A DNA stretch of 64,000 bases. Source: an uncultured Lacinutrix sp. GTDB taxonomy: Bacteria > Bacteroidota > Bacteroidia > Flavobacteriales > Flavobacteriaceae. The position numbers and the translations under genes were made by a program. The notes under the pieces are model-generated. The model did no database searches, had not been told where the DNA came from, and worked only from the letters and a program-made list of their open reading frames with translations. The stretch spans positions 248,001-312,000 of the forward strand of contig NZ_CANMSJ010000004.1 of the NCBI RefSeq assembly GCF_947500605.1, in the 5' to 3' direction. Positions 1 through 64,000 of this stretch are shown piece after piece (position 1 is the stretch's first letter; every line of letters starts with the position of its first letter).

Positions 1-23
1 ATGATTTGCATGTTTATTACAAA

Positions 24-70
24 AAAAATATTGGTTAATATTTTTTAGTTTACTAAAAATCAATATTTTT
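24..70 (+). terminator. AT-rich hairpin, possible terminator of an upstream gene
   Basis: AAAAATATTG at 24-33 pairs perfectly with CAATATTTTT at 61-70, and the inner ATTTTTTAGT/ACTAAAAAT arms also pair. The second arm ends in five T on the plus strand. No gene is visible upstream inside the window, so it may end a gene left of the edge. All pairing is A/T-rich, so stability is uncertain. Confidence 0.35.
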
Positions 71-105
71 AAGATTCAATAACAGAATCTAACCATATTA
101 TAAAA

Positions 106-405
106 ATGAATAAATCGCTCAAAATCATTCTTAGTATTTTATTAATAAGTGTACTTACAAGCGTTGTTTTATATAAGAAACACTTAAAAAAACAAGTTAG
201 AATAGAACAACAAGAAAAGGCAAACGAAGTAGCTCGTGAAAATTTTAAACAGCAAAGAGAACTAAAAATTAAGCTACAAGAAGAAGAACATTTAAGAATC
301 TTAGACTCTGCTAATGTTGCTAAACAGCAACAACTTAATGACGGTTTAAAAAAACTTAGGGAAGCTAAAATAGAAATTGAAAAAGAATTAAAAGAGAGTA
401 ATTAA
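106..405 (+). CDS. Small single-pass membrane protein with a coiled coil
   Basis: This 99-residue protein is not recognised. Residues 4-23 form one hydrophobic segment after a short basic start, so it is either a signal anchor or an uncleaved membrane helix. Residues 24-99 are very rich in Lys, Glu and Gln with no Pro or Gly-rich breaks, as in a long charged helix or coiled coil. The ATG at 106 is the only start that keeps the hydrophobic segment intact. It is the only plus-strand gene before 5440 and converges with the Omp85-like gene at 427. No function can be assigned. Confidence 0.6.
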   Translation: MNKSLKIILSILLISVLTSVVLYKKHLKKQVRIEQQEKANEVARENFKQQRELKIKLQEEEHLRILDSANVAKQQQLNDGLKKLREAKIEIEKELKESN

Positions 406-425
406 CAGGCTGTTTACTCCTCTTT
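391..425. terminator. Bidirectional terminator overlapping a stop codon
   Basis: AAAGAG (391-396) and AGTAA (397-401) pair with TTACT (414-418) and CTCTTT (420-425), with one bulged C. The hairpin lies between two convergent genes and its 5' arm is the last codons and stop of the small membrane protein gene. Confidence 0.5.
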
Positions 426-426
426 C

Positions 427-1692
427 TTAAAAATATTGTCCAATACCAAAAACTAATCCTTGTGTTTCTCCTTTGGTAACGCCAAAACCATAATCAATTC
501 TAAAAATAGCATTAAATATGCGTTTATGTATAAAACGTAAACCTAAACCAGGAAAAACTCTAATGTTTTGCGACTTCCCAAAATCACCAAAATCACCTCC
601 CGGATTTCGCCAAGAACCAGCATCTACAAAGGCATTACCTTGAAGCGCAAACCAGCTTTTATCATAAATTGTATGCCTATATTCGGTATTAACTACAACA
701 GCTCCTGTACCTCTATCTATAGTATTACCTACGCCTCTTAAGTTTAAATTATTATCCACAGAAAATGGTGCAAAAGGAGTCTCGTCGTTAGATGAAAAAC
801 CAATACGCACTCTACTCGCCCAATTTCCTTTATCTCCTACTCTTTTATAAAAATGGAAATCGTTCCAAGCAATAATAAACTCTGGTAAATCATTACTCAT
901 AGAAGTAACATATTGTGCATTAAATATGCTTTTAAAACCTGAAACGTATTGATAATAGTAATCTAGATTGTTATATTCATAAATACCTTTATACAATAGC
1001 TTCTTAACAGATAATTCTTGTGGTACAGATGGATTAGTTGCACCACTTAAATAATTATATTCTTCTAAAAAATAGTTAATTCCAACCTCAAAACGGTTTT
1101 TAAAGTTAGGTTGGTATAATGCAAGAAGTTCATAAGATTTGTTTCGGTATTTATAGTCTGATGTTGTATTATCGAAAAAAACCGGTTCTTTTGTATTTAA
1201 ATCTTGATGATTAATAGCTAACCCTAATTCTCTGCTAAATAGAAATGGAGCTCTTAAATTAAGACCATAAGAACTAAATATATCTTTTTGATAAAAACCT
1301 CCAAATGTAATATTCTGTCCAAGTGCATTAAACTCATACAAGCCTAATCTGTATGCAAACTCATCATCGTTAGTAGTATAGATATTAACAGAAGGTATAA
1401 TCGTAAAATTCTCTTCAATATTATAAAACACATTATAGTTATTTTCCTGAGAAAGAAACACTTGATAATAAGCATGTGCCACACCAGGCAAACGTTTTAA
1501 TCTCTTTATATCTTCATCTAAAATTGTAGAATCTAAAGACACTCCTGCTCTTGCTTTAGATAGTTTTTTTACAAATGAAGACTTAAGTTTTTTATTACCT
1601 TGAACCTTTAAATCTAAAATCACTTTTTCTTGTGCAAAAGTAGAATTTAAAAAAAATCCAAATAAAAGAAGGATAACTATACTATATTTCAT
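427..1692 (-). CDS. Omp85-superfamily outer-membrane beta-barrel with one POTRA-like domain
   Basis: This 421-residue protein has a signal peptide (residues 1-20, ending TFAQ). A single POTRA-like stretch follows at about 22-90 (ILDLKVQGNKKLKS), then a region of alternating strands that ends in an aromatic residue (GQYF), as beta-barrels do. Near residue 320 it has LRGVGNTIDRGTGAVVV, resembling the Omp85 L6 loop region followed by the NTEYRH strand. It is shorter than BamA (five POTRAs) and closer in size to one-POTRA Bacteroidota surface-antigen proteins. Its start overlaps the lipoprotein gene by ATGA (1689-1692), so translation is probably coupled. Substrate or partner is unknown. Confidence 0.75.
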   Translation of the reverse strand: MKYSIVILLLFGFFLNSTFAQEKVILDLKVQGNKKLKSSFVKKLSKARAGVSLDSTILDEDIKRLKRLPGVAHAYYQVFLSQENNYNVFYNIEENFTIIPSVNIYTTNDDEFAYRLGLYEFNALGQNITFGGFYQKDIFSSYGLNLRAPFLFSRELGLAINHQDLNTKEPVFFDNTTSDYKYRNKSYELLALYQPNFKNRFEVGINYFLEEYNYLSGATNPSVPQELSVKKLLYKGIYEYNNLDYYYQYVSGFKSIFNAQYVTSMSNDLPEFIIAWNDFHFYKRVGDKGNWASRVRIGFSSNDETPFAPFSVDNNLNLRGVGNTIDRGTGAVVVNTEYRHTIYDKSWFALQGNAFVDAGSWRNPGGDFGDFGKSQNIRVFPGLGLRFIHKRIFNAIFRIDYGFGVTKGETQGLVFGIGQYF

Positions 1693-2420
1693 TGTGTGTT
1701 AAAAGCTTTTTGAGACACTAAATTAACCCAATTATCTAGACTAACATCCATTAATGTAAAGTTATAATTTGTATTGTTTTCTAATTCCGGAAAACCTTCA
1801 GTTATATTTAAAACCACATTTGAAGTATCGTAAAATTTAAAATTATTTTCATAAGTATAAGTTCCAGAGACAAGATCATTATTAACTTTAGAAACAACTT
1901 GAAAGTATATAGCATTATCTCCAACTACATTTGCTTCCCATGAAAAATGAGGCATTAATGTTTCATCTAAATCAACAGTAATATTAGCATTCCAAACAGT
2001 TGGCTTATCTATTTGTTTTGTACGAATAGGATTGGAGATTTTAATCTCATTATTTAATTCGTATGTAATAATTATCCATTTTTCTACGGAAGATTGTGTA
2101 GTAAACTGACCTAAATAACCATTGAAAAAAGGCTCACTTTCTAAAACAAGATGCTTGTATTTAGTATACTCGAATTTATTAACTGTTACTGTTTCTGTCT
2201 CATAAAAACGAATATCTGTTGCTCCTACTTCTGGATAATAAAAAGTTAAAATAGTATTACTATCATTTATATCACTAGCAGCACAAGCAATTACCGATCC
2301 CATTTCTGTAATTCGATTTTTCAAATACTCAGACAACACATTTGAATCTAGTGCGCCATCATCGTCATTAGAGCACGACACAAGAACTAAACTAATTAAT
2401 ATGAATGTTACTATTCTCAT
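1689..2420 (-). CDS. Putative surface-exposed lipoprotein of unknown function
   Basis: This 243-residue protein starts with a lipoprotein signal peptide with lipobox LVSC (Cys16), followed at once by SNDDDG. An acidic stretch right after the lipidated Cys resembles the lipoprotein export signal that sends Bacteroidota lipoproteins to the cell surface. The rest is beta-rich with no motif I recognise. Residues 120-215 look fibronectin/Ig-like (FSWEANVVGDNAIYFQVVSK). It is coupled on both sides by 4-bp ATGA overlaps, to the GH113-like hydrolase upstream and the Omp85-like barrel downstream, which suggests one functional unit at the outer membrane. Confidence 0.65.
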   Translation of the reverse strand: MRIVTFILISLVLVSCSNDDDGALDSNVLSEYLKNRITEMGSVIACAASDINDSNTILTFYYPEVGATDIRFYETETVTVNKFEYTKYKHLVLESEPFFNGYLGQFTTQSSVEKWIIITYELNNEIKISNPIRTKQIDKPTVWNANITVDLDETLMPHFSWEANVVGDNAIYFQVVSKVNNDLVSGTYTYENNFKFYDTSNVVLNITEGFPELENNTNYNFTLMDVSLDNWVNLVSQKAFNTQ

Positions 2421-3421
2421 TTCAGTTTTTCAAAATGTGATTTAATTATTTTTTCTACAGGCTTGTTTTGTGGTGTAAATCTATTATCGTTTTCTCCACC
2501 AACATTAGCATGATCATGAAACCATTTCCATATAAAACCACCTGCAAACCAATCTTCTTTCCAAAAAGCATCGAAAAGAGCTATAGTAGCATTGTTCTGC
2601 GCTTCAAGATTTACAAACCCTTCACTTCTATCAGATTTCCAAGGTTCTTTGCCTGTATAATCTATACTTCTATACCCATATTCTGTAAACAAAATAGGTT
2701 TTTTATGCCTATCTGAAACCTCTTTTATTACTGGCTTATGTGTTTTCCATCCTTCTAAACACTCTTTTACAGTTGGTGTTTTGCTGTCGCTAACAGGAAA
2801 GTAAGCATCTACTCCAATATAATCTAATTCGCTCCAAAAAGGTGTGCGTTTAAACTCATCCCAATTTGCAGCATATGTAAGTTTCCCTTTGTAAATCTTT
2901 TTTATATCTACAATTATTGTATTCCAAAACGCTGGTCTATTACTTACAAATTGCTCTAATTCTGTACCAATACAAAAAATGTCTGCATTAATATCTTGAG
3001 CCAACTTAGCATACTCTAAAATAAAACCAGAATAAGAATCTTCTAATTTTTTCCAATTAGCTTCGGTTTCCATTTTTATATAGCCAGTAAACTGACCTCT
3101 TGATACCCAAATTTGAGGTTTAAGCATTATTTTTACGCCTTTAGCCTCTAAACTTTTTGCATACTGCTCTACACCTAATCTACTTTCTCCATACCACTGT
3201 TGTTTGGTATTGTAAATAACTTCTGGATTATTTAAATTTTTAATAAAACCAAAAGGCATTACCGCTGCAAAGTTCGCGTTAATTTCTACCACAGGATTTA
3301 CGTGCTCTTCTGTAATTGCCGTTCTAGAAGAAACAAAACTTACACCATTTATCTTAGTTTGTGATGTGCAAGATTGCAACATGCAAACTAGAGATAGAAA
3401 AAGGAGATTAAAGTATTTCAT
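2417..3421 (-). CDS. GH113-like glycoside hydrolase lipoprotein
   Basis: This 334-residue protein has a lipoprotein signal (LQSC, Cys18) and then a TIM-barrel hydrolase that reads like glycoside hydrolase family 113 (beta-mannanases and relatives). Visible active-site candidates are the acid/base Glu154 in CIGTELEQF and the nucleophile Glu247 in LFTEYGYRS, at the strand-4 and strand-7 positions expected for clan GH-A. Other family-like segments are VMPFGF, LKPQIWV and YIGVDAYFP. It is first in a coupled trio with a lipoprotein and an Omp85-like barrel. Mannan is only one possible substrate, and no SusCD pair or other polysaccharide-utilisation genes adjoin it. Confidence 0.75.
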   Translation of the reverse strand: MKYFNLLFLSLVCMLQSCTSQTKINGVSFVSSRTAITEEHVNPVVEINANFAAVMPFGFIKNLNNPEVIYNTKQQWYGESRLGVEQYAKSLEAKGVKIMLKPQIWVSRGQFTGYIKMETEANWKKLEDSYSGFILEYAKLAQDINADIFCIGTELEQFVSNRPAFWNTIIVDIKKIYKGKLTYAANWDEFKRTPFWSELDYIGVDAYFPVSDSKTPTVKECLEGWKTHKPVIKEVSDRHKKPILFTEYGYRSIDYTGKEPWKSDRSEGFVNLEAQNNATIALFDAFWKEDWFAGGFIWKWFHDHANVGGENDNRFTPQNKPVEKIIKSHFEKLK

Positions 3422-3454
3422 AGAGTTAAATTATTCACGAAATATAAGAAAAAG

Positions 3455-3475
3455 ATCCCGCTAATAAAGCGGGAT
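3455..3475 (-). terminator. Rho-independent terminator
   Basis: ATCCCGC (3455-3461) pairs with GCGGGAT (3469-3475) around a 7-nt loop. On the minus strand it is followed by CTTTTTCTT, so it ends the beta-barrel gene at 3512-4432. Confidence 0.8.
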
Positions 3476-3511
3476 ATTTTATCTGTACAATTTTATTTAA
3501 AATGTAACTTA

Positions 3512-4432
3512 TTAGAATAAAGCTCTAACACCTAAGCTAAAAGTATTCCCTAAACCTTGAAAATTGTTACCTCTTACAATTTTACCATAAGATGCTTCAA
3601 GATTTAATGTTTGTGTTAATTGGTATTTACCACCAAAACCTAATTGTGTATAATTTTGTTCGAATTCGTTACCCAAATCAATTAAAAAAGCCTGTTGAGC
3701 ATTTACAAATAATGTAGACTTAGCTGATGGAAAATAACTTAAAAAAGCACTTACAGGTAAAAACAAACTGTTGTTAGCAAAACGCTCACCTATATTAACA
3801 GCATCTCCACTTTCTATGGCATCTGTACTAGATTCTCCAAAGTTAAATCCAAAATCGGCTTCTGTAAATATTTGCCAGTCTCCACCACCAAATGTTTTAT
3901 CGTAGAAAAATTTAGTTTCCCAAAATGTACTTCTTTTATCTAAATATGCAGAAACTGCTTCGTCTTTAAATATTGGTAAGTAAAGAGAACTAGTAATAGA
4001 AAAATTAGGCACACTTGCAAAAGGCTGAACTCTTATAGATGGTGCAATAGTTGTAAAACCACTTCTGGAATCTGTACCATTATTATCGAAATCGAAAACA
4101 CTAAATGCGCTTTGTCCTCCGTAATTATTTGCTCTAACCTGTACAATTAAACCAACGTTAATTCTAGAATTATTACTTACACCTGTATAAATCTCTGTAG
4201 TATTAGTGAAAAAATTTTGTCTATCAATATCAAAAGATTCTCCTGTACCTTCTCCTGTACTTTTTGTTTGTGTATAAAGGCTATTAAAAAATTTAATATC
4301 CCATTGCCCTTTATTTAATAATTTACTAGGTGTAAATTCTTGAACATTACTTCTTGTAGTTCCTTCATCTTCTTGCGAAAATCCTAAAAAGTTAATCGTT
4401 AATATTAACGTTAGTGTTATAATTTTTTTCAT
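3512..4432 (-). CDS. Putative outer-membrane beta-barrel protein
   Basis: This 306-residue protein has a signal peptide ending GFSQ (about residue 20) followed by alternating polar/hydrophobic strands with many aromatic residues. It ends in an aromatic residue (GVRALF), typical of outer-membrane barrels. It contains phrases such as NVGLIVQVRANNYGG and LNLEASYGKIVRGNNFQGLG that recur in uncharacterised Flavobacteriaceae transporter-like outer-membrane proteins. It lies 31 bp downstream of the DUF547 gene on the same strand and has its own terminator. Function is unknown. Confidence 0.65.
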   Translation of the reverse strand: MKKIITLTLILTINFLGFSQEDEGTTRSNVQEFTPSKLLNKGQWDIKFFNSLYTQTKSTGEGTGESFDIDRQNFFTNTTEIYTGVSNNSRINVGLIVQVRANNYGGQSAFSVFDFDNNGTDSRSGFTTIAPSIRVQPFASVPNFSITSSLYLPIFKDEAVSAYLDKRSTFWETKFFYDKTFGGGDWQIFTEADFGFNFGESSTDAIESGDAVNIGERFANNSLFLPVSAFLSYFPSAKSTLFVNAQQAFLIDLGNEFEQNYTQLGFGGKYQLTQTLNLEASYGKIVRGNNFQGLGNTFSLGVRALF

Positions 4433-4463
4433 TTTTCCTGGTTTTATTTTTTGGTCTTAATTA

Positions 4464-5180
4464 TTATTGTTTATTTATTTTCCAATCGTATTCAAAATAT
4501 GTTAACTTATAATCAGCAGGTATTTTCTCTTTTCTAATAGTATTAATATATTCTATCTCTGTTTTACCATTCATAGTGAAATCTTCCTTATACCATTCTA
4601 AAATTTTAGAACCTTCAACACGCTTCTTTTTAGCATTTACTTTAATAAAATAAGTGCCATTTAGAGCTAATTCAGCTTGCTTTTGCAACTGAGCTTCTAA
4701 CGTATTTGGCATATAGGCCTTGCTAATTAATGGAGGACAACCAACAGCTCCACATACTAGAACAAAATGATAACGAGGATCTTTAAATTGTGCTCTTAAA
4801 AGCTTATGCTCAATATCGTTTAGCACTATACTTTTACCTCCTAAACTGTGTTTTGTTTTATCAAAAAAACCTTTATCATCTAAAGGTGATTTTGATGGAT
4901 AATTATCTATTAATCCTTTAATTACAGATAAATTATAAGCGTTTATCCAAAAAGCTTGATAGTCTTTAGTATCACTCTTAGTTACACTAATACCATCTGC
5001 TGTTTTTAACACTTCATCTAGAGAGCTTCTATCCTTTTTAATAGCATCATAAGCTACTTTTCCGTTTAAAACATTCGCTTTAAAAAAAGCATCTGCTTGC
5101 TTAAAAAATGTGTCTAAGTTTTGTGCTTTCGCGGAAAAGCCTCCTAATAAGATTAATGCTACTATTATTATTTTTTTCAT
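4464..5180 (-). CDS. DUF547 domain protein, exported
   Basis: This 238-residue protein has a signal peptide (ending SAKAQ, residue 20) and a full DUF547 domain. Typical family segments are YQAFWINAYNLSVIKGLIDNYP at about 85-106 and LVCGAVGCPPLISKAYMP at about 140-158, with the conserved paired Cys, then ILEWYKEDF. DUF547 is widespread in Bacteroidota and plants and resembles papain/transglutaminase-like folds, but its activity is not established. It is probably first in an operon with the beta-barrel gene downstream. Confidence 0.85.
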   Translation of the reverse strand: MKKIIIVALILLGGFSAKAQNLDTFFKQADAFFKANVLNGKVAYDAIKKDRSSLDEVLKTADGISVTKSDTKDYQAFWINAYNLSVIKGLIDNYPSKSPLDDKGFFDKTKHSLGGKSIVLNDIEHKLLRAQFKDPRYHFVLVCGAVGCPPLISKAYMPNTLEAQLQKQAELALNGTYFIKVNAKKKRVEGSKILEWYKEDFTMNGKTEIEYINTIRKEKIPADYKLTYFEYDWKINKQ

Positions 5181-5439
5181 ATTACTATTTGTTTTAATCC
5201 TTAATATAATTCTGAAGAAGTTTCAGATAAAATTCACTTTCAATTTGTTATAACTTTTGCTTCAGTCTTAGAAACTTCTAGAAACTTTCAAAAAAATATT
5301 AAAAAAATTCTCGTCTCATTGGCTTAAAAAACCTTACAAAGAGGCCTAATTTATATCTATTCTAAATATCTCTTAAAGATTAAGTTTTTATCTTGTAACA
5401 CGACCTAGTAAGAATAGAATTAAAAAAACAAACCAAAAT

Positions 5440-6741
5440 ATGGAACACGTAGTTATTATAGGAAATGGAATTTCGGGTGTAACTGTTGCCAGACACATTA
5501 GAAAAAATTCTGACAAAAAGATCACCATCGTTTCTGCCGAAACCGATTACTTTTTCTCGCGTACTGCATTAATGTACATATATATGGGACACATGAAGTT
5601 CGAGCATACGCAACCTTACGAGAATTCGTTTTGGAAAAAAAATCGTATTGAACTTAAAAAAGGTTTTGTAGAAACAGTAGAAACAGCATCTAAAACACTT
5701 CGTTTTGCTGGAGGAGACACATTACAATACGATAAATTAGTAATTGCAACTGGTAGTAAACCAAACAAGTTTGGTTGGCCAGGACAAGATTTAGAAGGAG
5801 CACAAGGCTTATACAGCAAGCAAGATCTTGATAGTATAGAGCGTAATGCTCCAGACAATAAAACCTGTAAACGTGCAGTAATTGTTGGTGGTGGATTAAT
5901 TGGTATTGAATTAGCCGAAATGTTAAATTCTAGAAGCATACCAGTTACCTTTTTGGTAAGAGAAGATAGTTTTTGGAATGGTGTTTTACCTAAAGGTGAA
6001 AGCGCCATGATTAACAGACATATTAAAAACCACCATATAGATTTACGCTTATCTACTAATTTAAAAGAAATAAAATCTGACGAAAACGGAAAAGTAAAAT
6101 CTATAGTCATTACAGAAACAGGAGAAGAAATAGAATGTAATGTTGTTGGTTTAACTGCTGGAGTTGCACCTAATATCGATTTTATTAAAACGTCTAATAT
6201 TGAAACTAATAGAGGTGTTTTAGTTAACAGACAGTTAGAAACAAATATTCCAGACGTTTATGCTATTGGTGATTGTGCAGAGCAACGCGATGGAGGTATT
6301 GGACAACGCAGACCAATTGAAGCCGTTTGGTACACTGGGAGAATGATGGGAGAAGTATTAGCACAAACCATATGCGGTAATACTATGGAATACAAGCCAG
6401 GTCATTGGTTTAATTCTGCTAAATTTTTAGATATAGAATATCAAACTTACGGTTGGGTATTTGCAAAACCAAGAGAAAATGAAGCACATTTTCATTGGAA
6501 ACACGACGACGACACAAAATGTATTACTGTATGTTACAGCACAACAGACAATACCTTTTTAGGAATTAACACTTTTGGAATTAGAATGCGACACGAAACA
6601 TTCGACCGTTGGTTAACCGAAAAACGAGATGTAGATTATGTAATAAAAAATCTAAAAGAAGCCAACTTCGACCCAGAGTTTTACAAGCATTTTGAAAAAG
6701 AAATTATAGCAACTTACAATAACCAATTACAAACAGTATAA
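5440..6741 (+). CDS. FAD-dependent pyridine nucleotide-disulfide oxidoreductase
   Basis: This 433-residue cytosolic flavoprotein has an N-terminal FAD-binding motif (GNGISG, residues 8-13) and a second dinucleotide motif (GGGLIGIE, about residue 150) for NAD(P)H. The C-terminal FAD motif YAIGDCAE lies near residue 278. It belongs to the rubredoxin/nitrite-reductase-like NAD(P)H:acceptor oxidoreductases and has no redox-active CxxxxC. It ends 9 bp before a polytopic Fe-S membrane protein, so the two probably form an electron-transfer pair in which this subunit oxidises NAD(P)H. The physiological acceptor is unknown. Confidence 0.8.
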   Translation: MEHVVIIGNGISGVTVARHIRKNSDKKITIVSAETDYFFSRTALMYIYMGHMKFEHTQPYENSFWKKNRIELKKGFVETVETASKTLRFAGGDTLQYDKLVIATGSKPNKFGWPGQDLEGAQGLYSKQDLDSIERNAPDNKTCKRAVIVGGGLIGIELAEMLNSRSIPVTFLVREDSFWNGVLPKGESAMINRHIKNHHIDLRLSTNLKEIKSDENGKVKSIVITETGEEIECNVVGLTAGVAPNIDFIKTSNIETNRGVLVNRQLETNIPDVYAIGDCAEQRDGGIGQRRPIEAVWYTGRMMGEVLAQTICGNTMEYKPGHWFNSAKFLDIEYQTYGWVFAKPRENEAHFHWKHDDDTKCITVCYSTTDNTFLGINTFGIRMRHETFDRWLTEKRDVDYVIKNLKEANFDPEFYKHFEKEIIATYNNQLQTV

Positions 6742-6750
6742 TCCAATAAA

Positions 6751-8391
6751 ATGAGTAATAAAATAGATCACAGTATGTCTTTAGCGTCACCAGATGCTCT
6801 AAACATAACTACAAAGCAAAAAATAGCCTTAGCCGCTGGTTTGGTTGGATTATTTATACTAATACTAGCTATCTTTAATGTAGACTTCCCTAATAGAGCT
6901 GTTTTTTTAGCAGTATCGCTAGGTCTTATTATTGGCGGTACAGCTGTATATTCTAGAGAAGCCTACCTTACAAAACTAGAAGGTATAAAAAACGATGGTG
7001 TTTGGTTTAAATCCATATCCTCACGTGGTGTTTTAGGTTGGGCGTTAGGTATCTTTTTAACCTTATTTTATATTGTACTCTACTTCTATCCTGAGTTTTT
7101 AGGCTTGGGTACAAATGGAGCTGAAAACACAGGTTTAGTTGCACTTTTCGATCCTTTAAGTAATCTTTTAAGTGGTAATAATGCCAGCCAATGGTTTGTT
7201 TACGGTACATTATATACTGTTGCAATTTTAGCCTTTGGTTATAAATTCATGCTTAAATACAGGCATAACCGCTACCAACAATTACGTACAGGTTCCGTAA
7301 TGTTTTTTCAAACTGCATTCGCTTTTGTAATTCCAGAATTAATGGCACGTTTAAATTCAGACGACTTTTCATTACCATATAACGACCTTAAAAACATGTG
7401 GCCTTTAAATTATTATGCTTTCGATCAATGGAGAGTAGATCAATTTATAAATGCACAAACTGTTGGATTATTTTTCTTAATTCTAGGTATTGTTATGGTT
7501 TTTGTAATCTCTCCATATTTAACATACAAATACGGGAAACGTTGGTATTGTTCTTGGGTTTGTGGTTGCGGTGGATTAGCAGAAACAGCTGGAGATTCTT
7601 TTAGACAATTAAGCGATAAAGGTGTTAAAGCATGGAAGTTTGAAAGATGGATGATTAACTCTGTCTTAGTATTTTCTATAGTAACAACAGTTGCAGTTAT
7701 CTCAACATACTTAGGTTACGACTCAGAAAAATACTGGTTTACAAAAGGTGTGTTTTTAATTAGCATTGGTGTATTTTTAACAGTCTTATTTGCTGGAATA
7801 TTATATTATAAAAGAGAAGAATTAAATAAAAGCGCATTAAGAGGCGCAGTTGGTTACTATATTTTAACTATAGCTTTCTTAATCTTCTTTTCGTTTTTCG
7901 ACTTAAGTCAAATAAAAATTAATGCTAGTTATTTCTCTTTTGGTTTAAACCAAAACACCTATAATTTCGATAGCGCATTAAGAAGCTTCTACGGTTTTGG
8001 AATTGGTTCTATCTTTTCTGGAGTTATTGGCACAGGATTCTATCCTATTTTAGGAAACAGAGCTTGGTGTAGAATGGGTTGTCCAATGGCAACTATTATG
8101 GGAATCCAACAACGTTTATTCTCAAAATTTAGAATTACAACAAATGGAGGACAATGTATCTCTTGTGGTAACTGTTCTAACAGTTGCGAAATGGGAATAG
8201 ATGTACGTGCATACGCTCAAAAAGGAGAAAACATAGTACGTTCTAGTTGTGTAGGTTGTGGTGTTTGTAGCGCTGTTTGCCCTAGAGGTGTATTAAAGTT
8301 AGAGAATGATAGTATGGATGGAAGAATTAATCCGACTGAAGTATTATTAGGAAACGACGTTGACTTAATGGACTTATTAAATAAGAACTAA
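6751..8391 (+). CDS. Polytopic NapH/CcoG-like 4Fe-4S membrane protein
   Basis: This 546-residue protein has about eight membrane helices and a C-terminal ferredoxin domain. Two complete 4Fe-4S motifs are visible: Cys469, 472, 475, 479 (CISCGNCSNSC) and Cys500, 503, 506, 510 (CVGCGVCSAVC). Two further membrane-edge Cys clusters resemble the NapH/NosR/CcoG family: CSWVCGC at 267-273 and WCRMGCP at 439-445. These proteins pass electrons across or along the inner membrane. Encoded 9 bp after an FAD oxidoreductase, it is probably the membrane acceptor of that enzyme. No nap, nos or cco genes are nearby, so its pathway is open. Confidence 0.8.
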   Translation: MSNKIDHSMSLASPDALNITTKQKIALAAGLVGLFILILAIFNVDFPNRAVFLAVSLGLIIGGTAVYSREAYLTKLEGIKNDGVWFKSISSRGVLGWALGIFLTLFYIVLYFYPEFLGLGTNGAENTGLVALFDPLSNLLSGNNASQWFVYGTLYTVAILAFGYKFMLKYRHNRYQQLRTGSVMFFQTAFAFVIPELMARLNSDDFSLPYNDLKNMWPLNYYAFDQWRVDQFINAQTVGLFFLILGIVMVFVISPYLTYKYGKRWYCSWVCGCGGLAETAGDSFRQLSDKGVKAWKFERWMINSVLVFSIVTTVAVISTYLGYDSEKYWFTKGVFLISIGVFLTVLFAGILYYKREELNKSALRGAVGYYILTIAFLIFFSFFDLSQIKINASYFSFGLNQNTYNFDSALRSFYGFGIGSIFSGVIGTGFYPILGNRAWCRMGCPMATIMGIQQRLFSKFRITTNGGQCISCGNCSNSCEMGIDVRAYAQKGENIVRSSCVGCGVCSAVCPRGVLKLENDSMDGRINPTEVLLGNDVDLMDLLNKN

Positions 8392-8420
8392 GTTTTTGCT
8401 TTTACACACTTTAAATTAAA

Positions 8421-9257
8421 ATGAAAAAAATACTATTTATACTAGTAATGCTTATCTGTTTTAACGCTTTCGCGGAAAAAACCTACTCAAAGACTTACTA
8501 TAACGATGGTGTGCTAAAAGCCGAAGGTTGGATAGAAAATACTGCTAAAACAGACTATTGGAAATTCTACTACCCAAACGGAAGCCTAAAAAAAGAAGGT
8601 TTATTTAATAATAACCTACACACTGGTTTTTGGAGCTTTTATCATGAGAACAATAAGATAGAAGCTCAAGGTACTTTTATTAACAATAAAAAAAGCGGCT
8701 TCTGGCAAGAGCATTTTACCAATGGTAACTTAATGCAAGAAGGCATTTATAATAATGGGCTTTTTATTGGTTACTGGAAATTCTATCACTTTAGTGGTAA
8801 ACTAAAAAAAGAAGGTAACTTTGCAAACGGAAAACCTGTAGCATATTGGGCAAACTATTATAATAATGGTAACCTAAAATCTGAAGGTCATTTTAAAAAC
8901 GGACAAGAAAATGGTTTTTGGTCTTATTATTTCGAGAATGGTAAGCTAGAAAAAAAAGGCGATTATAAATCTGGAATAGAAACCAACTATTGGAAATTTT
9001 ACAGAAATAATGGCACTAAAGAAAAAGAAGGTCATTTTGTAAATGGTGCAAAAGCCAATTGGTGGTTGTTTTACGATGCTATGGAAAAAATAAACCATAG
9101 ATGCCAATTAAAAAACAACCAAAAAAATGGTTATTGTTTAATGTACAAGCATGAAAATCTAGTAGCTGCAAGTAAGTTTTCCGAAGGAAAAAAAATTAAA
9201 ACGTGGACAGATTTAGCCACTTTTAAGAAAGAAAATAAATTAAGTGATCTTAAATAA
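8421..9257 (+). CDS. Exported YwqK-type MORN-2 repeat protein
   Basis: This 278-residue protein has a signal peptide (ending NAFAE) and then about eight tandem repeats of 22-24 residues built on the pattern G.W.FY..NG.LK.EG.F.NG. This is the toxin-antitoxin-like YwqK / MORN-2 repeat family. The repeats make a flat beta-sheet scaffold used for binding proteins or lipids. Despite the family name there is no toxin gene beside it. It lies 29 bp after the Fe-S membrane gene and abuts the GT2 gene at 9258 directly, so it seems part of one plus-strand operon. Confidence 0.75.
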   Translation: MKKILFILVMLICFNAFAEKTYSKTYYNDGVLKAEGWIENTAKTDYWKFYYPNGSLKKEGLFNNNLHTGFWSFYHENNKIEAQGTFINNKKSGFWQEHFTNGNLMQEGIYNNGLFIGYWKFYHFSGKLKKEGNFANGKPVAYWANYYNNGNLKSEGHFKNGQENGFWSYYFENGKLEKKGDYKSGIETNYWKFYRNNGTKEKEGHFVNGAKANWWLFYDAMEKINHRCQLKNNQKNGYCLMYKHENLVAASKFSEGKKIKTWTDLATFKKENKLSDLK

Positions 9258-9950
9258 ATGCCCAAAATAAAAGTCATTATTCCTGCTTATAACGAGCAAG
9301 ACTCCATTGCAAATGTTATTAGAGACATTCCAAAAACTGTAGAAGAAGTTATTGTTATAAATAACAACTCTACAGATAATACGGTTATAAATGCTAAAAA
9401 TGCAGGAGCAACAGTACTTACAGAAAACAATAAAGGTTATGGTTATGCGTGCTTAAAAGGCATGGATTATATTGCTAAACTTAGTGAAAAACCAGATATT
9501 ATTGTTTTTCTTGATGGTGATTATAGCGATTATCCAGAAGAATTAACAAAACTTACAGCACCAATAATAAATGACAATATAGATTTTGTAATTGGCTCTA
9601 GAGTTAAAGAACTTAGAGAAGGTGGCTCAATGACACCGCAACAAGTATTTGGTAATTGGCTAGCTACATTTTTAATGTCACTATTTTTTAACGCCAAATT
9701 TACAGACTTAGGTCCTTTTAGAGCAATAAAATACAACAAGTTAGTAGCGCTCAACATGGTAGACAAAACCTATGGTTGGACAGTAGAAATGCAACTAAAA
9801 GCCTTAAAACAAAAACTCACCTATATAGAGATACCTGTTAGATACAAACAAAGAATTGGTGTATCTAAAGTATCAGGAACAGTAAAAGGCAGTATATTTG
9901 CAGGCTTTAAGATATTAGGATGGATTTTTAAATACAGTTTTAAAAAGTGA
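9258..9950 (+). CDS. DPM1-like GT2 glycosyltransferase
   Basis: This 230-residue cytosolic GT-A enzyme has IIPAYNEQDSI at the start, NNNSTDNT at 35-42 and the metal-binding DGD (Asp86/Asp88) in VFLDGDYSDYPEE. The acceptor-side VIGSRVK and GPFRAI follow. Length and layout match dolichol/undecaprenyl-phosphate-sugar synthases without membrane helices. It likely moves a sugar from a nucleotide sugar to polyprenyl phosphate. The stop of the previous gene touches its ATG, and its own stop overlaps the next start (GTGA). A GT-C enzyme 1.6 kb downstream could use its polyprenyl-phosphate sugar. Confidence 0.8.
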   Translation: MPKIKVIIPAYNEQDSIANVIRDIPKTVEEVIVINNNSTDNTVINAKNAGATVLTENNKGYGYACLKGMDYIAKLSEKPDIIVFLDGDYSDYPEELTKLTAPIINDNIDFVIGSRVKELREGGSMTPQQVFGNWLATFLMSLFFNAKFTDLGPFRAIKYNKLVALNMVDKTYGWTVEMQLKALKQKLTYIEIPVRYKQRIGVSKVSGTVKGSIFAGFKILGWIFKYSFKK

Positions 9951-11440
9951 TTTATTTAAATTTAGTTATTATTATTATTTATTCGGTAGCACTTGTGCTT
10001 ATTTTCATGTACGCCTTGGCTCAACTGAACCTGCTTGTTAATTACCTTTCTGCACAAAAAAAGAAAGCTAAAACACCTTTTTTAGATTTTAATAATCCAG
10101 ACAAAGTACCTTACGTTACAATACAATTACCTGTTTTTAACGAAGAATACGTAATGGAGCGCTTACTTAAAAACATTGCGCTTATGGATTATCCTAAAGA
10201 CAAGCTAGAAATTCAAGTACTAGACGACTCTACAGATAATACAGTAAAAACCACAAGTGCTCAAATTAAAGCATTAGAAAAACAAGGATTGGACATCGTT
10301 CATATTTGCAGAACTAATCGCGAAGGTTTTAAAGCTGGTGCTTTAAAAGAAGGTTTAAAAATTGCAAAAGGTGAGTTTATTGCCATTTTCGATGCCGATT
10401 TTCTACCTCAAACAGATTGGTTAAAAAAAACTATCCCACATTTTACAGATGATAATATAGGTGTTGTACAAACACGTTGGGGACACATAAATAGAAACTA
10501 CTCTACGCTAACAAAAATTCAAGCCTTTGCTCTAGACGCACATTTTACTCTAGAACAAGTAGGCAGAAACTCTAAAGGTCATTTTATTAATTTTAATGGT
10601 ACAGCAGGTGTTTGGCGCAAAGAATGCATTTTAGATGCAGGAAACTGGGAAGGAGATACATTAACCGAAGACTTAGATTTAAGTTACAGAGCACAACTTA
10701 AAAACTGGAAATTCGAGTATCTTGAAGATGTTGTAACTCCTGCCGAATTACCAGTGGTTATTAGTGCTGCACGCTCTCAACAATTCCGTTGGAATAAAGG
10801 TGGTGCAGAAAATTTTAGAAAAATGATGTGGAGAGTCTTGAAAAGCAAGAATATTTCTCCAAAAACAAAATTACACGGTGTATTACATTTGCTAAACAGC
10901 ACCATGTTTTTAAACGTACTTATTGTTGGTATTCTAAGTATCCCAATGCTATATATTAAAAATGAATATGCACACTTAAAACCATACTTTTATGTTATGA
11001 GTTTCTTTGTAATAAGCACCATCATTTTCTTTGTTTGCTATTGGCACATGTACAAACGCTCTTATGGCGGTGGGTTTAAAAACTTTATAAAATATATTGG
11101 CATGTTTTTTACCTTTTTCTCTATTGCAATGGGCTTTAGTTTACACAACTCCATAGCTGTTATAGAAGGACATATTGGAAAACGTAGTGAATTTGTGCGT
11201 ACACCTAAATTTAACATCAAGACACTTAAAGATAGCTGGAAAGGCAACAAATATCTAAAAAAGAACATCTCAATAAATGTTATTTTCGAAGGTCTATTAA
11301 TGCTTTATTTCGCATTTGGAATGTACAGTGCATTTATTGTTGGAGATCAAGGTGGCGATTTTGGTTTATTCCCTTTCCATCTTATGCTTTTTATTGGTTT
11401 TGGCTTTGTGTTTTTTAAATCGTTGACATCTAAAGCTTAA
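9947..11440 (+). CDS. Cellulose-synthase-like GT2 glycosyltransferase
   Basis: This 497-residue inner-membrane processive-type GT2 has one N-terminal helix (5-30), a cytosolic GT-A domain and about four C-terminal helices. Visible motifs are DDST (93-96), DAD (149-151), TED (240-242) and QQFRW (278-282), the D,D,D,QxxRW signature. No PilZ domain is present. It starts at GTG and overlaps the DPM-like gene by 4 bp. It resembles the CESA/CslA/glucomannan-synthase-like enzymes of Bacteroidota. The product could be a beta-glycan or a glycolipid. Confidence 0.8.
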   Translation: MIYLNLVIIIIYSVALVLIFMYALAQLNLLVNYLSAQKKKAKTPFLDFNNPDKVPYVTIQLPVFNEEYVMERLLKNIALMDYPKDKLEIQVLDDSTDNTVKTTSAQIKALEKQGLDIVHICRTNREGFKAGALKEGLKIAKGEFIAIFDADFLPQTDWLKKTIPHFTDDNIGVVQTRWGHINRNYSTLTKIQAFALDAHFTLEQVGRNSKGHFINFNGTAGVWRKECILDAGNWEGDTLTEDLDLSYRAQLKNWKFEYLEDVVTPAELPVVISAARSQQFRWNKGGAENFRKMMWRVLKSKNISPKTKLHGVLHLLNSTMFLNVLIVGILSIPMLYIKNEYAHLKPYFYVMSFFVISTIIFFVCYWHMYKRSYGGGFKNFIKYIGMFFTFFSIAMGFSLHNSIAVIEGHIGKRSEFVRTPKFNIKTLKDSWKGNKYLKKNISINVIFEGLLMLYFAFGMYSAFIVGDQGGDFGLFPFHLMLFIGFGFVFFKSLTSKA

Positions 11441-11491
11441 TTTTATTTTGGGAGTTTACAGATAAAAAATCTGCACCACGCTTTCCGCTAT

Positions 11492-11522
11492 ATCTTTTTT
11501 GCTTTTAGTGGCAAAAAAGGAT
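11492..11522. repeat. Intergenic hairpin resembling a dispersed Flavobacteriia repeat
   Basis: Between 11440 and 11587 the stretch ATCTTTTTTGC ... GCAAAAAAGGAT forms a hairpin with one unpaired C, flanked by CACGCTTTCCGCTAT and GCCGCATCAATCGTTAACGC. These flanks are richer in GC than the surroundings and look like a short dispersed element I have seen in other Flavobacteriia. That recollection is not verified. It separates the CESA-like gene from the GT-C gene. Confidence 0.4.
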
Positions 11523-11586
11523 GCCGCATCAATCGTTAACGCACATACCAATGTTCAGCTCTTAAATTAAAAACGTAGCTTTAACC

Positions 11587-13014
11587 GTGTTTAATTCAAT
11601 TCTATTTAAAACAAAAAAACTACCGCTATTATTAGTCTTAATAAGCGCAGTACTTTATAGTCTTTTTGCTTATAATTTAGAACGCACAGCACACCTTAAA
11701 CTTATAGTCTTATATACTGCCTTATTCTTTATATTTTATAAACTTGTACAGCTAAACAAAGATAATTTTAAGTTTTTAGCACTTGCAGCTTTTATATTTA
11801 GAGCACTATTTATACTAGCAATTCCTAATCTTTCTCAAGACTTTTATAGATTTATTTGGGATGGACGCATTATTCTAGAAGGCCTTAATCCCTACCTCTA
11901 TACTCCAGAATTATTTATAACAAATAATCAATTTCCAATTGCGCAAGCTGAAGAGTTATATGCTGGCATGGGAGCATTAAACGGAAGTCATTTTACAAAC
12001 TATCCTCCAATAAATCAGTTGTGTTTTATTATCGCTGGTATTTTCGCCAATAAAAGTATTGTTGGAGCTGCTATGGTTTTAAGATTACTAATTATTGCTG
12101 CAGATTTTGGAACACTCTATTTTGGTAAAAAACTATTAGAAAAACTAAACCTTCCCGTTCACAATATTTTCTGGTTTATACTTAATCCGTTTATAATAAT
12201 TGAGCTTACAGGTAACTTACATTTTGAAGGTGTAATGGTCTTTTTTCTTGTCTGGAGTTTATACTTATTACATTGCAATAAATGGAAATGGGCTGCTGTT
12301 GTTTTTGCTCTATCAATTACAACTAAACTAGTTCCGCTTATGTTTCTACCTTTATTCTTTTGGTGGTTTTCGAAGCGAAACACAACAACAAACCAAACAG
12401 AATTATCTCTTAATAATATCAAAGACAAAAAGCAAGTTCCCATTTTCGAAGGCATTACAAAATTAGTCGCTTTTTACTCCATTATAATACTTACAACACT
12501 GCTCCTTTTTACTCCATTTTTCTCGACTCAATTTATAAATAACTACAGTAAAACTGTTGGTTTATGGTTTGGTAATTTCGAGTTTAATGCAAGTATTTAT
12601 TACATTGCTAGAGAAATTGGTTACCGGTTTAGAGGTTATAACGAGATTGCTATAATTGGCAAAGCACTTCCTGTTATTACAGTTTTATATATTCTGTTTT
12701 TATCTTTTTTTAGAAAAAAAATAGATACAAAAAAACTAATTACTGCAATGCTTTTTAGTTTTACTGTATACTTATTTTTAAGTACAACGGTGCATCCTTG
12801 GTATATTGCAACCATTCTAATTTTAAGCGTATTTACTAATTATAAGTTTCCTTTAATATGGAGTTTTATTGTTATAATTAGTTATCTCGCGTATGCAAAT
12901 GCAGATAACACCGAGAATTTATGGGTTATTGGCTTGGAATACATGGTCGTTTTTAGCGTCTTTATTTGGGAAGTTTTTATAACAAAAAAAAGACTACCAA
13001 AAGGCAGTCTTTAA
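11587..13014 (+). CDS. GT-C family polytopic membrane glycosyltransferase
   Basis: This 475-residue integral membrane protein has about ten helices. The first luminal loop carries the GT-C signature LSQDFYRFIWDGR (about residues 85-98), in which an acidic residue next to an aromatic usually contacts the polyprenyl-phosphate sugar. It is followed by GLNPYLYTPE. It resembles the mannosyltransferase / DUF2029 (GT87) group. It begins at GTG 146 bp after the CESA-like gene. Together with the DPM-like gene it suggests sugar transfer on the periplasmic side. The end of the gene lies inside a terminator hairpin. Confidence 0.7.
   Translation: MFNSILFKTKKLPLLLVLISAVLYSLFAYNLERTAHLKLIVLYTALFFIFYKLVQLNKDNFKFLALAAFIFRALFILAIPNLSQDFYRFIWDGRIILEGLNPYLYTPELFITNNQFPIAQAEELYAGMGALNGSHFTNYPPINQLCFIIAGIFANKSIVGAAMVLRLLIIAADFGTLYFGKKLLEKLNLPVHNIFWFILNPFIIIELTGNLHFEGVMVFFLVWSLYLLHCNKWKWAAVVFALSITTKLVPLMFLPLFFWWFSKRNTTTNQTELSLNNIKDKKQVPIFEGITKLVAFYSIIILTTLLLFTPFFSTQFINNYSKTVGLWFGNFEFNASIYYIAREIGYRFRGYNEIAIIGKALPVITVLYILFLSFFRKKIDTKKLITAMLFSFTVYLFLSTTVHPWYIATILILSVFTNYKFPLIWSFIVIISYLAYANADNTENLWVIGLEYMVVFSVFIWEVFITKKRLPKGSL
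12989..13012. terminator. Terminator embedded in the 3' end of the GT-C gene
   Basis: AAAGACT-A-CC (12989-12998) pairs with GG-C-AGTCTTT (13003-13012) with one A/C mismatch and an AAAA loop. The arms encode the last residues of the upstream protein (RLPKGSL) before the stop at 13012-13014. A-rich and T-rich flanks let it act for both convergent genes. Confidence 0.6.
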
Positions 13015-13037
13015 TTTAACTTAAGATTTAAAATCTA

Positions 13038-13409
13038 TTACTTTTTAATTTTTTCTAATTTTGTAATTGTTAGAATTTCAGTTTCACTTTCAAAACCATC
13101 TTCATCTTCTTCTGTTTCAATTACAATTGTATAAGTTACTTTCATGTTAGTACCAATTAATGCTTCAGATTTTAAATCGAATGCTTTTAAAATATCTGCA
13201 TTAACATTTTGAAACGTTATTGTACTTTCGTCTTCATCGTCGTTAGTAAAAATAAAATTATATCCGTAATCTTCAGCACCATCGAAAATAGCTGAGATTG
13301 TTTGCTCTTCTTGAACTATAGAAACTCTTTTAGTTTCACCTTTAAAACTTGATAGCGTTAACATAAAAAAAGCTACCATTACTACTTGTACTATATTTTT
13401 TGACTTCAT
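13038..13409 (-). CDS. Small exported acidic protein
   Basis: This 123-residue protein has a signal peptide (cleavage near SSFKG, residue 24). The mature part is short, acidic and beta-rich, with FIFTNDDEDESTITF at about 52-66 and a Glu/Asp patch near 96-106, ending in a basic tail (KLEKIKK). I do not recognise a family. It converges with the GT-C gene, sharing the terminator at 12989, and is separated by about 140 bp from the acidic cytosolic protein upstream. Confidence 0.6.
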   Translation of the reverse strand: MKSKNIVQVVMVAFFMLTLSSFKGETKRVSIVQEEQTISAIFDGAEDYGYNFIFTNDDEDESTITFQNVNADILKAFDLKSEALIGTNMKVTYTIVIETEEDEDGFESETEILTITKLEKIKK

Positions 13410-13548
13410 TTTGAATAGTTTAATTGTTATTTAAAAATCTTTGATAACTATACTTTACTTCTAGTAAAACACCGTAATCTCTTGCCTAAAATAGTGGTAT
13501 AATATGTTCGCTTTTTATCGTTTTAATGTTATTAAAATAGTTCTATTT

Positions 13549-13866
13549 TTAAAAATCGTCATCGCTTTCATCCATTTCTGGATCTTGCACAGCTTCTGGA
13601 TCGTTATCATCGAAGTCTTCGTAATCGTCCTCGTCGTAATTATCCATAGTAACTTCTAACTTTGCACTTACTTTTACCAAGTATTTTGTGTCTTCGGTAA
13701 TAAGCTCTACAGCTTCAATTAACTCATTTTTTGCATTCTTAAAAGAGACTACATCGCGATCATCATAACCATCAGGAAACTTTTCGACTAACATTGCCAA
13801 AATTTCTGGAGTTAATTTTTTAAAGTCTACTATAACCCTCTTTAAATGTTCGTGTCTGTTTTTCAT
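13549..13866 (-). CDS. Small cytosolic protein with a very acidic tail
   Basis: This 105-residue protein has no signal peptide. The first 70 residues look folded (IVDFKKLTPEILAMLVEKFPDGYDDRDVV) and the last 35 are nearly all Asp and Glu (YDEDDYEDFDDNDPEA). An acidic tail of this kind can mimic nucleic acid or block a partner until release, but no function is known. It lies 58 bp downstream of the GNAT/carbon-nitrogen hydrolase gene on the same strand and may be the last gene of the polyamine operon. Confidence 0.6.
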   Translation of the reverse strand: MKNRHEHLKRVIVDFKKLTPEILAMLVEKFPDGYDDRDVVSFKNAKNELIEAVELITEDTKYLVKVSAKLEVTMDNYDEDDYEDFDDNDPEAVQDPEMDESDDDF

Positions 13867-13924
13867 TACTTATTATTTTTAATTCCGCTTTAGCGAAACC
13901 GTCATCTTATTTTATATAAAAATA

Positions 13925-15463
13925 CTATTTACTATTATCAATTCTCACAACATTGTAAAAATCTTTTCGTCTATCCTTTAAGTTTTTAACTGCACCAAAA
14001 GAATGCAATTCTCTTAGCAAACTTAAATCTACGTCTGCAACTAAAATCATCTCTGTATTTGTAGTTGCTTCGGCCTTAATTCCATTACTTGGAAACGAAA
14101 AGTCGCATGGTGTAAATACGGCAGATTGCGCGTATTGGATGTCCATGTTATTTACATTTGGTAAATTACCTACACTTCCTGCAATGGCAACATAACACTC
14201 ATTCTCTATGGCTCTTGCCTGTGCACATAAACGCACACGAGAGTAACCATTTTGAGTATCTGTTAAAAACGGAACGAAAAGAATATCCATACCTTCGTCT
14301 GAAAGTAATCGAGACAACTCTGGAAACTCCGAATCGTAACAAATTAGTATCCCTATTTTACCTGCATCTGTCTCAAACGTTTGTAACTTATTTCCACGCT
14401 GCATTCCCCAAACTTTAGCTTCGTCTGGTGTAACATGTATTTTTTCGTAACGTTCTAAACTTCCATCTCTACGACATAAATAACCTACGTTAAAAAGGTT
14501 ATCGTTTATTAATTCTGGCATACTACCAGTAATAATATTAATGTTGTAAGAAATAGACAATTGCTGCATTCTCTCTACAATTACCTTAGTATATTTCGCT
14601 AATTCTCTAATAGCATCTGGCTCGTGTAAATGGTTATACTTAGCCATAAGCGGTGCATTAAAAAACTCTGGAAATAGTGCAAAATCCGATCTGTATGCCG
14701 CAACACTATCTACAAAATACTCTACCTGTTGCATTAGCTCTTCTAAGCTATTGTAGGTACGCATTTGCCATTGTATTAAACCTAATCTAACAACAGTTTT
14801 TACTGTACTTGCCTTCTTATTTTGCTTAACATAATAAACATTATCCCACTCCATTAAAACAGCATATTCGTTTGATGCTGTATCACCTTCTAAATAACCT
14901 TTTATAATTCTTAAAGGATGGAAGTCGTTAGAAATTTGAAAGTTTAAAACTGGATCATGAATTTCTTTACGCTTAACCTTTTCTATATATTCCTTCGGCG
15001 TAAGCTCACTTTGAAACTTATGATAGTTTGGCATTCTACCTCCAAAAACAATTCCTTTTAAGTTTAATTCTTCGCAAACTTCTTTTCTATAATCGTATAA
15101 ACGTCTACCTAAACGCAAACCTCTATATTCTGGCTTAATAAAAACATCTATTCCATAAAGCACATCACCATCTGGATCGTGGTTTTTAAATTTATCGCCT
15201 TCAATAATATCGGCATAGGTGTGGTTGTCTTCAATCTTATCGTAATCTACAACAAGAGACAAAGCACAACCAGCCAATTTTCCATCGATTTTTATAACTA
15301 CTTGTCCTTTTGGGAAAATAGTAGTTAAGCGAGCGATGTGATCTTTCTTCCAAAAAGAATCAAGTACACCACCATAAGACTCAAGTGTTGCCGATTTTAA
15401 TTCCTCAAAATCGTCAACAGTTAAGTACTTTAATTCGATATTTTCTATTTTATGCTCTTCCAT
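13925..15463 (-). CDS. GNAT acetyltransferase fused to a carbon-nitrogen hydrolase
   Basis: This 512-residue fusion has a GNAT domain at about 10-210, with the acetyl-CoA loop region PEYRGLRLGRRLYDYR at 111-126. A nitrilase-superfamily amidase follows at about 222-505. The catalytic triad is intact: Glu266 (LFPEFF), Lys341 (YEKIHV) and Cys375 (LICYDSEF). The amidase half resembles plant/bacterial N-carbamoylputrescine-amidase-like and omega-amidase-like enzymes. Its start touches the stop of the deoxyhypusine-synthase-like gene at 15463, placing it in the arginine decarboxylase/agmatinase operon. A role in modifying or recycling polyamines is inferred, not shown. Confidence 0.85.
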   Translation of the reverse strand: MEEHKIENIELKYLTVDDFEELKSATLESYGGVLDSFWKKDHIARLTTIFPKGQVVIKIDGKLAGCALSLVVDYDKIEDNHTYADIIEGDKFKNHDPDGDVLYGIDVFIKPEYRGLRLGRRLYDYRKEVCEELNLKGIVFGGRMPNYHKFQSELTPKEYIEKVKRKEIHDPVLNFQISNDFHPLRIIKGYLEGDTASNEYAVLMEWDNVYYVKQNKKASTVKTVVRLGLIQWQMRTYNSLEELMQQVEYFVDSVAAYRSDFALFPEFFNAPLMAKYNHLHEPDAIRELAKYTKVIVERMQQLSISYNINIITGSMPELINDNLFNVGYLCRRDGSLERYEKIHVTPDEAKVWGMQRGNKLQTFETDAGKIGILICYDSEFPELSRLLSDEGMDILFVPFLTDTQNGYSRVRLCAQARAIENECYVAIAGSVGNLPNVNNMDIQYAQSAVFTPCDFSFPSNGIKAEATTNTEMILVADVDLSLLRELHSFGAVKNLKDRRKDFYNVVRIDNSK

Positions 15464-16437
15464 TACTCACCTAAAAGGTATGCAAATATTAAAGGTGCAA
15501 CAATTGTAGCATCACTTTCTATTATAAATTTCGGAGTATCTATATCTAGTTTTCCCCAAGTAATTTTCTCGTTTGGCACTGCTCCAGAATACGAACCGTA
15601 ACTTGTTGTAGAGTCACTTATTTGACAGAAATAACTCCAAAATGGTGTTTCTGGACGCTCCATATCTTGGTATAACATTGGTACTACACAAATAGGGAAA
15701 TCTCCTGCAATTCCGCCTCCAATTTGAAAGAAACCAATTCCTTTAGATGAATTATCCGTATACCAATCTGCTAAAAATGTCATGTACTCAATACCAGATT
15801 TTACAGTACTAGCTTTAAGTTCGCCTTTAAGTACGTAGCTTGCAAAAATATTACCCATTGTACTGTCTTCCCAACCTGGGCAAACAATAGGTAAGTTTTT
15901 TTCTGCTGCAGCATACATCCACGAATCTTTTAAATCTATTTCGTAGTATTCTTCTAAAACACCAGATAATAACATTTTATACATGTATTCATGTGGTAAA
16001 AAACGCTCACCAGCAGCTTCTGCATCTTTCCAGATTTTTACAATATGCTTTTGTAATCTTCTAAATGCTTCTTCCTCTGGAATACAAGTATCTGTAACAC
16101 GGTTTAAACCTTTTTCAAGTAAATCCCACTCATCTTGAGGTGTTAAATCGCGATAGTTGGGTACACGCTTGTAATGTGAGTGCGCAACTAAATTCATGAT
16201 GTCTTCCTCAAGGTTTGCACCTGTACAAGAGATAATTTGCACTTTGTCTTGTCTAATCATTTCGGCAAAACTTTTACCAAGTTCTGCAGTACTCATAGCT
16301 CCTGCAAGCGACACTAACATTTTTGCACCACTTTCTAGTTGTGCTTCGTAGCCTTTTGCTGCATCAACCAAAGCTGCTGCATTAAAGTGTAAATAATGTT
16401 TTTCTATAAACTGTGAAATTGGTCCTTTAGTACTCAT
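15463..16437 (-). CDS. Deoxyhypusine-synthase-like protein
   Basis: This 324-residue protein belongs to the deoxyhypusine synthase family. The lysine that carries the aminobutyl group in DHS is conserved as Lys296 in TWGKLDID, and the NAD-site phrases SLAGAMSTAELGKSF and IGGGIAGDFPICVVPM are present. I chose the ATG at 16437 (MSTKGP) over a GTG at 16458: it overlaps the agmatinase stop by 11 bp, like the next junction. Bacteria lack eIF5A, and bacterial members are thought to act on polyamines, for example making homospermidine or a spermidine analogue. Position after arginine decarboxylase and agmatinase supports that. Confidence 0.8.
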   Translation of the reverse strand: MSTKGPISQFIEKHYLHFNAAALVDAAKGYEAQLESGAKMLVSLAGAMSTAELGKSFAEMIRQDKVQIISCTGANLEEDIMNLVAHSHYKRVPNYRDLTPQDEWDLLEKGLNRVTDTCIPEEEAFRRLQKHIVKIWKDAEAAGERFLPHEYMYKMLLSGVLEEYYEIDLKDSWMYAAAEKNLPIVCPGWEDSTMGNIFASYVLKGELKASTVKSGIEYMTFLADWYTDNSSKGIGFFQIGGGIAGDFPICVVPMLYQDMERPETPFWSYFCQISDSTTSYGSYSGAVPNEKITWGKLDIDTPKFIIESDATIVAPLIFAYLLGE

Positions 16438-17365
16438 CGTCTTCGTTGTATTTGGCACTGTTATTTTTTTCTTTTAAAGTAGTGAATTCATTTTCATAAT
16501 CGTCTTCGGCATCTTCTTTTTCAAATTTGTAGCTCAACATTTTGTAGTACAATTTAGCTGCTAAAAAATCTGAAGATTTTTCATCTTTATTAGGGCATAA
16601 TTCTACAATATCAAATCCTACAACATTTTTCTCCTCGAAAACCTGCTTTAAATATTCTAAAGTTTCGTACCATAATAATCCGCCTGGCTCTGGTGTTCCA
16701 GTACTTGGCATAATTGAAGGATCGAAAACATCTAAATCTATAGTAATAAAAATATTTTCTGTCATCTGGTCTATTGAAGAGTCCACCCAAGTATCATCGA
16801 TAGCCATTTCATGAGCAAAATACGTTTTTTCTTTGTCCATAACCGTAGTCTCTATAACATCCATAGAGCGAATACCAACTTGTATTAAGTTTGTAGTCTG
16901 GCTAGCTTCGTAAACTGCACAAGCGTGGTTACATTTAGAGCCTTCGTATTCTTTACGCAAATCTGCATGCGCATCTAATTGCAACACAGTAAGATTTGTA
17001 TACATTTCGTTAAAAGCACGAATAGTACCTATAGAAATTGAATGTTCACCTCCAAAAACAGTAACAAACTTATTCTTTTTTATGTAGCTTTTTGTCGCCT
17101 TATGTACTGCTTCTACCATTGCTTCTGGAGAAGAGTTCTCAGTTACAGCATCTGCAAGATAAACACCTTGCTTGTAAACTTCTGTTTCTGTTTCAATATC
17201 GTAAAGCTCCATATTTTCTGATGCATTTAAAAATGCTTCAGGACCTTTATCTGCTCCTTTTTGCCAAGTACTAGTACCATCGTAAGGCACAGGAATTAAT
17301 ACGATTTTTGCTGTTTCAAGTTTCGAAAACTCTTCCGAAATACCTGCATAAGTTTTACTTTGCAT
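16427..17365 (-). CDS. speB: Agmatinase (arginase family)
   Basis: This 312-residue ureohydrolase shows the full binuclear manganese site: His108 in GGEHSIS, Asp131-His133-Asp135 in DAHAD, and Asp210/Asp212 in TIDLDVFDPS. It converts agmatine to putrescine and urea. The C-terminus carries an extra acidic tail (about 282-312). It overlaps the arginine decarboxylase gene upstream by 11 bp (17355-17365) and the deoxyhypusine-synthase-like gene downstream by 11 bp, so the three are tightly coupled. Agmatinase rather than arginase is favoured by the arginine decarboxylase partner. Confidence 0.88.
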   Translation of the reverse strand: MQSKTYAGISEEFSKLETAKIVLIPVPYDGTSTWQKGADKGPEAFLNASENMELYDIETETEVYKQGVYLADAVTENSSPEAMVEAVHKATKSYIKKNKFVTVFGGEHSISIGTIRAFNEMYTNLTVLQLDAHADLRKEYEGSKCNHACAVYEASQTTNLIQVGIRSMDVIETTVMDKEKTYFAHEMAIDDTWVDSSIDQMTENIFITIDLDVFDPSIMPSTGTPEPGGLLWYETLEYLKQVFEEKNVVGFDIVELCPNKDEKSSDFLAAKLYYKMLSYKFEKEDAEDDYENEFTTLKEKNNSAKYNEDDEY

Positions 17366-18752
17366 AACCTAAAATTTTAAGTAAGTCTTCACTTTTTTGT
17401 TGTTCACTAAATAGTTTTGTTGTTATATTTCCGTCTTCATCCTTATCTATTAAAATGTGTTTTGGCGACGGTATTAAGCAGTGTTGCAAACCTCCAAAAC
17501 CACCTATAGTTTCTTGGTATGCACCTGTGTTAAAAAAGCCAATATATAATGGTTTTTCTTTGTTATATTTTGGTAAATAAATAGCATTCATATGCTGTTC
17601 ACTATTGTAATAATCGTCACTATCGCAAGTTAAACCACCAAGTAAAACACGCTCGTAACTAGATTCCCATCTGTTAAGAGGTAGCATTACAAAACGCTTG
17701 TTAATAGCCCAAGTATCTGGTAAAGTTGTGATAAAAGAAGAATTTATCATGTTCCATTTCTCACGATCATTTTGTTGTTTTTGGTAAAGAATCTCGTAAA
17801 TAGCTCCTCCACTTTCTCCAACTGTAAAGCTTCCAAACTCTGTAAAAATATTTGGTACGTCTACACCTTCTTCTTCACAAGTTGTTTTAATTTGATTTAC
17901 AATTTCGTCTACTAAATACTCATAATCGAAATCGAATACTAATGAGTTTTTAATAGGAAATCCGCCTCCAATATTTAAGCTATCTAAGCTTGGGCAAATT
18001 TTCTTTAAGCTTGTATAAACCTTTAAACATTTCTGTAATTCGTTCCAGTAATAGGCGTTATCGCGAATTCCTGTATTAATAAAGAAGTGTAACATTTTAA
18101 GGTTTACTTTTTTATTATCCTGAATTTGATTCTTGTAAAAAGGCACAATATTCTTATATCCAATTCCTAGACGTGACGTGTAAAACTCGAATTTTGGTTC
18201 TTCTTCTGATGCTATACGAATGCCAATATTATACTTTCCTTTTACTTCTTCAGACAATAAATCGATTTCCTCATAATTATCTATTATTGGAATACAGTTT
18301 TTTTGTCCGCCGTTTATCAACCTTGCAATGTTTGTTATGTATTGCTCACGTTTAAAACCATTACTTATTATAAAAGTATCGTTATTTATTTTGCCTTCAG
18401 CCTTAAGGTTTTCTACAATGTCAATATCGAAAGCAGATGATGTTTCAATATGAATATCATTTTTTAAAGCTTCGTTTAAAATATGTTTAAAGTGTGAACT
18501 CTTAGTACAGTAGCAATAGTTATAATTACCTTTATAATTATGCTTTTCTATTGCGTTTGCAAACCATTGTTTTGCACGCTGAATGTTATTAGATATTTGT
18601 GGTAAATAAGTGAATTTTAAAGGTCCACCGTATTCTTCTACTAATTTCATAAGGTCTATACCATGAAATTGTAGTTGGTTTTTTTCTAGTTTGAACTCCT
18701 CTTGTGGGAAATCGAAAGTTTGATTGATTAAATCAATATATTTAGTATTCAT
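17355..18752 (-). CDS. speA: Arginine decarboxylase, PLP-dependent fold III
   Basis: This 465-residue cytosolic enzyme belongs to the Orn/Lys/Arg/DAP decarboxylase-2 group. The PLP lysine is Lys84 in YCTKSSHF, the phosphate-binding glycines are GGGFP (262-266), and the second active-site Cys is Cys376 in LTCDSDD. GAYQ at 410-413 closes the cofactor pocket. It is shorter than E. coli SpeA and matches the compact Bacteroidota form. It is first of the operon and makes agmatine for the agmatinase downstream. A 433-bp gene-free stretch precedes it. Confidence 0.85.
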   Translation of the reverse strand: MNTKYIDLINQTFDFPQEEFKLEKNQLQFHGIDLMKLVEEYGGPLKFTYLPQISNNIQRAKQWFANAIEKHNYKGNYNYCYCTKSSHFKHILNEALKNDIHIETSSAFDIDIVENLKAEGKINNDTFIISNGFKREQYITNIARLINGGQKNCIPIIDNYEEIDLLSEEVKGKYNIGIRIASEEEPKFEFYTSRLGIGYKNIVPFYKNQIQDNKKVNLKMLHFFINTGIRDNAYYWNELQKCLKVYTSLKKICPSLDSLNIGGGFPIKNSLVFDFDYEYLVDEIVNQIKTTCEEEGVDVPNIFTEFGSFTVGESGGAIYEILYQKQQNDREKWNMINSSFITTLPDTWAINKRFVMLPLNRWESSYERVLLGGLTCDSDDYYNSEQHMNAIYLPKYNKEKPLYIGFFNTGAYQETIGGFGGLQHCLIPSPKHILIDKDEDGNITTKLFSEQQKSEDLLKILGYAK

Positions 18753-18835
18753 TATTATTTAATAAAAATGTTAAAATTGAAAACAATTAAAAAAAAGGCT
18801 GAAATTTAGTTCAGTTTAAATAATAGTGAAGAATT

Positions 18836-18968
18836 CAGACTTGTATAATTAGGTCTGTTGTAGGCACAAAGCCATAATTGTGCTGGCTAGCAACAATTGT
18901 AGTTAAAGCGGAAGTTAGCTCTAAAATTCGGTTGCTTAATCGATAAGCTGCTTTTGAAAATGACTTCC
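18836..18968 (+). other. Structured intergenic element, candidate small RNA or mobile-element remnant
   Basis: The 433-bp gap 18753-19185 holds no credible gene but several dyads: CAGAC/GTCTG (18836-18840 with 18853-18857); GTTG + GCACAA with TTGTGC + CAAC (18857-18893); and GGAAGT/ACTTCC (18910-18915 with 18963-18968) enclosing GCTTA/TAAGC (18934-18948). A terminator-like hairpin follows at 19019. Base composition is less AT-biased than its flanks. It could be a plus-strand RNA of roughly 200 nt or a relic of an element. No known RNA family was recognised. Confidence 0.4.
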
Positions 18969-19018
18969 TAATGCCCAAAAGCCCGAACGTATAAACATGG
19001 TTCAATTTGTTCAGCTAT

Positions 19019-19048
19019 AATACTTACCAAAAAGCAAGTGTTATTTTT
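19019..19048 (+). terminator. Terminator-like hairpin without an upstream gene
   Basis: AATACTT (19019-19025) pairs with AAGTGTT (19036-19042, one G/T pair) around a 10-nt loop and is followed by ATTTTTG on the plus strand. No plus-strand protein gene lies upstream, so if real it would end a non-coding transcript from the structured stretch at 18836-18968. Confidence 0.4.
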
Positions 19049-19185
19049 GTCGTGACAAATGAAATACTTTTTTTTGAATTACAATGAAAAAAGTTATTAT
19101 TTTTTATAATTTTTATAAAATCATTTCAAGCAAACCTAAAACACTAATATTCTTCACGTTAACACAATCTAAAATCATCTATTAT

Positions 19186-19911
19186 TTATCTATATTCTGG
19201 ATTTTCGAAAGCCCAATGTGTACCATCATCCCATTCTTCTCTAGAATTTCCATAATTATCATATCCATTATTTGCTTTCATCATTTTGGCTAAATGCAGT
19301 AAATTATATGTCATAAATGTGGTATTTCTATTTGTAAAATCAGAATCGAAACCAACTGGAGATTTTAATTTCTCTCCTCCAAATTCTGTATCACCATAAC
19401 TTGGTCCAGGACCTACTTTGCCTATCCAACCAGAATCTGCTTGTGGCGGTATAGAATAACCTACATGTTGCATAGCATAAAGTATTCCCATGGCGCAATG
19501 TTTAACACCATCTTCGTTACCGGTTACCATACAACCTCCTACTTTACCGTAAAATATGTATTGTCCTTTATCATTAGTTTGAGAACTCATTGCATACAAA
19601 CGCTCTATTAATTTTTGAGCTTCTGAAGATTTCTCTCCCAACCAAATTGGAGTTCCAACTATAAGTACATCTGCAGCCATTACTTTTTCAAAAATACCTG
19701 GCCAACTATCTTTATCGAAACCGTGCTCTGTCATGTCCGGATAAACTCCTGTTGCAACATCCTCGTCTATTAATCGAATAGTTTCGAAAGCAACATTCTC
19801 TTTTTTTAAAATGCTTTGAGATACTTTCATTAAAGTATCTGTATGACTTTTTTGAGGTGATTTTTTTAGCGTACAATTTATGTACAATACTGAAAGATTT
19901 GAAAATTTCAT
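19186..19911 (-). CDS. Flavodoxin-like NAD(P)H-dependent oxidoreductase
   Basis: This 241-residue cytosolic protein has an FMN reductase / flavodoxin-2 fold. The first strand and FMN phosphate loop are LYINCTLKKSPQKSHTDTL (9-27), and the second FMN loop is IVGTPIWLGEKSSEAQKL (about 87-104). GGCMVTGNEDG (about 130-140) is the third. It resembles the NAD(P)H-dependent reductases that act on quinones or nitro compounds. It stands alone, with about 200 bp to the next gene upstream, and its substrate cannot be told from sequence. Confidence 0.8.
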   Translation of the reverse strand: MKFSNLSVLYINCTLKKSPQKSHTDTLMKVSQSILKKENVAFETIRLIDEDVATGVYPDMTEHGFDKDSWPGIFEKVMAADVLIVGTPIWLGEKSSEAQKLIERLYAMSSQTNDKGQYIFYGKVGGCMVTGNEDGVKHCAMGILYAMQHVGYSIPPQADSGWIGKVGPGPSYGDTEFGGEKLKSPVGFDSDFTNRNTTFMTYNLLHLAKMMKANNGYDNYGNSREEWDDGTHWAFENPEYR

Positions 19912-20110
19912 AGTCCTGTTTTTAAGTTAAGAAAGCACTATTTTTTAGTACTAAACCCAGTAAAAGGTTTTTGAATGCAATCTTAAACTACATAAAAATG
20001 ATGACTTTTATATACTCTTATCATTTTAATACTAATTCTTAAGACAGTTTTAACTTATTGTTTTACAATTATTAACATAATTTTTTAATCTTTATTGACG
20101 TAATAGTAGT

Positions 20111-20965
20111 TTACATCATCATTAACATTTGCACTTCCTGCTCTGTTAATATTTTCCAGTTACCTCTTGGAATATCTTTTTTAGTTAAGTGTGCTATTTG
20201 CACGCAATCTATTCTTACTAATTCATGTTTAAAATAATCGAATATGGTATGTAAAACAGTATTACCTGTATTCTTAATTTTTATACCTATTTCGTTTTTC
20301 TTATCGTTTACATAGTCAATTTCTTCAACAGTAATTAACTTTCCTTCAATACGAATACCGTCGCGAATTTTCTTTAAATCGTCTAGTTTTAAATTACTAT
20401 CTAATTCTAAATGAAATAAACGCTCAACACCTTTATTAGAGCTTGTAAAACGAGACACAACTTTAGCATCGTTTGTAAACAATAATAAACCAGTAGAGTT
20501 TCTTCCTAAACGGCCTATTGGCTTTATGCGAGATGGCGTAGCATTAGCCACAAGATCCATAACTGTTCTACCTTTATGCTCACTTGTAGTGGTTGCAAAA
20601 CCTTTTGGTTTATTTAATAGAACGTAAGCTTTTTTCTCAGGAGTTATTCTTGCTCCATCGTAACGCACCTCGTCATCAATCTTCACTTTATAGCCCATTT
20701 CTACGACTACCTTCCCATTTACACTAACTAAACCGGTTGCGATGTGCACATCTGCATCACGACGTGAACAAACACCTGAATTAGCGATATATTTATTTAA
20801 ACGAATCTCGTCTGAAACAGCACCTTTTTTAGGCTGAACTGCTTTTTTCCCTTTAGAGTTCGAGTTATTTATTCCAGTATTATCTTTTCCTGAATTATTT
20901 TTGTAAGCTTTCCTTCCTCCATTTGGAGCAGATTTTCCTTGTCTTTGTCCGCCTTGTTTACTCAT
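20111..20965 (-). CDS. RsuA/RluB-type pseudouridine synthase with Gly at the catalytic Asp position
   Basis: This 284-residue protein has a basic, low-complexity N-terminus (1-50) and an S4 RNA-binding domain (52-110, LNKYIANSGVCSRRDADVHI). The RsuA-type synthase domain begins YVLLNKPKGFATT at 114. The usual GRLD motif, whose Asp attacks uridine C1', reads GRLGRNSTGLLLF, so residue 154 is Gly (codon GGA). I chose ATG at 20965 rather than a TTG at 20986 because it follows a TATCTTTG -7 element at normal distance. Either this clade has a different nucleophile or the protein is an RNA-binding relic. Confidence 0.75.
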   Translation of the reverse strand: MSKQGGQRQGKSAPNGGRKAYKNNSGKDNTGINNSNSKGKKAVQPKKGAVSDEIRLNKYIANSGVCSRRDADVHIATGLVSVNGKVVVEMGYKVKIDDEVRYDGARITPEKKAYVLLNKPKGFATTTSEHKGRTVMDLVANATPSRIKPIGRLGRNSTGLLLFTNDAKVVSRFTSSNKGVERLFHLELDSNLKLDDLKKIRDGIRIEGKLITVEEIDYVNDKKNEIGIKIKNTGNTVLHTIFDYFKHELVRIDCVQIAHLTKKDIPRGNWKILTEQEVQMLMMM

Positions 20966-21001
20966 TGCTTCTAATTTTATTCTCAACTATTTTTGAGGGT
21001 G

Positions 21002-21009
21002 CAAAGATA
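21002..21009 (-). promoter_or_regulatory. -7 element of the pseudouridine synthase promoter
   Basis: On the minus strand this reads TATCTTTG, a perfect match to the Bacteroidota TAnnTTTG -7 consensus, 36 bp before the ATG at 20965. The -33 element is weak. Confidence 0.55.
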
Positions 21010-21131
21010 GTTTATAATTTAACATCTACTATACTTAATTAATGCTTTGTTTAATTAACCCTTTAGTATAACTTATTGATTTCTAAACACAAAACAACAC
21101 TTTAGTTTACCTGTATAAATAAAGTGAGTAA

Positions 21132-22082
21132 TTAATCTTTATATTCTACAGTAGATTGTCTTTCTCTATTTACTGTAAGTTTTGTTATATCTGGGCGAGA
21201 ATAGTGACCAACTGGATCAAAATTTTGACGCTCCTCATACACACGATTAAAATCTATTTCTTGAATTATTAATCCTTCTTTATGCAATACTGGCTCTACA
21301 ATCCACTCTCCATCTGGTCCAGCTATACAACTGCCTCCATTTGCTAATATATCTGGACATTTTTCTAATACTTTATCAAGATGAACCATGTCTTCGGGAA
21401 ACATTTCCTTGGTCATTAAACTAGAAACAGAAACTACAAAAGAACGAGATTCTCTTGCTATAAAACGTGTTATATCTTTTGTATTGTGGTCGCTTCCGGG
21501 CCAAACTGCAATATGCAGGTTTTCTCCCAAACCATACAAAGCGGTTCTTGGTAAAGGCATCCAGTTTTCCCAACAATTAAGTCCGCCAACTGTAAACTGT
21601 TTTAAACTATGCACCTGCAATCCATTACCATCTCCAGGAGACCATGTTAATCTTTCGTCATAGGTAGGTTGAAGTTTTCTATGTACCGATTTTATTTCAC
21701 CTAATGCATTAATATAAACAAGTGAAGCATATATTGAATGTCCTCCTCTATTTTTTGCACGCTCCATAATACCTATATATACAGCAATATTATGCGCTTT
21801 CGCTAATTTACATATAGCGTCAAGCTCGCCTGCTTCTATTTGAATAGAATTTTTTACATATTCTGCATGTAACTCCTTATTTACTTTAGTATCCCATTCT
21901 GCACCACCTGTTAAAGCTACCCAAAACGGATATCCTGGTACTAACGCCTCTCCAAAAACAATAAGTTCGCAACCATTTTTACCTGCTTCAATTATAGAGT
22001 GTTCTACTTTTTTTAGTGTTTCAATTTTATTCAATAACACAGGAGAAATTTGTGCCATTGCAATTTTTAAAGTGCTTTCCAT
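21132..22082 (-). CDS. Nitrilase
   Basis: This 316-residue protein belongs to the true nitrilase branch of the carbon-nitrogen hydrolases. The triad is Glu45 (VFGEALVPGYP), Lys136 (HRKLQPTYDERLTW, with the branch-typical Glu143) and Cys170 (GGLNCWENWMPL). The CWEN/HRKLxPT context is typical of aliphatic/aryl nitrilases and cyanide hydratases, which turn nitriles into acids and ammonia. Its ATG overlaps the prenyltransferase stop by one base (TAATG at 22082), so it is the last gene of the mevalonate/prenyl operon. The natural substrate is unknown. Confidence 0.82.
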   Translation of the reverse strand: MESTLKIAMAQISPVLLNKIETLKKVEHSIIEAGKNGCELIVFGEALVPGYPFWVALTGGAEWDTKVNKELHAEYVKNSIQIEAGELDAICKLAKAHNIAVYIGIMERAKNRGGHSIYASLVYINALGEIKSVHRKLQPTYDERLTWSPGDGNGLQVHSLKQFTVGGLNCWENWMPLPRTALYGLGENLHIAVWPGSDHNTKDITRFIARESRSFVVSVSSLMTKEMFPEDMVHLDKVLEKCPDILANGGSCIAGPDGEWIVEPVLHKEGLIIQEIDFNRVYEERQNFDPVGHYSRPDITKLTVNRERQSTVEYKD

Positions 22083-22987
22083 TATAAAATACGATTTAAA
22101 ACTAAATTAACATCAATTAGTAAAATACCAAATACACCAGCCACAATAATAACTTTCAATATATTATGCAAAATAACATAATGTGTTTTTGTTGTTGATT
22201 TCCAAAGAAAAATTAAGAAAATAATAAGTAAAGCTATAGCTAAATAAAAGTAATATGTCATGTTACCAATTTCGAATTTGGTAATTAACAGGTATAGCGG
22301 AATTAGTGTTAAGACAATTAAAAAAGTAATCATTTTTTTAGACGTCTTTTCACCATATACCACAGGAATGGTTCTGTAATTTAACGCCAAATCTCCTTTC
22401 ATATTTTCTAAATCTTTTGCTAACTCCCTAATAGCAATAATTAAAAATAAAAAAGAGGCATGAACAAAAATAACTGTATCAAAATTTTTGTAATAGATAA
22501 AAATAGCGAAAAACGGAGCTATAGTTAAAAGCGCTGATACAATATTACCAACTATGGGCATTTTTTTTAATTTGTGAGAGTAAAACCAAATCGCAAAGAT
22601 ATAAGCCGAAAAGAATAACACAGGATTAAACGACACGTAACTTGCCATAACAATTGCCGAAAAGTTTAAGATGAAATAAAACGACAATTTGGTGTTTTGA
22701 CTTACCAATTTATCTAACATGGTTTTGTTAGGCCTATTGATTAAATCTTTTTCGGAATCGTAAAAATTATTAATTATATAACCTGCCGCAACAACAGCAG
22801 CCGAAGCCAATACAAGCATTAATAAATTTAAATCTAACAATACCTTTTTAACAGGAATATTGTGTGCGAATATGTAAACAGATGTTAGATATTGCGCAAT
22901 TACTATAACGAGAATATTATAACCACGAACAACGGAAAACAAACTAAAGAACTTGAGTAGAATGTGTTTCTGCTTTCTAGTGAACAT
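22082..22987 (-). CDS. UbiA-family prenyltransferase (geranylgeranylglycerol-phosphate type)
   Basis: This 301-residue integral membrane protein has about eight helices and the two Asp-rich loops of the UbiA superfamily: NNFYDSEKDLINRP (73-86) and DLENMKGD (about 191-198). In Flavobacteriaceae this lineage is usually named geranylgeranylglycerol-phosphate geranylgeranyltransferase, but the true acceptor could be another polar head group. It sits 70 bp downstream of mevalonate kinase, whose pathway makes the prenyl diphosphate it uses, and is coupled to a nitrilase gene. Confidence 0.8.
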   Translation of the reverse strand: MFTRKQKHILLKFFSLFSVVRGYNILVIVIAQYLTSVYIFAHNIPVKKVLLDLNLLMLVLASAAVVAAGYIINNFYDSEKDLINRPNKTMLDKLVSQNTKLSFYFILNFSAIVMASYVSFNPVLFFSAYIFAIWFYSHKLKKMPIVGNIVSALLTIAPFFAIFIYYKNFDTVIFVHASFLFLIIAIRELAKDLENMKGDLALNYRTIPVVYGEKTSKKMITFLIVLTLIPLYLLITKFEIGNMTYYFYLAIALLIIFLIFLWKSTTKTHYVILHNILKVIIVAGVFGILLIDVNLVLNRIL

Positions 22988-23057
22988 AAACTTTTATCGA
23001 TAATTTTATGTGATATTGGGTATTCTCTTAACTTCTAGGTCCTACAAAAATTATAGT

Positions 23058-23987
23058 CTAAAAGTTATACACTACTTCAAGCTTATAATCTTTAAGAGAT
23101 TCTTCAGCCTTTATAATATCTTGAGTAAAGCCTAAAATATAACCACCACCTCCAGAACCGCAAAGTTTAAGGTAATAATCGTTAGTATCTATACCTTTTT
23201 TCCAAAGCTCATGAAACTGAGTTGGAATCATTGGTTTAAAATTGTTAAGTACCACTTTAGACAATTGCTTAGTGTTACTAAAAAGAGACTTTATATCTCC
23301 TTTTAAAAAATCTTCAACACAAGCATCTGTATGCTTAATAAATTGTGTTTTTAGCATATTACGAAAACCTTCCTGTTTCATATTTTCCATAAAAATGCTA
23401 ACCATTGGAGCAGTTTCTCCTGTAATACCACTATCTAATAAAAATACGGCACCTTTTCCAGATGTACTTTGTGTAGGTATTCCTGTAGCCTCAATATTAT
23501 CTTTAGAATTAATAAGTATTGGCAAGCTTAAATAACTATTTAAAGGATCTAATCCAGAAGATTTACCGTGAAAAAAAGATTCCATTTCCGAGAAAACAGC
23601 TTTTAATTGTAGTAATTTCTCTCTCGTTAAATTTTCTAGAACTGTAATTTTATTAAGTGCATACTTATCATAAATAGCAGCTACTAAAGCACCACTACTC
23701 CCAACACCGTATCCTTGAGGTATTGACGAATCGAAATACATTCCATCAGCTACATCAGCCTTTAGTTTCTCAATTTCAAAAATCACAAAATCTTCACTTA
23801 TGTTGTCTAAATATGCAGCAAATTTTATTAAGCTTTCATTAGATTTCTTGGCTTCTTCATTAGGATTTTCATCCGTCTTTAAAGCGCCATTATAAAAATT
23901 ATATGGTATTGATAATCCTTTAGAATCTTTAATGATTCCATATTCTCCGAAAAGTAGGATTTTTGAGTAGAAAAGTGGACCTTTCAT
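23058..23987 (-). CDS. Mevalonate kinase, GHMP family
   Basis: This 309-residue cytosolic GHMP kinase has an N-terminal strand FYSKILLFGEYGII (6-19) and the ATP phosphate loop PQGYGVGSSGALVAA (about 91-105). The C-terminal glycine motif is KLCGSGGGGYILGF (about 274-287). It phosphorylates mevalonate or its phosphate. Placement 27 bp after diphosphomevalonate decarboxylase supports mevalonate kinase; phosphomevalonate kinase is the alternative. The operon feeds isoprenoid synthesis through the mevalonate route usual in Flavobacteriaceae. Confidence 0.82.
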   Translation of the reverse strand: MKGPLFYSKILLFGEYGIIKDSKGLSIPYNFYNGALKTDENPNEEAKKSNESLIKFAAYLDNISEDFVIFEIEKLKADVADGMYFDSSIPQGYGVGSSGALVAAIYDKYALNKITVLENLTREKLLQLKAVFSEMESFFHGKSSGLDPLNSYLSLPILINSKDNIEATGIPTQSTSGKGAVFLLDSGITGETAPMVSIFMENMKQEGFRNMLKTQFIKHTDACVEDFLKGDIKSLFSNTKQLSKVVLNNFKPMIPTQFHELWKKGIDTNDYYLKLCGSGGGGYILGFTQDIIKAEESLKDYKLEVVYNF

Positions 23988-24014
23988 ATGTTATTTAAGT
24001 TCTTGGTTTTAAAG

Positions 24015-25097
24015 TTACAATTGTTTTGCACCAAAACCAATTCTATCGCAAATATAATGACCGTTTTGACAATATGCAACTAACTCTGTTTTAATGAACT
24101 CAATAATTGCTTTAGTTTCATTCTCTGGATACAAAATATGAACATTTGCTCCTGCATCTAAGGTAAAACTAATATGCAAGCCTGTTTCTTTTCTAAAACT
24201 CCATATTTTATTAATTATTTCGAGAGTATTTGGTTTCATTAGTATAAAATAAGGCATACTCGTCATCATCATAGCATGAAGCGTTAGTGCTTCGCTTTCA
24301 ACTAAAGCAATAAAAGCGTCTAAATCTCCCGATTCTAGAATAGTTTTAATTTTTGTTATATTCTCATCTGCTTGACTAAAACGTTCTTGAGCAAAAGGAT
24401 GCCCATGCATTAAACCATGTCCAACCGTACTGCTTACTTGTTTTTCTCCTTTATCGACTAATAAAATTGTGTCTTGATAATTTTTAAAATTCTCATGAAC
24501 TTTATAAGGGTATTTTACACCAAATAAATCGCTACTACCTTCAATATCAACATGCTTTCCCCAAACAACCAAATCGCCTTCTAGACTTCTACAAGCACTT
24601 CCTGAACCTAATCTTGCTAAAAATGAAGCTTTCTGAATAAAGTCGGCATCTGTTATCTCAGGATTTAACTCTTTTTCAATACTCATTAAACATAAAGCTA
24701 ATGCACTCATTCCTGATGCAGAAGATGCAATACCAGAACTGTGTGGAAAAGTATTTTCTGTTTCAATTTTAAAATCAAACTCTTTTAAAAAAGGCAAGTA
24801 CTGTTCAATTCTTGTAAAAAAAGTAGTGATTTTTGGTTCAAAATCAGGTTTGTGAACTTTATCTAAAAACACTTGAAAAGAGAAGTTTTCACTATCTTTT
24901 TCTCTTTTAGAATACGTTAACGTCGTTATTGTTTTACAAGCATCCAACGTAAAACTAATAGATTGATTCTCTGGAATTTGATTTTCTTTCTTTCCCCAAT
25001 ATTTTACCAAAGCAATATTACTTGGAGAAGACCAAGAAGTTGTACCATTAATCTCTTTTTTTGACAAATTTGTAGGAATAAACTTATTTATAGGCAT
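24015..25097 (-). CDS. mvaD: Diphosphomevalonate decarboxylase
   Basis: This 360-residue GHMP-family enzyme has the diagnostic SPSNIALVKYWGKK near residue 24 and the ATP loop HSSGIASSASGMSALAL near 120. It makes isopentenyl diphosphate from mevalonate diphosphate with loss of CO2. I chose ATG at 25097 over a GTG at 25115 because that GTG lies within a good -7 element (25115-25122). It is first of the operon with mevalonate kinase, the UbiA prenyltransferase and a nitrilase. Confidence 0.87.
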   Translation of the reverse strand: MPINKFIPTNLSKKEINGTTSWSSPSNIALVKYWGKKENQIPENQSISFTLDACKTITTLTYSKREKDSENFSFQVFLDKVHKPDFEPKITTFFTRIEQYLPFLKEFDFKIETENTFPHSSGIASSASGMSALALCLMSIEKELNPEITDADFIQKASFLARLGSGSACRSLEGDLVVWGKHVDIEGSSDLFGVKYPYKVHENFKNYQDTILLVDKGEKQVSSTVGHGLMHGHPFAQERFSQADENITKIKTILESGDLDAFIALVESEALTLHAMMMTSMPYFILMKPNTLEIINKIWSFRKETGLHISFTLDAGANVHILYPENETKAIIEFIKTELVAYCQNGHYICDRIGFGAKQL

Positions 25098-25114
25098 GCG
25101 AAAATGAATTTCCA

Positions 25115-25122
25115 CAAATATA
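25115..25122 (-). promoter_or_regulatory. -7 element of the mevalonate operon promoter
   Basis: On the minus strand this reads TATATTTG (TAnnTTTG consensus). Transcription would start about 10 bp before the ATG at 25097, which rules out the in-frame GTG at 25115 as start. Confidence 0.5.
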
Positions 25123-25340
25123 GTTTTTAATTCTATTTAAAAATCTCTATTTTGCCGTCATAACATACATTCATTCGGTTTAGTGATGTTTATCGATGAA
25201 ATTTTACATAAAATCTAAAATTTTGATTGTCTGTTAGATTAATTAATTCTTAGCAAAATAAACTAACATTAGCTTTTAGAGATCCCTTAAATTCTCTCAA
25301 CTCGAAGCTTTAACAACCCTACATACAGGGTAAAACTATA

Positions 25341-25907
25341 ATGGATAAAAAACAAAGAATTATTCTTACAATGCTAGAATTAGTAGTTGAACAAGGTGTA
25401 AATGCAACACCTATGTCTCAAGTTGCTAAAGAAGCTGGTGTGGCAGTTGGAACTATTTATCACTACTTTAAAAACAAAGAACAAATTATTGAAGAAATTT
25501 ACTCGATGATTTGTCAGGATTTTGGCGTTGTATTAATGGCTAACGTCCCAGAAGAAGATGTAAAAAAGCAATTTGAAACTATGTGGATTAACCTATACAA
25601 CTACTTTGTAGGAAACCCTTTAGCTTTTAAATTTATAGAATTTGTTGGAGTACCTCCAATTATCACATCAGAAATTAGAACAAAAAATATTCCTCATTTT
25701 ATTCATATTAGAGACTTCTTCTTAGCCGCAATATTAAGTAAAGATCTTAGAGATGTAAACTTAAGATTGATAATGCAAATGGTTTTTGGAAATGTAATTT
25801 CTGCAAGTAGACTTAAATTTAAAGACGAACTAGAAATGACAAACAAACAGATTAAAGATGCTGTAGAAATGTCTTGGGATTCCATAAAAAATCCAGAAAA
25901 ATATTAA
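25341..25907 (+). CDS. TetR/AcrR-family transcriptional regulator
   Basis: This 188-residue protein has an N-terminal TetR helix-turn-helix (about 5-50) with PMSQVAKEAGVAVGTIYHYF as recognition unit, then an all-helical ligand/dimer domain. Such proteins usually repress nearby genes until a small molecule binds. It is divergent from the mevalonate operon (243 bp between starts), a possible target. No clear inverted-repeat operator is obvious. Its 3' end overlaps the convergent DUF1697 gene by 4 bp. Confidence 0.85.
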   Translation: MDKKQRIILTMLELVVEQGVNATPMSQVAKEAGVAVGTIYHYFKNKEQIIEEIYSMICQDFGVVLMANVPEEDVKKQFETMWINLYNYFVGNPLAFKFIEFVGVPPIITSEIRTKNIPHFIHIRDFFLAAILSKDLRDVNLRLIMQMVFGNVISASRLKFKDELEMTNKQIKDAVEMSWDSIKNPEKY

Positions 25908-26431
25908 GCAAGCTTTAACAATTTGCTAATTGTATTATAATTTCTTGAAGTAGCATTTACTTTAAGCTTTTTCTCAATGCTAGCCATATTAAATTTTGTG
26001 CGACCATAACCTACTGAAGAGTAGAAATAAAGGCAATCATTAACAATTGAGACTGTTTCATTTTCAATTGTAATTGCATGCACTTCTTTAACAAGGCTAG
26101 CATCTGGAACTTGATCTAATAGAATAAAATAGCTTTTAACTTTTATCTCTTCTGAAAAAACACAAGAATCAAAAATAAATTGGAGCTCTTGTTTTGTTTT
26201 TACTAATACAGGTACATTGAAACCAAAATGAGACTTAATAGCCTTGCTAATACTATCTTCTAAAGCTTTAGTGTTGTTTTCTGAAGACTGAAACACCACA
26301 TTACCACTTTGTATATAAGTTGTCACATCTTTAAAACCAATACCACTTAATACATCGCGTAAATCTGCCATTGGTACTTTTTTATGACCACCAACATTTA
26401 TTCCTCTTATTAACGCAATGTATGTTTTCAT
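25904..26431 (-). CDS. DUF1697 family protein
   Basis: This 175-residue cytosolic protein opens with MKTYIALIRGINVGGHKKVPM and has DVTTYIQSGNVVFQSS at about 35-50, both hallmarks of DUF1697, a widespread alpha/beta family of unknown activity. Full family length with no truncation. Its start overlaps the stop of the flavoprotein gene at 26428 by 4 bp, so the two are probably co-transcribed. Confidence 0.85.
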   Translation of the reverse strand: MKTYIALIRGINVGGHKKVPMADLRDVLSGIGFKDVTTYIQSGNVVFQSSENNTKALEDSISKAIKSHFGFNVPVLVKTKQELQFIFDSCVFSEEIKVKSYFILLDQVPDASLVKEVHAITIENETVSIVNDCLYFYSSVGYGRTKFNMASIEKKLKVNATSRNYNTISKLLKLA

Positions 26432-27642
26432 TTTTTAAAAATATTTTGAGATACAATATAGGCACCTGTCCATGCATTTTGAAAATTAAATCCACCAGTA
26501 ACTGCATCAATATTTAAAACCTCTCCAACAAAATATAAGTTCTCATGTAACTTACTTTCAAAAGTCTTGAAATTTACTTCTTTTAAATTTACACCACCGG
26601 CAGTAACAAATTCTTCTTTAAATGTACTTTTACCATCAACATTAAAAATGGCCTCTGTAAGTTGTTTTGCTAAATTTTCTATTTGCACTTTTGTACAATC
26701 TGCCCATCGTGTTTCTATGTCTATTTGAGAAGCTAGTACTAACTGATACCACAAACGTTTTGGCAAATCGAATTGCGTATAGTTTATCACTTTCTTTTTA
26801 TTAAGCTCTTTCTTAATTTCATTTAATTGTGATATTGCAATATTATAATCTGTATTTATAAAATTAACTTCAACAGAAAACTTGTACGCTCTTTTCGCTA
26901 ACTCTAAAGCTCCAAATGCAGACAATTTTAAAATAGAAGGTGCACTCATTCCCCAATGCGTGATAAGTAATGGTCCATCAGATTCTAAATTTGAATCCAC
27001 AACTTTAACGTTTACATTTTTAGCAACAACACCAGGAATATCGTTTATACGATCGTCTTTTATATTGAAAGTAAAAAGAGATGGTACCGGAGGAGTTACT
27101 GTATGTCCTAAATCCTCTAATACATTCCATATTTTAGGATTACTTCCTGTAGCTACAATCAACTTTTTACAAGTAAAAACATTTGTTTTGGTGCTAACTA
27201 CCCAACTATCTTCTTTATGCTCTAAACTTATTACTGGATCACTTTTAAGCACCTCAACATTATGTTTATTAGCTTCAGAAATGAAACAATCTATAATAGT
27301 CTGAGAACTATTAGAAACAGGAAACATACGCCCATCTTCTTCTATTTTAAGCTCTACACCACGCTCTTCGAACCAAGCGATTGTATCACCAGTCATAAAC
27401 GTATGAAAAGGGCCTAATAATTCTTTTTCTCCTCTTGGATAATTAGCTACTAACTCTTGAGGAATAAACTCTGCATGTGTAACATTACATCGTCCGCCTC
27501 CTGAAACCTTAACTTTAGTTAACACCTCTTTTCCACGTTCTAAAATGGTTACTTTAGCATCTGGATTTTGTTCTGCTATATTTATTGCAGCAAAAAAACC
27601 AGAAGCACCTCCTCCTACTATTATTACGTCTTTTTCTATCAT
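26428..27642 (-). CDS. HI0933/BaiN-like NAD(P)/FAD-dependent oxidoreductase
   Basis: This 404-residue flavoprotein has an N-terminal FAD motif (VGGGASGFFAAI, 8-19), the family-typical KVKVSGGGRCNVTHAE near 43-58, and a C-terminal FAD segment (VGEVLNIDAVTGGFNFQNAW). These match the HI0933 / BaiN group; substrates are mostly unknown, although BaiN acts on bile acids. It is coupled by 4-bp overlaps to the phosphodiesterase gene before it (27639-27642) and to DUF1697 after it. Confidence 0.82.
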   Translation of the reverse strand: MIEKDVIIVGGGASGFFAAINIAEQNPDAKVTILERGKEVLTKVKVSGGGRCNVTHAEFIPQELVANYPRGEKELLGPFHTFMTGDTIAWFEERGVELKIEEDGRMFPVSNSSQTIIDCFISEANKHNVEVLKSDPVISLEHKEDSWVVSTKTNVFTCKKLIVATGSNPKIWNVLEDLGHTVTPPVPSLFTFNIKDDRINDIPGVVAKNVNVKVVDSNLESDGPLLITHWGMSAPSILKLSAFGALELAKRAYKFSVEVNFINTDYNIAISQLNEIKKELNKKKVINYTQFDLPKRLWYQLVLASQIDIETRWADCTKVQIENLAKQLTEAIFNVDGKSTFKEEFVTAGGVNLKEVNFKTFESKLHENLYFVGEVLNIDAVTGGFNFQNAWTGAYIVSQNIFKK

Positions 27643-28325
27643 AATCTATCTGGAAAATCGCCAATAATAGCATTTACATTATACGATTTCATTCTTTTAA
27701 TTGCTTGTGGTGTATTAACCGTCCAAGTATTTATTTTATAACCTTGCTCTTGTGCTTTTTGCACATTATTTTTACTTAATAACGAGAAATTAGGATGTAT
27801 TGCAACTGCCTTAATTGTTTTAGCAAAATCTATAGCCTCATCAAGGTTTGCTTTGGTAAGTACTCCCAAAGGAATAGCGTTATCACTATTATAAACGTCT
27901 ATTAATTCTTTATTTTGAAAACTTGATACTATAAAATTTGAATATTCCCAACCTGAATTTTTAATATAATTATTAATAACTGCAACTGTTTCTAAAGCCG
28001 TATTCCTACCTTTTAATTCGATATTAACAATACATTTTCTATCGATTAAATCTAAGATTTCTTTTAGTGTTGGTATTTTAAAATGCTCTAAAATATTTAA
28101 TGCCTTTAGTTCTAAAAGCGTAAAAGTTGAAACCTCTCCTGTTCCATCCGTTAGCCTATCTACTGTAAAATCATGAAAAACAATTAGCTCTCCAGATTTA
28201 CATTTATGCACATCTATTTCTATTCCATCTACTCCTAGCTCGATTGCTTTTAAAATAGATTCTGTAGTGTTTTCTGCAACATATCCTTTTGCTCCTCTAT
28301 GTCCAAATTTTAAAACTGTCGCCAT
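27639..28325 (-). CDS. Glycerophosphodiester phosphodiesterase
   Basis: This 228-residue GDPD-family TIM barrel shows the catalytic segments FGHRGAKGYVAENT (7-20) and GVDGIEIDVHKCKSGELIVFHD (about 32-53), with the His, Glu/Asp metal ligands and second His all present. It hydrolyses glycerophosphodiesters to glycerol-3-phosphate and an alcohol. There is no signal peptide, so it acts in the cytosol. It is first of a three-gene minus-strand operon and divergent from a lipoprotein gene. Confidence 0.85.
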   Translation of the reverse strand: MATVLKFGHRGAKGYVAENTTESILKAIELGVDGIEIDVHKCKSGELIVFHDFTVDRLTDGTGEVSTFTLLELKALNILEHFKIPTLKEILDLIDRKCIVNIELKGRNTALETVAVINNYIKNSGWEYSNFIVSSFQNKELIDVYNSDNAIPLGVLTKANLDEAIDFAKTIKAVAIHPNFSLLSKNNVQKAQEQGYKINTWTVNTPQAIKRMKSYNVNAIIGDFPDRL

Positions 28326-28352
28326 TTTAGTACTAATTTATGATTTAATTTA

Positions 28353-28360
28353 TAATTTTG
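28353..28360 (+). promoter_or_regulatory. -7 element of the lipoprotein gene at 28397
   Basis: TAATTTTG fits TAnnTTTG and lies 36 bp before the ATG at 28397. A TTG at 28358 that would extend the gene lies inside this element and is unlikely to be used. Confidence 0.45.
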
Positions 28361-28396
28361 GCTCGATATATGCGCTACAAATATAAATTACAATTT

Positions 28397-29200
28397 ATGA
28401 CATTTACATTAAAACCGTTATTCATTTTAAGTTTACTTTTCTTTTCTTGCAACACTGGCAACCTAGAGATTTTGGCAGACATTGATGGTTCTTTAGAGGA
28501 AGTTTCGGCTATAGCCATAACAAACAACTCTGGTTTATATTGGGTAATTGAAGACGCAGGAAATAGCAATAATTTATACGCTCTTAATAGTAAAGGTAAT
28601 ATTGAAAGAAACATTACTATTACCAACGCTAAAAATAAAGATTGGGAAGATTTAGCAACAGACTCTAGTGGTAATATTTATATTGGAGACTTTGGAAATA
28701 ACAACCATAAAAGGAAAGAATTTAAAATTTATAAGGTTTTAAACTCTGAACTTACCAAGGATAAAGCTGAAGCTGAAATAACAACTTTTACACTACCTAA
28801 AGATTTAAAATCTCAAGATTTTGAAAGTTTTTTTATATGGGACAATACTTTCTATATTTTTTCTAAAAATAACAAGCATACAGACGTTCTTAAAGTAGAA
28901 AATAAGGAAGGTGAGCATGAAGCATTCTTTGTAACGAGTTATAAATTTGACGGAAAGGGTAACAAAATCACCTCAGCTGATATTAGTAAAGATGGCAAAA
29001 ACATAGTGCTTTTAAACCATGAAAAAGTGTGGCAATTATCTCATTTTAAAGGTGAAGATTTTTTTGGCGGCGATATAGAAGCGTTACCTTTTAAACATGA
29101 CACACAAAAAGAAGGTGTTAGCTTTTTAAATAACAAAACCATCATAATTACTGATGAAACCAATAAGCATGATGGTAATATTTATAAGTTTAATCTTTAA
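28397..29200 (+). CDS. Lipoprotein with beta-propeller-like (SdiA-regulated-like) repeats
   Basis: This 267-residue protein starts at ATG 28397 with a lipoprotein signal (LLFFSC, Cys18). The body has propeller-like blade phrases such as GLYWVIEDAGNSNNLYAL, GNIYIGDFGNNNHKRKEFKI and DGKNIVLLNHEKVWQL, close to the SdiA-regulated / NHL-like proteins. An earlier TTG start would put charged residues before the signal and falls in the promoter. Its stop overlaps the convergent 1236-residue fusion gene by 4 bp. Ligand and role are unknown. Confidence 0.65.
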   Translation: MTFTLKPLFILSLLFFSCNTGNLEILADIDGSLEEVSAIAITNNSGLYWVIEDAGNSNNLYALNSKGNIERNITITNAKNKDWEDLATDSSGNIYIGDFGNNNHKRKEFKIYKVLNSELTKDKAEAEITTFTLPKDLKSQDFESFFIWDNTFYIFSKNNKHTDVLKVENKEGEHEAFFVTSYKFDGKGNKITSADISKDGKNIVLLNHEKVWQLSHFKGEDFFGGDIEALPFKHDTQKEGVSFLNNKTIIITDETNKHDGNIYKFNL

Positions 29201-32200
29201 AATGCAATACCAAAACCGAAAGAAAATCTTAAGCCTTCAACACTATTAAAGAAGTTAAATGTTCCTTGAACAGAATCTGCTGCAGATACCCAGAAACCTC
29301 CACCATAATCGTTATGCCACTTATCTGAGAAATCTCCTTTAAGCCACACTCTACCAACATCTCCACCTGCAAATACTCCAATTTGCAATGGTAAAGTAGA
29401 TGTTTTAAAAGATTTAAAACTATATCTAAAATCGGCACTACCTACAAGAGAATTTCTACCTGTAAAACGTTCTGTTCTAAATCCTCTCAAGCCATTTTTA
29501 CCTCCAATATTTGCGGCTTGATAAAAAATAAGATCGTCTCCAACCCTTACTTGTCCGCGTAAATCTGTTTTTAAAACTAATCTTCTGTTTTTTGACAACG
29601 CATTGTAAAAACCTAAATTAGAATTAAAATAACCGTAAGTGTTTTTTGTATCGTCTGGTTCTGTTTTAATACCTGAATCTATATTAAATGTCATACCACG
29701 AGTTGGTACAATTTTATTATCGAAACTGGCATAATTATAATTTGCTTCTAAAGCTGTAAAAAAGCGTCTATTGTAAAAACTGTTATTTAGACTAGAAGGC
29801 GCAAAAGTTTCTATAAATCTATTTGTTGTTTCTCCTATTTCGATTCCTTCGAAAACTAATTTAAAACCATAATCACTACCAAAATCACCTTTTTTAATAA
29901 TACCAACACTAGCTAAATAAGTACTTGTTTTTACTCTATTATAATCTAAATCTAGCTCGTCATCATTATTTACAGTTTCATTTCCATATCCAAAAAAGTT
30001 ATTCGTAAAATTCTCACTGGTAACTAATCCTGCTACATGCAAATTCCAATCTTTAAAAAGGTTTGCAAACTCTCCGTCGTAACCAATACTAAATCCATCT
30101 GTTGCAAAAAAGTAACCACCTTTAAAACGGTGTTGTTGAGAGAAAGGATTACGCTGGAAACCTTTGGTTGTTTTAATCATTGAAACACCTAGAGATATAC
30201 CATCGTCTGGATTATATGCTAAACTTGGTGTAATTGTACCTGTTTTAACGATGCTCTTATTAAAATCGAAAAGGTTATTATTATATACATCTGTGAAGTT
30301 TATTTTCGCTCCATTATTTTCCTGGATTGTATTTGGCTTAGATAAATGATCGTAAACTCTAACACGTCTTCCGTTTTTAATAATATAAGTATCGTTGTTT
30401 TGACCACCAATAATTCTTGTAAAGATTAAATTATTAGCTTTACCGGTAACTTCAAAAACATCATCATCATCTAAACCGTAAATCCATAATTCTTTTGTAA
30501 TATCTTTATTATAGGTTCTATCTACTAAAACTTCACCTTTTTTACCATCGATAATTCTTGAAATTTTAACATTGGTTTCGTTATCACCAATTCTATTAAT
30601 TTCGAAATAATCGTCTTTATCTGTTCCTGTAACAATTACTAATTCGTTTAAATAATTATAGTATCGTTCCGTAATATCTAAAAGATTATCCCTTCTTCCT
30701 TTAAGATGCTTTTGAATCTCTTTTAAAGATTCGTCTTTAGCTTCCGTAGGTATTTTAGAAAAAGCATTTGCAATTACTTCGTCTGTAATATTTTCCATTA
30801 AATATTTAGCTTGCTTAATCCAAGCATCTTTATCTGAATCTTGAATTAAAACTTTATCTAGTTTAATTCCTGCACTATTCATCCACTTAATGTCTTTTAG
30901 TTCAGAATCGTATACCTGCAATTGCTTAGTAGAACCAGATAATACTTTTAAAACATCTAATAATGCACCATCGAAATTAGAAAACACTTGATCTCTATCT
31001 CTTGGAATCGGTTTAAATAATTTATCTCCATTTTCTTGATTAAACTGCGCCCAACGCCATTGATCCTGGTGTCTATCCCAATCTCCCAAAAGCATATCGT
31101 ACAGTCTTGCTCTTATGTATGAGTTTTCGTCTATTTTATACTTTTCGTCTTCTCTAATCTTCGCAATAATATCGTGAGTACTCTCTATATCGTCTGCATA
31201 ACCAAAGTTTTTCTCATCACTATAGTTCTCTTCAGGTCGTTCTTCAATCATATACAACTCACCTCCATACTCTGTATTATAATCTCCTAAATATTTATGT
31301 TTTGGAATATAATACAACTTTGGATTGGTATGATACACACCGGCAGCATGCGATAAATCTGGCACAGCAAAAAAGGCATAAGGATGCGCTGCTGTGTAAA
31401 AATCTAAAACAAGATCTTCTACTTTTGTTTTTTCAAAATCATTTTCTAAATAAGTTTCTTTAAACAACACTGTTTGCAAGTATTGAGTTGCACTTTTTCT
31501 TAATGCTCTCATATTTAGCTCACGACCATCTTTAGTTTTTAATCTTAAAGAACGCGTTTGGTGTCCACCTCCCGCTCTTACAATTTCTAATCCTCCATAA
31601 AGCGTATCTAAAGTTGCTACTTTAGCAACTATTTCTGTACTATAAAGTTCGCGATATCTATCTCCTAATAACGTTTTATAAACACCCGTTTTTTCTGTTT
31701 CTTCTTTTGTATAAATTGAAGTTTTAACCGTTTGCGGAAAAGTATCTGGCAATACATCTGTATTAAAAACATCTCTATTTTTTGGCAGCACTTCTTTTGT
31801 AAACATTAGTTTAGGATTACCATCTTCTGATACATACATACTTACCCAAGTACTACCATCTTTAAAAATTGTTAACTCTGCGAAACCTTGTTGACCTGCA
31901 GAAAACAAACCATTTTTACTTAATGCTGCCGCAGATGTTTTTGCTCCAGAACCCGATACAATTTGTTTAATTCCATTATTTTCTATGTACTGTAAAGAGT
32001 GCTCGTGTCCAGAGGCAAATACAATATTATTGTACTCTAATGCCATAGTTTCTATACGGTTCATTAGTTCGTTATACCTTTCGTTATATCTATCTTGAAT
32101 AGATACACCTCCTTGTGTTCTAACCTGAGTTAAAAGGGACGACAAAATAGGTAAAGGAATCTTTTTTTGAGTAGGATAAAGGTGTTTACTTGCATCGTAA

Positions 32201-32907
32201 AAACCACCATGTGTACCGTTTGTATACATAGGATGGTGCATAGCAAAAACTACACGCTTATTTTGTGCTTTTTTAAGTTCGCCTTCCAACTCCTCGAAAA
32301 AACGTTTTCTTGTTTTTATTTCGCACTTATCGTTAATGGTTGGGTTTTTATTCCAGTTTTCAAGATACCACTGGCTATCCACAATAATTAACTGTACTTT
32401 TTCACTAACGTCTATACTCTCTATTGGGCAACCATTTTCTGGCTGAAATGTGTTTTTACCCAATGCTTCTTCAATATATTTTTCTTCTCTTTTTACACCT
32501 GTAACTCCGTCTGCATACCAATCATGGTTTCCAGGTATCATAACTGTGCTTCCTTTAAATCCTTCTACAGATTTAATTTGCGCATCTAAAGCATTTTCTG
32601 CACTTTCACGTCTAGAACTCTCTTTATCTACCAGGCCATCTGGATAAACATTATCTCCCAAGAAAACAACAAAGTCTTTTTTAGTATCTTGATTTAAAAT
32701 ATGCTTATTAAAAGCTTGCAACCCTAAAGACATTCCATCTTTTGGAGATTTACCCGCATCACCAATAAGATAAAACTTTCTGTTTATTTCTTTATATGGC
32801 AACGGATTAACAGCATTAACCTCGTCACTATATTGCGCCTTAAAAGTGGCACAACTTGAAACGATTAATAAAATTAAAACTGTTAGAGTTATGTTATTTT
32901 TATTCAT
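29197..32907 (-). CDS. Metallophosphoesterase / kinase-like domain / outer-membrane barrel fusion lipoprotein
   Basis: This 1236-residue protein begins with a lipobox (VSSC, Cys19). Residues 45-350 are a calcineurin-like phosphoesterase with GDAG (49-52), GDNVYPDG (84-91), GNHDW (126-130), MHHP (223-226) and GHEH (300-303). Residues about 435-760 look kinase-like: a glycine-rich strand AGGGHQTRSLRLK (445-457), RALRK (467-471), GDWDRHQDQ (608-616) and PRDRDQVFSNFDG (635-647), which recall Fam20/HipA-type catalytic and metal-binding loops. Residues about 890-1236 form a BamA/FhaC-like barrel with GGKNGLRGFRTERF and a terminal F. The kinase-like reading is inference. Confidence 0.7.
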   Translation of the reverse strand: MNKNNITLTVLILLIVSSCATFKAQYSDEVNAVNPLPYKEINRKFYLIGDAGKSPKDGMSLGLQAFNKHILNQDTKKDFVVFLGDNVYPDGLVDKESSRRESAENALDAQIKSVEGFKGSTVMIPGNHDWYADGVTGVKREEKYIEEALGKNTFQPENGCPIESIDVSEKVQLIIVDSQWYLENWNKNPTINDKCEIKTRKRFFEELEGELKKAQNKRVVFAMHHPMYTNGTHGGFYDASKHLYPTQKKIPLPILSSLLTQVRTQGGVSIQDRYNERYNELMNRIETMALEYNNIVFASGHEHSLQYIENNGIKQIVSGSGAKTSAAALSKNGLFSAGQQGFAELTIFKDGSTWVSMYVSEDGNPKLMFTKEVLPKNRDVFNTDVLPDTFPQTVKTSIYTKEETEKTGVYKTLLGDRYRELYSTEIVAKVATLDTLYGGLEIVRAGGGHQTRSLRLKTKDGRELNMRALRKSATQYLQTVLFKETYLENDFEKTKVEDLVLDFYTAAHPYAFFAVPDLSHAAGVYHTNPKLYYIPKHKYLGDYNTEYGGELYMIEERPEENYSDEKNFGYADDIESTHDIIAKIREDEKYKIDENSYIRARLYDMLLGDWDRHQDQWRWAQFNQENGDKLFKPIPRDRDQVFSNFDGALLDVLKVLSGSTKQLQVYDSELKDIKWMNSAGIKLDKVLIQDSDKDAWIKQAKYLMENITDEVIANAFSKIPTEAKDESLKEIQKHLKGRRDNLLDITERYYNYLNELVIVTGTDKDDYFEINRIGDNETNVKISRIIDGKKGEVLVDRTYNKDITKELWIYGLDDDDVFEVTGKANNLIFTRIIGGQNNDTYIIKNGRRVRVYDHLSKPNTIQENNGAKINFTDVYNNNLFDFNKSIVKTGTITPSLAYNPDDGISLGVSMIKTTKGFQRNPFSQQHRFKGGYFFATDGFSIGYDGEFANLFKDWNLHVAGLVTSENFTNNFFGYGNETVNNDDELDLDYNRVKTSTYLASVGIIKKGDFGSDYGFKLVFEGIEIGETTNRFIETFAPSSLNNSFYNRRFFTALEANYNYASFDNKIVPTRGMTFNIDSGIKTEPDDTKNTYGYFNSNLGFYNALSKNRRLVLKTDLRGQVRVGDDLIFYQAANIGGKNGLRGFRTERFTGRNSLVGSADFRYSFKSFKTSTLPLQIGVFAGGDVGRVWLKGDFSDKWHNDYGGGFWVSAADSVQGTFNFFNSVEGLRFSFGFGIAF

Positions 32908-32956
32908 AAGGGAATTTACCGATTTTTTTTTTAGTAATTTGGTTTTCTTAAAACCT

Positions 32957-32964
32957 CAAAGATA
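32957..32964 (-). promoter_or_regulatory. -7 element for the phosphoesterase-barrel fusion gene
   Basis: On the minus strand this reads TATCTTTG, a consensus -7, 49 bp before the ATG at 32907. It lies only 2 bp from the start codon of the divergent HD/Pycsar gene. Confidence 0.5.
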
Positions 32965-32966
32965 AT

Positions 32967-34238
32967 ATGTCTATAATTATTGAAAAAGCAGAAAAGTTTG
33001 TTTTAGACCTTTTTAAAGAAAATCTTCCAAACACATTTATTTATCACGATTTTACACACACAAGACGAGTGTTTAAAAGTACAAAAGAAATAATAAAAAA
33101 TTCTGAAATAAATGTTAACGAAGAACAAATTCTACTTTTAGCTGCTTTATTTCATGATACAGGATATATTAAAGTTAGAGAGGGACACGAAGAGGAAAGT
33201 GTAAAAATTGCAACAGAGTTTTTAACCTCTGAAAATGTTGACCAAGATACAATTGCTGGTGTTAACAAATGTATTATGGCTACAAAGTTTAAAGATTCTC
33301 CAAACTCTAAACTAGAAGAAATTATTCGTGATGCAGATTCTTCTCATTTTGCTAAAGAGTATTTTAGTGAAGCTAGCGAATTCCTGAGAAAAGAATACGA
33401 AGTACAGGATATAAAAAAATATACTGCAAAAGAATGGAGAGAGGAAAACATAAAAGTATTAACCCAAATCCACCGCTATTACACGCCATATGCTATTAAA
33501 CACTGGCAACCTATAAAAGACAAGAACATTGCTAAGCTTATGAAAAAGAAGAAAAAAGGCAAGGCTAAAATGGATAAAGAAAAGCTAAAAGCAAAATACA
33601 AAGCACAATATAAAAACGAAAGCCCAGAGCGTGCTATTCAATCTTTTTACAGAACTGCTTTACGTAATCATATTAAATTAAGTGATATTGCAGATACTAA
33701 AGCCAATATATTGCTATCTGTAAATGCTATTATTATCTCTGTGGTTTTAGCTAATTTAATTTCAAAATTAGACACTAATCCTTACCTAACATGGCCAACT
33801 GTAATATTCACTTTATTTAGTGTAATTTCTATGGTCATGTCTATTATTGCAACAAGACCAAATGTTACAAGTGGACAATTTACAAAGGAAGATGTAGAAA
33901 ATAAAGAAGTTAATTTAACCTTTTTTGGAAACTTCCATAAAATGGATCTTAAACAGTTTGAATGGGCAATTAACGAAATGATTAACGACAAAGAGTACAT
34001 TTACAAATCGTTAACTAAAGATTTATACTTTTTAGGAATAGTGCTAGAACGAAAATACAGATTACTTAGAATTACTTATACCGTTTTTATGATTGGTATA
34101 ATTATTTCTCTAATCTCTTTTGGTATTGCTGTTAAAAACAATCCTGGAGTTAACCTAAACGATGTATTAGACACTACATCACAAATACAAACAAAATTAC
34201 CTAACACATTAAAAAACGATTATGTGGTTAAGATTTAA
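32967..34238 (+). CDS. HD-domain protein fused to a Pycsar effector membrane domain (PycTM-like)
   Basis: This 423-residue protein has an HD phosphohydrolase domain at 1-180 with His31, the His63-Asp64 doublet (LFHDTGY), His74 and Asp122/Asp124 (IRDADSSHF). A Lys-rich linker (about 184-215) leads to a C-terminal domain that resembles the Pycsar effector PycTM (formerly DUF5706): RNHIKLSDIADTKANILL at 233-250, membrane helices at about 248-268 and 276-296, then a third near 383-403. PycTM proteins are opened by cyclic pyrimidine nucleotides in phage defence. No cyclase gene is adjacent. It overlaps the convergent GAF gene by 11 bp. Confidence 0.75.
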   Translation: MSIIIEKAEKFVLDLFKENLPNTFIYHDFTHTRRVFKSTKEIIKNSEINVNEEQILLLAALFHDTGYIKVREGHEEESVKIATEFLTSENVDQDTIAGVNKCIMATKFKDSPNSKLEEIIRDADSSHFAKEYFSEASEFLRKEYEVQDIKKYTAKEWREENIKVLTQIHRYYTPYAIKHWQPIKDKNIAKLMKKKKKGKAKMDKEKLKAKYKAQYKNESPERAIQSFYRTALRNHIKLSDIADTKANILLSVNAIIISVVLANLISKLDTNPYLTWPTVIFTLFSVISMVMSIIATRPNVTSGQFTKEDVENKEVNLTFFGNFHKMDLKQFEWAINEMINDKEYIYKSLTKDLYFLGIVLERKYRLLRITYTVFMIGIIISLISFGIAVKNNPGVNLNDVLDTTSQIQTKLPNTLKNDYVVKI

Positions 34239-36627
34239 TCTGTTCCATTAAATCGTTATATGTGTAATATTCTTTTTCGCTAGATTGTTTTTCGTTAGAC
34301 TGTTTTTGGTATAAAATATTAACTCTTAAAGCTTTTAAACCTGTAACACCTTGTAAATCTTCTAACTCAAGAATTTCAACTTCATCTCCAAGCTTACGTT
34401 TAGACTGTAAGAAATTAATGTACTGTAAGTACTCTACCTCATCTTCTTTTTGAGAATACACAATAGTTAATTTTCCTTTAGTTGTAATACGCTCGGTTGT
34501 ACCTTTTATATTCGCTTTATCTACTCGTTTTTTAACAACTTCGTATCTTGCATTATATGTACCATCAACATCAAAATGCTTCTCGTCTGTTCTAAACCTA
34601 ATCGATAACGGTTGGTTAAACACTAAAATCATTGAAGCAACATCTAAAGCAATTGGATATTTATGTTGTTTGTTATAAAATGCGATCTCCATATCAATCA
34701 TAACCTGCATTTGCCATAAACGTAGGTTATAAAGATAGATCTCGCTAAAAGAATCCTCTTTAGTAATAGCTTCACCAATGTACATATTATGCTCTACTCC
34801 ATCTGTTTTAAAACGTTCGAAGAAGTGAGGATACATTGCCTGTGCATCAATTTGTTTTTTATCTAATAGAGACGACATGTTTTTGTTAATTAAACTTATA
34901 GTATCGTCATAATTCTTTCTGTAATAATAAAGCACATCAAGATCTTCATCTATTTTACTATAATAATCTTTTATATCTTCTGTTAAATATGTTTTTGTTT
35001 TTAATTGAAATTTAAAAAACGTCTCTATTTCATTTTTAAAGAATTGAGTAATTTTTTGCTCACTATCTACTTTAAAATCTGTTTTTAAAGCTTTTTTATA
35101 GGCTTTTACTTGAAATAAAAGTTGTTCAAAAATTGGTAGCTTTTCAGTTTTAAATGCCTCTTTTATAATTCTTTCAACCATTTTAAGTTGAAGTGATAAA
35201 TCTTTCTGAGTTGCATTATTTCTAGCATCAGAAGATCCTTTCACATCAATTTGCCCAAACAAAGGATACACATTACTAAAAGTAATTCTATTAAATGTTG
35301 GGTTATCGGTGCCATCATATTCCTCTTGCATGAACTTTCTTGCTGCACTTTCAAATTTCCATTTTACACTTGGATGGATTGAGGTACATTCTCTCTGGAT
35401 AATGGCTTGAATTAAATTCTCCTCATCTCTTTTAGAACGTTTTACTGCAGATAATATAAATGGCATAACATCTGCCAGTTTATTAGAATTTATACTATTT
35501 AAAGCTTTTGGTGTTTTAGATACTAATTCTAAAACTGCCAACAACTCACCATTTTCTGCAATTGGTGCAAAAATGGCACTTTTTATACCTTGCTGCTTTA
35601 AAATTTTTACTTGAGGTGCTTGTCCTTTAGATTTTTTAAAACTTCTGTCAACATCGGATATGGCGAAATTTGTTTTTTCTTTTAGTATTTTATCATAACT
35701 ATAATGACAAAATAAATTATCGCATTTAAACTCCTCTTTAGCCTTTAGCAAATAACTACTAATGCTAGAGTCGTGCACTTTCATTAAAGTATCTTCTTCT
35801 TTATTATAAATAGAAAAACCTACTTCTAAATCGGTTATATCTAACAATGATCTAAACACCATTTGAAAATCTTTCATAAAGCCCTCGTCTTTACGTTTGT
35901 TATTTCCAATTAAGGTTGTTTTAATATTAGATATTGCTTGATCGTCTGTGACATCGAAAATATTAGAAATCACAAATCCTTTTGAAATGTAACTATTAGG
36001 TGGAAATTTCTCTTTCCAAATTTCTATATTATCAAAATTGTCTAATAATTCTTCAAAATCCTCTTCTGTTAATTTTGGAGCTTTATCTGTAGCAACAATT
36101 TCCATAAAATCTGCATTATACAAAATTTTATAAATTCTAATAATACCGTTATCATCTGGTATTTCGTAGTATAATGGACGTTTAAAATTAGTATTAAACT
36201 TATAACAAAGACTCATTATTATAGTACAACCTAGAATATACCAATCGTTTTCTGGCATATTTTTTATTACCAATTGAAAATCTGGTCCAGCAGTTTTAAT
36301 TATACTTTCAAAACGTTTAGACGCATTGAAAATAAAATTATGATAAGGTACACTTGCTGTTTTTATTTCATTTAAGCTTAAAACTTCACTAAAAGAATCT
36401 TGCAATAAAATTTCGATTTCCTTTTCGTGCTTTTTTAAAACTGAGGTTTCACTAAATCCTTCACTTAATATTGGATATAAATTACGTATTTCTAAGACAC
36501 GATTAGCCTTAGCTGCAATAAATGGATCGCTGCTATTAGCTAATTCCTCATAGCGTTCAATTAATTTGTTAAAACTAATCTGTAACGAAAAAGGTAAATT
36601 AATATTGTCGTTTAGGTCTTGAATCAT
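34228..36627 (-). CDS. Large GAF-domain protein of unknown function
   Basis: This 799-residue soluble protein has no signal peptide or membrane helix. A GAF-like domain is visible at about 255-405 (QMVFRSLLDITDLEVGFSIY, then SAIFAPIAENGELLAVLEL). The regions before and after are helical and unassigned, and it lacks kinase, cyclase, EAL or HTH motifs. GAF domains bind cyclic nucleotides or other small ligands, so a signalling role is possible. It stands alone between tRNA-Leu and the HD/PycTM gene, which it overlaps by 11 bp tail to tail. Confidence 0.6.
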   Translation of the reverse strand: MIQDLNDNINLPFSLQISFNKLIERYEELANSSDPFIAAKANRVLEIRNLYPILSEGFSETSVLKKHEKEIEILLQDSFSEVLSLNEIKTASVPYHNFIFNASKRFESIIKTAGPDFQLVIKNMPENDWYILGCTIIMSLCYKFNTNFKRPLYYEIPDDNGIIRIYKILYNADFMEIVATDKAPKLTEEDFEELLDNFDNIEIWKEKFPPNSYISKGFVISNIFDVTDDQAISNIKTTLIGNNKRKDEGFMKDFQMVFRSLLDITDLEVGFSIYNKEEDTLMKVHDSSISSYLLKAKEEFKCDNLFCHYSYDKILKEKTNFAISDVDRSFKKSKGQAPQVKILKQQGIKSAIFAPIAENGELLAVLELVSKTPKALNSINSNKLADVMPFILSAVKRSKRDEENLIQAIIQRECTSIHPSVKWKFESAARKFMQEEYDGTDNPTFNRITFSNVYPLFGQIDVKGSSDARNNATQKDLSLQLKMVERIIKEAFKTEKLPIFEQLLFQVKAYKKALKTDFKVDSEQKITQFFKNEIETFFKFQLKTKTYLTEDIKDYYSKIDEDLDVLYYYRKNYDDTISLINKNMSSLLDKKQIDAQAMYPHFFERFKTDGVEHNMYIGEAITKEDSFSEIYLYNLRLWQMQVMIDMEIAFYNKQHKYPIALDVASMILVFNQPLSIRFRTDEKHFDVDGTYNARYEVVKKRVDKANIKGTTERITTKGKLTIVYSQKEDEVEYLQYINFLQSKRKLGDEVEILELEDLQGVTGLKALRVNILYQKQSNEKQSSEKEYYTYNDLMEQIKS

Positions 36628-36839
36628 TGTTATAAAATATGTACAAAAATACGCTTTATAATGGTTAGTCGCGTTTTCATTGAATAAATGACGTGCTTTT
36701 TAATAATAAAAGCGTCCAGCAGTATATTTCTTCTTTTAACTGAGTTGGATATTTTTTTATTCTATCAAAAAAAACAAAAATCTATTACTATAAATTAAAT
36801 AAAACACTCTTAAAGCCTTCTCTATTGCTGTAAAAACAA

Positions 36840-36872
36840 AAAAAAGCCTCAACATAATGTTGAAGCTTTTTT
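36840..36872 (-). terminator. Terminator of the tRNA-Leu transcript
   Basis: AAAAAAGC (36840-36847) pairs with GCTTTTTT (36865-36872), and CAAC (36850-36853) with GTTG (36859-36862). On the minus strand the hairpin is followed by a long T run (complement of A at 36832-36845), 8 bp after the tRNA 3' end. Confidence 0.65.
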
Positions 36873-36879
36873 TACTCTG

Positions 36880-36961
36880 TACGGGCGGAGAGACTCGAAC
36901 TCTCACACCTCGCGGCACTAGATCCTAAGTCTAGCGTGTCTACCAATTCCACCACGCCCGC
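36880..36961 (-). tRNA. tRNA-Leu, anticodon TAG
   Basis: On the minus strand the acceptor GCGGGCG pairs with CGCCCGT (one G/U). The D arm has the long leucine form, and the anticodon stem CTAGA/TCTAG holds the loop CTTAGGA with anticodon TAG, reading CUA-type codons. A long variable arm (TGCCGCGAGGTGTG) confirms a class II tRNA. The T arm is GAGAG TTCGAGT CTCTC. The CCA end is not encoded. Discriminator base is A. Confidence 0.95.
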
Positions 36962-36985
36962 AACTTATCCCGATAATTCGGAGTG

Positions 36986-36993
36986 CAAATATA
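36986..36993 (-). promoter_or_regulatory. -7 element of the tRNA-Leu gene
   Basis: The minus strand reads TATATTTG (TAnnTTTG) 24 bp upstream of the mature tRNA 5' end, a normal distance. No convincing -33 element was seen. Confidence 0.5.
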
Positions 36994-37074
36994 AACAATA
37001 GTTTGAATATTCATAATAACTATAAACAAAATTATCATCCTTTTTGTATTTTTACATAAACTCAATTATTTTCA

Positions 37075-38463
37075 ATGAAAAACATAACAACTTACGTTCA
37101 AGAAAACAAGCAACGTTTTCTTGACGAATTAATAGAATTATTAAAAATACCATCGATAAGCGCGGACTCTGCTTACAAAAAACACACTATACAAACTGCA
37201 GACGTTGTTGCAAAAAGTTTAACAGAAGCAGGATGCGATGTTGTAGAAGTTTGCGAAACAGAAGGTTACCCAATTATCTATGCTCATAAAATAATAGATA
37301 AAAATCTTCCAACAGTATTAGTTTACGGACATTACGATGTACAACCACCAGATCCTTTAGAGTTATGGACATCACCACCATTCGAGCCAGTAATTAAAGA
37401 AACAAAATTACATCCTGAAGGCGCTATTTTTGCGCGTGGAGCTTGCGATGACAAGGGACAAATGTATATGCACGTTAAAGCTATGGAATTCATGACAACA
37501 CAAAACCAACTACCATGTAACGTAAAGTTTATGATAGAAGGAGAAGAAGAAGTTGGAAGTGTAAACCTTGCTAAATTTGTAAAGCAAAATCAAGAAAAAC
37601 TTTCTAACGATGTTATTTTAATTTCCGATACTGGAATGATTGCTAAAGACACACCTTCAATTACAACAGGATTACGTGGATTAAGCTACGTAGAAGTTGA
37701 AGTTACAGGTCCAAACAGAGATTTACACTCTGGTTTATATGGAGGAGCTGTAGCAAACCCAATAAACGTTTTAACAAAAATGATTGCTTCGTTACACGAC
37801 GAAAACAACCATATTACTATTCCTGGTTTTTATGATAATGTAGAAGAATTATCTTTAGACGAGCGTGCACAAATGGCAAAAGCTCCATTTTCTTTAGAAG
37901 GTTATAAAGAAGCACTAGATATCGAGTCGGTTTACGGTGAAGAAGGTTACACCACTAACGAACGTAATAGTATTAGACCAACTTTAGACGTTAACGGAAT
38001 TTGGGGAGGTTACACAGGAGAAGGCGCAAAAACAGTAATTGCAAGCCAAGCATTTGCAAAAATATCTATGCGTTTAGTACCAAATCAAGATTGGGAAAAT
38101 ATTACCGAATTATTTAAAAACCACTTCGAAAGCATCGCTCCTAAAGGCGTTACTGTAAAAGTAACACCTCATCATGGCGGACAAGGCTACGTTACACCAA
38201 TAGATAGTATTGGCTATAAGGCAGCAAGCGCAGCATACGAGGAAACTTTTGGAAAAACACCAATACCACAGCGTAGCGGAGGAAGTATTCCTATTGTTGC
38301 TTTATTTGAACAAGAACTAAAAAGCAAAACCATTTTAATGGGCTTTGGTTTAGATAGTGATGCAATACACTCACCAAACGAACATTTTGGCGTATGGAAT
38401 TACCTAAAAGGAATTGAAACTATTCCTGGCTTTTACAAGCATTTTACAGAGATGTCTAAATAA
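37075..38463 (+). CDS. M20-family dipeptidase
   Basis: This 462-residue cytosolic metallopeptidase has the M20 zinc motifs: VYGHYDVQPPDP with the first His and catalytic Asp (about 81-92), RGACDDKGQ with the bridging Asp (about 121-129) and MIEGEEEVGS with the general-base Glu (about 151-160). The lid/dimer domain includes DLHSGLYGGAVANP. It resembles carnosinase-like dipeptidases (CNDP/DapE relatives). It is a single gene ended by a strong terminator shared with the convergent M28 peptidase. Confidence 0.85.
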   Translation: MKNITTYVQENKQRFLDELIELLKIPSISADSAYKKHTIQTADVVAKSLTEAGCDVVEVCETEGYPIIYAHKIIDKNLPTVLVYGHYDVQPPDPLELWTSPPFEPVIKETKLHPEGAIFARGACDDKGQMYMHVKAMEFMTTQNQLPCNVKFMIEGEEEVGSVNLAKFVKQNQEKLSNDVILISDTGMIAKDTPSITTGLRGLSYVEVEVTGPNRDLHSGLYGGAVANPINVLTKMIASLHDENNHITIPGFYDNVEELSLDERAQMAKAPFSLEGYKEALDIESVYGEEGYTTNERNSIRPTLDVNGIWGGYTGEGAKTVIASQAFAKISMRLVPNQDWENITELFKNHFESIAPKGVTVKVTPHHGGQGYVTPIDSIGYKAASAAYEETFGKTPIPQRSGGSIPIVALFEQELKSKTILMGFGLDSDAIHSPNEHFGVWNYLKGIETIPGFYKHFTEMSK

Positions 38464-38468
38464 AAATA

Positions 38469-38517
38469 AAAGGCCACTATTTTTTACCTTATAATAGAGT
38501 GAAAAATAGTGGCCTTT
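38469..38517. terminator. Strong bidirectional terminator
   Basis: A perfect 16-bp stem, AAAGGCCACTATTTTT (38469-38484) with its complement at 38502-38517, closes a 17-nt loop and is flanked by A and T tracts. It serves the convergent M20 and M28 peptidase genes. Confidence 0.9.
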
Positions 38518-38533
38518 TTTAATTTAAGTTCTT

Positions 38534-39892
38534 CTATTCTTTAATTATCTTTTGGCTAATCTCATTTCCATCGACTTTTAAAGTAACAAAGTAAATACCA
38601 TTATTTAAACCAGAAAGCTTCAATTTAGTCGAAGTCTCTTCAATACTTTGCTCAAGTATTACCTGACCGTTTATATTAATAATACTTAGTTCTGCTTTAT
38701 TAAAGACTGGCAATTCAATATTTAAAATGGTTTTTACTGGGTTTGGATATATTTTAAAATCTTCAGCATTAAAATGCTCAACACCTAAAGTGTTTACAAA
38801 AACACACTCACTGGTTTCTAAACAACTACCACTAGTAATCTCTACTTTATAGTTACCATTAGTAATCACAGTAAACGACTGATTTGTTTCTCCAAGAATA
38901 TCTGTATTAGTATCGCAATTTATCCATTGGTAAGTTGCTCCTGCTTGATTTGCTGTTAATAGTGTTCCGTTTTCTGTTACAGTATTTTCTATATTAATTA
39001 ACCCAGCTTTTGTAGCCGTATAAGCCATTACTAATTTTGTTATTTCATGATAATAAGGCAAATCTAGAGTACTCACTCTATCTCCTGCGCTATGATAATG
39101 TTGCGTTTGGTCTCCAGTTTCCCAAGACTCTCCAACTAAAAGTGCTGAATATCCATTACTCCAAAATTTAGAATGATCACTAGCAGATGTTCCTGGATTT
39201 ACAACATTAGCTGTTAAATTAAAATTATAGGTGCTTAATAAAGAAAGCAAATCATCTTTCATGGCAATAGAATTTGCAATAGGTCTTACATCAATATCAA
39301 AATCGTTATCATTAGTATCTATATCGTTATGCGCCATCATATCCATGTTTAAAACACCAAGTATATTATCGTTATTCGCATTTGCTAAATTTGCATAATG
39401 TTGTGCACCTAACAAACCAGATTCCTCTTCATCCCACAAAGCATAAACAATAGTATTATCTGTACATTGTGTAGATAAAATTCTAGCTATCTCTAAAACA
39501 GCTCCAGTTCCACTTACGTTATCATCTGCACAATAATTATCTACCGAGTCGTAATGCGCGCAAATAACATAAATGTTATTTGGGTTTGTTTTACCTAACT
39601 GAGTCGCTATTATATTTCTTCCATTAGTATTAAATGCTTGATCTGTTATTGTAACATTGTTTAGTTTTTGAAACTGTTCCTTTAAATAATCTGCAGCTAA
39701 ATCGTTATTAGCTTGCTGTCTGTTAATAATGGTAACTGCATTACCGTTAACGGTTGTTGCCACCTCTCCACTAAACTCGTTTAAGGTAAGTGTAAGATTA
39801 TCTAGACTTACTTGATTTATTAAATCGGCTACTGTTTGAGCAGAACTTTGTAATGAGAAAATAAACACCAAGGCAATAATTACATGTTTCAT
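38534..39892 (-). CDS. Secreted M28-family zinc peptidase with T9SS sorting domain
   Basis: This 452-residue protein has a signal peptide (ending SSAQ). The M28 aminopeptidase domain has zinc motifs CAHYDSVDN, DDNVSGTGA, DEEESGLLGAQ, NMDMMAHND and SDHSKFW (about 110-250). A linker domain with paired Cys (about 305-365) leads to a C-terminal type A T9SS sorting domain from KIYPNPVKT to SQKIIKE (about 380-452). It is therefore exported across the outer membrane and likely attached to the surface or released, to digest extracellular peptides. Confidence 0.88.
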   Translation of the reverse strand: MKHVIIALVFIFSLQSSAQTVADLINQVSLDNLTLTLNEFSGEVATTVNGNAVTIINRQQANNDLAADYLKEQFQKLNNVTITDQAFNTNGRNIIATQLGKTNPNNIYVICAHYDSVDNYCADDNVSGTGAVLEIARILSTQCTDNTIVYALWDEEESGLLGAQHYANLANANNDNILGVLNMDMMAHNDIDTNDNDFDIDVRPIANSIAMKDDLLSLLSTYNFNLTANVVNPGTSASDHSKFWSNGYSALLVGESWETGDQTQHYHSAGDRVSTLDLPYYHEITKLVMAYTATKAGLINIENTVTENGTLLTANQAGATYQWINCDTNTDILGETNQSFTVITNGNYKVEITSGSCLETSECVFVNTLGVEHFNAEDFKIYPNPVKTILNIELPVFNKAELSIININGQVILEQSIEETSTKLKLSGLNNGIYFVTLKVDGNEISQKIIKE

Positions 39893-39941
39893 TTTTTAGC
39901 TTTTTTTTGCTAAAGATACTATTTATAAAATATTTATATGC

Positions 39942-40003
39942 TCTACGTTTGTAGAATAGAAATATTTACTCTACATTTGTAGAGAACAATCTAAAAGTGT
40001 AGA
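39942..40003 (+). promoter_or_regulatory. BlaI/MecI-type operator array
   Basis: Two dyads precede the BlaI gene: TCTACGTTTGTAGA (39942-39955) and CTCTACATTTGTAGAG (39969-39984), centred 28 bp apart. A weaker third, TCTAAAAGTGTAGA (39990-40003), touches the start region. The CTACnnnTGTAG core resembles the TACA/TGTA operator of staphylococcal MecI/BlaI. Position between divergent genes at 39892 and 40006 fits autorepression and could also affect the M28 peptidase gene. Confidence 0.7.
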
Positions 40004-40005
40004 AC

Positions 40006-40371
40006 ATGCAGCTTACAAAAACAGAAGAAGATTTAATGAATTACTTATGGAAACTAGAAAAAGCTTTCATGAAAGATTTACTAGAAGCCTATCCAGAACC
40101 TAAACCTGCAAATACAACTGTTGCTACTCTTTTAAAACGCATGACAGATAAAGGTTTTATAGCTTATAATTTGTTTGGTAACTCTCGTGAGTATTATCCT
40201 TTAGTAAAGAAAAAAGATTATTTCTCTAAACATGTAAACGGATTGATTAAAAACTTCTTTAATGATAGCAGCTCACAATTTGCTTCATTTTTTACAAAAG
40301 AAACCAATCTCTCTAAGCAAGAATTACAAGAGTTACGAGCAATAATAGATACCGAAATTAAAAATAAGTAA
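40006..40371 (+). CDS. BlaI/MecI-family transcriptional repressor
   Basis: This 121-residue winged-helix repressor has QLTKTEEDLMNYLWKLEKAF at the N-terminus and PKPANTTVATLLKRMTDKGF as recognition helix region (about 28-50). A dimerisation tail follows. In the family it is cleaved or released when the cognate M56 membrane peptidase is triggered. The M56 gene begins 2 bp after its stop, and matching operators lie just upstream, so the pair is a complete autoregulated module. Confidence 0.9.
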   Translation: MQLTKTEEDLMNYLWKLEKAFMKDLLEAYPEPKPANTTVATLLKRMTDKGFIAYNLFGNSREYYPLVKKKDYFSKHVNGLIKNFFNDSSSQFASFFTKETNLSKQELQELRAIIDTEIKNK

Positions 40372-40373
40372 TA

Positions 40374-42986
40374 ATGGAAATCTTAATTTTAAAATCTGCA
40401 GCTTGCCTAGCGATATTAATGGTTTTCTACAAACTGTTTTTAGAGAAGCTAGCCATACATAAATTTAAACGCTTTTATTTGTTAGGAGCATTGGTAGTGT
40501 CTTTAATAATTCCGTTTATTACGTTTATAGAGTACATAGAACCACAATTAACTGTTCCTTATTTTAAGGCAGACCATTCTATTCCTTTAGAACTAATACC
40601 TACAGAAGAGATTATTACAGAAGAACCAACAAACTATTTACCAATATTAATTTGGAGTCTTTACGGTTTAGGCGCTCTATTATTTTTATCTAAATTCTGC
40701 TTTAACCTTTATAGTATTATTGCGAAAATTAATAAAAACGAAAAACAAAAACATAATAATTTTATTTCGGTTTTATTAAACGATTTAATAATACCACACA
40801 CATTCTTTAGCTACATTTTTTTAAACAAAACTAAATTTGAAGCTAAAGCAATACCACAAGAAGTAATACTACACGAGCAGACACATGCCAACCAAAAGCA
40901 CAGTTTAGATATTTTATTTATCGAACTCTTGCAAGTAATATTTTGGTTTAACCCATTACTTTATTTTATTAAAAAAGACATAAAACTTAATCACGAATTT
41001 TTAGCAGACGATGCTGTTTTAAAGCAAGGTATAGACTCATCAATTTACCAGGAAACATTGCTTCAATTCACTTCGAATGCAAACCAAGTGCCCTTAGCGC
41101 ATGCCATCAATTATTCATTAATCAAAAAACGATTTACAATTATGAAAACACAAACCTCAAGAAAAGCCATATGGCTTAGAAGTTTATTATTAGTGCCACT
41201 TTTGGGCGGATTGCTATTTAGCTTTAGCGGAAGAGAACAGATTGAAAAAGATGTAGTTCCTGCTATGGCTTTTCCTTCTGAAGAAAAAACTAATAACACA
41301 AACCCGATACTTGAATTAAAACAAGAACCATTACACTTAGTATTAAATGGAGAACAAACAAATTTAGAAACTTTAAAAAATGATTTTATTAAAGCTACAG
41401 ATGGTAATAAATCAGATTTAAAAATAGAAGCTAAAGGCCCTATAGACTATGATCTAATTAAAGAAATAATGTCTGTAATTTCTAAAGACTATCTTTTAAA
41501 AATTCAACTATCTGAAGAAGCTTATATTCAAGACAATACAGATTATGAAAATAAAAAATCACAAAAAGAAGCAACACCAAAACAAGTTGCAGAATACAAC
41601 AAATTAGCTAAACATTATAATACTGAAATAAAGGGTAACGTAATAATTAAATTAAAAGACATTAATCGTATTAAAGAATTATACAATTTAATGAGTGATG
41701 CTCAAAAAAAGAACGCTGAACCATTTCCTAATTTTCCACCTCCTCCGCCTACACCACCAAAAGTAAAGAAAGGAGAAGCTTCACTTATTCCTCCGCCTCC
41801 AGCTCCTTTAAGAAAAGAAGAAATAATTGGTACCGAAGCTGGTTTTATAAAATACATGAAACAAACCGAAGCAAATAAAGACGCTATTTTTTATAACGGC
41901 AAAGAAATTACAGCTAAAGAAGCTACAGCCATTTACAAGAAAGCTGGAAAAATAGATATACTAACACAGCATATTGGACAGGGAAAATACAAAGTAAATC
42001 TTTCTGATGCTAAAGGAGCTTTAACAACAATAAAAGCAAAAAACCTTGTCATGACTAATGCCCGAAAAGTAAAGAAAGGAGAAGCCTCACTTATTCCGCC
42101 GCCGCCAGCTCCTTTAAGAAAAGAAGAAATAATTGGTACCGAAGCTGATTTTATAAAATACATGAAACAAACCGAAGCAAATAAAGACGCTATTTTTTAT
42201 AACGGCAAAGAAATTACAGCTAAAGAAGCTACAGCCATTTACAAGAAAGCTGGAAAAATAGATATACTAACGCAGCAAATTGGACGTGGAGAATACAGAG
42301 TACAACTCTCTGATGCAAAAGGAGCTGCTACTACAATTAAAGCAGAAAACCTTATTAAAAGTAACACTCAAAAGCTATCTCATAGCCAAAATGAAATCCA
42401 AACCGCTTTTGTAAATATAAATGGTAGCACCCATTATAAAGTTATACATTCTGGCAGCACTAAATATTATAATAGAAAAGGCTACTTAACAGATGCAAAC
42501 GGTAAAGTATTATCTAACAACCCTGTAAATGGTGACCAAGTTATTCCTGGTCAGAATATATCTCAAGTATACAAAGACAATAAAGTTGTTGTTGAATTTA
42601 AAAAAACTGGAACAGTTGAAAACACGACCTCTCTTCATTTAAATAGAAAACAAACACTTGAAGCTTTAAAAGAAGATAGGAAAGCACTTTTAGAAAACAG
42701 AAAAGAAGAAAGAAAAGCAATGCTTGAGGAAAGGAAAGAAATGCTAAAAAACAGAAGAAGTCAAATTAGAAGGCCGCTTTACGAGCAATTTAAAGGCATG
42801 GAAGCTAACGGAACAACCTTTTTCTATGAAGGTGAAAAAATTTCTGAAGCAAAAGCTATTGAGTTAACAAAGGAAAATCCTAAACTAAATGTATCAATGC
42901 AAAGTAATAATGGAGTATCTACAGTTCATTTATCTAAAAAAGGCATTACAACAGTTAATGGTAAATTAGTAAAAAAAGAAGAATAG
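40374..42986 (+). CDS. BlaR1-like M56 membrane metallopeptidase with tandem periplasmic repeats
   Basis: This 870-residue protein has membrane helices near 5-20, 35-53, 90-112 and 267-284. The M56 zinc site is His167-Glu168-Gln-Thr-His171 with Glu208 (LNHEFLADDAV) as third ligand. Instead of a penicillin-binding sensor it carries a long periplasmic part with two nearly identical 102-residue repeats (about 464-565 and 566-667), each with a Pro-rich start (IPPPPAPLRKEE) and a YNGKEITAKEA module. A third, diverged copy (FFYEGEKISEAKAIEL) lies near 825. The trigger is probably envelope stress or an unknown ligand rather than a beta-lactam. Confidence 0.82.
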   Translation: MEILILKSAACLAILMVFYKLFLEKLAIHKFKRFYLLGALVVSLIIPFITFIEYIEPQLTVPYFKADHSIPLELIPTEEIITEEPTNYLPILIWSLYGLGALLFLSKFCFNLYSIIAKINKNEKQKHNNFISVLLNDLIIPHTFFSYIFLNKTKFEAKAIPQEVILHEQTHANQKHSLDILFIELLQVIFWFNPLLYFIKKDIKLNHEFLADDAVLKQGIDSSIYQETLLQFTSNANQVPLAHAINYSLIKKRFTIMKTQTSRKAIWLRSLLLVPLLGGLLFSFSGREQIEKDVVPAMAFPSEEKTNNTNPILELKQEPLHLVLNGEQTNLETLKNDFIKATDGNKSDLKIEAKGPIDYDLIKEIMSVISKDYLLKIQLSEEAYIQDNTDYENKKSQKEATPKQVAEYNKLAKHYNTEIKGNVIIKLKDINRIKELYNLMSDAQKKNAEPFPNFPPPPPTPPKVKKGEASLIPPPPAPLRKEEIIGTEAGFIKYMKQTEANKDAIFYNGKEITAKEATAIYKKAGKIDILTQHIGQGKYKVNLSDAKGALTTIKAKNLVMTNARKVKKGEASLIPPPPAPLRKEEIIGTEADFIKYMKQTEANKDAIFYNGKEITAKEATAIYKKAGKIDILTQQIGRGEYRVQLSDAKGAATTIKAENLIKSNTQKLSHSQNEIQTAFVNINGSTHYKVIHSGSTKYYNRKGYLTDANGKVLSNNPVNGDQVIPGQNISQVYKDNKVVVEFKKTGTVENTTSLHLNRKQTLEALKEDRKALLENRKEERKAMLEERKEMLKNRRSQIRRPLYEQFKGMEANGTTFFYEGEKISEAKAIELTKENPKLNVSMQSNNGVSTVHLSKKGITTVNGKLVKKEE
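41763..42374 (+). repeat. 306-bp tandem duplication inside the M56 gene
   Basis: Units at 41763-42068 and 42069-42374 start with the same GTAAAGAAAGGAGAAGC and stay almost identical for roughly 220 bp, then diverge. The length is a multiple of three, so the frame is kept. High nucleotide identity points to a recent duplication or ongoing homogenisation. Confidence 0.85.
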
Positions 42987-43010
42987 CACATATTTATTTT
43001 AAGATTGATT

Positions 43011-43037
43011 AAAGCCTCTTCACTGAGGCTTTTTTTA
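43011..43037 (+). terminator. Rho-independent terminator of the BlaI/M56 operon
   Basis: AAAGCCTC (43011-43018) pairs with GAGGCTTT (43025-43032) around a 6-nt loop and runs into a seven-to-eight T tract. Confidence 0.88.
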
Positions 43038-43109
43038 TTTGTTAAATAGTGTAACAAAAAGCATGTTTTAGCGTTCTAATAGTCTAATCATCAATCAAAA
43101 TCAATCATC

Positions 43110-44210
43110 ATGCTTAAACACTTTTTTCTTATCTGCTCTGGCGCAGACACAGACATTCTTAAGGATAGTTCTAATGGCGAACAAAACAAATACGCAGGCA
43201 TTGGTGCTACTGTATTTTTTACCTCTGTTATGGCTTTTATAGCTTCTAGTTATGCGCTTTTTACTGTTTTCGATAATCTCTTTACAGCCATTAGCTTTGG
43301 ACTCGTATGGGCTTTACTTATTTTTAATTTAGATCGTTTTATTGTTTCAACCATAAAAAAAAGAGGCAGTATTATAGACCAAATTATTCAAGCATTACCA
43401 AGACTAATATTAGCATTAATTATTGCTATTGTTATTTCTAAACCTTTAGAATTAAAGATTTTTGAAAAAGAAATTAACCAAGTATTACTAGAGCAAAAAA
43501 ACGAACTCACGCTTGCTAATCAAGACCAAATTGCACTTCAGTTTAATCCAAAAACTGAAGCTTTAGAACAGGAGATTTCAACTTTAAAAAATGAAATAGA
43601 GACTAAAGAAACCGAAGTTAATGCGCTTTATGCTGTTTATATTAATGAAGCTGAAGGTACTGCCGGAACAAACCGTTTAGGCAAAGGACCTGTTTACAAA
43701 GAAAAGCGCGATAAACATGATACTGCTTTAGCCGAATTACAACAACTAAAAGCTACAAATGCCGAAAAAATTGTAGCTACAGAAACTGCAATTACTAAAT
43801 TAAAAACCGATTACGATACACAAGTAGCCACAACACAACCAATAATTGATGGTTTCGATGGTTTAATGGCAAGAGTTAATGCTTTAAACACTTTGCCTTG
43901 GATACCTTCTTTCTTTATATTCTTGTTGTTTTTAGCTATTGAAACCTCTCCTATTTTCGCCAAACTATTATCACCAAAAGGTGAATACGATTTTAAATTA
44001 GAAGATCAAGAAACAGCTATTAAAACTTTAGTAGACCAAAAAGTAGCAGAACGTAAACTAGCATTAAAAACAGAATTTACAATTAACGATCGTGTTTACA
44101 AAGACATTGCTGAGGAAGATGAATTATATGAATACAAACGTAAAAAAGCTAGAGAATTAATGCAATTACAAGCTGATGCTTTTTATAATGGACAAAAGAA
44201 GTTACTGTAA
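43110..44210 (+). CDS. DUF4407 membrane protein
   Basis: This 366-residue inner-membrane protein matches DUF4407: FFLICSGADTDILKD at the start, helices at about 28-72 (two), 90-110 and 262-282. A long coiled coil lies between helices three and four (about 120-240), followed by a cytosolic helical tail rich in Glu and Lys. The family is common in Bacteroidota and has no established function. It is a single gene between two terminators. Confidence 0.8.
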   Translation: MLKHFFLICSGADTDILKDSSNGEQNKYAGIGATVFFTSVMAFIASSYALFTVFDNLFTAISFGLVWALLIFNLDRFIVSTIKKRGSIIDQIIQALPRLILALIIAIVISKPLELKIFEKEINQVLLEQKNELTLANQDQIALQFNPKTEALEQEISTLKNEIETKETEVNALYAVYINEAEGTAGTNRLGKGPVYKEKRDKHDTALAELQQLKATNAEKIVATETAITKLKTDYDTQVATTQPIIDGFDGLMARVNALNTLPWIPSFFIFLLFLAIETSPIFAKLLSPKGEYDFKLEDQETAIKTLVDQKVAERKLALKTEFTINDRVYKDIAEEDELYEYKRKKARELMQLQADAFYNGQKKLL

Positions 44211-44231
44211 ATTTAAAATCATAAAAACAAA

Positions 44232-44260
44232 AAGCGAAGCATCTATAGGATACTTCACTT
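44232..44260 (+). terminator. Imperfect terminator hairpin after the DUF4407 gene
   Basis: AAG-C-GAAG-C-ATC (44232-44243) pairs with GAT-A-CTTC-A-CTT (44249-44260) with two C/A mismatches, followed by TGTTTTC. It lies between convergent genes. Confidence 0.5.
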
Positions 44261-44290
44261 TGTTTTCTATTACTATTATAATCTAAAAAA

Positions 44291-44554
44291 TTATAGATTA
44301 TATTTCTTTAAGTGTGCACCTACATCTTTTGGATTATAGATAACCGTTTTAGACACTGGATATTTATCTAATAAATGTTCTGGACGTTTTGGCCTTTGTG
44401 TAAAATCACCTCCACAATTTGGACAAACATTTTTAAATAAACCTGCAGCACAACTTGCACAATAAGTACACTCGAAGGTGCAAATTACTGCTTCCTTAGA
44501 ATCGAAAGGCAATGCTTTATTACAATGCTCGCAAGTTGGTCTAATCTCTAACAC
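44291..44554 (-). CDS. DUF1272 zinc-ribbon protein
   Basis: This 87-residue protein has Cys pairs typical of DUF1272: RPTCEHCNKAL, CTFECTYCASCA and KNVCPNCGGDF, enough for two treble-clef-like zinc sites. The start is GTG at 44554 and overlaps the upstream PhnA-like stop as TAGTG. The remaining C-terminus (58-87) is basic and unstructured. Function is unknown; the tight coupling suggests it works with the PhnA-like protein. Confidence 0.82.
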   Translation of the reverse strand: MLEIRPTCEHCNKALPFDSKEAVICTFECTYCASCAAGLFKNVCPNCGGDFTQRPKRPEHLLDKYPVSKTVIYNPKDVGAHLKKYNL

Positions 44555-45132
44555 TATAGTTTTTTAACGTACTCTGTAATAATTACAATTTGCGTTGGCC
44601 CTACTTTACCTTCAATAAAGGTAGCGTTCTCTCTATCTAAACGAATGTTTCTAACAGCGGTTCCTTGCTTTGCAACCATACTAGAACCTTTTACTTTTAA
44701 ATCTTTGATTAACACAACAGAATCTCCATTATCTAAAATTACACCATTAACATCTCTATGGATAATTTTATCTGCTTCATCTTTATGCTCGTCTGTTAAT
44801 CTTGCAATTGCCAAAGCATCATCATCAAGATACATCATATCTAATAAGTCTTTAGGCCAACCTTCACCTCTAAGTCTTTGTAACATTCTCCAAGCCATAA
44901 TTTGTACAGCAACGTGCTCGCTCCACATACTATCGTTTAAACATCTCCAATGGTTAACATCCATTTCTGTGTTTTTTTCTATTTGATCTTCGCAATTTGC
45001 ACAAAGCAAAACGCAAGTATCTACAGTTTCTGTTAATGATGGTGGAATATTATATTGTCTTGTATCTTTATTAGAAGTACATAACTCGCAAGTTGTATTG
45101 CTTCTATCTTGTAACATTTGAAGTACGCTCAT
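44554..45132 (-). CDS. PhnA-domain zinc-ribbon protein
   Basis: This 192-residue protein has an N-terminal zinc ribbon (CELC at about 15-18 and CANC at about 45-48). The C-terminal PhnA (YjdM-like) beta-barrel follows (VILDNGDSVVLIKDLKVKGSS, about 130-150, to the end). The middle (55-115) is a helical insert that makes it longer than E. coli PhnA. Despite the name, PhnA proteins are not part of C-P lyase, and no phn genes are nearby. It overlaps the DUF1272 gene by one base. Confidence 0.82.
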   Translation of the reverse strand: MSVLQMLQDRSNTTCELCTSNKDTRQYNIPPSLTETVDTCVLLCANCEDQIEKNTEMDVNHWRCLNDSMWSEHVAVQIMAWRMLQRLRGEGWPKDLLDMMYLDDDALAIARLTDEHKDEADKIIHRDVNGVILDNGDSVVLIKDLKVKGSSMVAKQGTAVRNIRLDRENATFIEGKVGPTQIVIITEYVKKL

Positions 45133-45195
45133 TGTATATTTTTTTTGATATTTACAAATATAACAATTGCTTTGTGTTATGCCATAAAAAGAGGA

Positions 45196-46197
45196 CTAAG
45201 ATGCGTGTTGTATGCTTTCTACTAAACCATTATTTACATAAACTTCTAATAACTTAGCATTATCTGAATTAAATGTTACTTCTTGTGTACTTGCCGGAAT
45301 CAATATAGTTTCTCCCATTTTTAAAGTCTCCTTATGTAAACCTGCAGTTACTTCTGCTTCTCCTTCTACGCACATAAAAACTACAAATGAGTCTAGATTA
45401 GAATACTCTTTTACTTGACGCTTTGTAATGTCTAATATATTAGTTGTAAAATACTCGCAATTAACTAAGTTTGTTTTTGTGTTTGGTTGCAAAGTGTAAT
45501 CTGCTTTTCCGTTTGAGTCGAATTGCTTTGTCGCTTTTTCTGCTAATTGTGTATGCAACTCTCTTTTATGTCCAGAATCGTCTGTTCTATCCCAATCATA
45601 TACACGATATGTAATATCTGATGCTTGTTGTATTTCTGCAGCTAAAACACCAGCTCCAATAGCGTGTATTTTCCCTGCTGGAATAAAAAAGCTATCACCT
45701 TTTTTAACTTGCTCTCTATTAAAAACAGCATCTACATTATTGGCATTTATATGGTTTAGAACTTCTGGATTAACCGTTTTATCCTTTAAACCTAAAACAA
45801 TATCAGCATTAGTATCACTATCCATTATATACCACATCTCTGTTTTTCCGAAACTATTATGATGCTTTTTAGCCATTTTATTATCTGGATGTACTTGTAC
45901 AGATAAATCTGTTTTTGCATCTAAAAATTTTATCAATAAAGGAAAATTGTATCCAAAATTAGCGAAATTATCTGCTCCTAAAAGCTCCGCTTCATAATCT
46001 GCTATTAACGTTTTTAAACTAGCACCTTTATAAACACCATTACTTACTTCCGAAATGTTTCCGTTTACGTCAGATATTTCCCAACTTTCACCAACATTAT
46101 CTTTATCTGTATCTTTCCCTAAAAGGTTTCCTAACTTATTACCTCCCCAAATTTTCTCTTTTAATATTGGGTTGAATTTTATTGGATATACTTTCAT
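45196..46197 (-). CDS. manA: Mannose-6-phosphate isomerase, class I
   Basis: This 333-residue cupin enzyme shows the zinc-site segments LSVQVHPDN (about 98-106) and GKTEMWYIMD (about 116-125). The catalytic-face IPAGKIHAIGAGVLAAEIQ (about 171-189) and YRVYDWDR follow. It interconverts fructose-6-phosphate and mannose-6-phosphate, the entry to GDP-mannose. It lies 10 bp downstream of the small GT2-like gene and appears to be third in the REC-GT2 operon, which ties mannose supply to the polysaccharide locus. Confidence 0.88.
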   Translation of the reverse strand: MKVYPIKFNPILKEKIWGGNKLGNLLGKDTDKDNVGESWEISDVNGNISEVSNGVYKGASLKTLIADYEAELLGADNFANFGYNFPLLIKFLDAKTDLSVQVHPDNKMAKKHHNSFGKTEMWYIMDSDTNADIVLGLKDKTVNPEVLNHINANNVDAVFNREQVKKGDSFFIPAGKIHAIGAGVLAAEIQQASDITYRVYDWDRTDDSGHKRELHTQLAEKATKQFDSNGKADYTLQPNTKTNLVNCEYFTTNILDITKRQVKEYSNLDSFVVFMCVEGEAEVTAGLHKETLKMGETILIPASTQEVTFNSDNAKLLEVYVNNGLVESIQHAS

Positions 46198-46207
46198 AAT
46201 AATTGAT

Positions 46208-46705
46208 TTAGAATTGAGTTAAACATTGACGGTCGATAAATTGATTATTTACCTTTATTTTTTTCAAATATTCTATTACCGAAAACAGACTTTGAAACAG
46301 AGTTAGCTTTATATCACGCCTTTTTAGAGTTTCAGCATTATAATCGACAATAACCTCATGGTTTTCGCTTATTGCTTTTATTAAACTATTTAATCCTTTA
46401 TAATTAATATTCAATAAATTGATTGAAACATAACCTAAATGCTTTAAGTTAAACTGACTAAACATAAACCTTGCACCTGCTCTTACTGCCGAAACGTCCG
46501 ACTTAAATTTTCTTATATCCACTACAGATACATTTTGCAACCTTGCCTCTTTAATTTCTTGCAATGCTAAAATTGTATTGTCCTTACTTGCATTATTCAC
46601 TAAACAAAATTGAATGTCTTTAGCCTGACTAAGTTGTTTTATAAAAATGGTTGTGTCTATGTGTTTTTCGTTATTATGAAAAATTATTATAATACCTGTT
46701 TTCAT
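46208..46705 (-). CDS. Short degenerate GT2-like protein lacking the DxD motif
   Basis: This 165-residue protein begins like a GT2 enzyme (GIIIIFHNNEKHIDTTIF, then CLVNNASKDNTILALQ). Where the neighbouring REC-GT2 protein has GFLDADLSTD, this protein reads YVSINLLNINYK, so the metal-binding aspartates are absent. It also stops well before the usual acceptor region. It is 26 bp after the REC-GT2 gene and 10 bp before manA. It may be a non-catalytic partner of the full GT2 or a decaying duplicate. No frameshift is visible. Confidence 0.65.
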   Translation of the reverse strand: MKTGIIIIFHNNEKHIDTTIFIKQLSQAKDIQFCLVNNASKDNTILALQEIKEARLQNVSVVDIRKFKSDVSAVRAGARFMFSQFNLKHLGYVSINLLNINYKGLNSLIKAISENHEVIVDYNAETLKRRDIKLTLFQSLFSVIEYLKKIKVNNQFIDRQCLTQF

Positions 46706-46731
46706 GATTTGGGGTTTTAGAAAGTTGGCAA

Positions 46732-47916
46732 TTAGGCTACTTTTAATTCAGTTGAAACAGCTGTCTTTACATTTTGCTTTTTGTTTCTGTACACCCAAGC
46801 AATTTGTCCTAGTTGTCCAACAATTTTTATTGAATCTTTCATTGATAACTTAGAACCATCTGCATGAATCCATCTTTTTAATGGCTGCTCACAAAGCATT
46901 GTTTTTGCTTCTTTTAATCCAAAATGGATACTCATTCTTTTAAAAATTTCTACATCAAAAATCCACTGTGTTACAAACTTTTTACCAAAAGCGATATCAA
47001 TAACATCTTTATGGAAAATTTTAGCGCCACATTGCGTGTCTTTAAAGTCCATTTTTAAAATCTTTCTGATAATAAAGTTAATGGTTAAACTGATTATTTT
47101 TCTTGCAGATTCCTTTGTAATATTTGCTCCCATTCTAGAGATACGTGATCCGCTTACAATTTTAAATTCTGTAGTTTCGATAGTTTTAACTAAATCATCA
47201 AAATCTGCTAAGTCTGTAGATAAATCTGCATCTAAAAACCCGATGTAATCTAAATCTTCTTTTTCAGCCATGTGTAACATTCCTAAACGAACAGCTTCTG
47301 CTTTTCCTCCGTTTTTCTCACAATCATAAACTGTAATAAAATCTTCTCTTCCTTTTTGCAATTCTTTTAAAACTTCTAATGTTTTATCCTTACTTCCATC
47401 ATTTACAAAACACAAATGGTAACCAGAGTTTTTATCTATATAAGTAATAAATTCTTCACTTAATAAACGCTCTTCTTCATTATAACAAGGGATGACAACA
47501 CCTACACAACGCTCTTGTATTATTACATTACTTTTAGTCACTGTGTTTTGCACTTCTGGAGCACCAATTAATCGTTTTACACGTGCGCTAATTTCGTTTA
47601 AGCTTAATGGCTTTTTCATATAATCGTTAATACCTAATTCAAAACCTTCTGTTATTGTTTCGTCTTTGGTATCTCCCGATAAAACCATGATTGGCGTTTG
47701 AGAGTTTTTTGTAATTCTAATATATTTTACAACTTCCAATCCAGATACGCCTGGCATGTTTATGTCCACAATTACTAGATCCGGACTAAAAGACTCAAAT
47801 ATCTCTAAACCTTTGTTGGCGTCTGTTTCTATTTTTACTTCGTATCCTAACTCTACTAATCTTTTTTGTAAAGGCAGTAATACTAATTGTTGGTCGTCTA
47901 TTGCTAAAACTTTCAT
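46732..47916 (-). CDS. Response-regulator receiver domain fused to a GT2 glycosyltransferase
   Basis: This 394-residue cytosolic protein has a REC domain (1-118) with Asp7-Asp8, phospho-acceptor Asp51 in VIVDINMPG, Ser80 and Lys102. A short linker leads to a DPM-like GT-A domain (about 138-380) with VIPCYNEEE, VNDGSKDKT (171-179) and the metal site Asp229-Ala-Asp231. I chose ATG at 47916 (MKVLAIDD); the longer TTG form would begin inside the promoter. Phosphorylation may gate sugar transfer directly. It leads the operon with the degenerate GT2 and manA, under the box-62-promoter described at 47947-48016. Confidence 0.88.
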   Translation of the reverse strand: MKVLAIDDQQLVLLPLQKRLVELGYEVKIETDANKGLEIFESFSPDLVIVDINMPGVSGLEVVKYIRITKNSQTPIMVLSGDTKDETITEGFELGINDYMKKPLSLNEISARVKRLIGAPEVQNTVTKSNVIIQERCVGVVIPCYNEEERLLSEEFITYIDKNSGYHLCFVNDGSKDKTLEVLKELQKGREDFITVYDCEKNGGKAEAVRLGMLHMAEKEDLDYIGFLDADLSTDLADFDDLVKTIETTEFKIVSGSRISRMGANITKESARKIISLTINFIIRKILKMDFKDTQCGAKIFHKDVIDIAFGKKFVTQWIFDVEIFKRMSIHFGLKEAKTMLCEQPLKRWIHADGSKLSMKDSIKIVGQLGQIAWVYRNKKQNVKTAVSTELKVA

Positions 47917-47946
47917 AATAAGTGTGTTTAAGTGTTGTTGATGGTA

Positions 47947-48016
47947 CAAATGTACAGGAGAAAACAGCCTTGAAATTGTTATTTAGTTTAACCTATAGTT
48001 AAGTGTCGACGAATGG
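47947..48016 (-). promoter_or_regulatory. AlgR/LytTR-like box and -7 element for the REC-GT2 operon
   Basis: On the minus strand the box CCATTCGTCGACAC covers 48016 to 48003, and the -7 element TACATTTG covers 47954 to 47947. The first base of the -7 is 62 nt after the first base of the box, as at two other sites in this locus. CCATTCGTC differs at one base from the Pseudomonas AlgR box CCGTTCGTC, and AlgR is a LytTR-family activator. No good -33 is present, as expected for activator-dependent promoters. Confidence 0.65.
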
Positions 48017-48062
48017 TAGATTGCTGTAGATAATTAAAAATCAAACCACTATTATATTTATT

Positions 48063-48070
48063 TATCTTTA
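48063..48070 (+). promoter_or_regulatory. Candidate -7 element for the plus-strand polysaccharide operon
   Basis: TATCTTTA is one base off TAnnTTTG and lies 26 bp before the ATG at 48097. Its first base is 54.5 bp from the centre of GTCGAC (48006-48011), the same distance as the opposing -7 at 47954, so one bound regulator could serve both directions. Confidence 0.4.
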
Positions 48071-48096
48071 CCATATTATTACAGCTTAGGCTTTAT

Positions 48097-51000
48097 ATGA
48101 AGGAAACCTCAAACAAATTTTTAATCACCGCCATTCTTTTAGCATTGGCGTTTCATGGTAGTGCCATATTTTTTACTTTGGAAACTACTTATGACGCGTT
48201 AATACACCTATTTTTTGCAGATCATTATGCAAACAGTTGGTTTGAACCTTGGAACTACGAGTGGTACACTGGTTTTACGGTACAAAGTTATCCGCCTTTA
48301 GTGCATCAAACCATTGGACTACTGTCCATGATTGGTGGCTTAAAGTTTGGAATGTTTAGTGTGGCCTTAATTGCAATTGTACTATTTGTTACTGGTACGT
48401 ATCGTTTCTCTCTAATGATGACGGCTAATAAAACCGTTGCAGGTTATGCGTGTGTGTTGGCTGTGTTTAGCTCGTCGTTTGTAGAAACGCTTCATATTTT
48501 CGGACAGTTACCTAGTATTGTTGGGGTTTCGGTTTTAATGCATTCCCTTCCTGAGATATATTTATGGTTAAAAACCGGTAAAAAATGGTATTTAGCAACC
48601 TCTTTATCACTAATAGCAGTCACGGTAACTTCACACCATGTGACGCCCATTTTTGGAATGATCTTTTTTATCTTTCCTTTAATAGGAATGGTAATTATGG
48701 ATGTTTCGCGCGAGCAAGTCGACACCATGAAAGAAGTGACTTTCAAGCTATTTCTAAACAGTTTTTTTAAACTGTTTAAGCGTATTGTAAGTTTCGGGAT
48801 GCTTTCATTAGTCTTAATTGTAGGTTGTATTTTTCCATATTGGCTAAACTCCAAAGCCAATCCAATTACTCAAGTACCCATTCCGCATGGCTCTCGCGAT
48901 AATTTCTTAGAAATCACATCCTCCGGCTTAGTCTTCTTTTTAATTCCTTGGGGAATTTTACTAATATTATTACCCTATATTTTTTATAGATATTACAGCA
49001 AACGTTACTTGTTTTTTGGACTATCAATAACCATTTGCACCATATTAGGTACCGGAGGAACCACTCCTGTACCTTTAAAAATGTTAGGCGAAACTGCTTT
49101 TAATATTTTAACCTTAGATAGGTTTACACTTTGGGCGTCCATATTATCTATTCCTTTAATGGGCGAATTTGTGTATCGTTTTGTTGAAGGTGATTTAAAA
49201 GAACTTATTCAGTCTAAATTTGGCGCTATTTACCATCGTATTATTGGCGGAATATTAGCCGGACTTATGGTATTTATGATTGTATTTACCATGAGTTTAA
49301 ATTATTTTAGACCGTCACAACCACAGAAAATAAAGATGTTACCTATCGTTAATTTCTTAAATCAAGACGATCATGATAAATGGCGTTTTTTAACACTAGG
49401 TTTTGGCGACCAAATGGCGTGGTTAAGTGCGCAAACTAATGCTATGACTGTAGATGGAAACTACCATTCTGCAAGACGATTACCAGAATTAACCACACGA
49501 CCAATAGAGCGTTTAGAAAACTCTAAATTTAAAGGTGTTGCCGGAATTGGATCACTACAGCAATTTTTAACAACGCCAGAGAAATACAATCTTAAGTACA
49601 TATTTTCTAACGATAAGTTTTACGATCCCATCCTTTACTTTTGTGGTTGGCAACGTTTACGACAATTAGAAAATGGAATTATGGTTTGGGAACGCCTTAA
49701 CATTCCGCCAGTATCCTCTATTTTACCTAAAGAAGATGTTGCAAAATGGGTAAAATTAATGTGGGGAATCATTCCGTTTTTAACTGTTTTAATCGCCTTT
49801 ATTTTAAACATACAAATGCTTTGGGTTAATGCTTTAAAAACACGTATTAAACCAGTTCCAGATTTTTTAAAGTTTCCGACTACCTATAATAAGTTTAATA
49901 GAAATGTTTTAAGAATCACCCACGTTTGGTCATTAATTCTTGCCATAGCAGTGTTTTATGGCATCTACTTATTCTATCTAAAAAACGATTCGCAACGCAG
50001 TCCAGAAAATGCCATTATCGCATATTACGATGCTTTAGATTTTAAAGAATTTGAAAAAGCGCACAGCTTAATAGATCCTGAAAACAACTTACCAATAGCA
50101 CAATATATGCTAGAGATATCGGTAACGGATGGTTTACTAAGTAGCTATGCAAAAATGGATGCTATTGAAACCGAAATTACAAAACGTAACGACAGTACTG
50201 TCTCTGCAAAAGTGACTAGTCAATGGATTACGCCTTTAGAGAAAATTGAAAAAATTGACTATAAATCATTATCAAGGCGTAAAGGGAAATGGTATTTACA
50301 ACCAGACGATTTAAATAACGATTTACCACCAGATCAACTATACTCTGATAATGCAACCAAGTATTTTAATCAAGGTAGACGCCGCATTACAACCGAAGCA
50401 ACACACCATGAAGACATTTTAAAACAACCTGTTTTAGAAGTTGTTTCAGCTAAATTAGTGCAGTATGATGGTAGTTACGCTATAATTGGAGAAGTCCAAA
50501 ACGTAGATAATGTCCCTGCAGATGTTATTTTAAAAGGCACACTTTATAACGATAACAACAAGCAACTAGCAACGTATAATGCAAAGTACCACGTTAAGCA
50601 TAAACTAATGCCTAAAGAGTCTAGTAGTTTCCGTATTAACTTTGAAGGTATTGCTTGGTCCAGAACACAAGATTCTATTCCAGACACGTTTAATCCAGAC
50701 GAATTCACACCTATCGAATTTGAAGAACAACCAACAAAATTTAACTTACAAGTTGCAGGAAATGTTTCGGGATCTGACTTATACAAAAACGTGGTGTTAA
50801 GTGCCATTAGCATTAAAGACAGTATTATAAACGGAAACTTATTTAATAGCGGTATCCAAGAGATTACAATCCCTCAACTTTTAGTAACTTACTATGACGA
50901 AAATAAAGACATGGTTTGGGTAGATCACCTATTTGTAAAAGAAGGTGTAAGACAACAACGTAAGCAAGATTTTGAATACCACATATTACAAGATGGTCAG

Positions 51001-51186
51001 GTGAAAATAGTTAATACAGACATGAAAAACATTTTTGTAAATGGTTTACCAAACGATGCCATTGCTGGAAAAATTGTTCCTAACAGAATTGAAAACCATA
51101 GCGATGCCCAATTACAAAAAATTGACCATCCTGATTTTAGTTATATTAAAATAGAAATTAACACATACATAGGAAGCCCAAATTAA
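48097..51186 (+). CDS. PTPS-related polytopic membrane protein with periplasmic C-terminal domains
   Basis: This 1029-residue protein has about twelve membrane helices. The first loop carries ETTYDALIHLFFADHY and NSWFEPWNYEWYTGF, the signature of the PTPS-related (6-pyruvoyl-tetrahydropterin synthase related) membrane family, which looks GT-C-like. After the last helix (about 605-630) come three soluble parts. One is NTF2/SnoaL-like (about 640-745), one is FxLYD-like (VVSAKLVQYDGSYAIIGEVQ, about 788-860), and the last is beta-rich. It is first of three overlapping genes and probably builds or transfers the polysaccharide at the inner membrane. Exact chemistry is unknown. Confidence 0.7.
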   Translation: MKETSNKFLITAILLALAFHGSAIFFTLETTYDALIHLFFADHYANSWFEPWNYEWYTGFTVQSYPPLVHQTIGLLSMIGGLKFGMFSVALIAIVLFVTGTYRFSLMMTANKTVAGYACVLAVFSSSFVETLHIFGQLPSIVGVSVLMHSLPEIYLWLKTGKKWYLATSLSLIAVTVTSHHVTPIFGMIFFIFPLIGMVIMDVSREQVDTMKEVTFKLFLNSFFKLFKRIVSFGMLSLVLIVGCIFPYWLNSKANPITQVPIPHGSRDNFLEITSSGLVFFLIPWGILLILLPYIFYRYYSKRYLFFGLSITICTILGTGGTTPVPLKMLGETAFNILTLDRFTLWASILSIPLMGEFVYRFVEGDLKELIQSKFGAIYHRIIGGILAGLMVFMIVFTMSLNYFRPSQPQKIKMLPIVNFLNQDDHDKWRFLTLGFGDQMAWLSAQTNAMTVDGNYHSARRLPELTTRPIERLENSKFKGVAGIGSLQQFLTTPEKYNLKYIFSNDKFYDPILYFCGWQRLRQLENGIMVWERLNIPPVSSILPKEDVAKWVKLMWGIIPFLTVLIAFILNIQMLWVNALKTRIKPVPDFLKFPTTYNKFNRNVLRITHVWSLILAIAVFYGIYLFYLKNDSQRSPENAIIAYYDALDFKEFEKAHSLIDPENNLPIAQYMLEISVTDGLLSSYAKMDAIETEITKRNDSTVSAKVTSQWITPLEKIEKIDYKSLSRRKGKWYLQPDDLNNDLPPDQLYSDNATKYFNQGRRRITTEATHHEDILKQPVLEVVSAKLVQYDGSYAIIGEVQNVDNVPADVILKGTLYNDNNKQLATYNAKYHVKHKLMPKESSSFRINFEGIAWSRTQDSIPDTFNPDEFTPIEFEEQPTKFNLQVAGNVSGSDLYKNVVLSAISIKDSIINGNLFNSGIQEITIPQLLVTYYDENKDMVWVDHLFVKEGVRQQRKQDFEYHILQDGQVKIVNTDMKNIFVNGLPNDAIAGKIVPNRIENHSDAQLQKIDHPDFSYIKIEINTYIGSPN

Positions 51187-52403
51187 TGCTACTTAAACGC
51201 ACATACATATTTGTTTTAGGTTTGATTTTATTATCATCGTTTGCTATTGTGCAACACAATGACGCTACTAACCCTATTCAATTAGTAACGACGCAAACAG
51301 ATTATAATGTTGGTAAGCCAATTGTTTTAAAATTTACTGCTTCAGAAGGCGAAAAACCATTATTGTATTGTTCTAATAGTTATGGATCAACTTTAGTTTC
51401 GGCTATAGCCGAAGGAGGTATGCTTCAATATATAATTCCGGAAAACATAATCAAAAAAATTGGCGTTGTAAACTGGATAGTATTAGACAAAAATAAATCT
51501 GCTGCCGGTCAATTTAATATTATTCCAAAAGCAGAAGTCGCAACCATGGAAACCTATATTGGACCTCCAAGTATTGAAGCCGGAGGAACAGACTACACCA
51601 TGTTGGTAGTTATACCTACAGATTCTTTAGACAATCCTGTACCAACAAACACAAAGGTTAATGCGAGGTTTCAGTTTTTAGCTTCCGAAGAAAATGACGA
51701 CATCTTTACTAATAATTTAATTTCCTGGAGAAACATTAATTCTAAGCGAGAAAGCGGACGGATGCTTGTCTCTTCAGAAAGTTTAGGAATTAATTCTAAA
51801 GAATTTACCATTAATGTATGGGCTGCAATTCCTACAGATTTTAAAATTTCGGCAAAACGACCACATAACTACGCCGACGGAAATCAGGTAACCACTTTTA
51901 ATACCTCTGTAATTAAAGACAAGCAAGACAATGTGGTTAGCGATGGTACATTTGTTACCTTTTTTATAACCAACAACCACGGAAATATTTTAAAAACCAC
52001 AGGAACGACTATTAATGGAGTTGCACACTCTAAAATTATTCATCCTGATTTTAAAGACAACTGGAGCATTAAAGCCTATGTTGATGGTATGGCAGAAAGC
52101 GATACAATTACACTAAGTTACCAAAGTGTTATTGAAGATTTTGATGTTGCTTTTGCTAATAAAAATCGTGAAATTTTAGTTGGTCCTTTACAAAGTTTTA
52201 TGGAGCAAATGATTCCGGATGGTTTACACGTCAAACTTTTAATTTACAAAGACAATGTGCTTATTGCCACCATTATAAAAACATCTTTTAATGGGTATGT
52301 TACTTTTAATTTAAAGCCTGCTGTTTATCAAAACGACACGTATAGTTTTAGTGTTGAAACTGCTGGAATAAACAAAACATTTAATAACAAAAAACTATGG
52401 TAG
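51186..52403 (+). CDS. Exported protein with Ig-like domains
   Basis: This 405-residue protein has a signal peptide (1-24) and beta-sandwich repeats. The stretch TSVIKDKQDNVVSDGTFVTF to VDGMAESDTITLSYQ (about 240-320) reads like an invasin/Big-type Ig domain. The C-terminal 85 residues (LIYKDNVLIATIIKTSFNGYVTFNL) form another. No enzyme motif is seen. Its ATG overlaps the previous stop (TAATG) and its end overlaps the next gene by 7 bp. It may bind the polymer or bridge the membrane protein and the hydrolase in the periplasm. Confidence 0.65.
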   Translation: MLLKRTYIFVLGLILLSSFAIVQHNDATNPIQLVTTQTDYNVGKPIVLKFTASEGEKPLLYCSNSYGSTLVSAIAEGGMLQYIIPENIIKKIGVVNWIVLDKNKSAAGQFNIIPKAEVATMETYIGPPSIEAGGTDYTMLVVIPTDSLDNPVPTNTKVNARFQFLASEENDDIFTNNLISWRNINSKRESGRMLVSSESLGINSKEFTINVWAAIPTDFKISAKRPHNYADGNQVTTFNTSVIKDKQDNVVSDGTFVTFFITNNHGNILKTTGTTINGVAHSKIIHPDFKDNWSIKAYVDGMAESDTITLSYQSVIEDFDVAFANKNREILVGPLQSFMEQMIPDGLHVKLLIYKDNVLIATIIKTSFNGYVTFNLKPAVYQNDTYSFSVETAGINKTFNNKKLW

Positions 52404-53911
52404 GTCTTAATAAAAACATACTCCGTACCATATTAATAATCTCATATATTATGATTGTAGCCTTGATTATATCTGGTATAAGTGCGCTTTTTAGTTACTT
52501 AAATACGGGAGCAGACAGAAGTACGATGCTACATACCGAAATACAAAAAATTGAACAATACGCTCCAAAATTAATTTGGGAACCTTTAAACAATGAAGGT
52601 CGCCCAATGGATAACGAAAATCTAAATGCCTTACAAAACGATTATTTAGATGCTTGGTATGTCAAACAAGTGGCATACAAAAGCAATAAAACTGCTGGTA
52701 TAAAAGATTATTATACCGATAGCGCTAGAAAAAACCTATATGCATTTATAGAATTAAACAAAGCTGAAAACACAACCATTGAAGCCACAACATTAAACCA
52801 TAAACCTACTTTAAAGTTTTTTAGTGAAGACGGTCAACTTGCTGTCATTACAGATAGAAATGTTGTAGAATATAAACGGGTGTTTAAAGCTGAAAAATTA
52901 GTACTAGAAACAACAGAAACCTCAACTTACAAAATGGTGTTTTTGCTAGAAGATGGATTTTGGCGTATTAGACATTTAGTTAAAGAAAACACTAAACCTT
53001 ACGCACCACAAATAGCAAAAATTGAAACTGATAGTTTAATTATTAAAGGGATTAATTACTATCCAAAAGCAACACCTTGGAATATGTTTGGTGACGCTTT
53101 CGCGAAAGACACAATTGCCAACGACTTTAAAGTTATTAAAGACGCTGGCTTAAATTCGGTTAGAATTTTTGTGCAATATGATGACTTTGGAAAAGCTGAT
53201 GTAGATCCTAAAAAGCTAGAAAAATTAAAACAAACTTTAGATGCTGCGGAAGAACAAAACCTAAAAGTAGTAGTAACGTTATTTGATTTTTATGGTGATT
53301 ATTCTGTAATGAATTGGACCTTAAATCAACGTCACGCAGAAACTATAGTCTCTACTTTTAAAGACCACAACGCTATTATTGCTTGGGATATTAAAAACGA
53401 ACCAAACCTTGATTTTGAGTCTAGAGGAAAAGATATGGTTATTGCTTGGTTAGACAACATGATAGATTTAGTAAAATCTATAGATAAGGTACATCCTGTA
53501 ACTATTGGTTGGTCTAATACCCAAAGTGCACCAATTTTAAAAGATAAGGTAGACATTGTTTCGTTTCATTATTATGAAGGCTTAAGCGAATTGGATGCTG
53601 CCATAAAAACGATGCAAAACCAAATACCAAACAAACCATTAGTATTGCAAGAATTTGGAATGTCATCTTATAGCGGATTTTGGAAACCATTTGGAAGCTC
53701 TGAAGAAGACCAAGCTAATTATCACAAAAAAATCCAAGAGATTATTGCTTCTAATAAGTTGCAATTTATGTCTTGGACTTTATATGATTTTGTTGATGTA
53801 CCAAAAGCAGTTGTAGGTAGCAGACCTTGGCGTCGTAATACCCAAAAACGTTTTGGATTTATCGATAAAAATGGTGTAAAAAAGGCGTCATTTAAATATA
53901 TTACTAATTAA
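52397..53911 (+). CDS. Membrane-anchored GH5-like glycoside hydrolase
   Basis: This 504-residue protein has an N-terminal membrane anchor (10-34), an NTF2-like module (about 75-195) and a clan GH-A TIM barrel (about 210-504). The catalytic pair is visible: acid/base Glu335 in WDIKNEPN and nucleophile Glu419 in VLQEFGMSS. It resembles GH5/cellulase-type hydrolases. Synthesis loci for bacterial exopolysaccharides often encode such a periplasmic hydrolase (for example PslG or BcsZ) to trim the chain. Overlap by 7 bp with the Ig-like gene places it in that operon. Confidence 0.78.
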   Translation: MVGLNKNILRTILIISYIMIVALIISGISALFSYLNTGADRSTMLHTEIQKIEQYAPKLIWEPLNNEGRPMDNENLNALQNDYLDAWYVKQVAYKSNKTAGIKDYYTDSARKNLYAFIELNKAENTTIEATTLNHKPTLKFFSEDGQLAVITDRNVVEYKRVFKAEKLVLETTETSTYKMVFLLEDGFWRIRHLVKENTKPYAPQIAKIETDSLIIKGINYYPKATPWNMFGDAFAKDTIANDFKVIKDAGLNSVRIFVQYDDFGKADVDPKKLEKLKQTLDAAEEQNLKVVVTLFDFYGDYSVMNWTLNQRHAETIVSTFKDHNAIIAWDIKNEPNLDFESRGKDMVIAWLDNMIDLVKSIDKVHPVTIGWSNTQSAPILKDKVDIVSFHYYEGLSELDAAIKTMQNQIPNKPLVLQEFGMSSYSGFWKPFGSSEEDQANYHKKIQEIIASNKLQFMSWTLYDFVDVPKAVVGSRPWRRNTQKRFGFIDKNGVKKASFKYITN

Positions 53912-53945
53912 TACTTTTAATCAAATACATTATTCGTAGTTCGTT

Positions 53946-54031
53946 TGTCATTCAGAGCGAAGCGAAGAATCTCAATAACAAAACAGTATTGATTTATAAA
54001 GATTCTTCAGTCGTACCTCCTTCTGAATGAC
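53946..54031. repeat. Dispersed palindromic repeat, first copy
   Basis: TGTCATTCAGAGCGAAGCGA begins a 29-bp unit (53946-53974) that recurs inverted at 55703-55731. Within this copy GTCATTCAGA pairs with TCTGAATGAC (54022-54031) and GAAGAATCT with AGATTCTTC (54000-54008), so it folds as a long hairpin. It resembles REP-like elements frequent in Bacteroidota genomes. The 303-bp gap 53912-54214 otherwise holds only a terminator. Confidence 0.75.
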
Positions 54032-54103
54032 AACATTTTAAAACTCACTTTAATCTTGAAATTTATCATATTTTCAATACTGTTTTTGTAATTCTTGTAA
54101 AAA

Positions 54104-54144
54104 CAAAGACTATCAAATTAAGTAGGTTAACTTGAGAGTCTTTG
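54104..54144. terminator. Long hairpin between convergent genes
   Basis: CAAAGACT-A-TCAA-A-TTAA (54104-54121) pairs with TTAA-C-TTGA-G-AGTCTTTG (54127-54144), with two mismatches. It lies between the plus-strand hydrolase operon and the minus-strand GT4 gene and has A-rich flank on the left. It probably ends one or both transcripts. Confidence 0.55.
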
Positions 54145-54214
54145 ATAATAATGTCAATAAACTGACACTTGATATATTATTTGTTTGGGACAAAAAAGGT
54201 ATCGTATATTACTG

Positions 54215-55462
54215 TTATTCTAGTGTTGTTGGTTCTAAAACCACTGCTTTTTCTTTTGTTTTTCTTGCTGTTTTACTTGGCGACTTTTTAGCAATAATAG
54301 CATCAAACTTATTTAAATACATGTCTGCAATTTTCTCCATTGGATACGCTGTTGCTGCTTGATAATTAGATTTTCCTAAAGCAATTCTGTGAGCGTCGTT
54401 TGTTACAATAGCCTCAATTGCTGTTGCTAAACTATCTACAGATGTAGGCTCAAAAAATTCACCTTTATAACCTTCGTCTTTTACTAATAAAGCAAGATCT
54501 CCTAAATCCGGCATCACTACTGCTTTACCATAACTTCCTGCTTGATGTAAAACACCTGAGCTTCCTGTTGTTGATGTATAAGGAAATACAACTACCGCAC
54601 TTTCTTTAAATAAGGTTGGCACTTCATATTCTTCAACATACCCCGTAAAACGTACTTGCGGCACATGCTTATAATCTTCTTGGACTTTTGCTAAATAACC
54701 TGGCACATTTGGGTTGTCTGTTCCTGCAATTACAACTTCAAGATCTAATCCTGTAGACGCTCTTACTTTCTCAACCGCTTCAATCATACCCTCTACTTTT
54801 TTGTAGGTTCCAAATTTACCAAAAGTCATAACTTGTAAAGGACCTTGTGGTAAATCGTATTCTGGCTTTTCTTCAGAAATCTCAAAAGTTCCGTGCGGAA
54901 TTAATGTCACATTTTTAGCTTTATATTTTTTCTCTAAAATGTCAACATACTTTTGCATTGTTACTGCAACCGTATCTGCTTGTAAGATTAACCTTGTCAA
55001 GCTTGTTCCAATAAAACCATATACTTTTTGCATGATTTTGCTACTTGTAAATCCTGCTGATCCTAAATCTACTTCTTCTAATATATTATGCAATAACACG
55101 ATATTAGGAATCTTTTTTAGTTTACAAACCAATGGTAACATTAATCCTAAAGCTGCTGCTATTTTTTTGTCTCCAAACTTCATGAATTGTAAGTTGAATA
55201 AAACTGCATCTGGCTTAGTTTTACTTATAGCTTTAGTTACATTTAAAATATTTGTGTAACTATTAAAAGCCCAGCACTCTTTAACTGTAATCTTACAACC
55301 ATCTTCTGTAAAAGCAATATCTTTTGCTCCTTCTGTTTTATCTGTTAATAAAACAATTTCAGTAACATTTTCTTTTTGTCTAAAGTGCTTTACTAAATGG
55401 TAAGCATACTCATTTAAAGTTACCTTACTTGGTGGATATGCTGTTACGATTGCTAGTTTCAT
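54215..55462 (-). CDS. GT4-family glycosyltransferase
   Basis: This 415-residue GT-B enzyme has an N-terminal acceptor domain (LAIVTAYPPSKVTLNEYAYH). The C-terminal donor domain includes QVMTFGKFGTYKKVEGMIEA (about 209-228), VRFTGYVEE and the E-x7-E-type segment around SSGVLHQAGSYGKAVVMPD. It transfers a sugar from a nucleotide sugar on the cytosolic side, probably during polysaccharide repeat assembly. It stands alone on the minus strand, bracketed by the inverted copies of a 29-bp repeat, with its own box-62 promoter at 55502-55571. Confidence 0.82.
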   Translation of the reverse strand: MKLAIVTAYPPSKVTLNEYAYHLVKHFRQKENVTEIVLLTDKTEGAKDIAFTEDGCKITVKECWAFNSYTNILNVTKAISKTKPDAVLFNLQFMKFGDKKIAAALGLMLPLVCKLKKIPNIVLLHNILEEVDLGSAGFTSSKIMQKVYGFIGTSLTRLILQADTVAVTMQKYVDILEKKYKAKNVTLIPHGTFEISEEKPEYDLPQGPLQVMTFGKFGTYKKVEGMIEAVEKVRASTGLDLEVVIAGTDNPNVPGYLAKVQEDYKHVPQVRFTGYVEEYEVPTLFKESAVVVFPYTSTTGSSGVLHQAGSYGKAVVMPDLGDLALLVKDEGYKGEFFEPTSVDSLATAIEAIVTNDAHRIALGKSNYQAATAYPMEKIADMYLNKFDAIIAKKSPSKTARKTKEKAVVLEPTTLE

Positions 55463-55501
55463 TATTATATGTTTTTAATATATTGTTTCTTAATTACACT
55501 A

Positions 55502-55571
55502 CAAATTTGCGTTATTAAAGAGACATATTCAGTTGAGTTTAGATAGGTTGCAAGTTGCTGTCGACGAATGG
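55502..55571 (-). promoter_or_regulatory. AlgR/LytTR-like box and -7 element for the GT4 gene
   Basis: On the minus strand CCATTCGTCGACAG covers 55571 to 55558 and the -7-like CAAATTTG covers 55509 to 55502, again 62 nt from first base to first base. The -7 has C instead of T at its first position, shared with the STAS-operon promoter. A second, weaker half (ACCTATCTAAA) follows about one and two helical turns downstream. Confidence 0.65.
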
Positions 55572-55702
55572 AAAGTAAGTGTCGTTTCACTTTTTTATCG
55601 ATGGTTGTATTTTAATGTTTTTATGAAGAAATGATGAAAATAATCTTTTCATTTAGAAGGAGATGCCACTTAAAAATCTATACTTCCTACAACACTCTTA
55701 TA

Positions 55703-55749
55703 TGAGATTCTTCGCTTCGCTCTGAATGACAGTCTTGCTCTGAATGACA
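55703..55749. repeat. Dispersed repeat, second (inverted) copy
   Basis: The 29-bp unit at 55703-55731 is the exact reverse complement of 53946-53974. Its GCTCTGAATGACA end (55719-55731) is repeated directly at 55737-55749. The copy lies just past the flippase stop in the 299-bp gap 55463-55761. Confidence 0.75.
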
Positions 55750-55761
55750 TACTCTAATATT

Positions 55762-57006
55762 TTACTTCTCATTCTTCACATTAAAAATAAAGAAAGACAA
55801 TTGCATGACTAACAATAACACCATTGCTATAATCTGCATGTGTACTACCTGCTCTAAACTGTCATGAAAAAAGATAACTAATACCATTTGAAGCATTCCG
55901 AAGATTCCTGAAATTACTACAGGAATAAATTTATCTAACGATAAGTAGTAATAAGCAAAGATGTTTGATATGGCAAACAAACCTGTTGCTAATGCGTACT
56001 TCCATAATAATGGAGCCATCTCCAAATAGCTATCTCCAAATAACATGGTAATTGCTGTTTCTGGAAACAATGCGCAACCAATAACTATTGCTGTTGCAAT
56101 TGCTGCGATGTAACCAACGTATTCAAATAAAATAGGCGCTGTTGCTTTTCCTTCTTTTTTAAGCTGAACCACTGTTGGCAATAATAACATGACAAACATC
56201 CAAGCTACGAAGTATACTATACGACCTATTAAAGCTAAAGAAGCGTACAAACCTGCATCGTAAGCATCAAAGTAATGTTTCACTAATAAGATGTCACTAT
56301 TGTTAATTATAATCTGTGTAAGCTCGTAAAACGCTGTAATTATAAAAAAGCTTTTAACTTGTTTAGATTGGCTAGCTTCAATAGCAATTGATTTTTTAAA
56401 GTTTAAGTTTTTAAATTTGAAAGGCACTAAACCAAATCCAAAAGAGATTAAAATTCCGATAGCAATCACAACCGAAGATTGTATATCAAACAAAAAGATT
56501 AACGCTAACGTAATTACTAATCGACTTAGCATTTCAGCTTGATAGGTAATTGATAAAGACTTGAATTCTTTTTTACCTTGAAAGACACCTCTGTTTACAC
56601 TCATTAAAAAGTATAAAGGCACCCCAATTCCAAAAATAGTAAACATGCTAGAAGACGACGTATTAAAAACCGCTTGTAATTGATTTGCAAAAACAATAAT
56701 TAACGCTCCCAACCCTAAACCAACAATTGTTGCATTTTTATAAAATTTTGAAATAAAATTTGTAAAAGTTTCGTTTTCAAAAACCACAGAAAACTTTGCA
56801 GTTACCAATTGAAACGTCATAGCTACAAAAGATAGCACTAATAAAAAGGTAATTAATACAGCAGCATCTGCAAATTGTGCTGGACCTAACACACGACCTA
56901 AAATAAGATTGTACAAATAATTTCCTCCATTTACTGCCAATACGCTTAGCATAAACAATTGTTCTTGAGATATTTTTTTTGGTATTGAAAGAGATAGAGC
57001 TTGCAT
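55762..57006 (-). CDS. Wzx/MATE-type oligosaccharide flippase
   Basis: This 414-residue polytopic protein has about twelve membrane helices. The early NGGNYLYNLILGRVLGPAQF (27-46) matches the first-helix pattern of polysaccharide flippases (RfbX/Wzx, MOP superfamily). Later PLWKYALATGLFAISNIFAYYYL is also typical. It would move lipid-linked sugar units across the inner membrane. It is second in the operon started by the STAS gene, 27 bp upstream, and belongs to the polysaccharide locus. Confidence 0.8.
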   Translation of the reverse strand: MQALSLSIPKKISQEQLFMLSVLAVNGGNYLYNLILGRVLGPAQFADAAVLITFLLVLSFVAMTFQLVTAKFSVVFENETFTNFISKFYKNATIVGLGLGALIIVFANQLQAVFNTSSSSMFTIFGIGVPLYFLMSVNRGVFQGKKEFKSLSITYQAEMLSRLVITLALIFLFDIQSSVVIAIGILISFGFGLVPFKFKNLNFKKSIAIEASQSKQVKSFFIITAFYELTQIIINNSDILLVKHYFDAYDAGLYASLALIGRIVYFVAWMFVMLLLPTVVQLKKEGKATAPILFEYVGYIAAIATAIVIGCALFPETAITMLFGDSYLEMAPLLWKYALATGLFAISNIFAYYYLSLDKFIPVVISGIFGMLQMVLVIFFHDSLEQVVHMQIIAMVLLLVMQLSFFIFNVKNEK

Positions 57007-57033
57007 CTTATTAAGTGTTTTTGGTATTATTAA

Positions 57034-57312
57034 TTAGGCTATGTTAGAAAACTGATAATCTTCGTAGATTTCTTCACTTCTAAAGCCTGTAACAAAAAAT
57101 GGATTACTTTTTAATGCTTCATTTTTATACATTTCTTTTAATGTATAAAGTGCAGATTCATCAATTTCAGTAACCTTATCAAAGTCAATGGTTAAGTTTC
57201 TAAAAGGATTTTGAATTAATCCAAAATGCATTTTAAAGTTTCTTACCGTTGTTGCGTTTAATTTACCTTCTAATGTAATTGTATTGTCTTGTTGTGAAAT
57301 TGTTAATGCCAT
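57034..57312 (-). CDS. STAS-like small regulatory protein
   Basis: This 92-residue cytosolic protein has the STAS fold pattern: beta strand NTITLEGKLNATTV, then LTIDFDKVTEIDESALYTLKEMYKNE (about 40-65). The conserved Ser of anti-sigma-factor antagonists is kept in DESAL. I chose ATG at 57312; a longer TTG form would start inside the promoter. It is first in the flippase operon, has a box-62 promoter, and may be phosphorylated and link a partner-switching signal to polysaccharide export. No cognate kinase is in the window. Confidence 0.7.
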   Translation of the reverse strand: MALTISQQDNTITLEGKLNATTVRNFKMHFGLIQNPFRNLTIDFDKVTEIDESALYTLKEMYKNEALKSNPFFVTGFRSEEIYEDYQFSNIA

Positions 57313-57351
57313 AATTGTTATTTTTAAATTGTTTGTGTTTGATTTCTGATA

Positions 57352-57421
57352 CAAAGATGCGACGCAAACCTCTCAAAGACTTTTGAATTTCGATGAGTGG
57401 ACCATTGGTGTAGACGAATGA
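57352..57421 (-). promoter_or_regulatory. AlgR/LytTR-like box and -7 element for the STAS-flippase operon
   Basis: On the minus strand TCATTCGTCTACAC covers 57421 to 57408 and the -7-like CATCTTTG covers 57359 to 57352, exactly 62 nt apart. Here a clear second half-site CACTCATCGA lies 21 bp after CATTCGTCTA, the direct-repeat layout expected of LytTR regulators. Confidence 0.65.
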
Positions 57422-57464
57422 TTGAATATGAATGCTTAACTTGCAAATGATTTAAAACTAGAAC

Positions 57465-59525
57465 ATGAAACTCAAATCTATACTCCTACTTACCTTATTA
57501 CTAACTGCTATTTTTGGCTATTCGCAAGACATGCAAGAAGGCTTTACCTATCTAGAAACTGGTAAGTACGCTAAAGCGGAAACGTTTTTTAAAACCATAT
57601 TAAAGGAACATCCAGACAATAAAACTGCTAGACTATGTTATGGTCGTGCCATTGGATTAAACGGAAAACCAGAAGAAGCAAACACTCTTTTTACAATCTT
57701 ATTAGCAGATTATCCAACAGATTTTGAGGTAAAACTAAATTATGGCGAATCTTTATTATGGAATAGTAATTTTCCAAAAGCAAAAACTTATTTTAAAAGT
57801 TTAATAGACGAAGACCCTAAAAGCTTTCCGGCATTATTAAGTTATGCTAACACCTTATCCAATTTAAAAGAATATGAAGATGCTTTAAAATATGTTGATA
57901 AAGCATTGGACGTATTACCAGGAAACCCAAATGCTTTAACCTCTAAAAAGTATATGTATTTAGGATACGCTTATCAAAAACAACAAGCACAACAATACGA
58001 TGAAGCAGAAGCCTTATTAAAACAAAATCTTACATTGTTTAATAATGACAAAGACACATTATTAAACTTAGCAAACCTATATTTAATAGCAAATAGACTA
58101 GACGATGCTAAAGCAACGTATGATATTTTAGCCGAAAACCCTGAAAATAAAATTACTGCATTAAATGGTTTAGCATTAGTAAATCATTTAAAAGGAAAAG
58201 AAAAAGATGCTCTACAATTAAGCCAGCAAGCTTATGATAGTTTAGAGGATACAGCAGACACAACACTTACACAACAAACAACAGAGCGTTATGCACAGGC
58301 TTTAATTTGGAATAAAAAATATAAAACTGCGGATACACTTATAGCTAAATTAATAGAAACCCAACCCAACGATAATTGGGTATTAGCCTTACGCGCTACT
58401 CTTAATATTTATAAAAGTGATTTTAAAAAGAGTGTAAAAGATTATAATCAAATTTTGGTTAATGATAGTACATCTTTTGATGGCAATCTTGGAAACGCAA
58501 ATGCCTTAAAAGCATTAGGTAAATATGATGATGCTTATACTTCTGCCGAAAACACTCTAAAGTTTTACAAGAACCAAAAAGACGCTACTAACTTTATAAA
58601 AAATCTTAACACTACATTTACACCTTCTTACGAAGGAAAAACATCGTATACTTTTGATAATGGAGATAACGAAGCATTTGCTTTTAACAATAGTGTCGAG
58701 TTTCCTTTTTCTACAAAATTTAAAATTTTAGGAAGCTATAATTACAGAAGTACTACTAATGCTGTTACTAATAACGATGCTACCTCTAACGACTTTAGTG
58801 CAGGTATATCTTATCAATTATTACCAAACTTAACCTTTAAAGGTACTGCAGGATTAACATCGGCAAAAGCAACCACTAATGATTACACACAACTATTAAC
58901 AGATGTGTCTTTTAATATAAAACCTTTTAAGCTACAGGATTTAACGGTTGGTTACAAACGTGAATTACAAAGCTTTAATGCAGAGTTATTAGATCGTGAA
59001 ATTGTACAAAATAACTTTTATGCTAATTACAGTTTAAACACTAATTTTAATTTAGGATGGTTTACACAATACTTTTATACTAGCCAAAGTGATAGTAATG
59101 CTAGAAATTTATTGTTTACGTCTTTATACTACAATATATTACCAAAACCTTCGCTTAAAGCTGGTTTAAACTACCAATACATTACGTTTAAAAACCAAGT
59201 ACCAACAATCTATTTTTCTCCAGAAACATTTAATGCTGTAGAAGTTTTTGTTAATATTATTAAAGACGAAAATATTGCAAAACCTAAAGAATGGTTTTAC
59301 GAACTTACTGCAGCAACAGGATTACAATACATAGAAGACGACAGTAGCCAAAGCACTTACAGAATACAAGGAAAATTGGGTTATAAATTCTCGGAGCGTT
59401 GTATGGCTAATTTATTTGGCACACGAAGTAACATTGCCTCTGCAACTGCAGCAGGATTTACCTTTAACGAAATTGGATTACGTTTTAAATGGTTATTATT
59501 TGAAAAACCGCTTTTTAGGGAATAA
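57465..59525 (+). CDS. TPR and YaiO-like outer-membrane beta-barrel protein
   Basis: This 686-residue protein has a signal peptide (ending GYSQ, residue 21) and about ten tetratricopeptide repeats (25-380, for example YLETGKYAKAETFFKTILKE). A C-terminal beta-barrel of about 300 residues with a YaiO-like pattern follows. The TPR-then-barrel design is that of exopolysaccharide secretins such as PgaA, BcsC and PelB, so it probably lets the polymer cross the outer membrane. It is divergent from the STAS-flippase operon with 152 bp between starts. Confidence 0.75.
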   Translation: MKLKSILLLTLLLTAIFGYSQDMQEGFTYLETGKYAKAETFFKTILKEHPDNKTARLCYGRAIGLNGKPEEANTLFTILLADYPTDFEVKLNYGESLLWNSNFPKAKTYFKSLIDEDPKSFPALLSYANTLSNLKEYEDALKYVDKALDVLPGNPNALTSKKYMYLGYAYQKQQAQQYDEAEALLKQNLTLFNNDKDTLLNLANLYLIANRLDDAKATYDILAENPENKITALNGLALVNHLKGKEKDALQLSQQAYDSLEDTADTTLTQQTTERYAQALIWNKKYKTADTLIAKLIETQPNDNWVLALRATLNIYKSDFKKSVKDYNQILVNDSTSFDGNLGNANALKALGKYDDAYTSAENTLKFYKNQKDATNFIKNLNTTFTPSYEGKTSYTFDNGDNEAFAFNNSVEFPFSTKFKILGSYNYRSTTNAVTNNDATSNDFSAGISYQLLPNLTFKGTAGLTSAKATTNDYTQLLTDVSFNIKPFKLQDLTVGYKRELQSFNAELLDREIVQNNFYANYSLNTNFNLGWFTQYFYTSQSDSNARNLLFTSLYYNILPKPSLKAGLNYQYITFKNQVPTIYFSPETFNAVEVFVNIIKDENIAKPKEWFYELTAATGLQYIEDDSSQSTYRIQGKLGYKFSERCMANLFGTRSNIASATAAGFTFNEIGLRFKWLLFEKPLFRE

Positions 59526-59542
59526 AACATAGCAATTAAGCA

Positions 59543-59573
59543 AAAAAACACAAGCCTTACGCTTGTGTTTTTT
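59543..59573. terminator. Bidirectional terminator
   Basis: AAAAAACACAAGC (59543-59555) pairs perfectly with GCTTGTGTTTTTT (59561-59573) around CTTAC. It serves the convergent TPR-barrel gene and the redoxin lipoprotein gene. Confidence 0.9.
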
Positions 59574-59598
59574 AAAATAAAATATAATCTGCTATTAA

Positions 59599-60369
59599 TT
59601 ATCCTCTACTAGCTTTTACAGGGCAACCTATTGCTTTGGTTAAAGTAACCTCTGGCTTTTTACCTGCTTGTAAAGCTTTTATTGCATCTTCAACATACTT
59701 AACTTTTACATCTTCTGGAGATTTAGAATTATCATCTATTGCACCTATATATTGAACTTTACGATCTTTATCTAATAAAAACACATGTGGCGTTCTTACC
59801 GCTCCATATTGTGGATAAATTTTCTGACCTTCGTCTACTAAATAAGAAAACGTAAATCCTTTTTCTTTAGCTCTTGCTTGCATTGCTGCATAACCTTCTT
59901 TTTCGTTTTCTGGACTGTTTGGGTTTATAGCAATTACCGAATAACCTTGTGGTGCATACGTATTATGTAACTCGATTAAACGGTCTTCATATAACTTTGA
60001 AAAAGGACATTCGTTACAAGTAAATGTTACAATATAACCTTTAGCATTATCGATACTAGCTAGAGAAACCATTGAACCATCTACATTTTTAAGATTAAAA
60101 TCTGTAGCGACATCTCCAATATTATAGCCTCCAATTTCCTCTATAGTTTTTGTTTGTTCTGGGCTACCTCCTTTAGGCGGTCCTTTTCTATCTCCTCCAT
60201 GTGGTGGTGGTCCTTTTCGGTCTCCATGTTCATGGTCACCTTCTGGTCCATGACCTCTACCATCATGCTCTAAAGCTATTTCGTTTTTATTACTCTCCTT
60301 ATCTTTACAAGACATTAATACTCCTACAGATAAAGCAAGCATTACAAATACTACACGCATTCTATTCAT
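59599..60369 (-). CDS. Thioredoxin-fold lipoprotein with His-rich linker
   Basis: This 256-residue protein has a lipobox (LMSC, Cys21) and a His/Gly/Pro-rich linker (35-57) that could bind metal. An AhpC/TSA-type redoxin domain (about 84-240) has Cys118-Asn-Glu-Cys121-Pro, so it is a CxxCP redox site in the periplasmic or surface face of a membrane. A further Cys near the end (GCPVKASRG) could resolve disulfides. The TlpA-like gene ends 11 bp upstream, so the two likely form a redox operon. Substrate is unknown. Confidence 0.8.
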   Translation of the reverse strand: MNRMRVVFVMLALSVGVLMSCKDKESNKNEIALEHDGRGHGPEGDHEHGDRKGPPPHGGDRKGPPKGGSPEQTKTIEEIGGYNIGDVATDFNLKNVDGSMVSLASIDNAKGYIVTFTCNECPFSKLYEDRLIELHNTYAPQGYSVIAINPNSPENEKEGYAAMQARAKEKGFTFSYLVDEGQKIYPQYGAVRTPHVFLLDKDRKVQYIGAIDDNSKSPEDVKVKYVEDAIKALQAGKKPEVTLTKAIGCPVKASRG

Positions 60370-60380
60370 TTTTAAATTAT

Positions 60381-60938
60381 TTAATTATTAATTGTTTTAT
60401 TTATTTCTGTTTCTAAGTCTTCTACACTTTCAAACGAACGCTCGAAAAAAGCACGTTTTTTATTGTTAAAAACAATGGTAAATGGTATTGCTCCAGACCA
60501 GTTTGAATCTATTTTATCTATCCAAGTGTTAGAATCTGGATCATCTAAAATAACCACTTTATTAGTTATATTTTTTGTCTTTAAAAACGGTTTAAGCTTA
60601 GTATCAATATCTTTTGGAAAATCCATACTCACCAATAACACCTCAACATCAGGATATTTATCTGCATAGGCTTCGATATATGGTAATTCTTTAACGCAAG
60701 GCGCGCACCACATTGCCCAGAAATTAACAATGTAGGTTTTATTAGTATTTGTATATAATAAAGGTTCAATTTCTTCAAAATTATAAACAGAAATACTATC
60801 GTTAATTGTTTTATTACTAACAGTTGACGCTGCAGTATTATCAGATTTAATACCATTACAGCTTGCGCAAAAACAGAATACTAACAACAGCACTATTATT
60901 GCTTGTAATTTTTGTTTTACAAAGAGTGTTTTTACCAA
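60381..60938 (-). CDS. TlpA-like thioredoxin lipoprotein
   Basis: This 185-residue protein has a signal sequence with lipobox CASC (Cys27) and a TlpA/ResA-type domain. The active site is Cys78-Ala-Pro-Cys81 in NFWAMWCAPCVKE, and the cis-Pro region is GAIPFTIVFNN. It reduces periplasmic disulfides, for example in cytochrome c maturation. No ATG is available upstream of the signal: the start is TTG at 60938 or possibly an internal GTG. It is co-transcribed with the His-linker redoxin lipoprotein. Confidence 0.8.
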   Translation of the reverse strand: MVKTLFVKQKLQAIIVLLLVFCFCASCNGIKSDNTAASTVSNKTINDSISVYNFEEIEPLLYTNTNKTYIVNFWAMWCAPCVKELPYIEAYADKYPDVEVLLVSMDFPKDIDTKLKPFLKTKNITNKVVILDDPDSNTWIDKIDSNWSGAIPFTIVFNNKKRAFFERSFESVEDLETEINKTINN

Positions 60939-60990
60939 AATAGGAAGGTTTAAAATAGTAAGACTTTTTAAATTGTAAAAGGTTTAATTA

Positions 60991-61045
60991 GGAGTTTGTT
61001 ATTTTTATTAAGCAATCAAATTAAAATAACTGTAAAATTAACTCC
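60991..61045. other. Intergenic two-step stem of unknown role
   Basis: GGAGTT (60991-60996) pairs with AACTCC (61040-61045) and GTTATTTT (60998-61005) with AAAATAAC (61023-61030). It lies in the 361-bp gap 60939-61299, which otherwise shows nothing recognisable. It could be a leader structure for either divergent gene or chance in AT-rich DNA. Confidence 0.3.
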
Positions 61046-61299
61046 TTCTGAACCAAAACTTATTCCCTAAATAAAAAATAGTATTCGGTTTCTAATACTT
61101 ATTAACATTACTCAGGCAACTATTAAATACACAGTAAAACACTCGTTTATTTTTTAATTACTCAAAAAACAACAGTAATCATCGTCGTTTTTTAACGGAT
61201 AAACTCACCTTTAAACCTTAAAAAATTACTATATTTACTCTTAATTCGCTATTAACCATTAATAAGCCTCAAATCTTATTAAAAATTAACCATCTAGTT

Positions 61300-62820
61300 A
61301 TGAAAGAACTCTATAAACAGTTATTTCAGAAACACAATTTAACTACGAATGAAAATGAAATGGGTACTTACATGGACTCATTGCAAGAGTCTATGGCTAT
61401 TGGTTCTTGGGAAGTAAACTTACTAACCAACACTGCAACATGGAGTACAATGACCAAGACAATTCATGAAGTAGAACCTGATTATAAGCCTAATATATTA
61501 GAAGGTATTAATTTTTTTTTAGAAGGTTACAATAGAGATTTAGTAACTAAATTATTTAACAGAGCTGTAAATCATCAAGAAAAATACGATACAGATTTTC
61601 AATTAAAAACTGCTAAAAACAATTTAAAATGGGTGCGTATTGTTGGTTATCCTGTAATTAAAGATGGAGTTACTGTTAAAATTATTGGAGCTTTACAAGA
61701 TATTACTGATAAAAATAATTTAATTAAAAGCCTTGAACTTAAAGAAAAGCTAATAAGCACAACCTTTGAGCATGCTCCCAATGGAATGGCTTTAATAAAT
61801 TTAAAGGGTGAAATTATTTCTTTAAATAAAAGTTTTTGCGGTTTTTTAGGCTACACTAAAGAAGAACTTATTGGTTTTAAAGTAAATACTCTTTCTCATC
61901 CCGAAGATATAAATATTATACCCAACAATATTGAAGCCTTAATTAATGGAACATTAGACAAATTTAAGTGTGAGAAACGTTATTTTAGAAAAGACGGATC
62001 TATAATATACTGTATTCTGTCTGTTTCTGTACTGCGAGACGAAATAAACAATCCTATTCACTTTATATCTCAAATTATAGATATAACCGAAAGAAAATTT
62101 GCTTACAAAAAAGTAGAATCGTTATTACAGACTACCAAAAACCAAAATGAAAAACTTCTAAATTTCGCGCATATTGTATCTCACAATTTAAGATCGCATT
62201 CTGGCAACTTAGAAATGTTACTTGACCTAATGGCTGCTGAAATTCCAGAGCAAACTAAAAATGATTTTTTTCCATTAATTAAAGAAGCTGTAATCAAGCT
62301 AAGTGAAACTATTCAAAACCTGAATGAAGTTTCAAATATAAATTCTAGTAAAAAGGAAAAAATTAAAAACATCAATTTACTACAATTTGTTAATAATGCT
62401 TTAGGAAGTTTTAGGGCAGAGATATTAGAAACAAAGGCTAGTATAAATATAGATATAAATGATAAAACAGAGGTTTCTATTATACCTGCCTATCTAGATA
62501 GTATTTTATTAAATTTCATTTCTAATGCAATTAAGTATAGGAGAGAAAACATTAAGCCTGTAATAAACATTAGTGCAAAAAAAACTAAAAACTATATAAA
62601 AATAAACATAAAAGATAATGGCTTAGGCATAGATTTAGACCTGCATAAAGATAAAATTTTTGGTTTATACAAAACTTTTCATAGGCACGAAAAAGCAAGA
62701 GGTTTAGGTCTTTATATTACAAAAAGCCAAATTGAAGCTATGGGAGGTAAGGTTAAAGTAGTTAGCCAAGTAAATAAAGGTACAAAGTTTACAATATATT
62801 TAAAACATGACACAAATTGA
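61300..62820 (+). CDS. Soluble PAS-PAS sensor histidine kinase
   Basis: This 506-residue protein has no membrane helix. Two PAS domains lie at about 30-140 and 150-268, ending with DITERK. The dimerisation/phosphoacceptor segment HIVSHNLRSHSGN has His295. The ATPase domain follows with N box FISNAIKYR and G box DNGLGIDLDLHKDKIFGLY plus KARGLGLYITK. It senses an internal signal, perhaps redox or light, and phosphorylates a response regulator. The adjacent regulator gene overlaps it by 14 bp and is the obvious partner. Confidence 0.88.
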   Translation: MKELYKQLFQKHNLTTNENEMGTYMDSLQESMAIGSWEVNLLTNTATWSTMTKTIHEVEPDYKPNILEGINFFLEGYNRDLVTKLFNRAVNHQEKYDTDFQLKTAKNNLKWVRIVGYPVIKDGVTVKIIGALQDITDKNNLIKSLELKEKLISTTFEHAPNGMALINLKGEIISLNKSFCGFLGYTKEELIGFKVNTLSHPEDINIIPNNIEALINGTLDKFKCEKRYFRKDGSIIYCILSVSVLRDEINNPIHFISQIIDITERKFAYKKVESLLQTTKNQNEKLLNFAHIVSHNLRSHSGNLEMLLDLMAAEIPEQTKNDFFPLIKEAVIKLSETIQNLNEVSNINSSKKEKIKNINLLQFVNNALGSFRAEILETKASINIDINDKTEVSIIPAYLDSILLNFISNAIKYRRENIKPVINISAKKTKNYIKINIKDNGLGIDLDLHKDKIFGLYKTFHRHEKARGLGLYITKSQIEAMGGKVKVVSQVNKGTKFTIYLKHDTN

Positions 62821-63202
62821 TTCAACCTGCTTAATAGACGACGATCCTATTTTTGTTTTTGCTGTTAAAAGAATTTTAAAGTCATCACATTTAAGTGAAA
62901 ATTTTTCAGTTTACAATAATGGGAAAGAAGCTATTATTGGTTTAAAACAAATTATAGATTCTGGAAAAACCATTCCTAATCTTATTCTATTAGATCTAAA
63001 CATGCCTATAATGGATGGTTGGCAGTTTCTTGACGAATTTATTAAATTAAAAATATCGCAAAAAACAACTATATATATTGTAAGTTCTTCTATTGATCCA
63101 GCCGATTTTAATAAAGCAAAAACCTACGAACAAGTAAGCGATTTTATAGTAAAACCCATAACAAGAGAATCGTTATTAGAAATAATGCAAATAAAGGCAT
63201 AG
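62807..63202 (+). CDS. Single-domain response regulator (Rcp1-like)
   Basis: This 131-residue receiver domain has the acidic pocket Asp11-Asp12-Asp13 and phosphoacceptor Asp63 in LLDLNMPIMDGW. The conserved Ser in YIVSSS and Lys in DFIVKPIT are present. There is no output domain, so it works by protein contact, like Rcp1 or CheY. It overlaps the PAS histidine kinase gene by 14 bp. Possible downstream targets cannot be identified from the neighbourhood. Confidence 0.88.
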   Translation: MTQIDSTCLIDDDPIFVFAVKRILKSSHLSENFSVYNNGKEAIIGLKQIIDSGKTIPNLILLDLNMPIMDGWQFLDEFIKLKISQKTTIYIVSSSIDPADFNKAKTYEQVSDFIVKPITRESLLEIMQIKA

Positions 63203-63289
63203 TTAATATATAATAGTAAGTTAGCTTTCTTTTGGGCTATAAACCTTTTCACAAAAATGAAAAGCTAGTATTAAATTACACCATAAAAA

Positions 63290-63316
63290 AAGGGCAAAAG
63301 ATTTTCTTTTGCCCTT
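63290..63316 (-). terminator. Strong rho-independent terminator
   Basis: AAGGGCAAAAG (63290-63300) pairs perfectly with CTTTTGCCCTT (63306-63316) around a 5-nt loop. On the minus strand it runs into seven T, so it ends the T9SS protein gene at 63393. The response regulator gene may share the hairpin. Confidence 0.88.
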
Positions 63317-63392
63317 AATAGAAACTATTTAATATGCTATTACAAATTTTAAGTTTCTACGCTATTAATAATAAAAAACTAAATGTTAGTTG

Positions 63393-64000
63393 TTACTTAA
63401 CTAGCAACTTCAAGGGATTATAAAGTGTTTGTGTTCCAGATAATTTACATATGTATAATCCTGAACTTAAATTTTGTTTCTGTAGTGCTATTTTATTTTT
63501 ACCAACTTGAGTTTTTACTATTTTATTAAAAACTATTTTCCCTAATTGATTATATATTACCAACTCTACTGTCTCTGTTTTATTAGACGTAAACTGAATG
63601 CTTGATGTATTAACCATTGGATTTGGATATGCAGCAAGTGTATTTGTTGTAATATTAGTTTCAAAATCATTTACAGATAAGGTATTACCTCTAGAGAAAC
63701 GTACATCTTGTAAATTCATCTCTTTTGTTGTAATTGTACCATCTTCACTTACCATTGTAAATACAATTGTTACAATATCGCTAGCATCGAACGCAGCTAA
63801 AGGAGATGTAAAATCTGAGAATAAAAGTGCATAACTCTGTAACTCGTTTGTTAATGCAATAGTTGTTTTGTACTGCTCATCCCAATTAGTAATACTTTGC
63901 TTTACTAAAGTAATTTCTAAATTACCTGTTCCTTTTGCTCTTAATTTTAGACTACTAAAATCTGTTAAATCTACAGCCTTAAAACGTGGCGTAATAGCTC
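63393..64000 (-). CDS. C-terminal part of a T9SS-exported protein with a carbohydrate-binding-like domain
   Basis: The minus-strand reading frame is open from the window edge to the stop at 63393, so the start lies beyond 64000. The visible part begins with a beta-sandwich, read as AITPRFKAVDLTDFSSLKL then RAKGTGNLEITLVKQS, resembling CBM11/CIA30-type galactose-binding folds. It ends with a T9SS type A sorting domain from AAYPNPMVNTSSIQF to LLVK (last 75 residues). It is probably an extracellular glycan-active enzyme or adhesin whose catalytic part is outside the window. Confidence 0.75.
   Translation of the reverse strand, partial: AITPRFKAVDLTDFSSLKLRAKGTGNLEITLVKQSITNWDEQYKTTIALTNELQSYALLFSDFTSPLAAFDASDIVTIVFTMVSEDGTITTKEMNLQDVRFSRGNTLSVNDFETNITTNTLAAYPNPMVNTSSIQFTSNKTETVELVIYNQLGKIVFNKIVKTQVGKNKIALQKQNLSSGLYICKLSGTQTLYNPLKLLVK

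Follow-up and report, generated by a model that had tools for sequence, protein, structure and literature searches.

Three boxed promoters of a polysaccharide locus in the window analysed here (the whole 64,000-nt stretch of DNA) belong to a regulon that comprises six promoters or more, among them one for a T9SS-type secreted protein and one for a CAP-domain protein, and we consider it quite likely that this regulon is the output of a haem-gas-sensing phosphorelay that acts through a LytTR response regulator on its own operon, on two secreted-type proteins and on exopolysaccharide genes. The operator, its spacing and conservation, its linkage to and co-occurrence with the regulator gene, and the conserved relay and haem residues are all features of the sequences themselves.

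Boxes, -7 elements and genes in the window

The earlier note had reported three AlgR/LytTR-like boxes placed 62 nt from -7 octamers, and both positions and spacing are exactly as it stated. All of the elements and genes that follow lie on the minus strand. In the REC-GT2/GT2/manA promoter the distal half-site A, CCATTCGTCGACA (48004..48016), is followed 22 nt on by the proximal half-site B, GGTTAAACTAAA (47982..47993), and then by the -7 element TACATTTG (47947..47954). The GT4 promoter has the same half-site A, CCATTCGTCGACA (55559..55571), with half-site B AACCTATCTAAA (55538..55549) at 21 nt and the -7 element CAAATTTG (55502..55509), and the STAS-flippase promoter has TCATTCGTCTACA (57409..57421), CACTCATCGAAA (57388..57399), likewise at 21 nt, and CATCTTTG (57352..57359). 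From the first base of the box to the start of the octamer the distance is 62 nt at all three (TACATTTG, CAAATTTG and CATCTTTG), and the octamers are of the type TAnnTTTG, the flavobacterial -7 box as it is given in the part of PMC9723704 consulted.

The first of these promoters precedes a gene (46732..47916) for a fusion of a receiver domain to a family-2 glycosyltransferase (Pfam PF00072 and PF00535, above cut-off), for which the TTG start of the mechanical open reading frame was rejected and the ATG at 47916 adopted; the phospho-acceptor Asp of its receiver is kept in 27 of 28 relatives, with a gap in the remaining one. Presumably in the same operon are a short second GT2-like protein (46208..46705; an open reading frame with PF00535 just under cut-off) and a manA-like type I mannose-6-phosphate isomerase (45196..46197; PF20511, PF21621). 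The other two promoters precede a GT4 glycosyltransferase (54215..55462; PF13692, PF00534) and a small STAS-domain protein (57034..57312; PF01740) with a polysaccharide flippase-type transporter (55762..57006; PF13440, PF01943). A secreted-type protein of 868 aa, with domain matches to DUF6923 and Por_Secre_tail, has its C-terminal part in the window (63393..64000) and its own promoter outside it, at C4:314094, with a box and with TTTG at +65.

A putative operator of two half-sites

Most boxes are the first half of an imperfect 21/22-bp direct repeat, and there is strong support in the sequence for reading them as the distal halves of a putative two-half-site operator of the standard LytTR layout. 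The consensus runs CCATTCGTC(T/G)ACA, then after 21 or 22 nt CAYYNANCKAAA, and usually 43-44 nt later the TTTG of TAnnTTTG. Half-sites of ~12 bp whose starts lie 21/22 nt apart, or equivalently 9-10 bp cores with a gap of ~12, agree with a LytTR operator defined as an imperfect direct repeat whose units, of 8-13 bp each, are separated by about 12 bp; binding to imperfect direct repeats with this separation is described for LytTR regulators in the excerpts of PMC4064291 used here. The earlier note had seen a second half-site at the STAS promoter, 21 bp on; it is indeed present (the C of CATTCGTC at 57420 and the start of CACTCATCGA at 57399 are 21 nt apart), but it is general among boxed promoters rather than specific to STAS.

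A first count placed half-site B of boxed promoters at +22 in 9 of 12 cases for REC-GT2, at +21/22 in 33 of 37 for GT4 and at +21 in 10 of 10 for STAS. The figures compared with chance come from a re-count whose tie-break does not favour +21/22 and are lower: the best half-site B falls at +21/22 in 57 of the 72 promoters of STAS, CAP, GT4 and REC-GT2 (2.4 expected from shuffling), in 25 of 39 T9SS promoters (1.2 expected) and in 31 of 72 regulator-operon promoters (2.5 expected), in a test that is not blind, since the pattern for half-site B was drawn up with the alignments already in view.

If the -7 box spans -12 to -5, the distal half-site covers about -74 to -62 and the proximal one about -52 to -41, with the centre at about -57. 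This geometry bears on the sense of regulation, which we infer to be activation, as the earlier note had it in saying that the locus is switched on. The linked LytTR might instead repress, or act both ways, and the sign is not given by sequence alone; LytTR regulators can repress, as AlgR does at rhlI and rhlA in the part of PMC4064291 available to us. Either alternative nonetheless seems unlikely, given half-sites that leave the core promoter free, a spacing to the -7 element that is held, alignments in which the stretch from half-site B to the -7 box has no further strongly conserved element, and activation by AgrA from about the same distance (PMC4227749, in part).

Conservation across Flavobacteriaceae

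Among orthologues in the Flavobacteriaceae the box occurs in 183 of 254 promoters of six target genes and, for ten control genes with 438 upstream regions between them, in 0, counts that are not independent events because the loci are related by descent; the reversed motif gave a count of 0. Excluded from these counts were upstream stretches that matched each other fully over 280 nt, hits under the identity limit set for each gene, alignments that began beyond residue 30 and genes with <320 nt upstream. With up to one mismatch allowed, the box is present in 10 of 14 STAS promoters, in only 37 of 56 for GT4 and in only 12 of 26 for REC-GT2. It is also present in 72/80 promoters of the regulator operon. 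The earlier note had made its regulon depend on conservation of the box in orthologous promoters and on a non-random spacing genome-wide, and it holds on both points: the pattern CATTCRTCKACAN{52,54}TTTG has 103 matches, in 53 of 199 family genomes, against 0 for the reversed control.

Spacing to the -7 element is similarly constrained. Leaving the regulator operon aside, 85 of the 111 boxed promoters of the remaining five targets have TTTG at 65-67 nt from the box and a further 14 at 85-87; TTTG stands in neither register in 12, and only 8 TTTG lie at any other offset between 40 and 100. At the promoter of the regulator operon itself, no more than 19 of 72 cases show TTTG in register. A fixed distance from box to -7 element could also suggest a core promoter element of an alternative sigma factor in place of an operator. 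We regard this as very improbable: the -7 element conforms to TAnnTTTG, the primary-sigma type (PMC9723704, in the part consulted), the box lies beyond -60 and follows a LytTR gene across genomes, and in the regulator and T9SS promoters the register can shift by a whole 21-nt repeat, with TTTG at 85-87.

The regulon in its own genome

The exact sequence YCATTCGTCKACA occurs six times in the 3.5-Mb genome, that of a Lacinutrix relative; five of the six share a strand of a single contig and fall within ~25 kb, and the 12-mer CATTCGTCKACA has seven matches genome-wide compared with one for its reversed control. Looser searches dissolve into background. Boxes with up to two mismatches show no genome-wide excess (183 sites versus 209 for the reversed control), so that the signal consists of near-exact boxes with the right spacing, and degenerate sites were left out of regulon membership; when CATTCGTC was sought with a broad range of gaps to TTTG (42-72), controls were about as high as matches and chance swamped any signal. 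The loose search yielded nine single-mismatch sites, of which C4:314702 and C1:562612 were examined; the latter lies inside a coding open reading frame on the opposite strand and was rejected as a chance site. Matches to a 13-mer abound in the genome once two mismatches are allowed, and the resemblance of three intergenic sequences might on that ground be put down to chance, but with conservation, fixed spacing and zero-count controls against it this explanation is so improbable as to be negligible. The genome has six boxed promoters within ~25 kb, three of them beyond the window, and the single regulon proposed earlier is supported with at least six promoters instead of three.

The linked candidate LytTR regulator and its H-NOX operon

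Just outside the window, at ~9.6 kb from the STAS box, is the gene of a LytTR response regulator, the last in an operon ordered REC - H-NOX - kinase - FIST - kinase - HPt - LytTR whose own promoter carries the box. The trans-encoded LytTR regulator of the earlier note is supported as to type, but the best candidate for it is not distant, and the operon of this candidate is itself boxed. The protein has both a receiver (PF00072, 69.5 bits) and a LytTR domain (PF04397, 77.2 bits) above cut-off, its top NCBIfam models, BtsR and LytR, are both under cut-off, and D53, H195, R196 and S197 are each conserved in 97 of 97 sequences (92 distinct).

The box plus spacing is found in 51 of 83 genomes with an orthologue of this LytTR and in 2 of 116 without (p=8e-23), leaving 32 of the 83 without the exact box plus spacing; 85 of the 103 matches fall within 40 kb of the orthologue and 18 do not. 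The boxes might still be bound by another of the genome's 14 LytTR regulators, for instance that of a second LytTR operon (C1:499546), where an exact TCATTCGTCTACA stands 66 nt before the kinase gene. This site was at first set aside as chance, a judgement overturned by a related box, in another layout, before the second LytTR operon of relatives: boxes with 0-3 mismatches lie 53-81 nt before the matched start at 6 of 14 paralogue loci examined, our own genome included, and the core TTCGTC is therefore not unique to one regulator. In relatives, however, the paralogue boxes read differently, GGTT(A/G)TT(C/G)GTCTA(C/T)A, and lie closer to the start. In a phyletic comparison that covered the linked LytTR and one paralogue of the 14, the box plus spacing occurs in 0 of the 21 genomes that have the paralogue alone (E <= 1e-60) versus 33 of 55 with the linked LytTR and no paralogue. 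On this comparison of two of the 14, binding by another LytTR regulator is quite unlikely, and the box is best attributed to the linked LytTR as its putative binding site, not to the paralogue, an assignment that the sequences support strongly.

REC, H-NOX, kinase, HPt and LytTR keep the order given above in 76 of 80 named loci, while FIST is absent from 30 of these 76, 16 of which have one kinase only. The H-NOX protein has an HNOB domain (PF07700, 135.8 bits) with His104, Tyr133 and Ser135 in 79 of 79 sequences and Arg137 in 74 (Lys in the other 5), which we take to be the haem-binding residues (YxSxR motif). It is 85% identical to the H-NOX of Kordia algicida, which is encoded in the same kind of operon and is identical over 179 residues to the solved structure PDB 6BDD; judging by the family, NO is probably its physiological ligand. 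The HPt-like protein scores under cut-off (PF01627, 20.1 bits against 24.6); its H55 and K58 are invariant among all 94 sequences compared (90 distinct). An assignment of the FIST protein to NosP was rejected (NCBIfam equivalog 59.7 bits against a cut-off of 450; E=2.5e-16), and we call it FIST only.

A proposed circuit

In the circuit that we propose, H-NOX, a haem gas sensor probably for NO, would be paired with a PAS histidine kinase as the input of a multistep phosphorelay, whose further parts, all in one operon, would be the optional FIST and second kinase, a free receiver, the HPt-like protein (H55) and, as the last step, LytTR (D53); it is in this order that phosphotransfer is envisaged. 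A LytTR dimer on the operator, which lies between about -74 and -41 relative to the start, would recruit RNA polymerase, and phosphorylated LytTR would thereby switch on its own operon, through a three-half-site version of the operator, the genes of the CAP-domain and T9SS-type secreted proteins, and the exopolysaccharide genes (STAS-flippase, GT4 and REC-GT2/GT2/manA). Through the receiver of REC-GT2 this relay may also tune the enzyme. A bolder reading, possible but less likely than not, is that marine Flavobacteriaceae possess a self-contained NO-gated phosphorelay (H-NOX, often with a second, FIST-kinase module) controlling one exopolysaccharide at two levels, by a LytTR activator on a rigidly spaced 21-bp repeat and by direct phosphorylation of a receiver fused to a glycosyltransferase that is itself made under the activator's control.

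The proposal amounts to a complete, testable circuit for exopolysaccharide control in marine Flavobacteriaceae, from sensor and relay to regulator, operator and targets. It assigns a likely pathway to the H-NOX of Kordia algicida, whose structure is solved (6BDD), and yields a rule for predicting the regulon from raw sequence in this family: the box, a repeat at 21/22, and 43-44 to TTTG. In the open-licence literature, at the level of titles and abstracts, we found neither a described LytTR operator from Flavobacteriaceae nor any account of the operator or locus reported here.

Comparison with known systems

A close known system in layout is AgrA of Staphylococcus aureus, a LytTR activator of agr P2/P3 that, in the part of PMC4227749 seen, has two direct repeats centred near -60 ahead of the promoter; the gap of ~12 bp (PMC4064291, in excerpt) is also shared, and the centre here is at about -57. 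Unlike AgrA, the system described here has another recognition sequence, a Bacteroidota-type promoter, and a multistep phosphorelay that includes H-NOX as its input. AlgR of Pseudomonas aeruginosa is likewise a LytTR regulator of exopolysaccharide genes, and its site CCGTTCGTC, as given in the excerpts of PMC4064291, differs by one base from CCATTCGTC. The AlgR likeness drawn in the earlier note thus stands for the core sequence but not for the layout, a tandem repeat centred at about -57 that is AgrA-type: in the same excerpts AlgR sites are dispersed (-470, -394, -45 and inside genes) and are not necessarily direct repeats 12 bp apart, whereas the spacing here is rigid.

Section 10 of PMC8738867 mentions FIST genes near hnox. 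The NosP-NahK pair, a FIST-domain NO sensor and its kinase, has in common with the present operon a FIST gene that adjoins a histidine kinase, and there is a weak NosP match (E=2.5e-16), but FIST here is far under the NosP cut-off and is missing from 30 of the 76 ordered loci.

The syp system of Vibrio fischeri also has a STAS protein, and its regulator is of a different family from LytTR. What its H-NOX/HahK/SypF-HPt/syp pathway shares with ours is a kinase-adjacent H-NOX, a phosphotransfer domain and an exopolysaccharide regulon (PMC8738867, in part). It belongs to another phylum, and in contrast to it the sensor, relay, regulator and targets described here are neighbours with one common operator.

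Boxes and their genes in the Lacinutrix genome

The three boxes and octamers (the -7 element TAnnTTTG) lie where the earlier note had placed them, before the REC-GT2/GT2/manA operon, the GT4 gene and the STAS-flippase operon, and are indeed spaced by 62 nt, first base to first base, in each. The exact 13-nt box, YCATTCGTCKACA, occurs six times in the entire 3.5 Mb genome, five copies lying on one strand within ~25 kb of contig C4 (NZ_CANMSJ010000004.1), where a single-mismatch copy brings the promoter boxes to six. In C4 numbering, the window runs from 248001 to 312000. Counted from the first base of the box to that of TTTG, the distance is 66 nt in all three promoters (C4:296016, 303571 and 305421). 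It is 65 nt at C4:314094, before the gene of an 868-aa protein that bears a type IX secretion (T9SS) tail and whose C-terminus is encoded at 63393-64000 of the window; 66 nt at C4:314702, before a CAP-domain protein; and 86 nt at C4:321233, before an operon encoding REC, H-NOX, PAS histidine kinase, FIST, histidine kinase, HPt-like and REC-LytTR proteins. The one exact and one single-mismatch copy on another contig, C1, both lack the promoter layout of the C4 boxes; of the nine single-mismatch sites in the genome, this one-by-one check covered two, that on C1 and C4:314702.

The gene at 46732-47916 fuses a receiver domain to a family-2 glycosyltransferase, and the phospho-acceptor Asp is present in 27 of 28 relatives (a gap in the other), so that this polysaccharide enzyme could possibly be under phosphorylation control. 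In some genomes the match covers the GT2 part alone, and one such GT2 (genome G019) is likewise preceded by a box. Divergent genes on the plus strand at 48097-53911 are probably members of the same polysaccharide locus. They encode a protein of 1029 aa that matches no Pfam family, one of 405 aa whose Ig-like matches are weak, and a glycoside-hydrolase-like protein; relatives of all three are present in some of the loci examined. The interval that separates the polysaccharide genes from the gene of the secreted target encodes, at 61300-63202, a PAS-domain kinase-like protein and then a free receiver protein.

Conservation across Flavobacteriaceae

Orthologues of the LytTR regulator that ends the H-NOX operon (the linked LytTR) were found in 83 of 199 family genomes, at a cut-off of at least 254 bits (at least 56% identity), the next score in the list being 220 bits. 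We examined 80 named loci, ten short contig ends and a 98% identical LytTR from Lacinutrix algicola among them, and 20 loci around REC-GT2 (from the 30 of 48 genomes with a match).

The box proved to be conserved in orthologous promoters: with at most one mismatch, it precedes 183/254 copies of six target genes (regulator operon 72/80, CAP 13/18, T9SS protein 39/60, STAS 10/14, GT4 37/56, REC-GT2 12/26) versus 0/438 control upstream regions summed over ten genes (H-NOX 0/79, PAS kinase 0/35, FIST 0/47, second kinase 0/48, HPt 0/88, LytTR 0/89, M405 0/20, GH504 0/21, GT2b 0/7, manA 0/4). Both totals exclude TPR, M1029 (divergent) and the flippase. TPR and M1029 have no box in their own direction (0/67 and 0/21) and 40/67 and 14/21 on the other strand, as expected from intergenic regions shared with divergent genes; the flippase has 5/60, every one with TTTG at 66. 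Opposite-strand boxes are rare at GT4 (1/56) and REC-GT2 (2/26), and the reversed motif is absent from all upstream sets. The boxes of Kordia algicida have degenerated and now carry 2-3 mismatches; TTTG is kept at 65 (STAS) and 66 (GT4), with none in register at the regulator operon.

Promoter architecture

Nor is the spacing random, as 85 of 111 boxed promoters (five targets, regulator operon excluded) have TTTG at 65-67 (58 at 66, 26 at 65, 1 at 67) and 14 more at 85-87; 12 are in neither register, and only 8 occurrences of TTTG start elsewhere between 40 and 100. A second, weaker half-site B, CAYYNANCKAAA, follows the first (half-site A) by 21 or 22 nt, at 21 in 10/10 STAS and at 22 in 13/13 CAP promoters, and at either in 33/37 GT4, 10/12 REC-GT2 and 27/39 T9SS promoters (a further 10 of the last at 42/43). 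With a neutral tie-break, which gives the +21/22 position no advantage, the counts are 57/72 for STAS, CAP, GT4 and REC-GT2 together versus 2.4 expected from shuffling, 25/39 versus 1.2 for T9SS and 31/72 versus 2.5 for the regulator operon. TTTG usually lies 43-44 nt beyond half-site B. An extra tandem copy, present at the regulator operon and in part of the T9SS promoters, shifts the register by one repeat and places TTTG at 85-87.

At the regulator operon TTTG is in register in 19/72 promoters, and a weaker TAnnTT(T/C) is often near the same place. The promoters of its opening free-REC gene (locus L055 ~11233, which is C4:321233; loci L131-L210) often combine a poor -7 element with three tandem half-sites at 21-bp intervals. 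It is as if this promoter were tuned to require more regulator.

As the flavobacterial TAnnTTTG is reported at -12 to -5 (PMC9723704), half-site A would cover about -74 to -62, with half-site B at about -52 to -41; starts predicted for the three window promoters give leaders of ~26-35 nt. LytTR regulators are described as binding imperfect direct repeats ~12 bp apart (PMC4064291), those of AgrA being centred near -60 (PMC4227749). The regulon is real and conserved, with an unusually rigid promoter layout, and is probably controlled by LytTR.

Which regulator

The pattern CATTCRTCKACAN{52,54}TTTG has 103 matches in 53 of the 199 family genomes, and its reversed control has none in the 199. The linked LytTR is present in 51 of those 53, so that box plus spacing occurs in 51/83 genomes with it versus 2/116 without (Fisher p=8e-23). 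The phyletic test covered two of the genome's 14 LytTR genes, the other being a C1 paralogue: box plus spacing is found in 33/55 genomes with the linked LytTR only and in 0/21 with the paralogue only (E <= 1e-60). Of the 103 matches, 85 are found no more than 40 kb from the linked LytTR and 3 at a greater distance on its contig; 13 are on contigs other than its own, and 2 come from genomes that lack it. In Lacinutrix the gene (C4:314981-315691) and the STAS box are 9.6 kb apart. The likely regulator is encoded in the operon of the probable haem-gas-sensor phosphorelay.

The paralogue's two-component operon (C1:499546; locus L057 ~7547, and L231, L234, L235 and L239-L241) has its own related box, in relatives GGTT(A/G)TT(C/G)GTCTA(C/T)A, which lies 53-81 nt upstream of the start matched for the kinase and is followed by TAWTATTGTA (6 of 14 loci examined). 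The layout differs, which suggests an autoregulated paralogue that has the TTCGTC core in common.

A probable gas-sensor phosphorelay

The order REC, H-NOX, kinase, HPt, LytTR is kept in 76 of the 80 named loci. FIST and then a kinase are also present in 46 of these 76; the loci without FIST have at least two kinases (14/76) or one (16/76). FIST and the second kinase thus look like an optional sensor module; the FIST protein lies at 7069-8202 of L055. In H-NOX, His104, Tyr133 and Ser135 are kept in 79/79 and Arg137 in 74/79. The Kordia algicida H-NOX, from such an operon (L198), has over 179 residues the same sequence as PDB 6BDD, used as the Ka H-NOX in PMC7356049; 6bdd and 6bde are deposited under an aldolase name, which for 6BDD looks like a misannotation.

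Pfam detects no receiver domain in the operon's kinases, and the operon encodes both a free receiver and an HPt-like protein (below the Pfam cut-off; H55 and K58 invariant in 94 sequences), a set that fits His-Asp-His-Asp transfer. We infer the ligand, the direction of the response and the order of phosphotransfer. The components are individually of known kind; in the parts of the open-licence literature consulted we found no description of the operator or of the combination of components. The nearest studied logic is that of Vibrio fischeri H-NOX/HahK, which is thought to work via SypF on the syp polysaccharide genes (PMC8738867).
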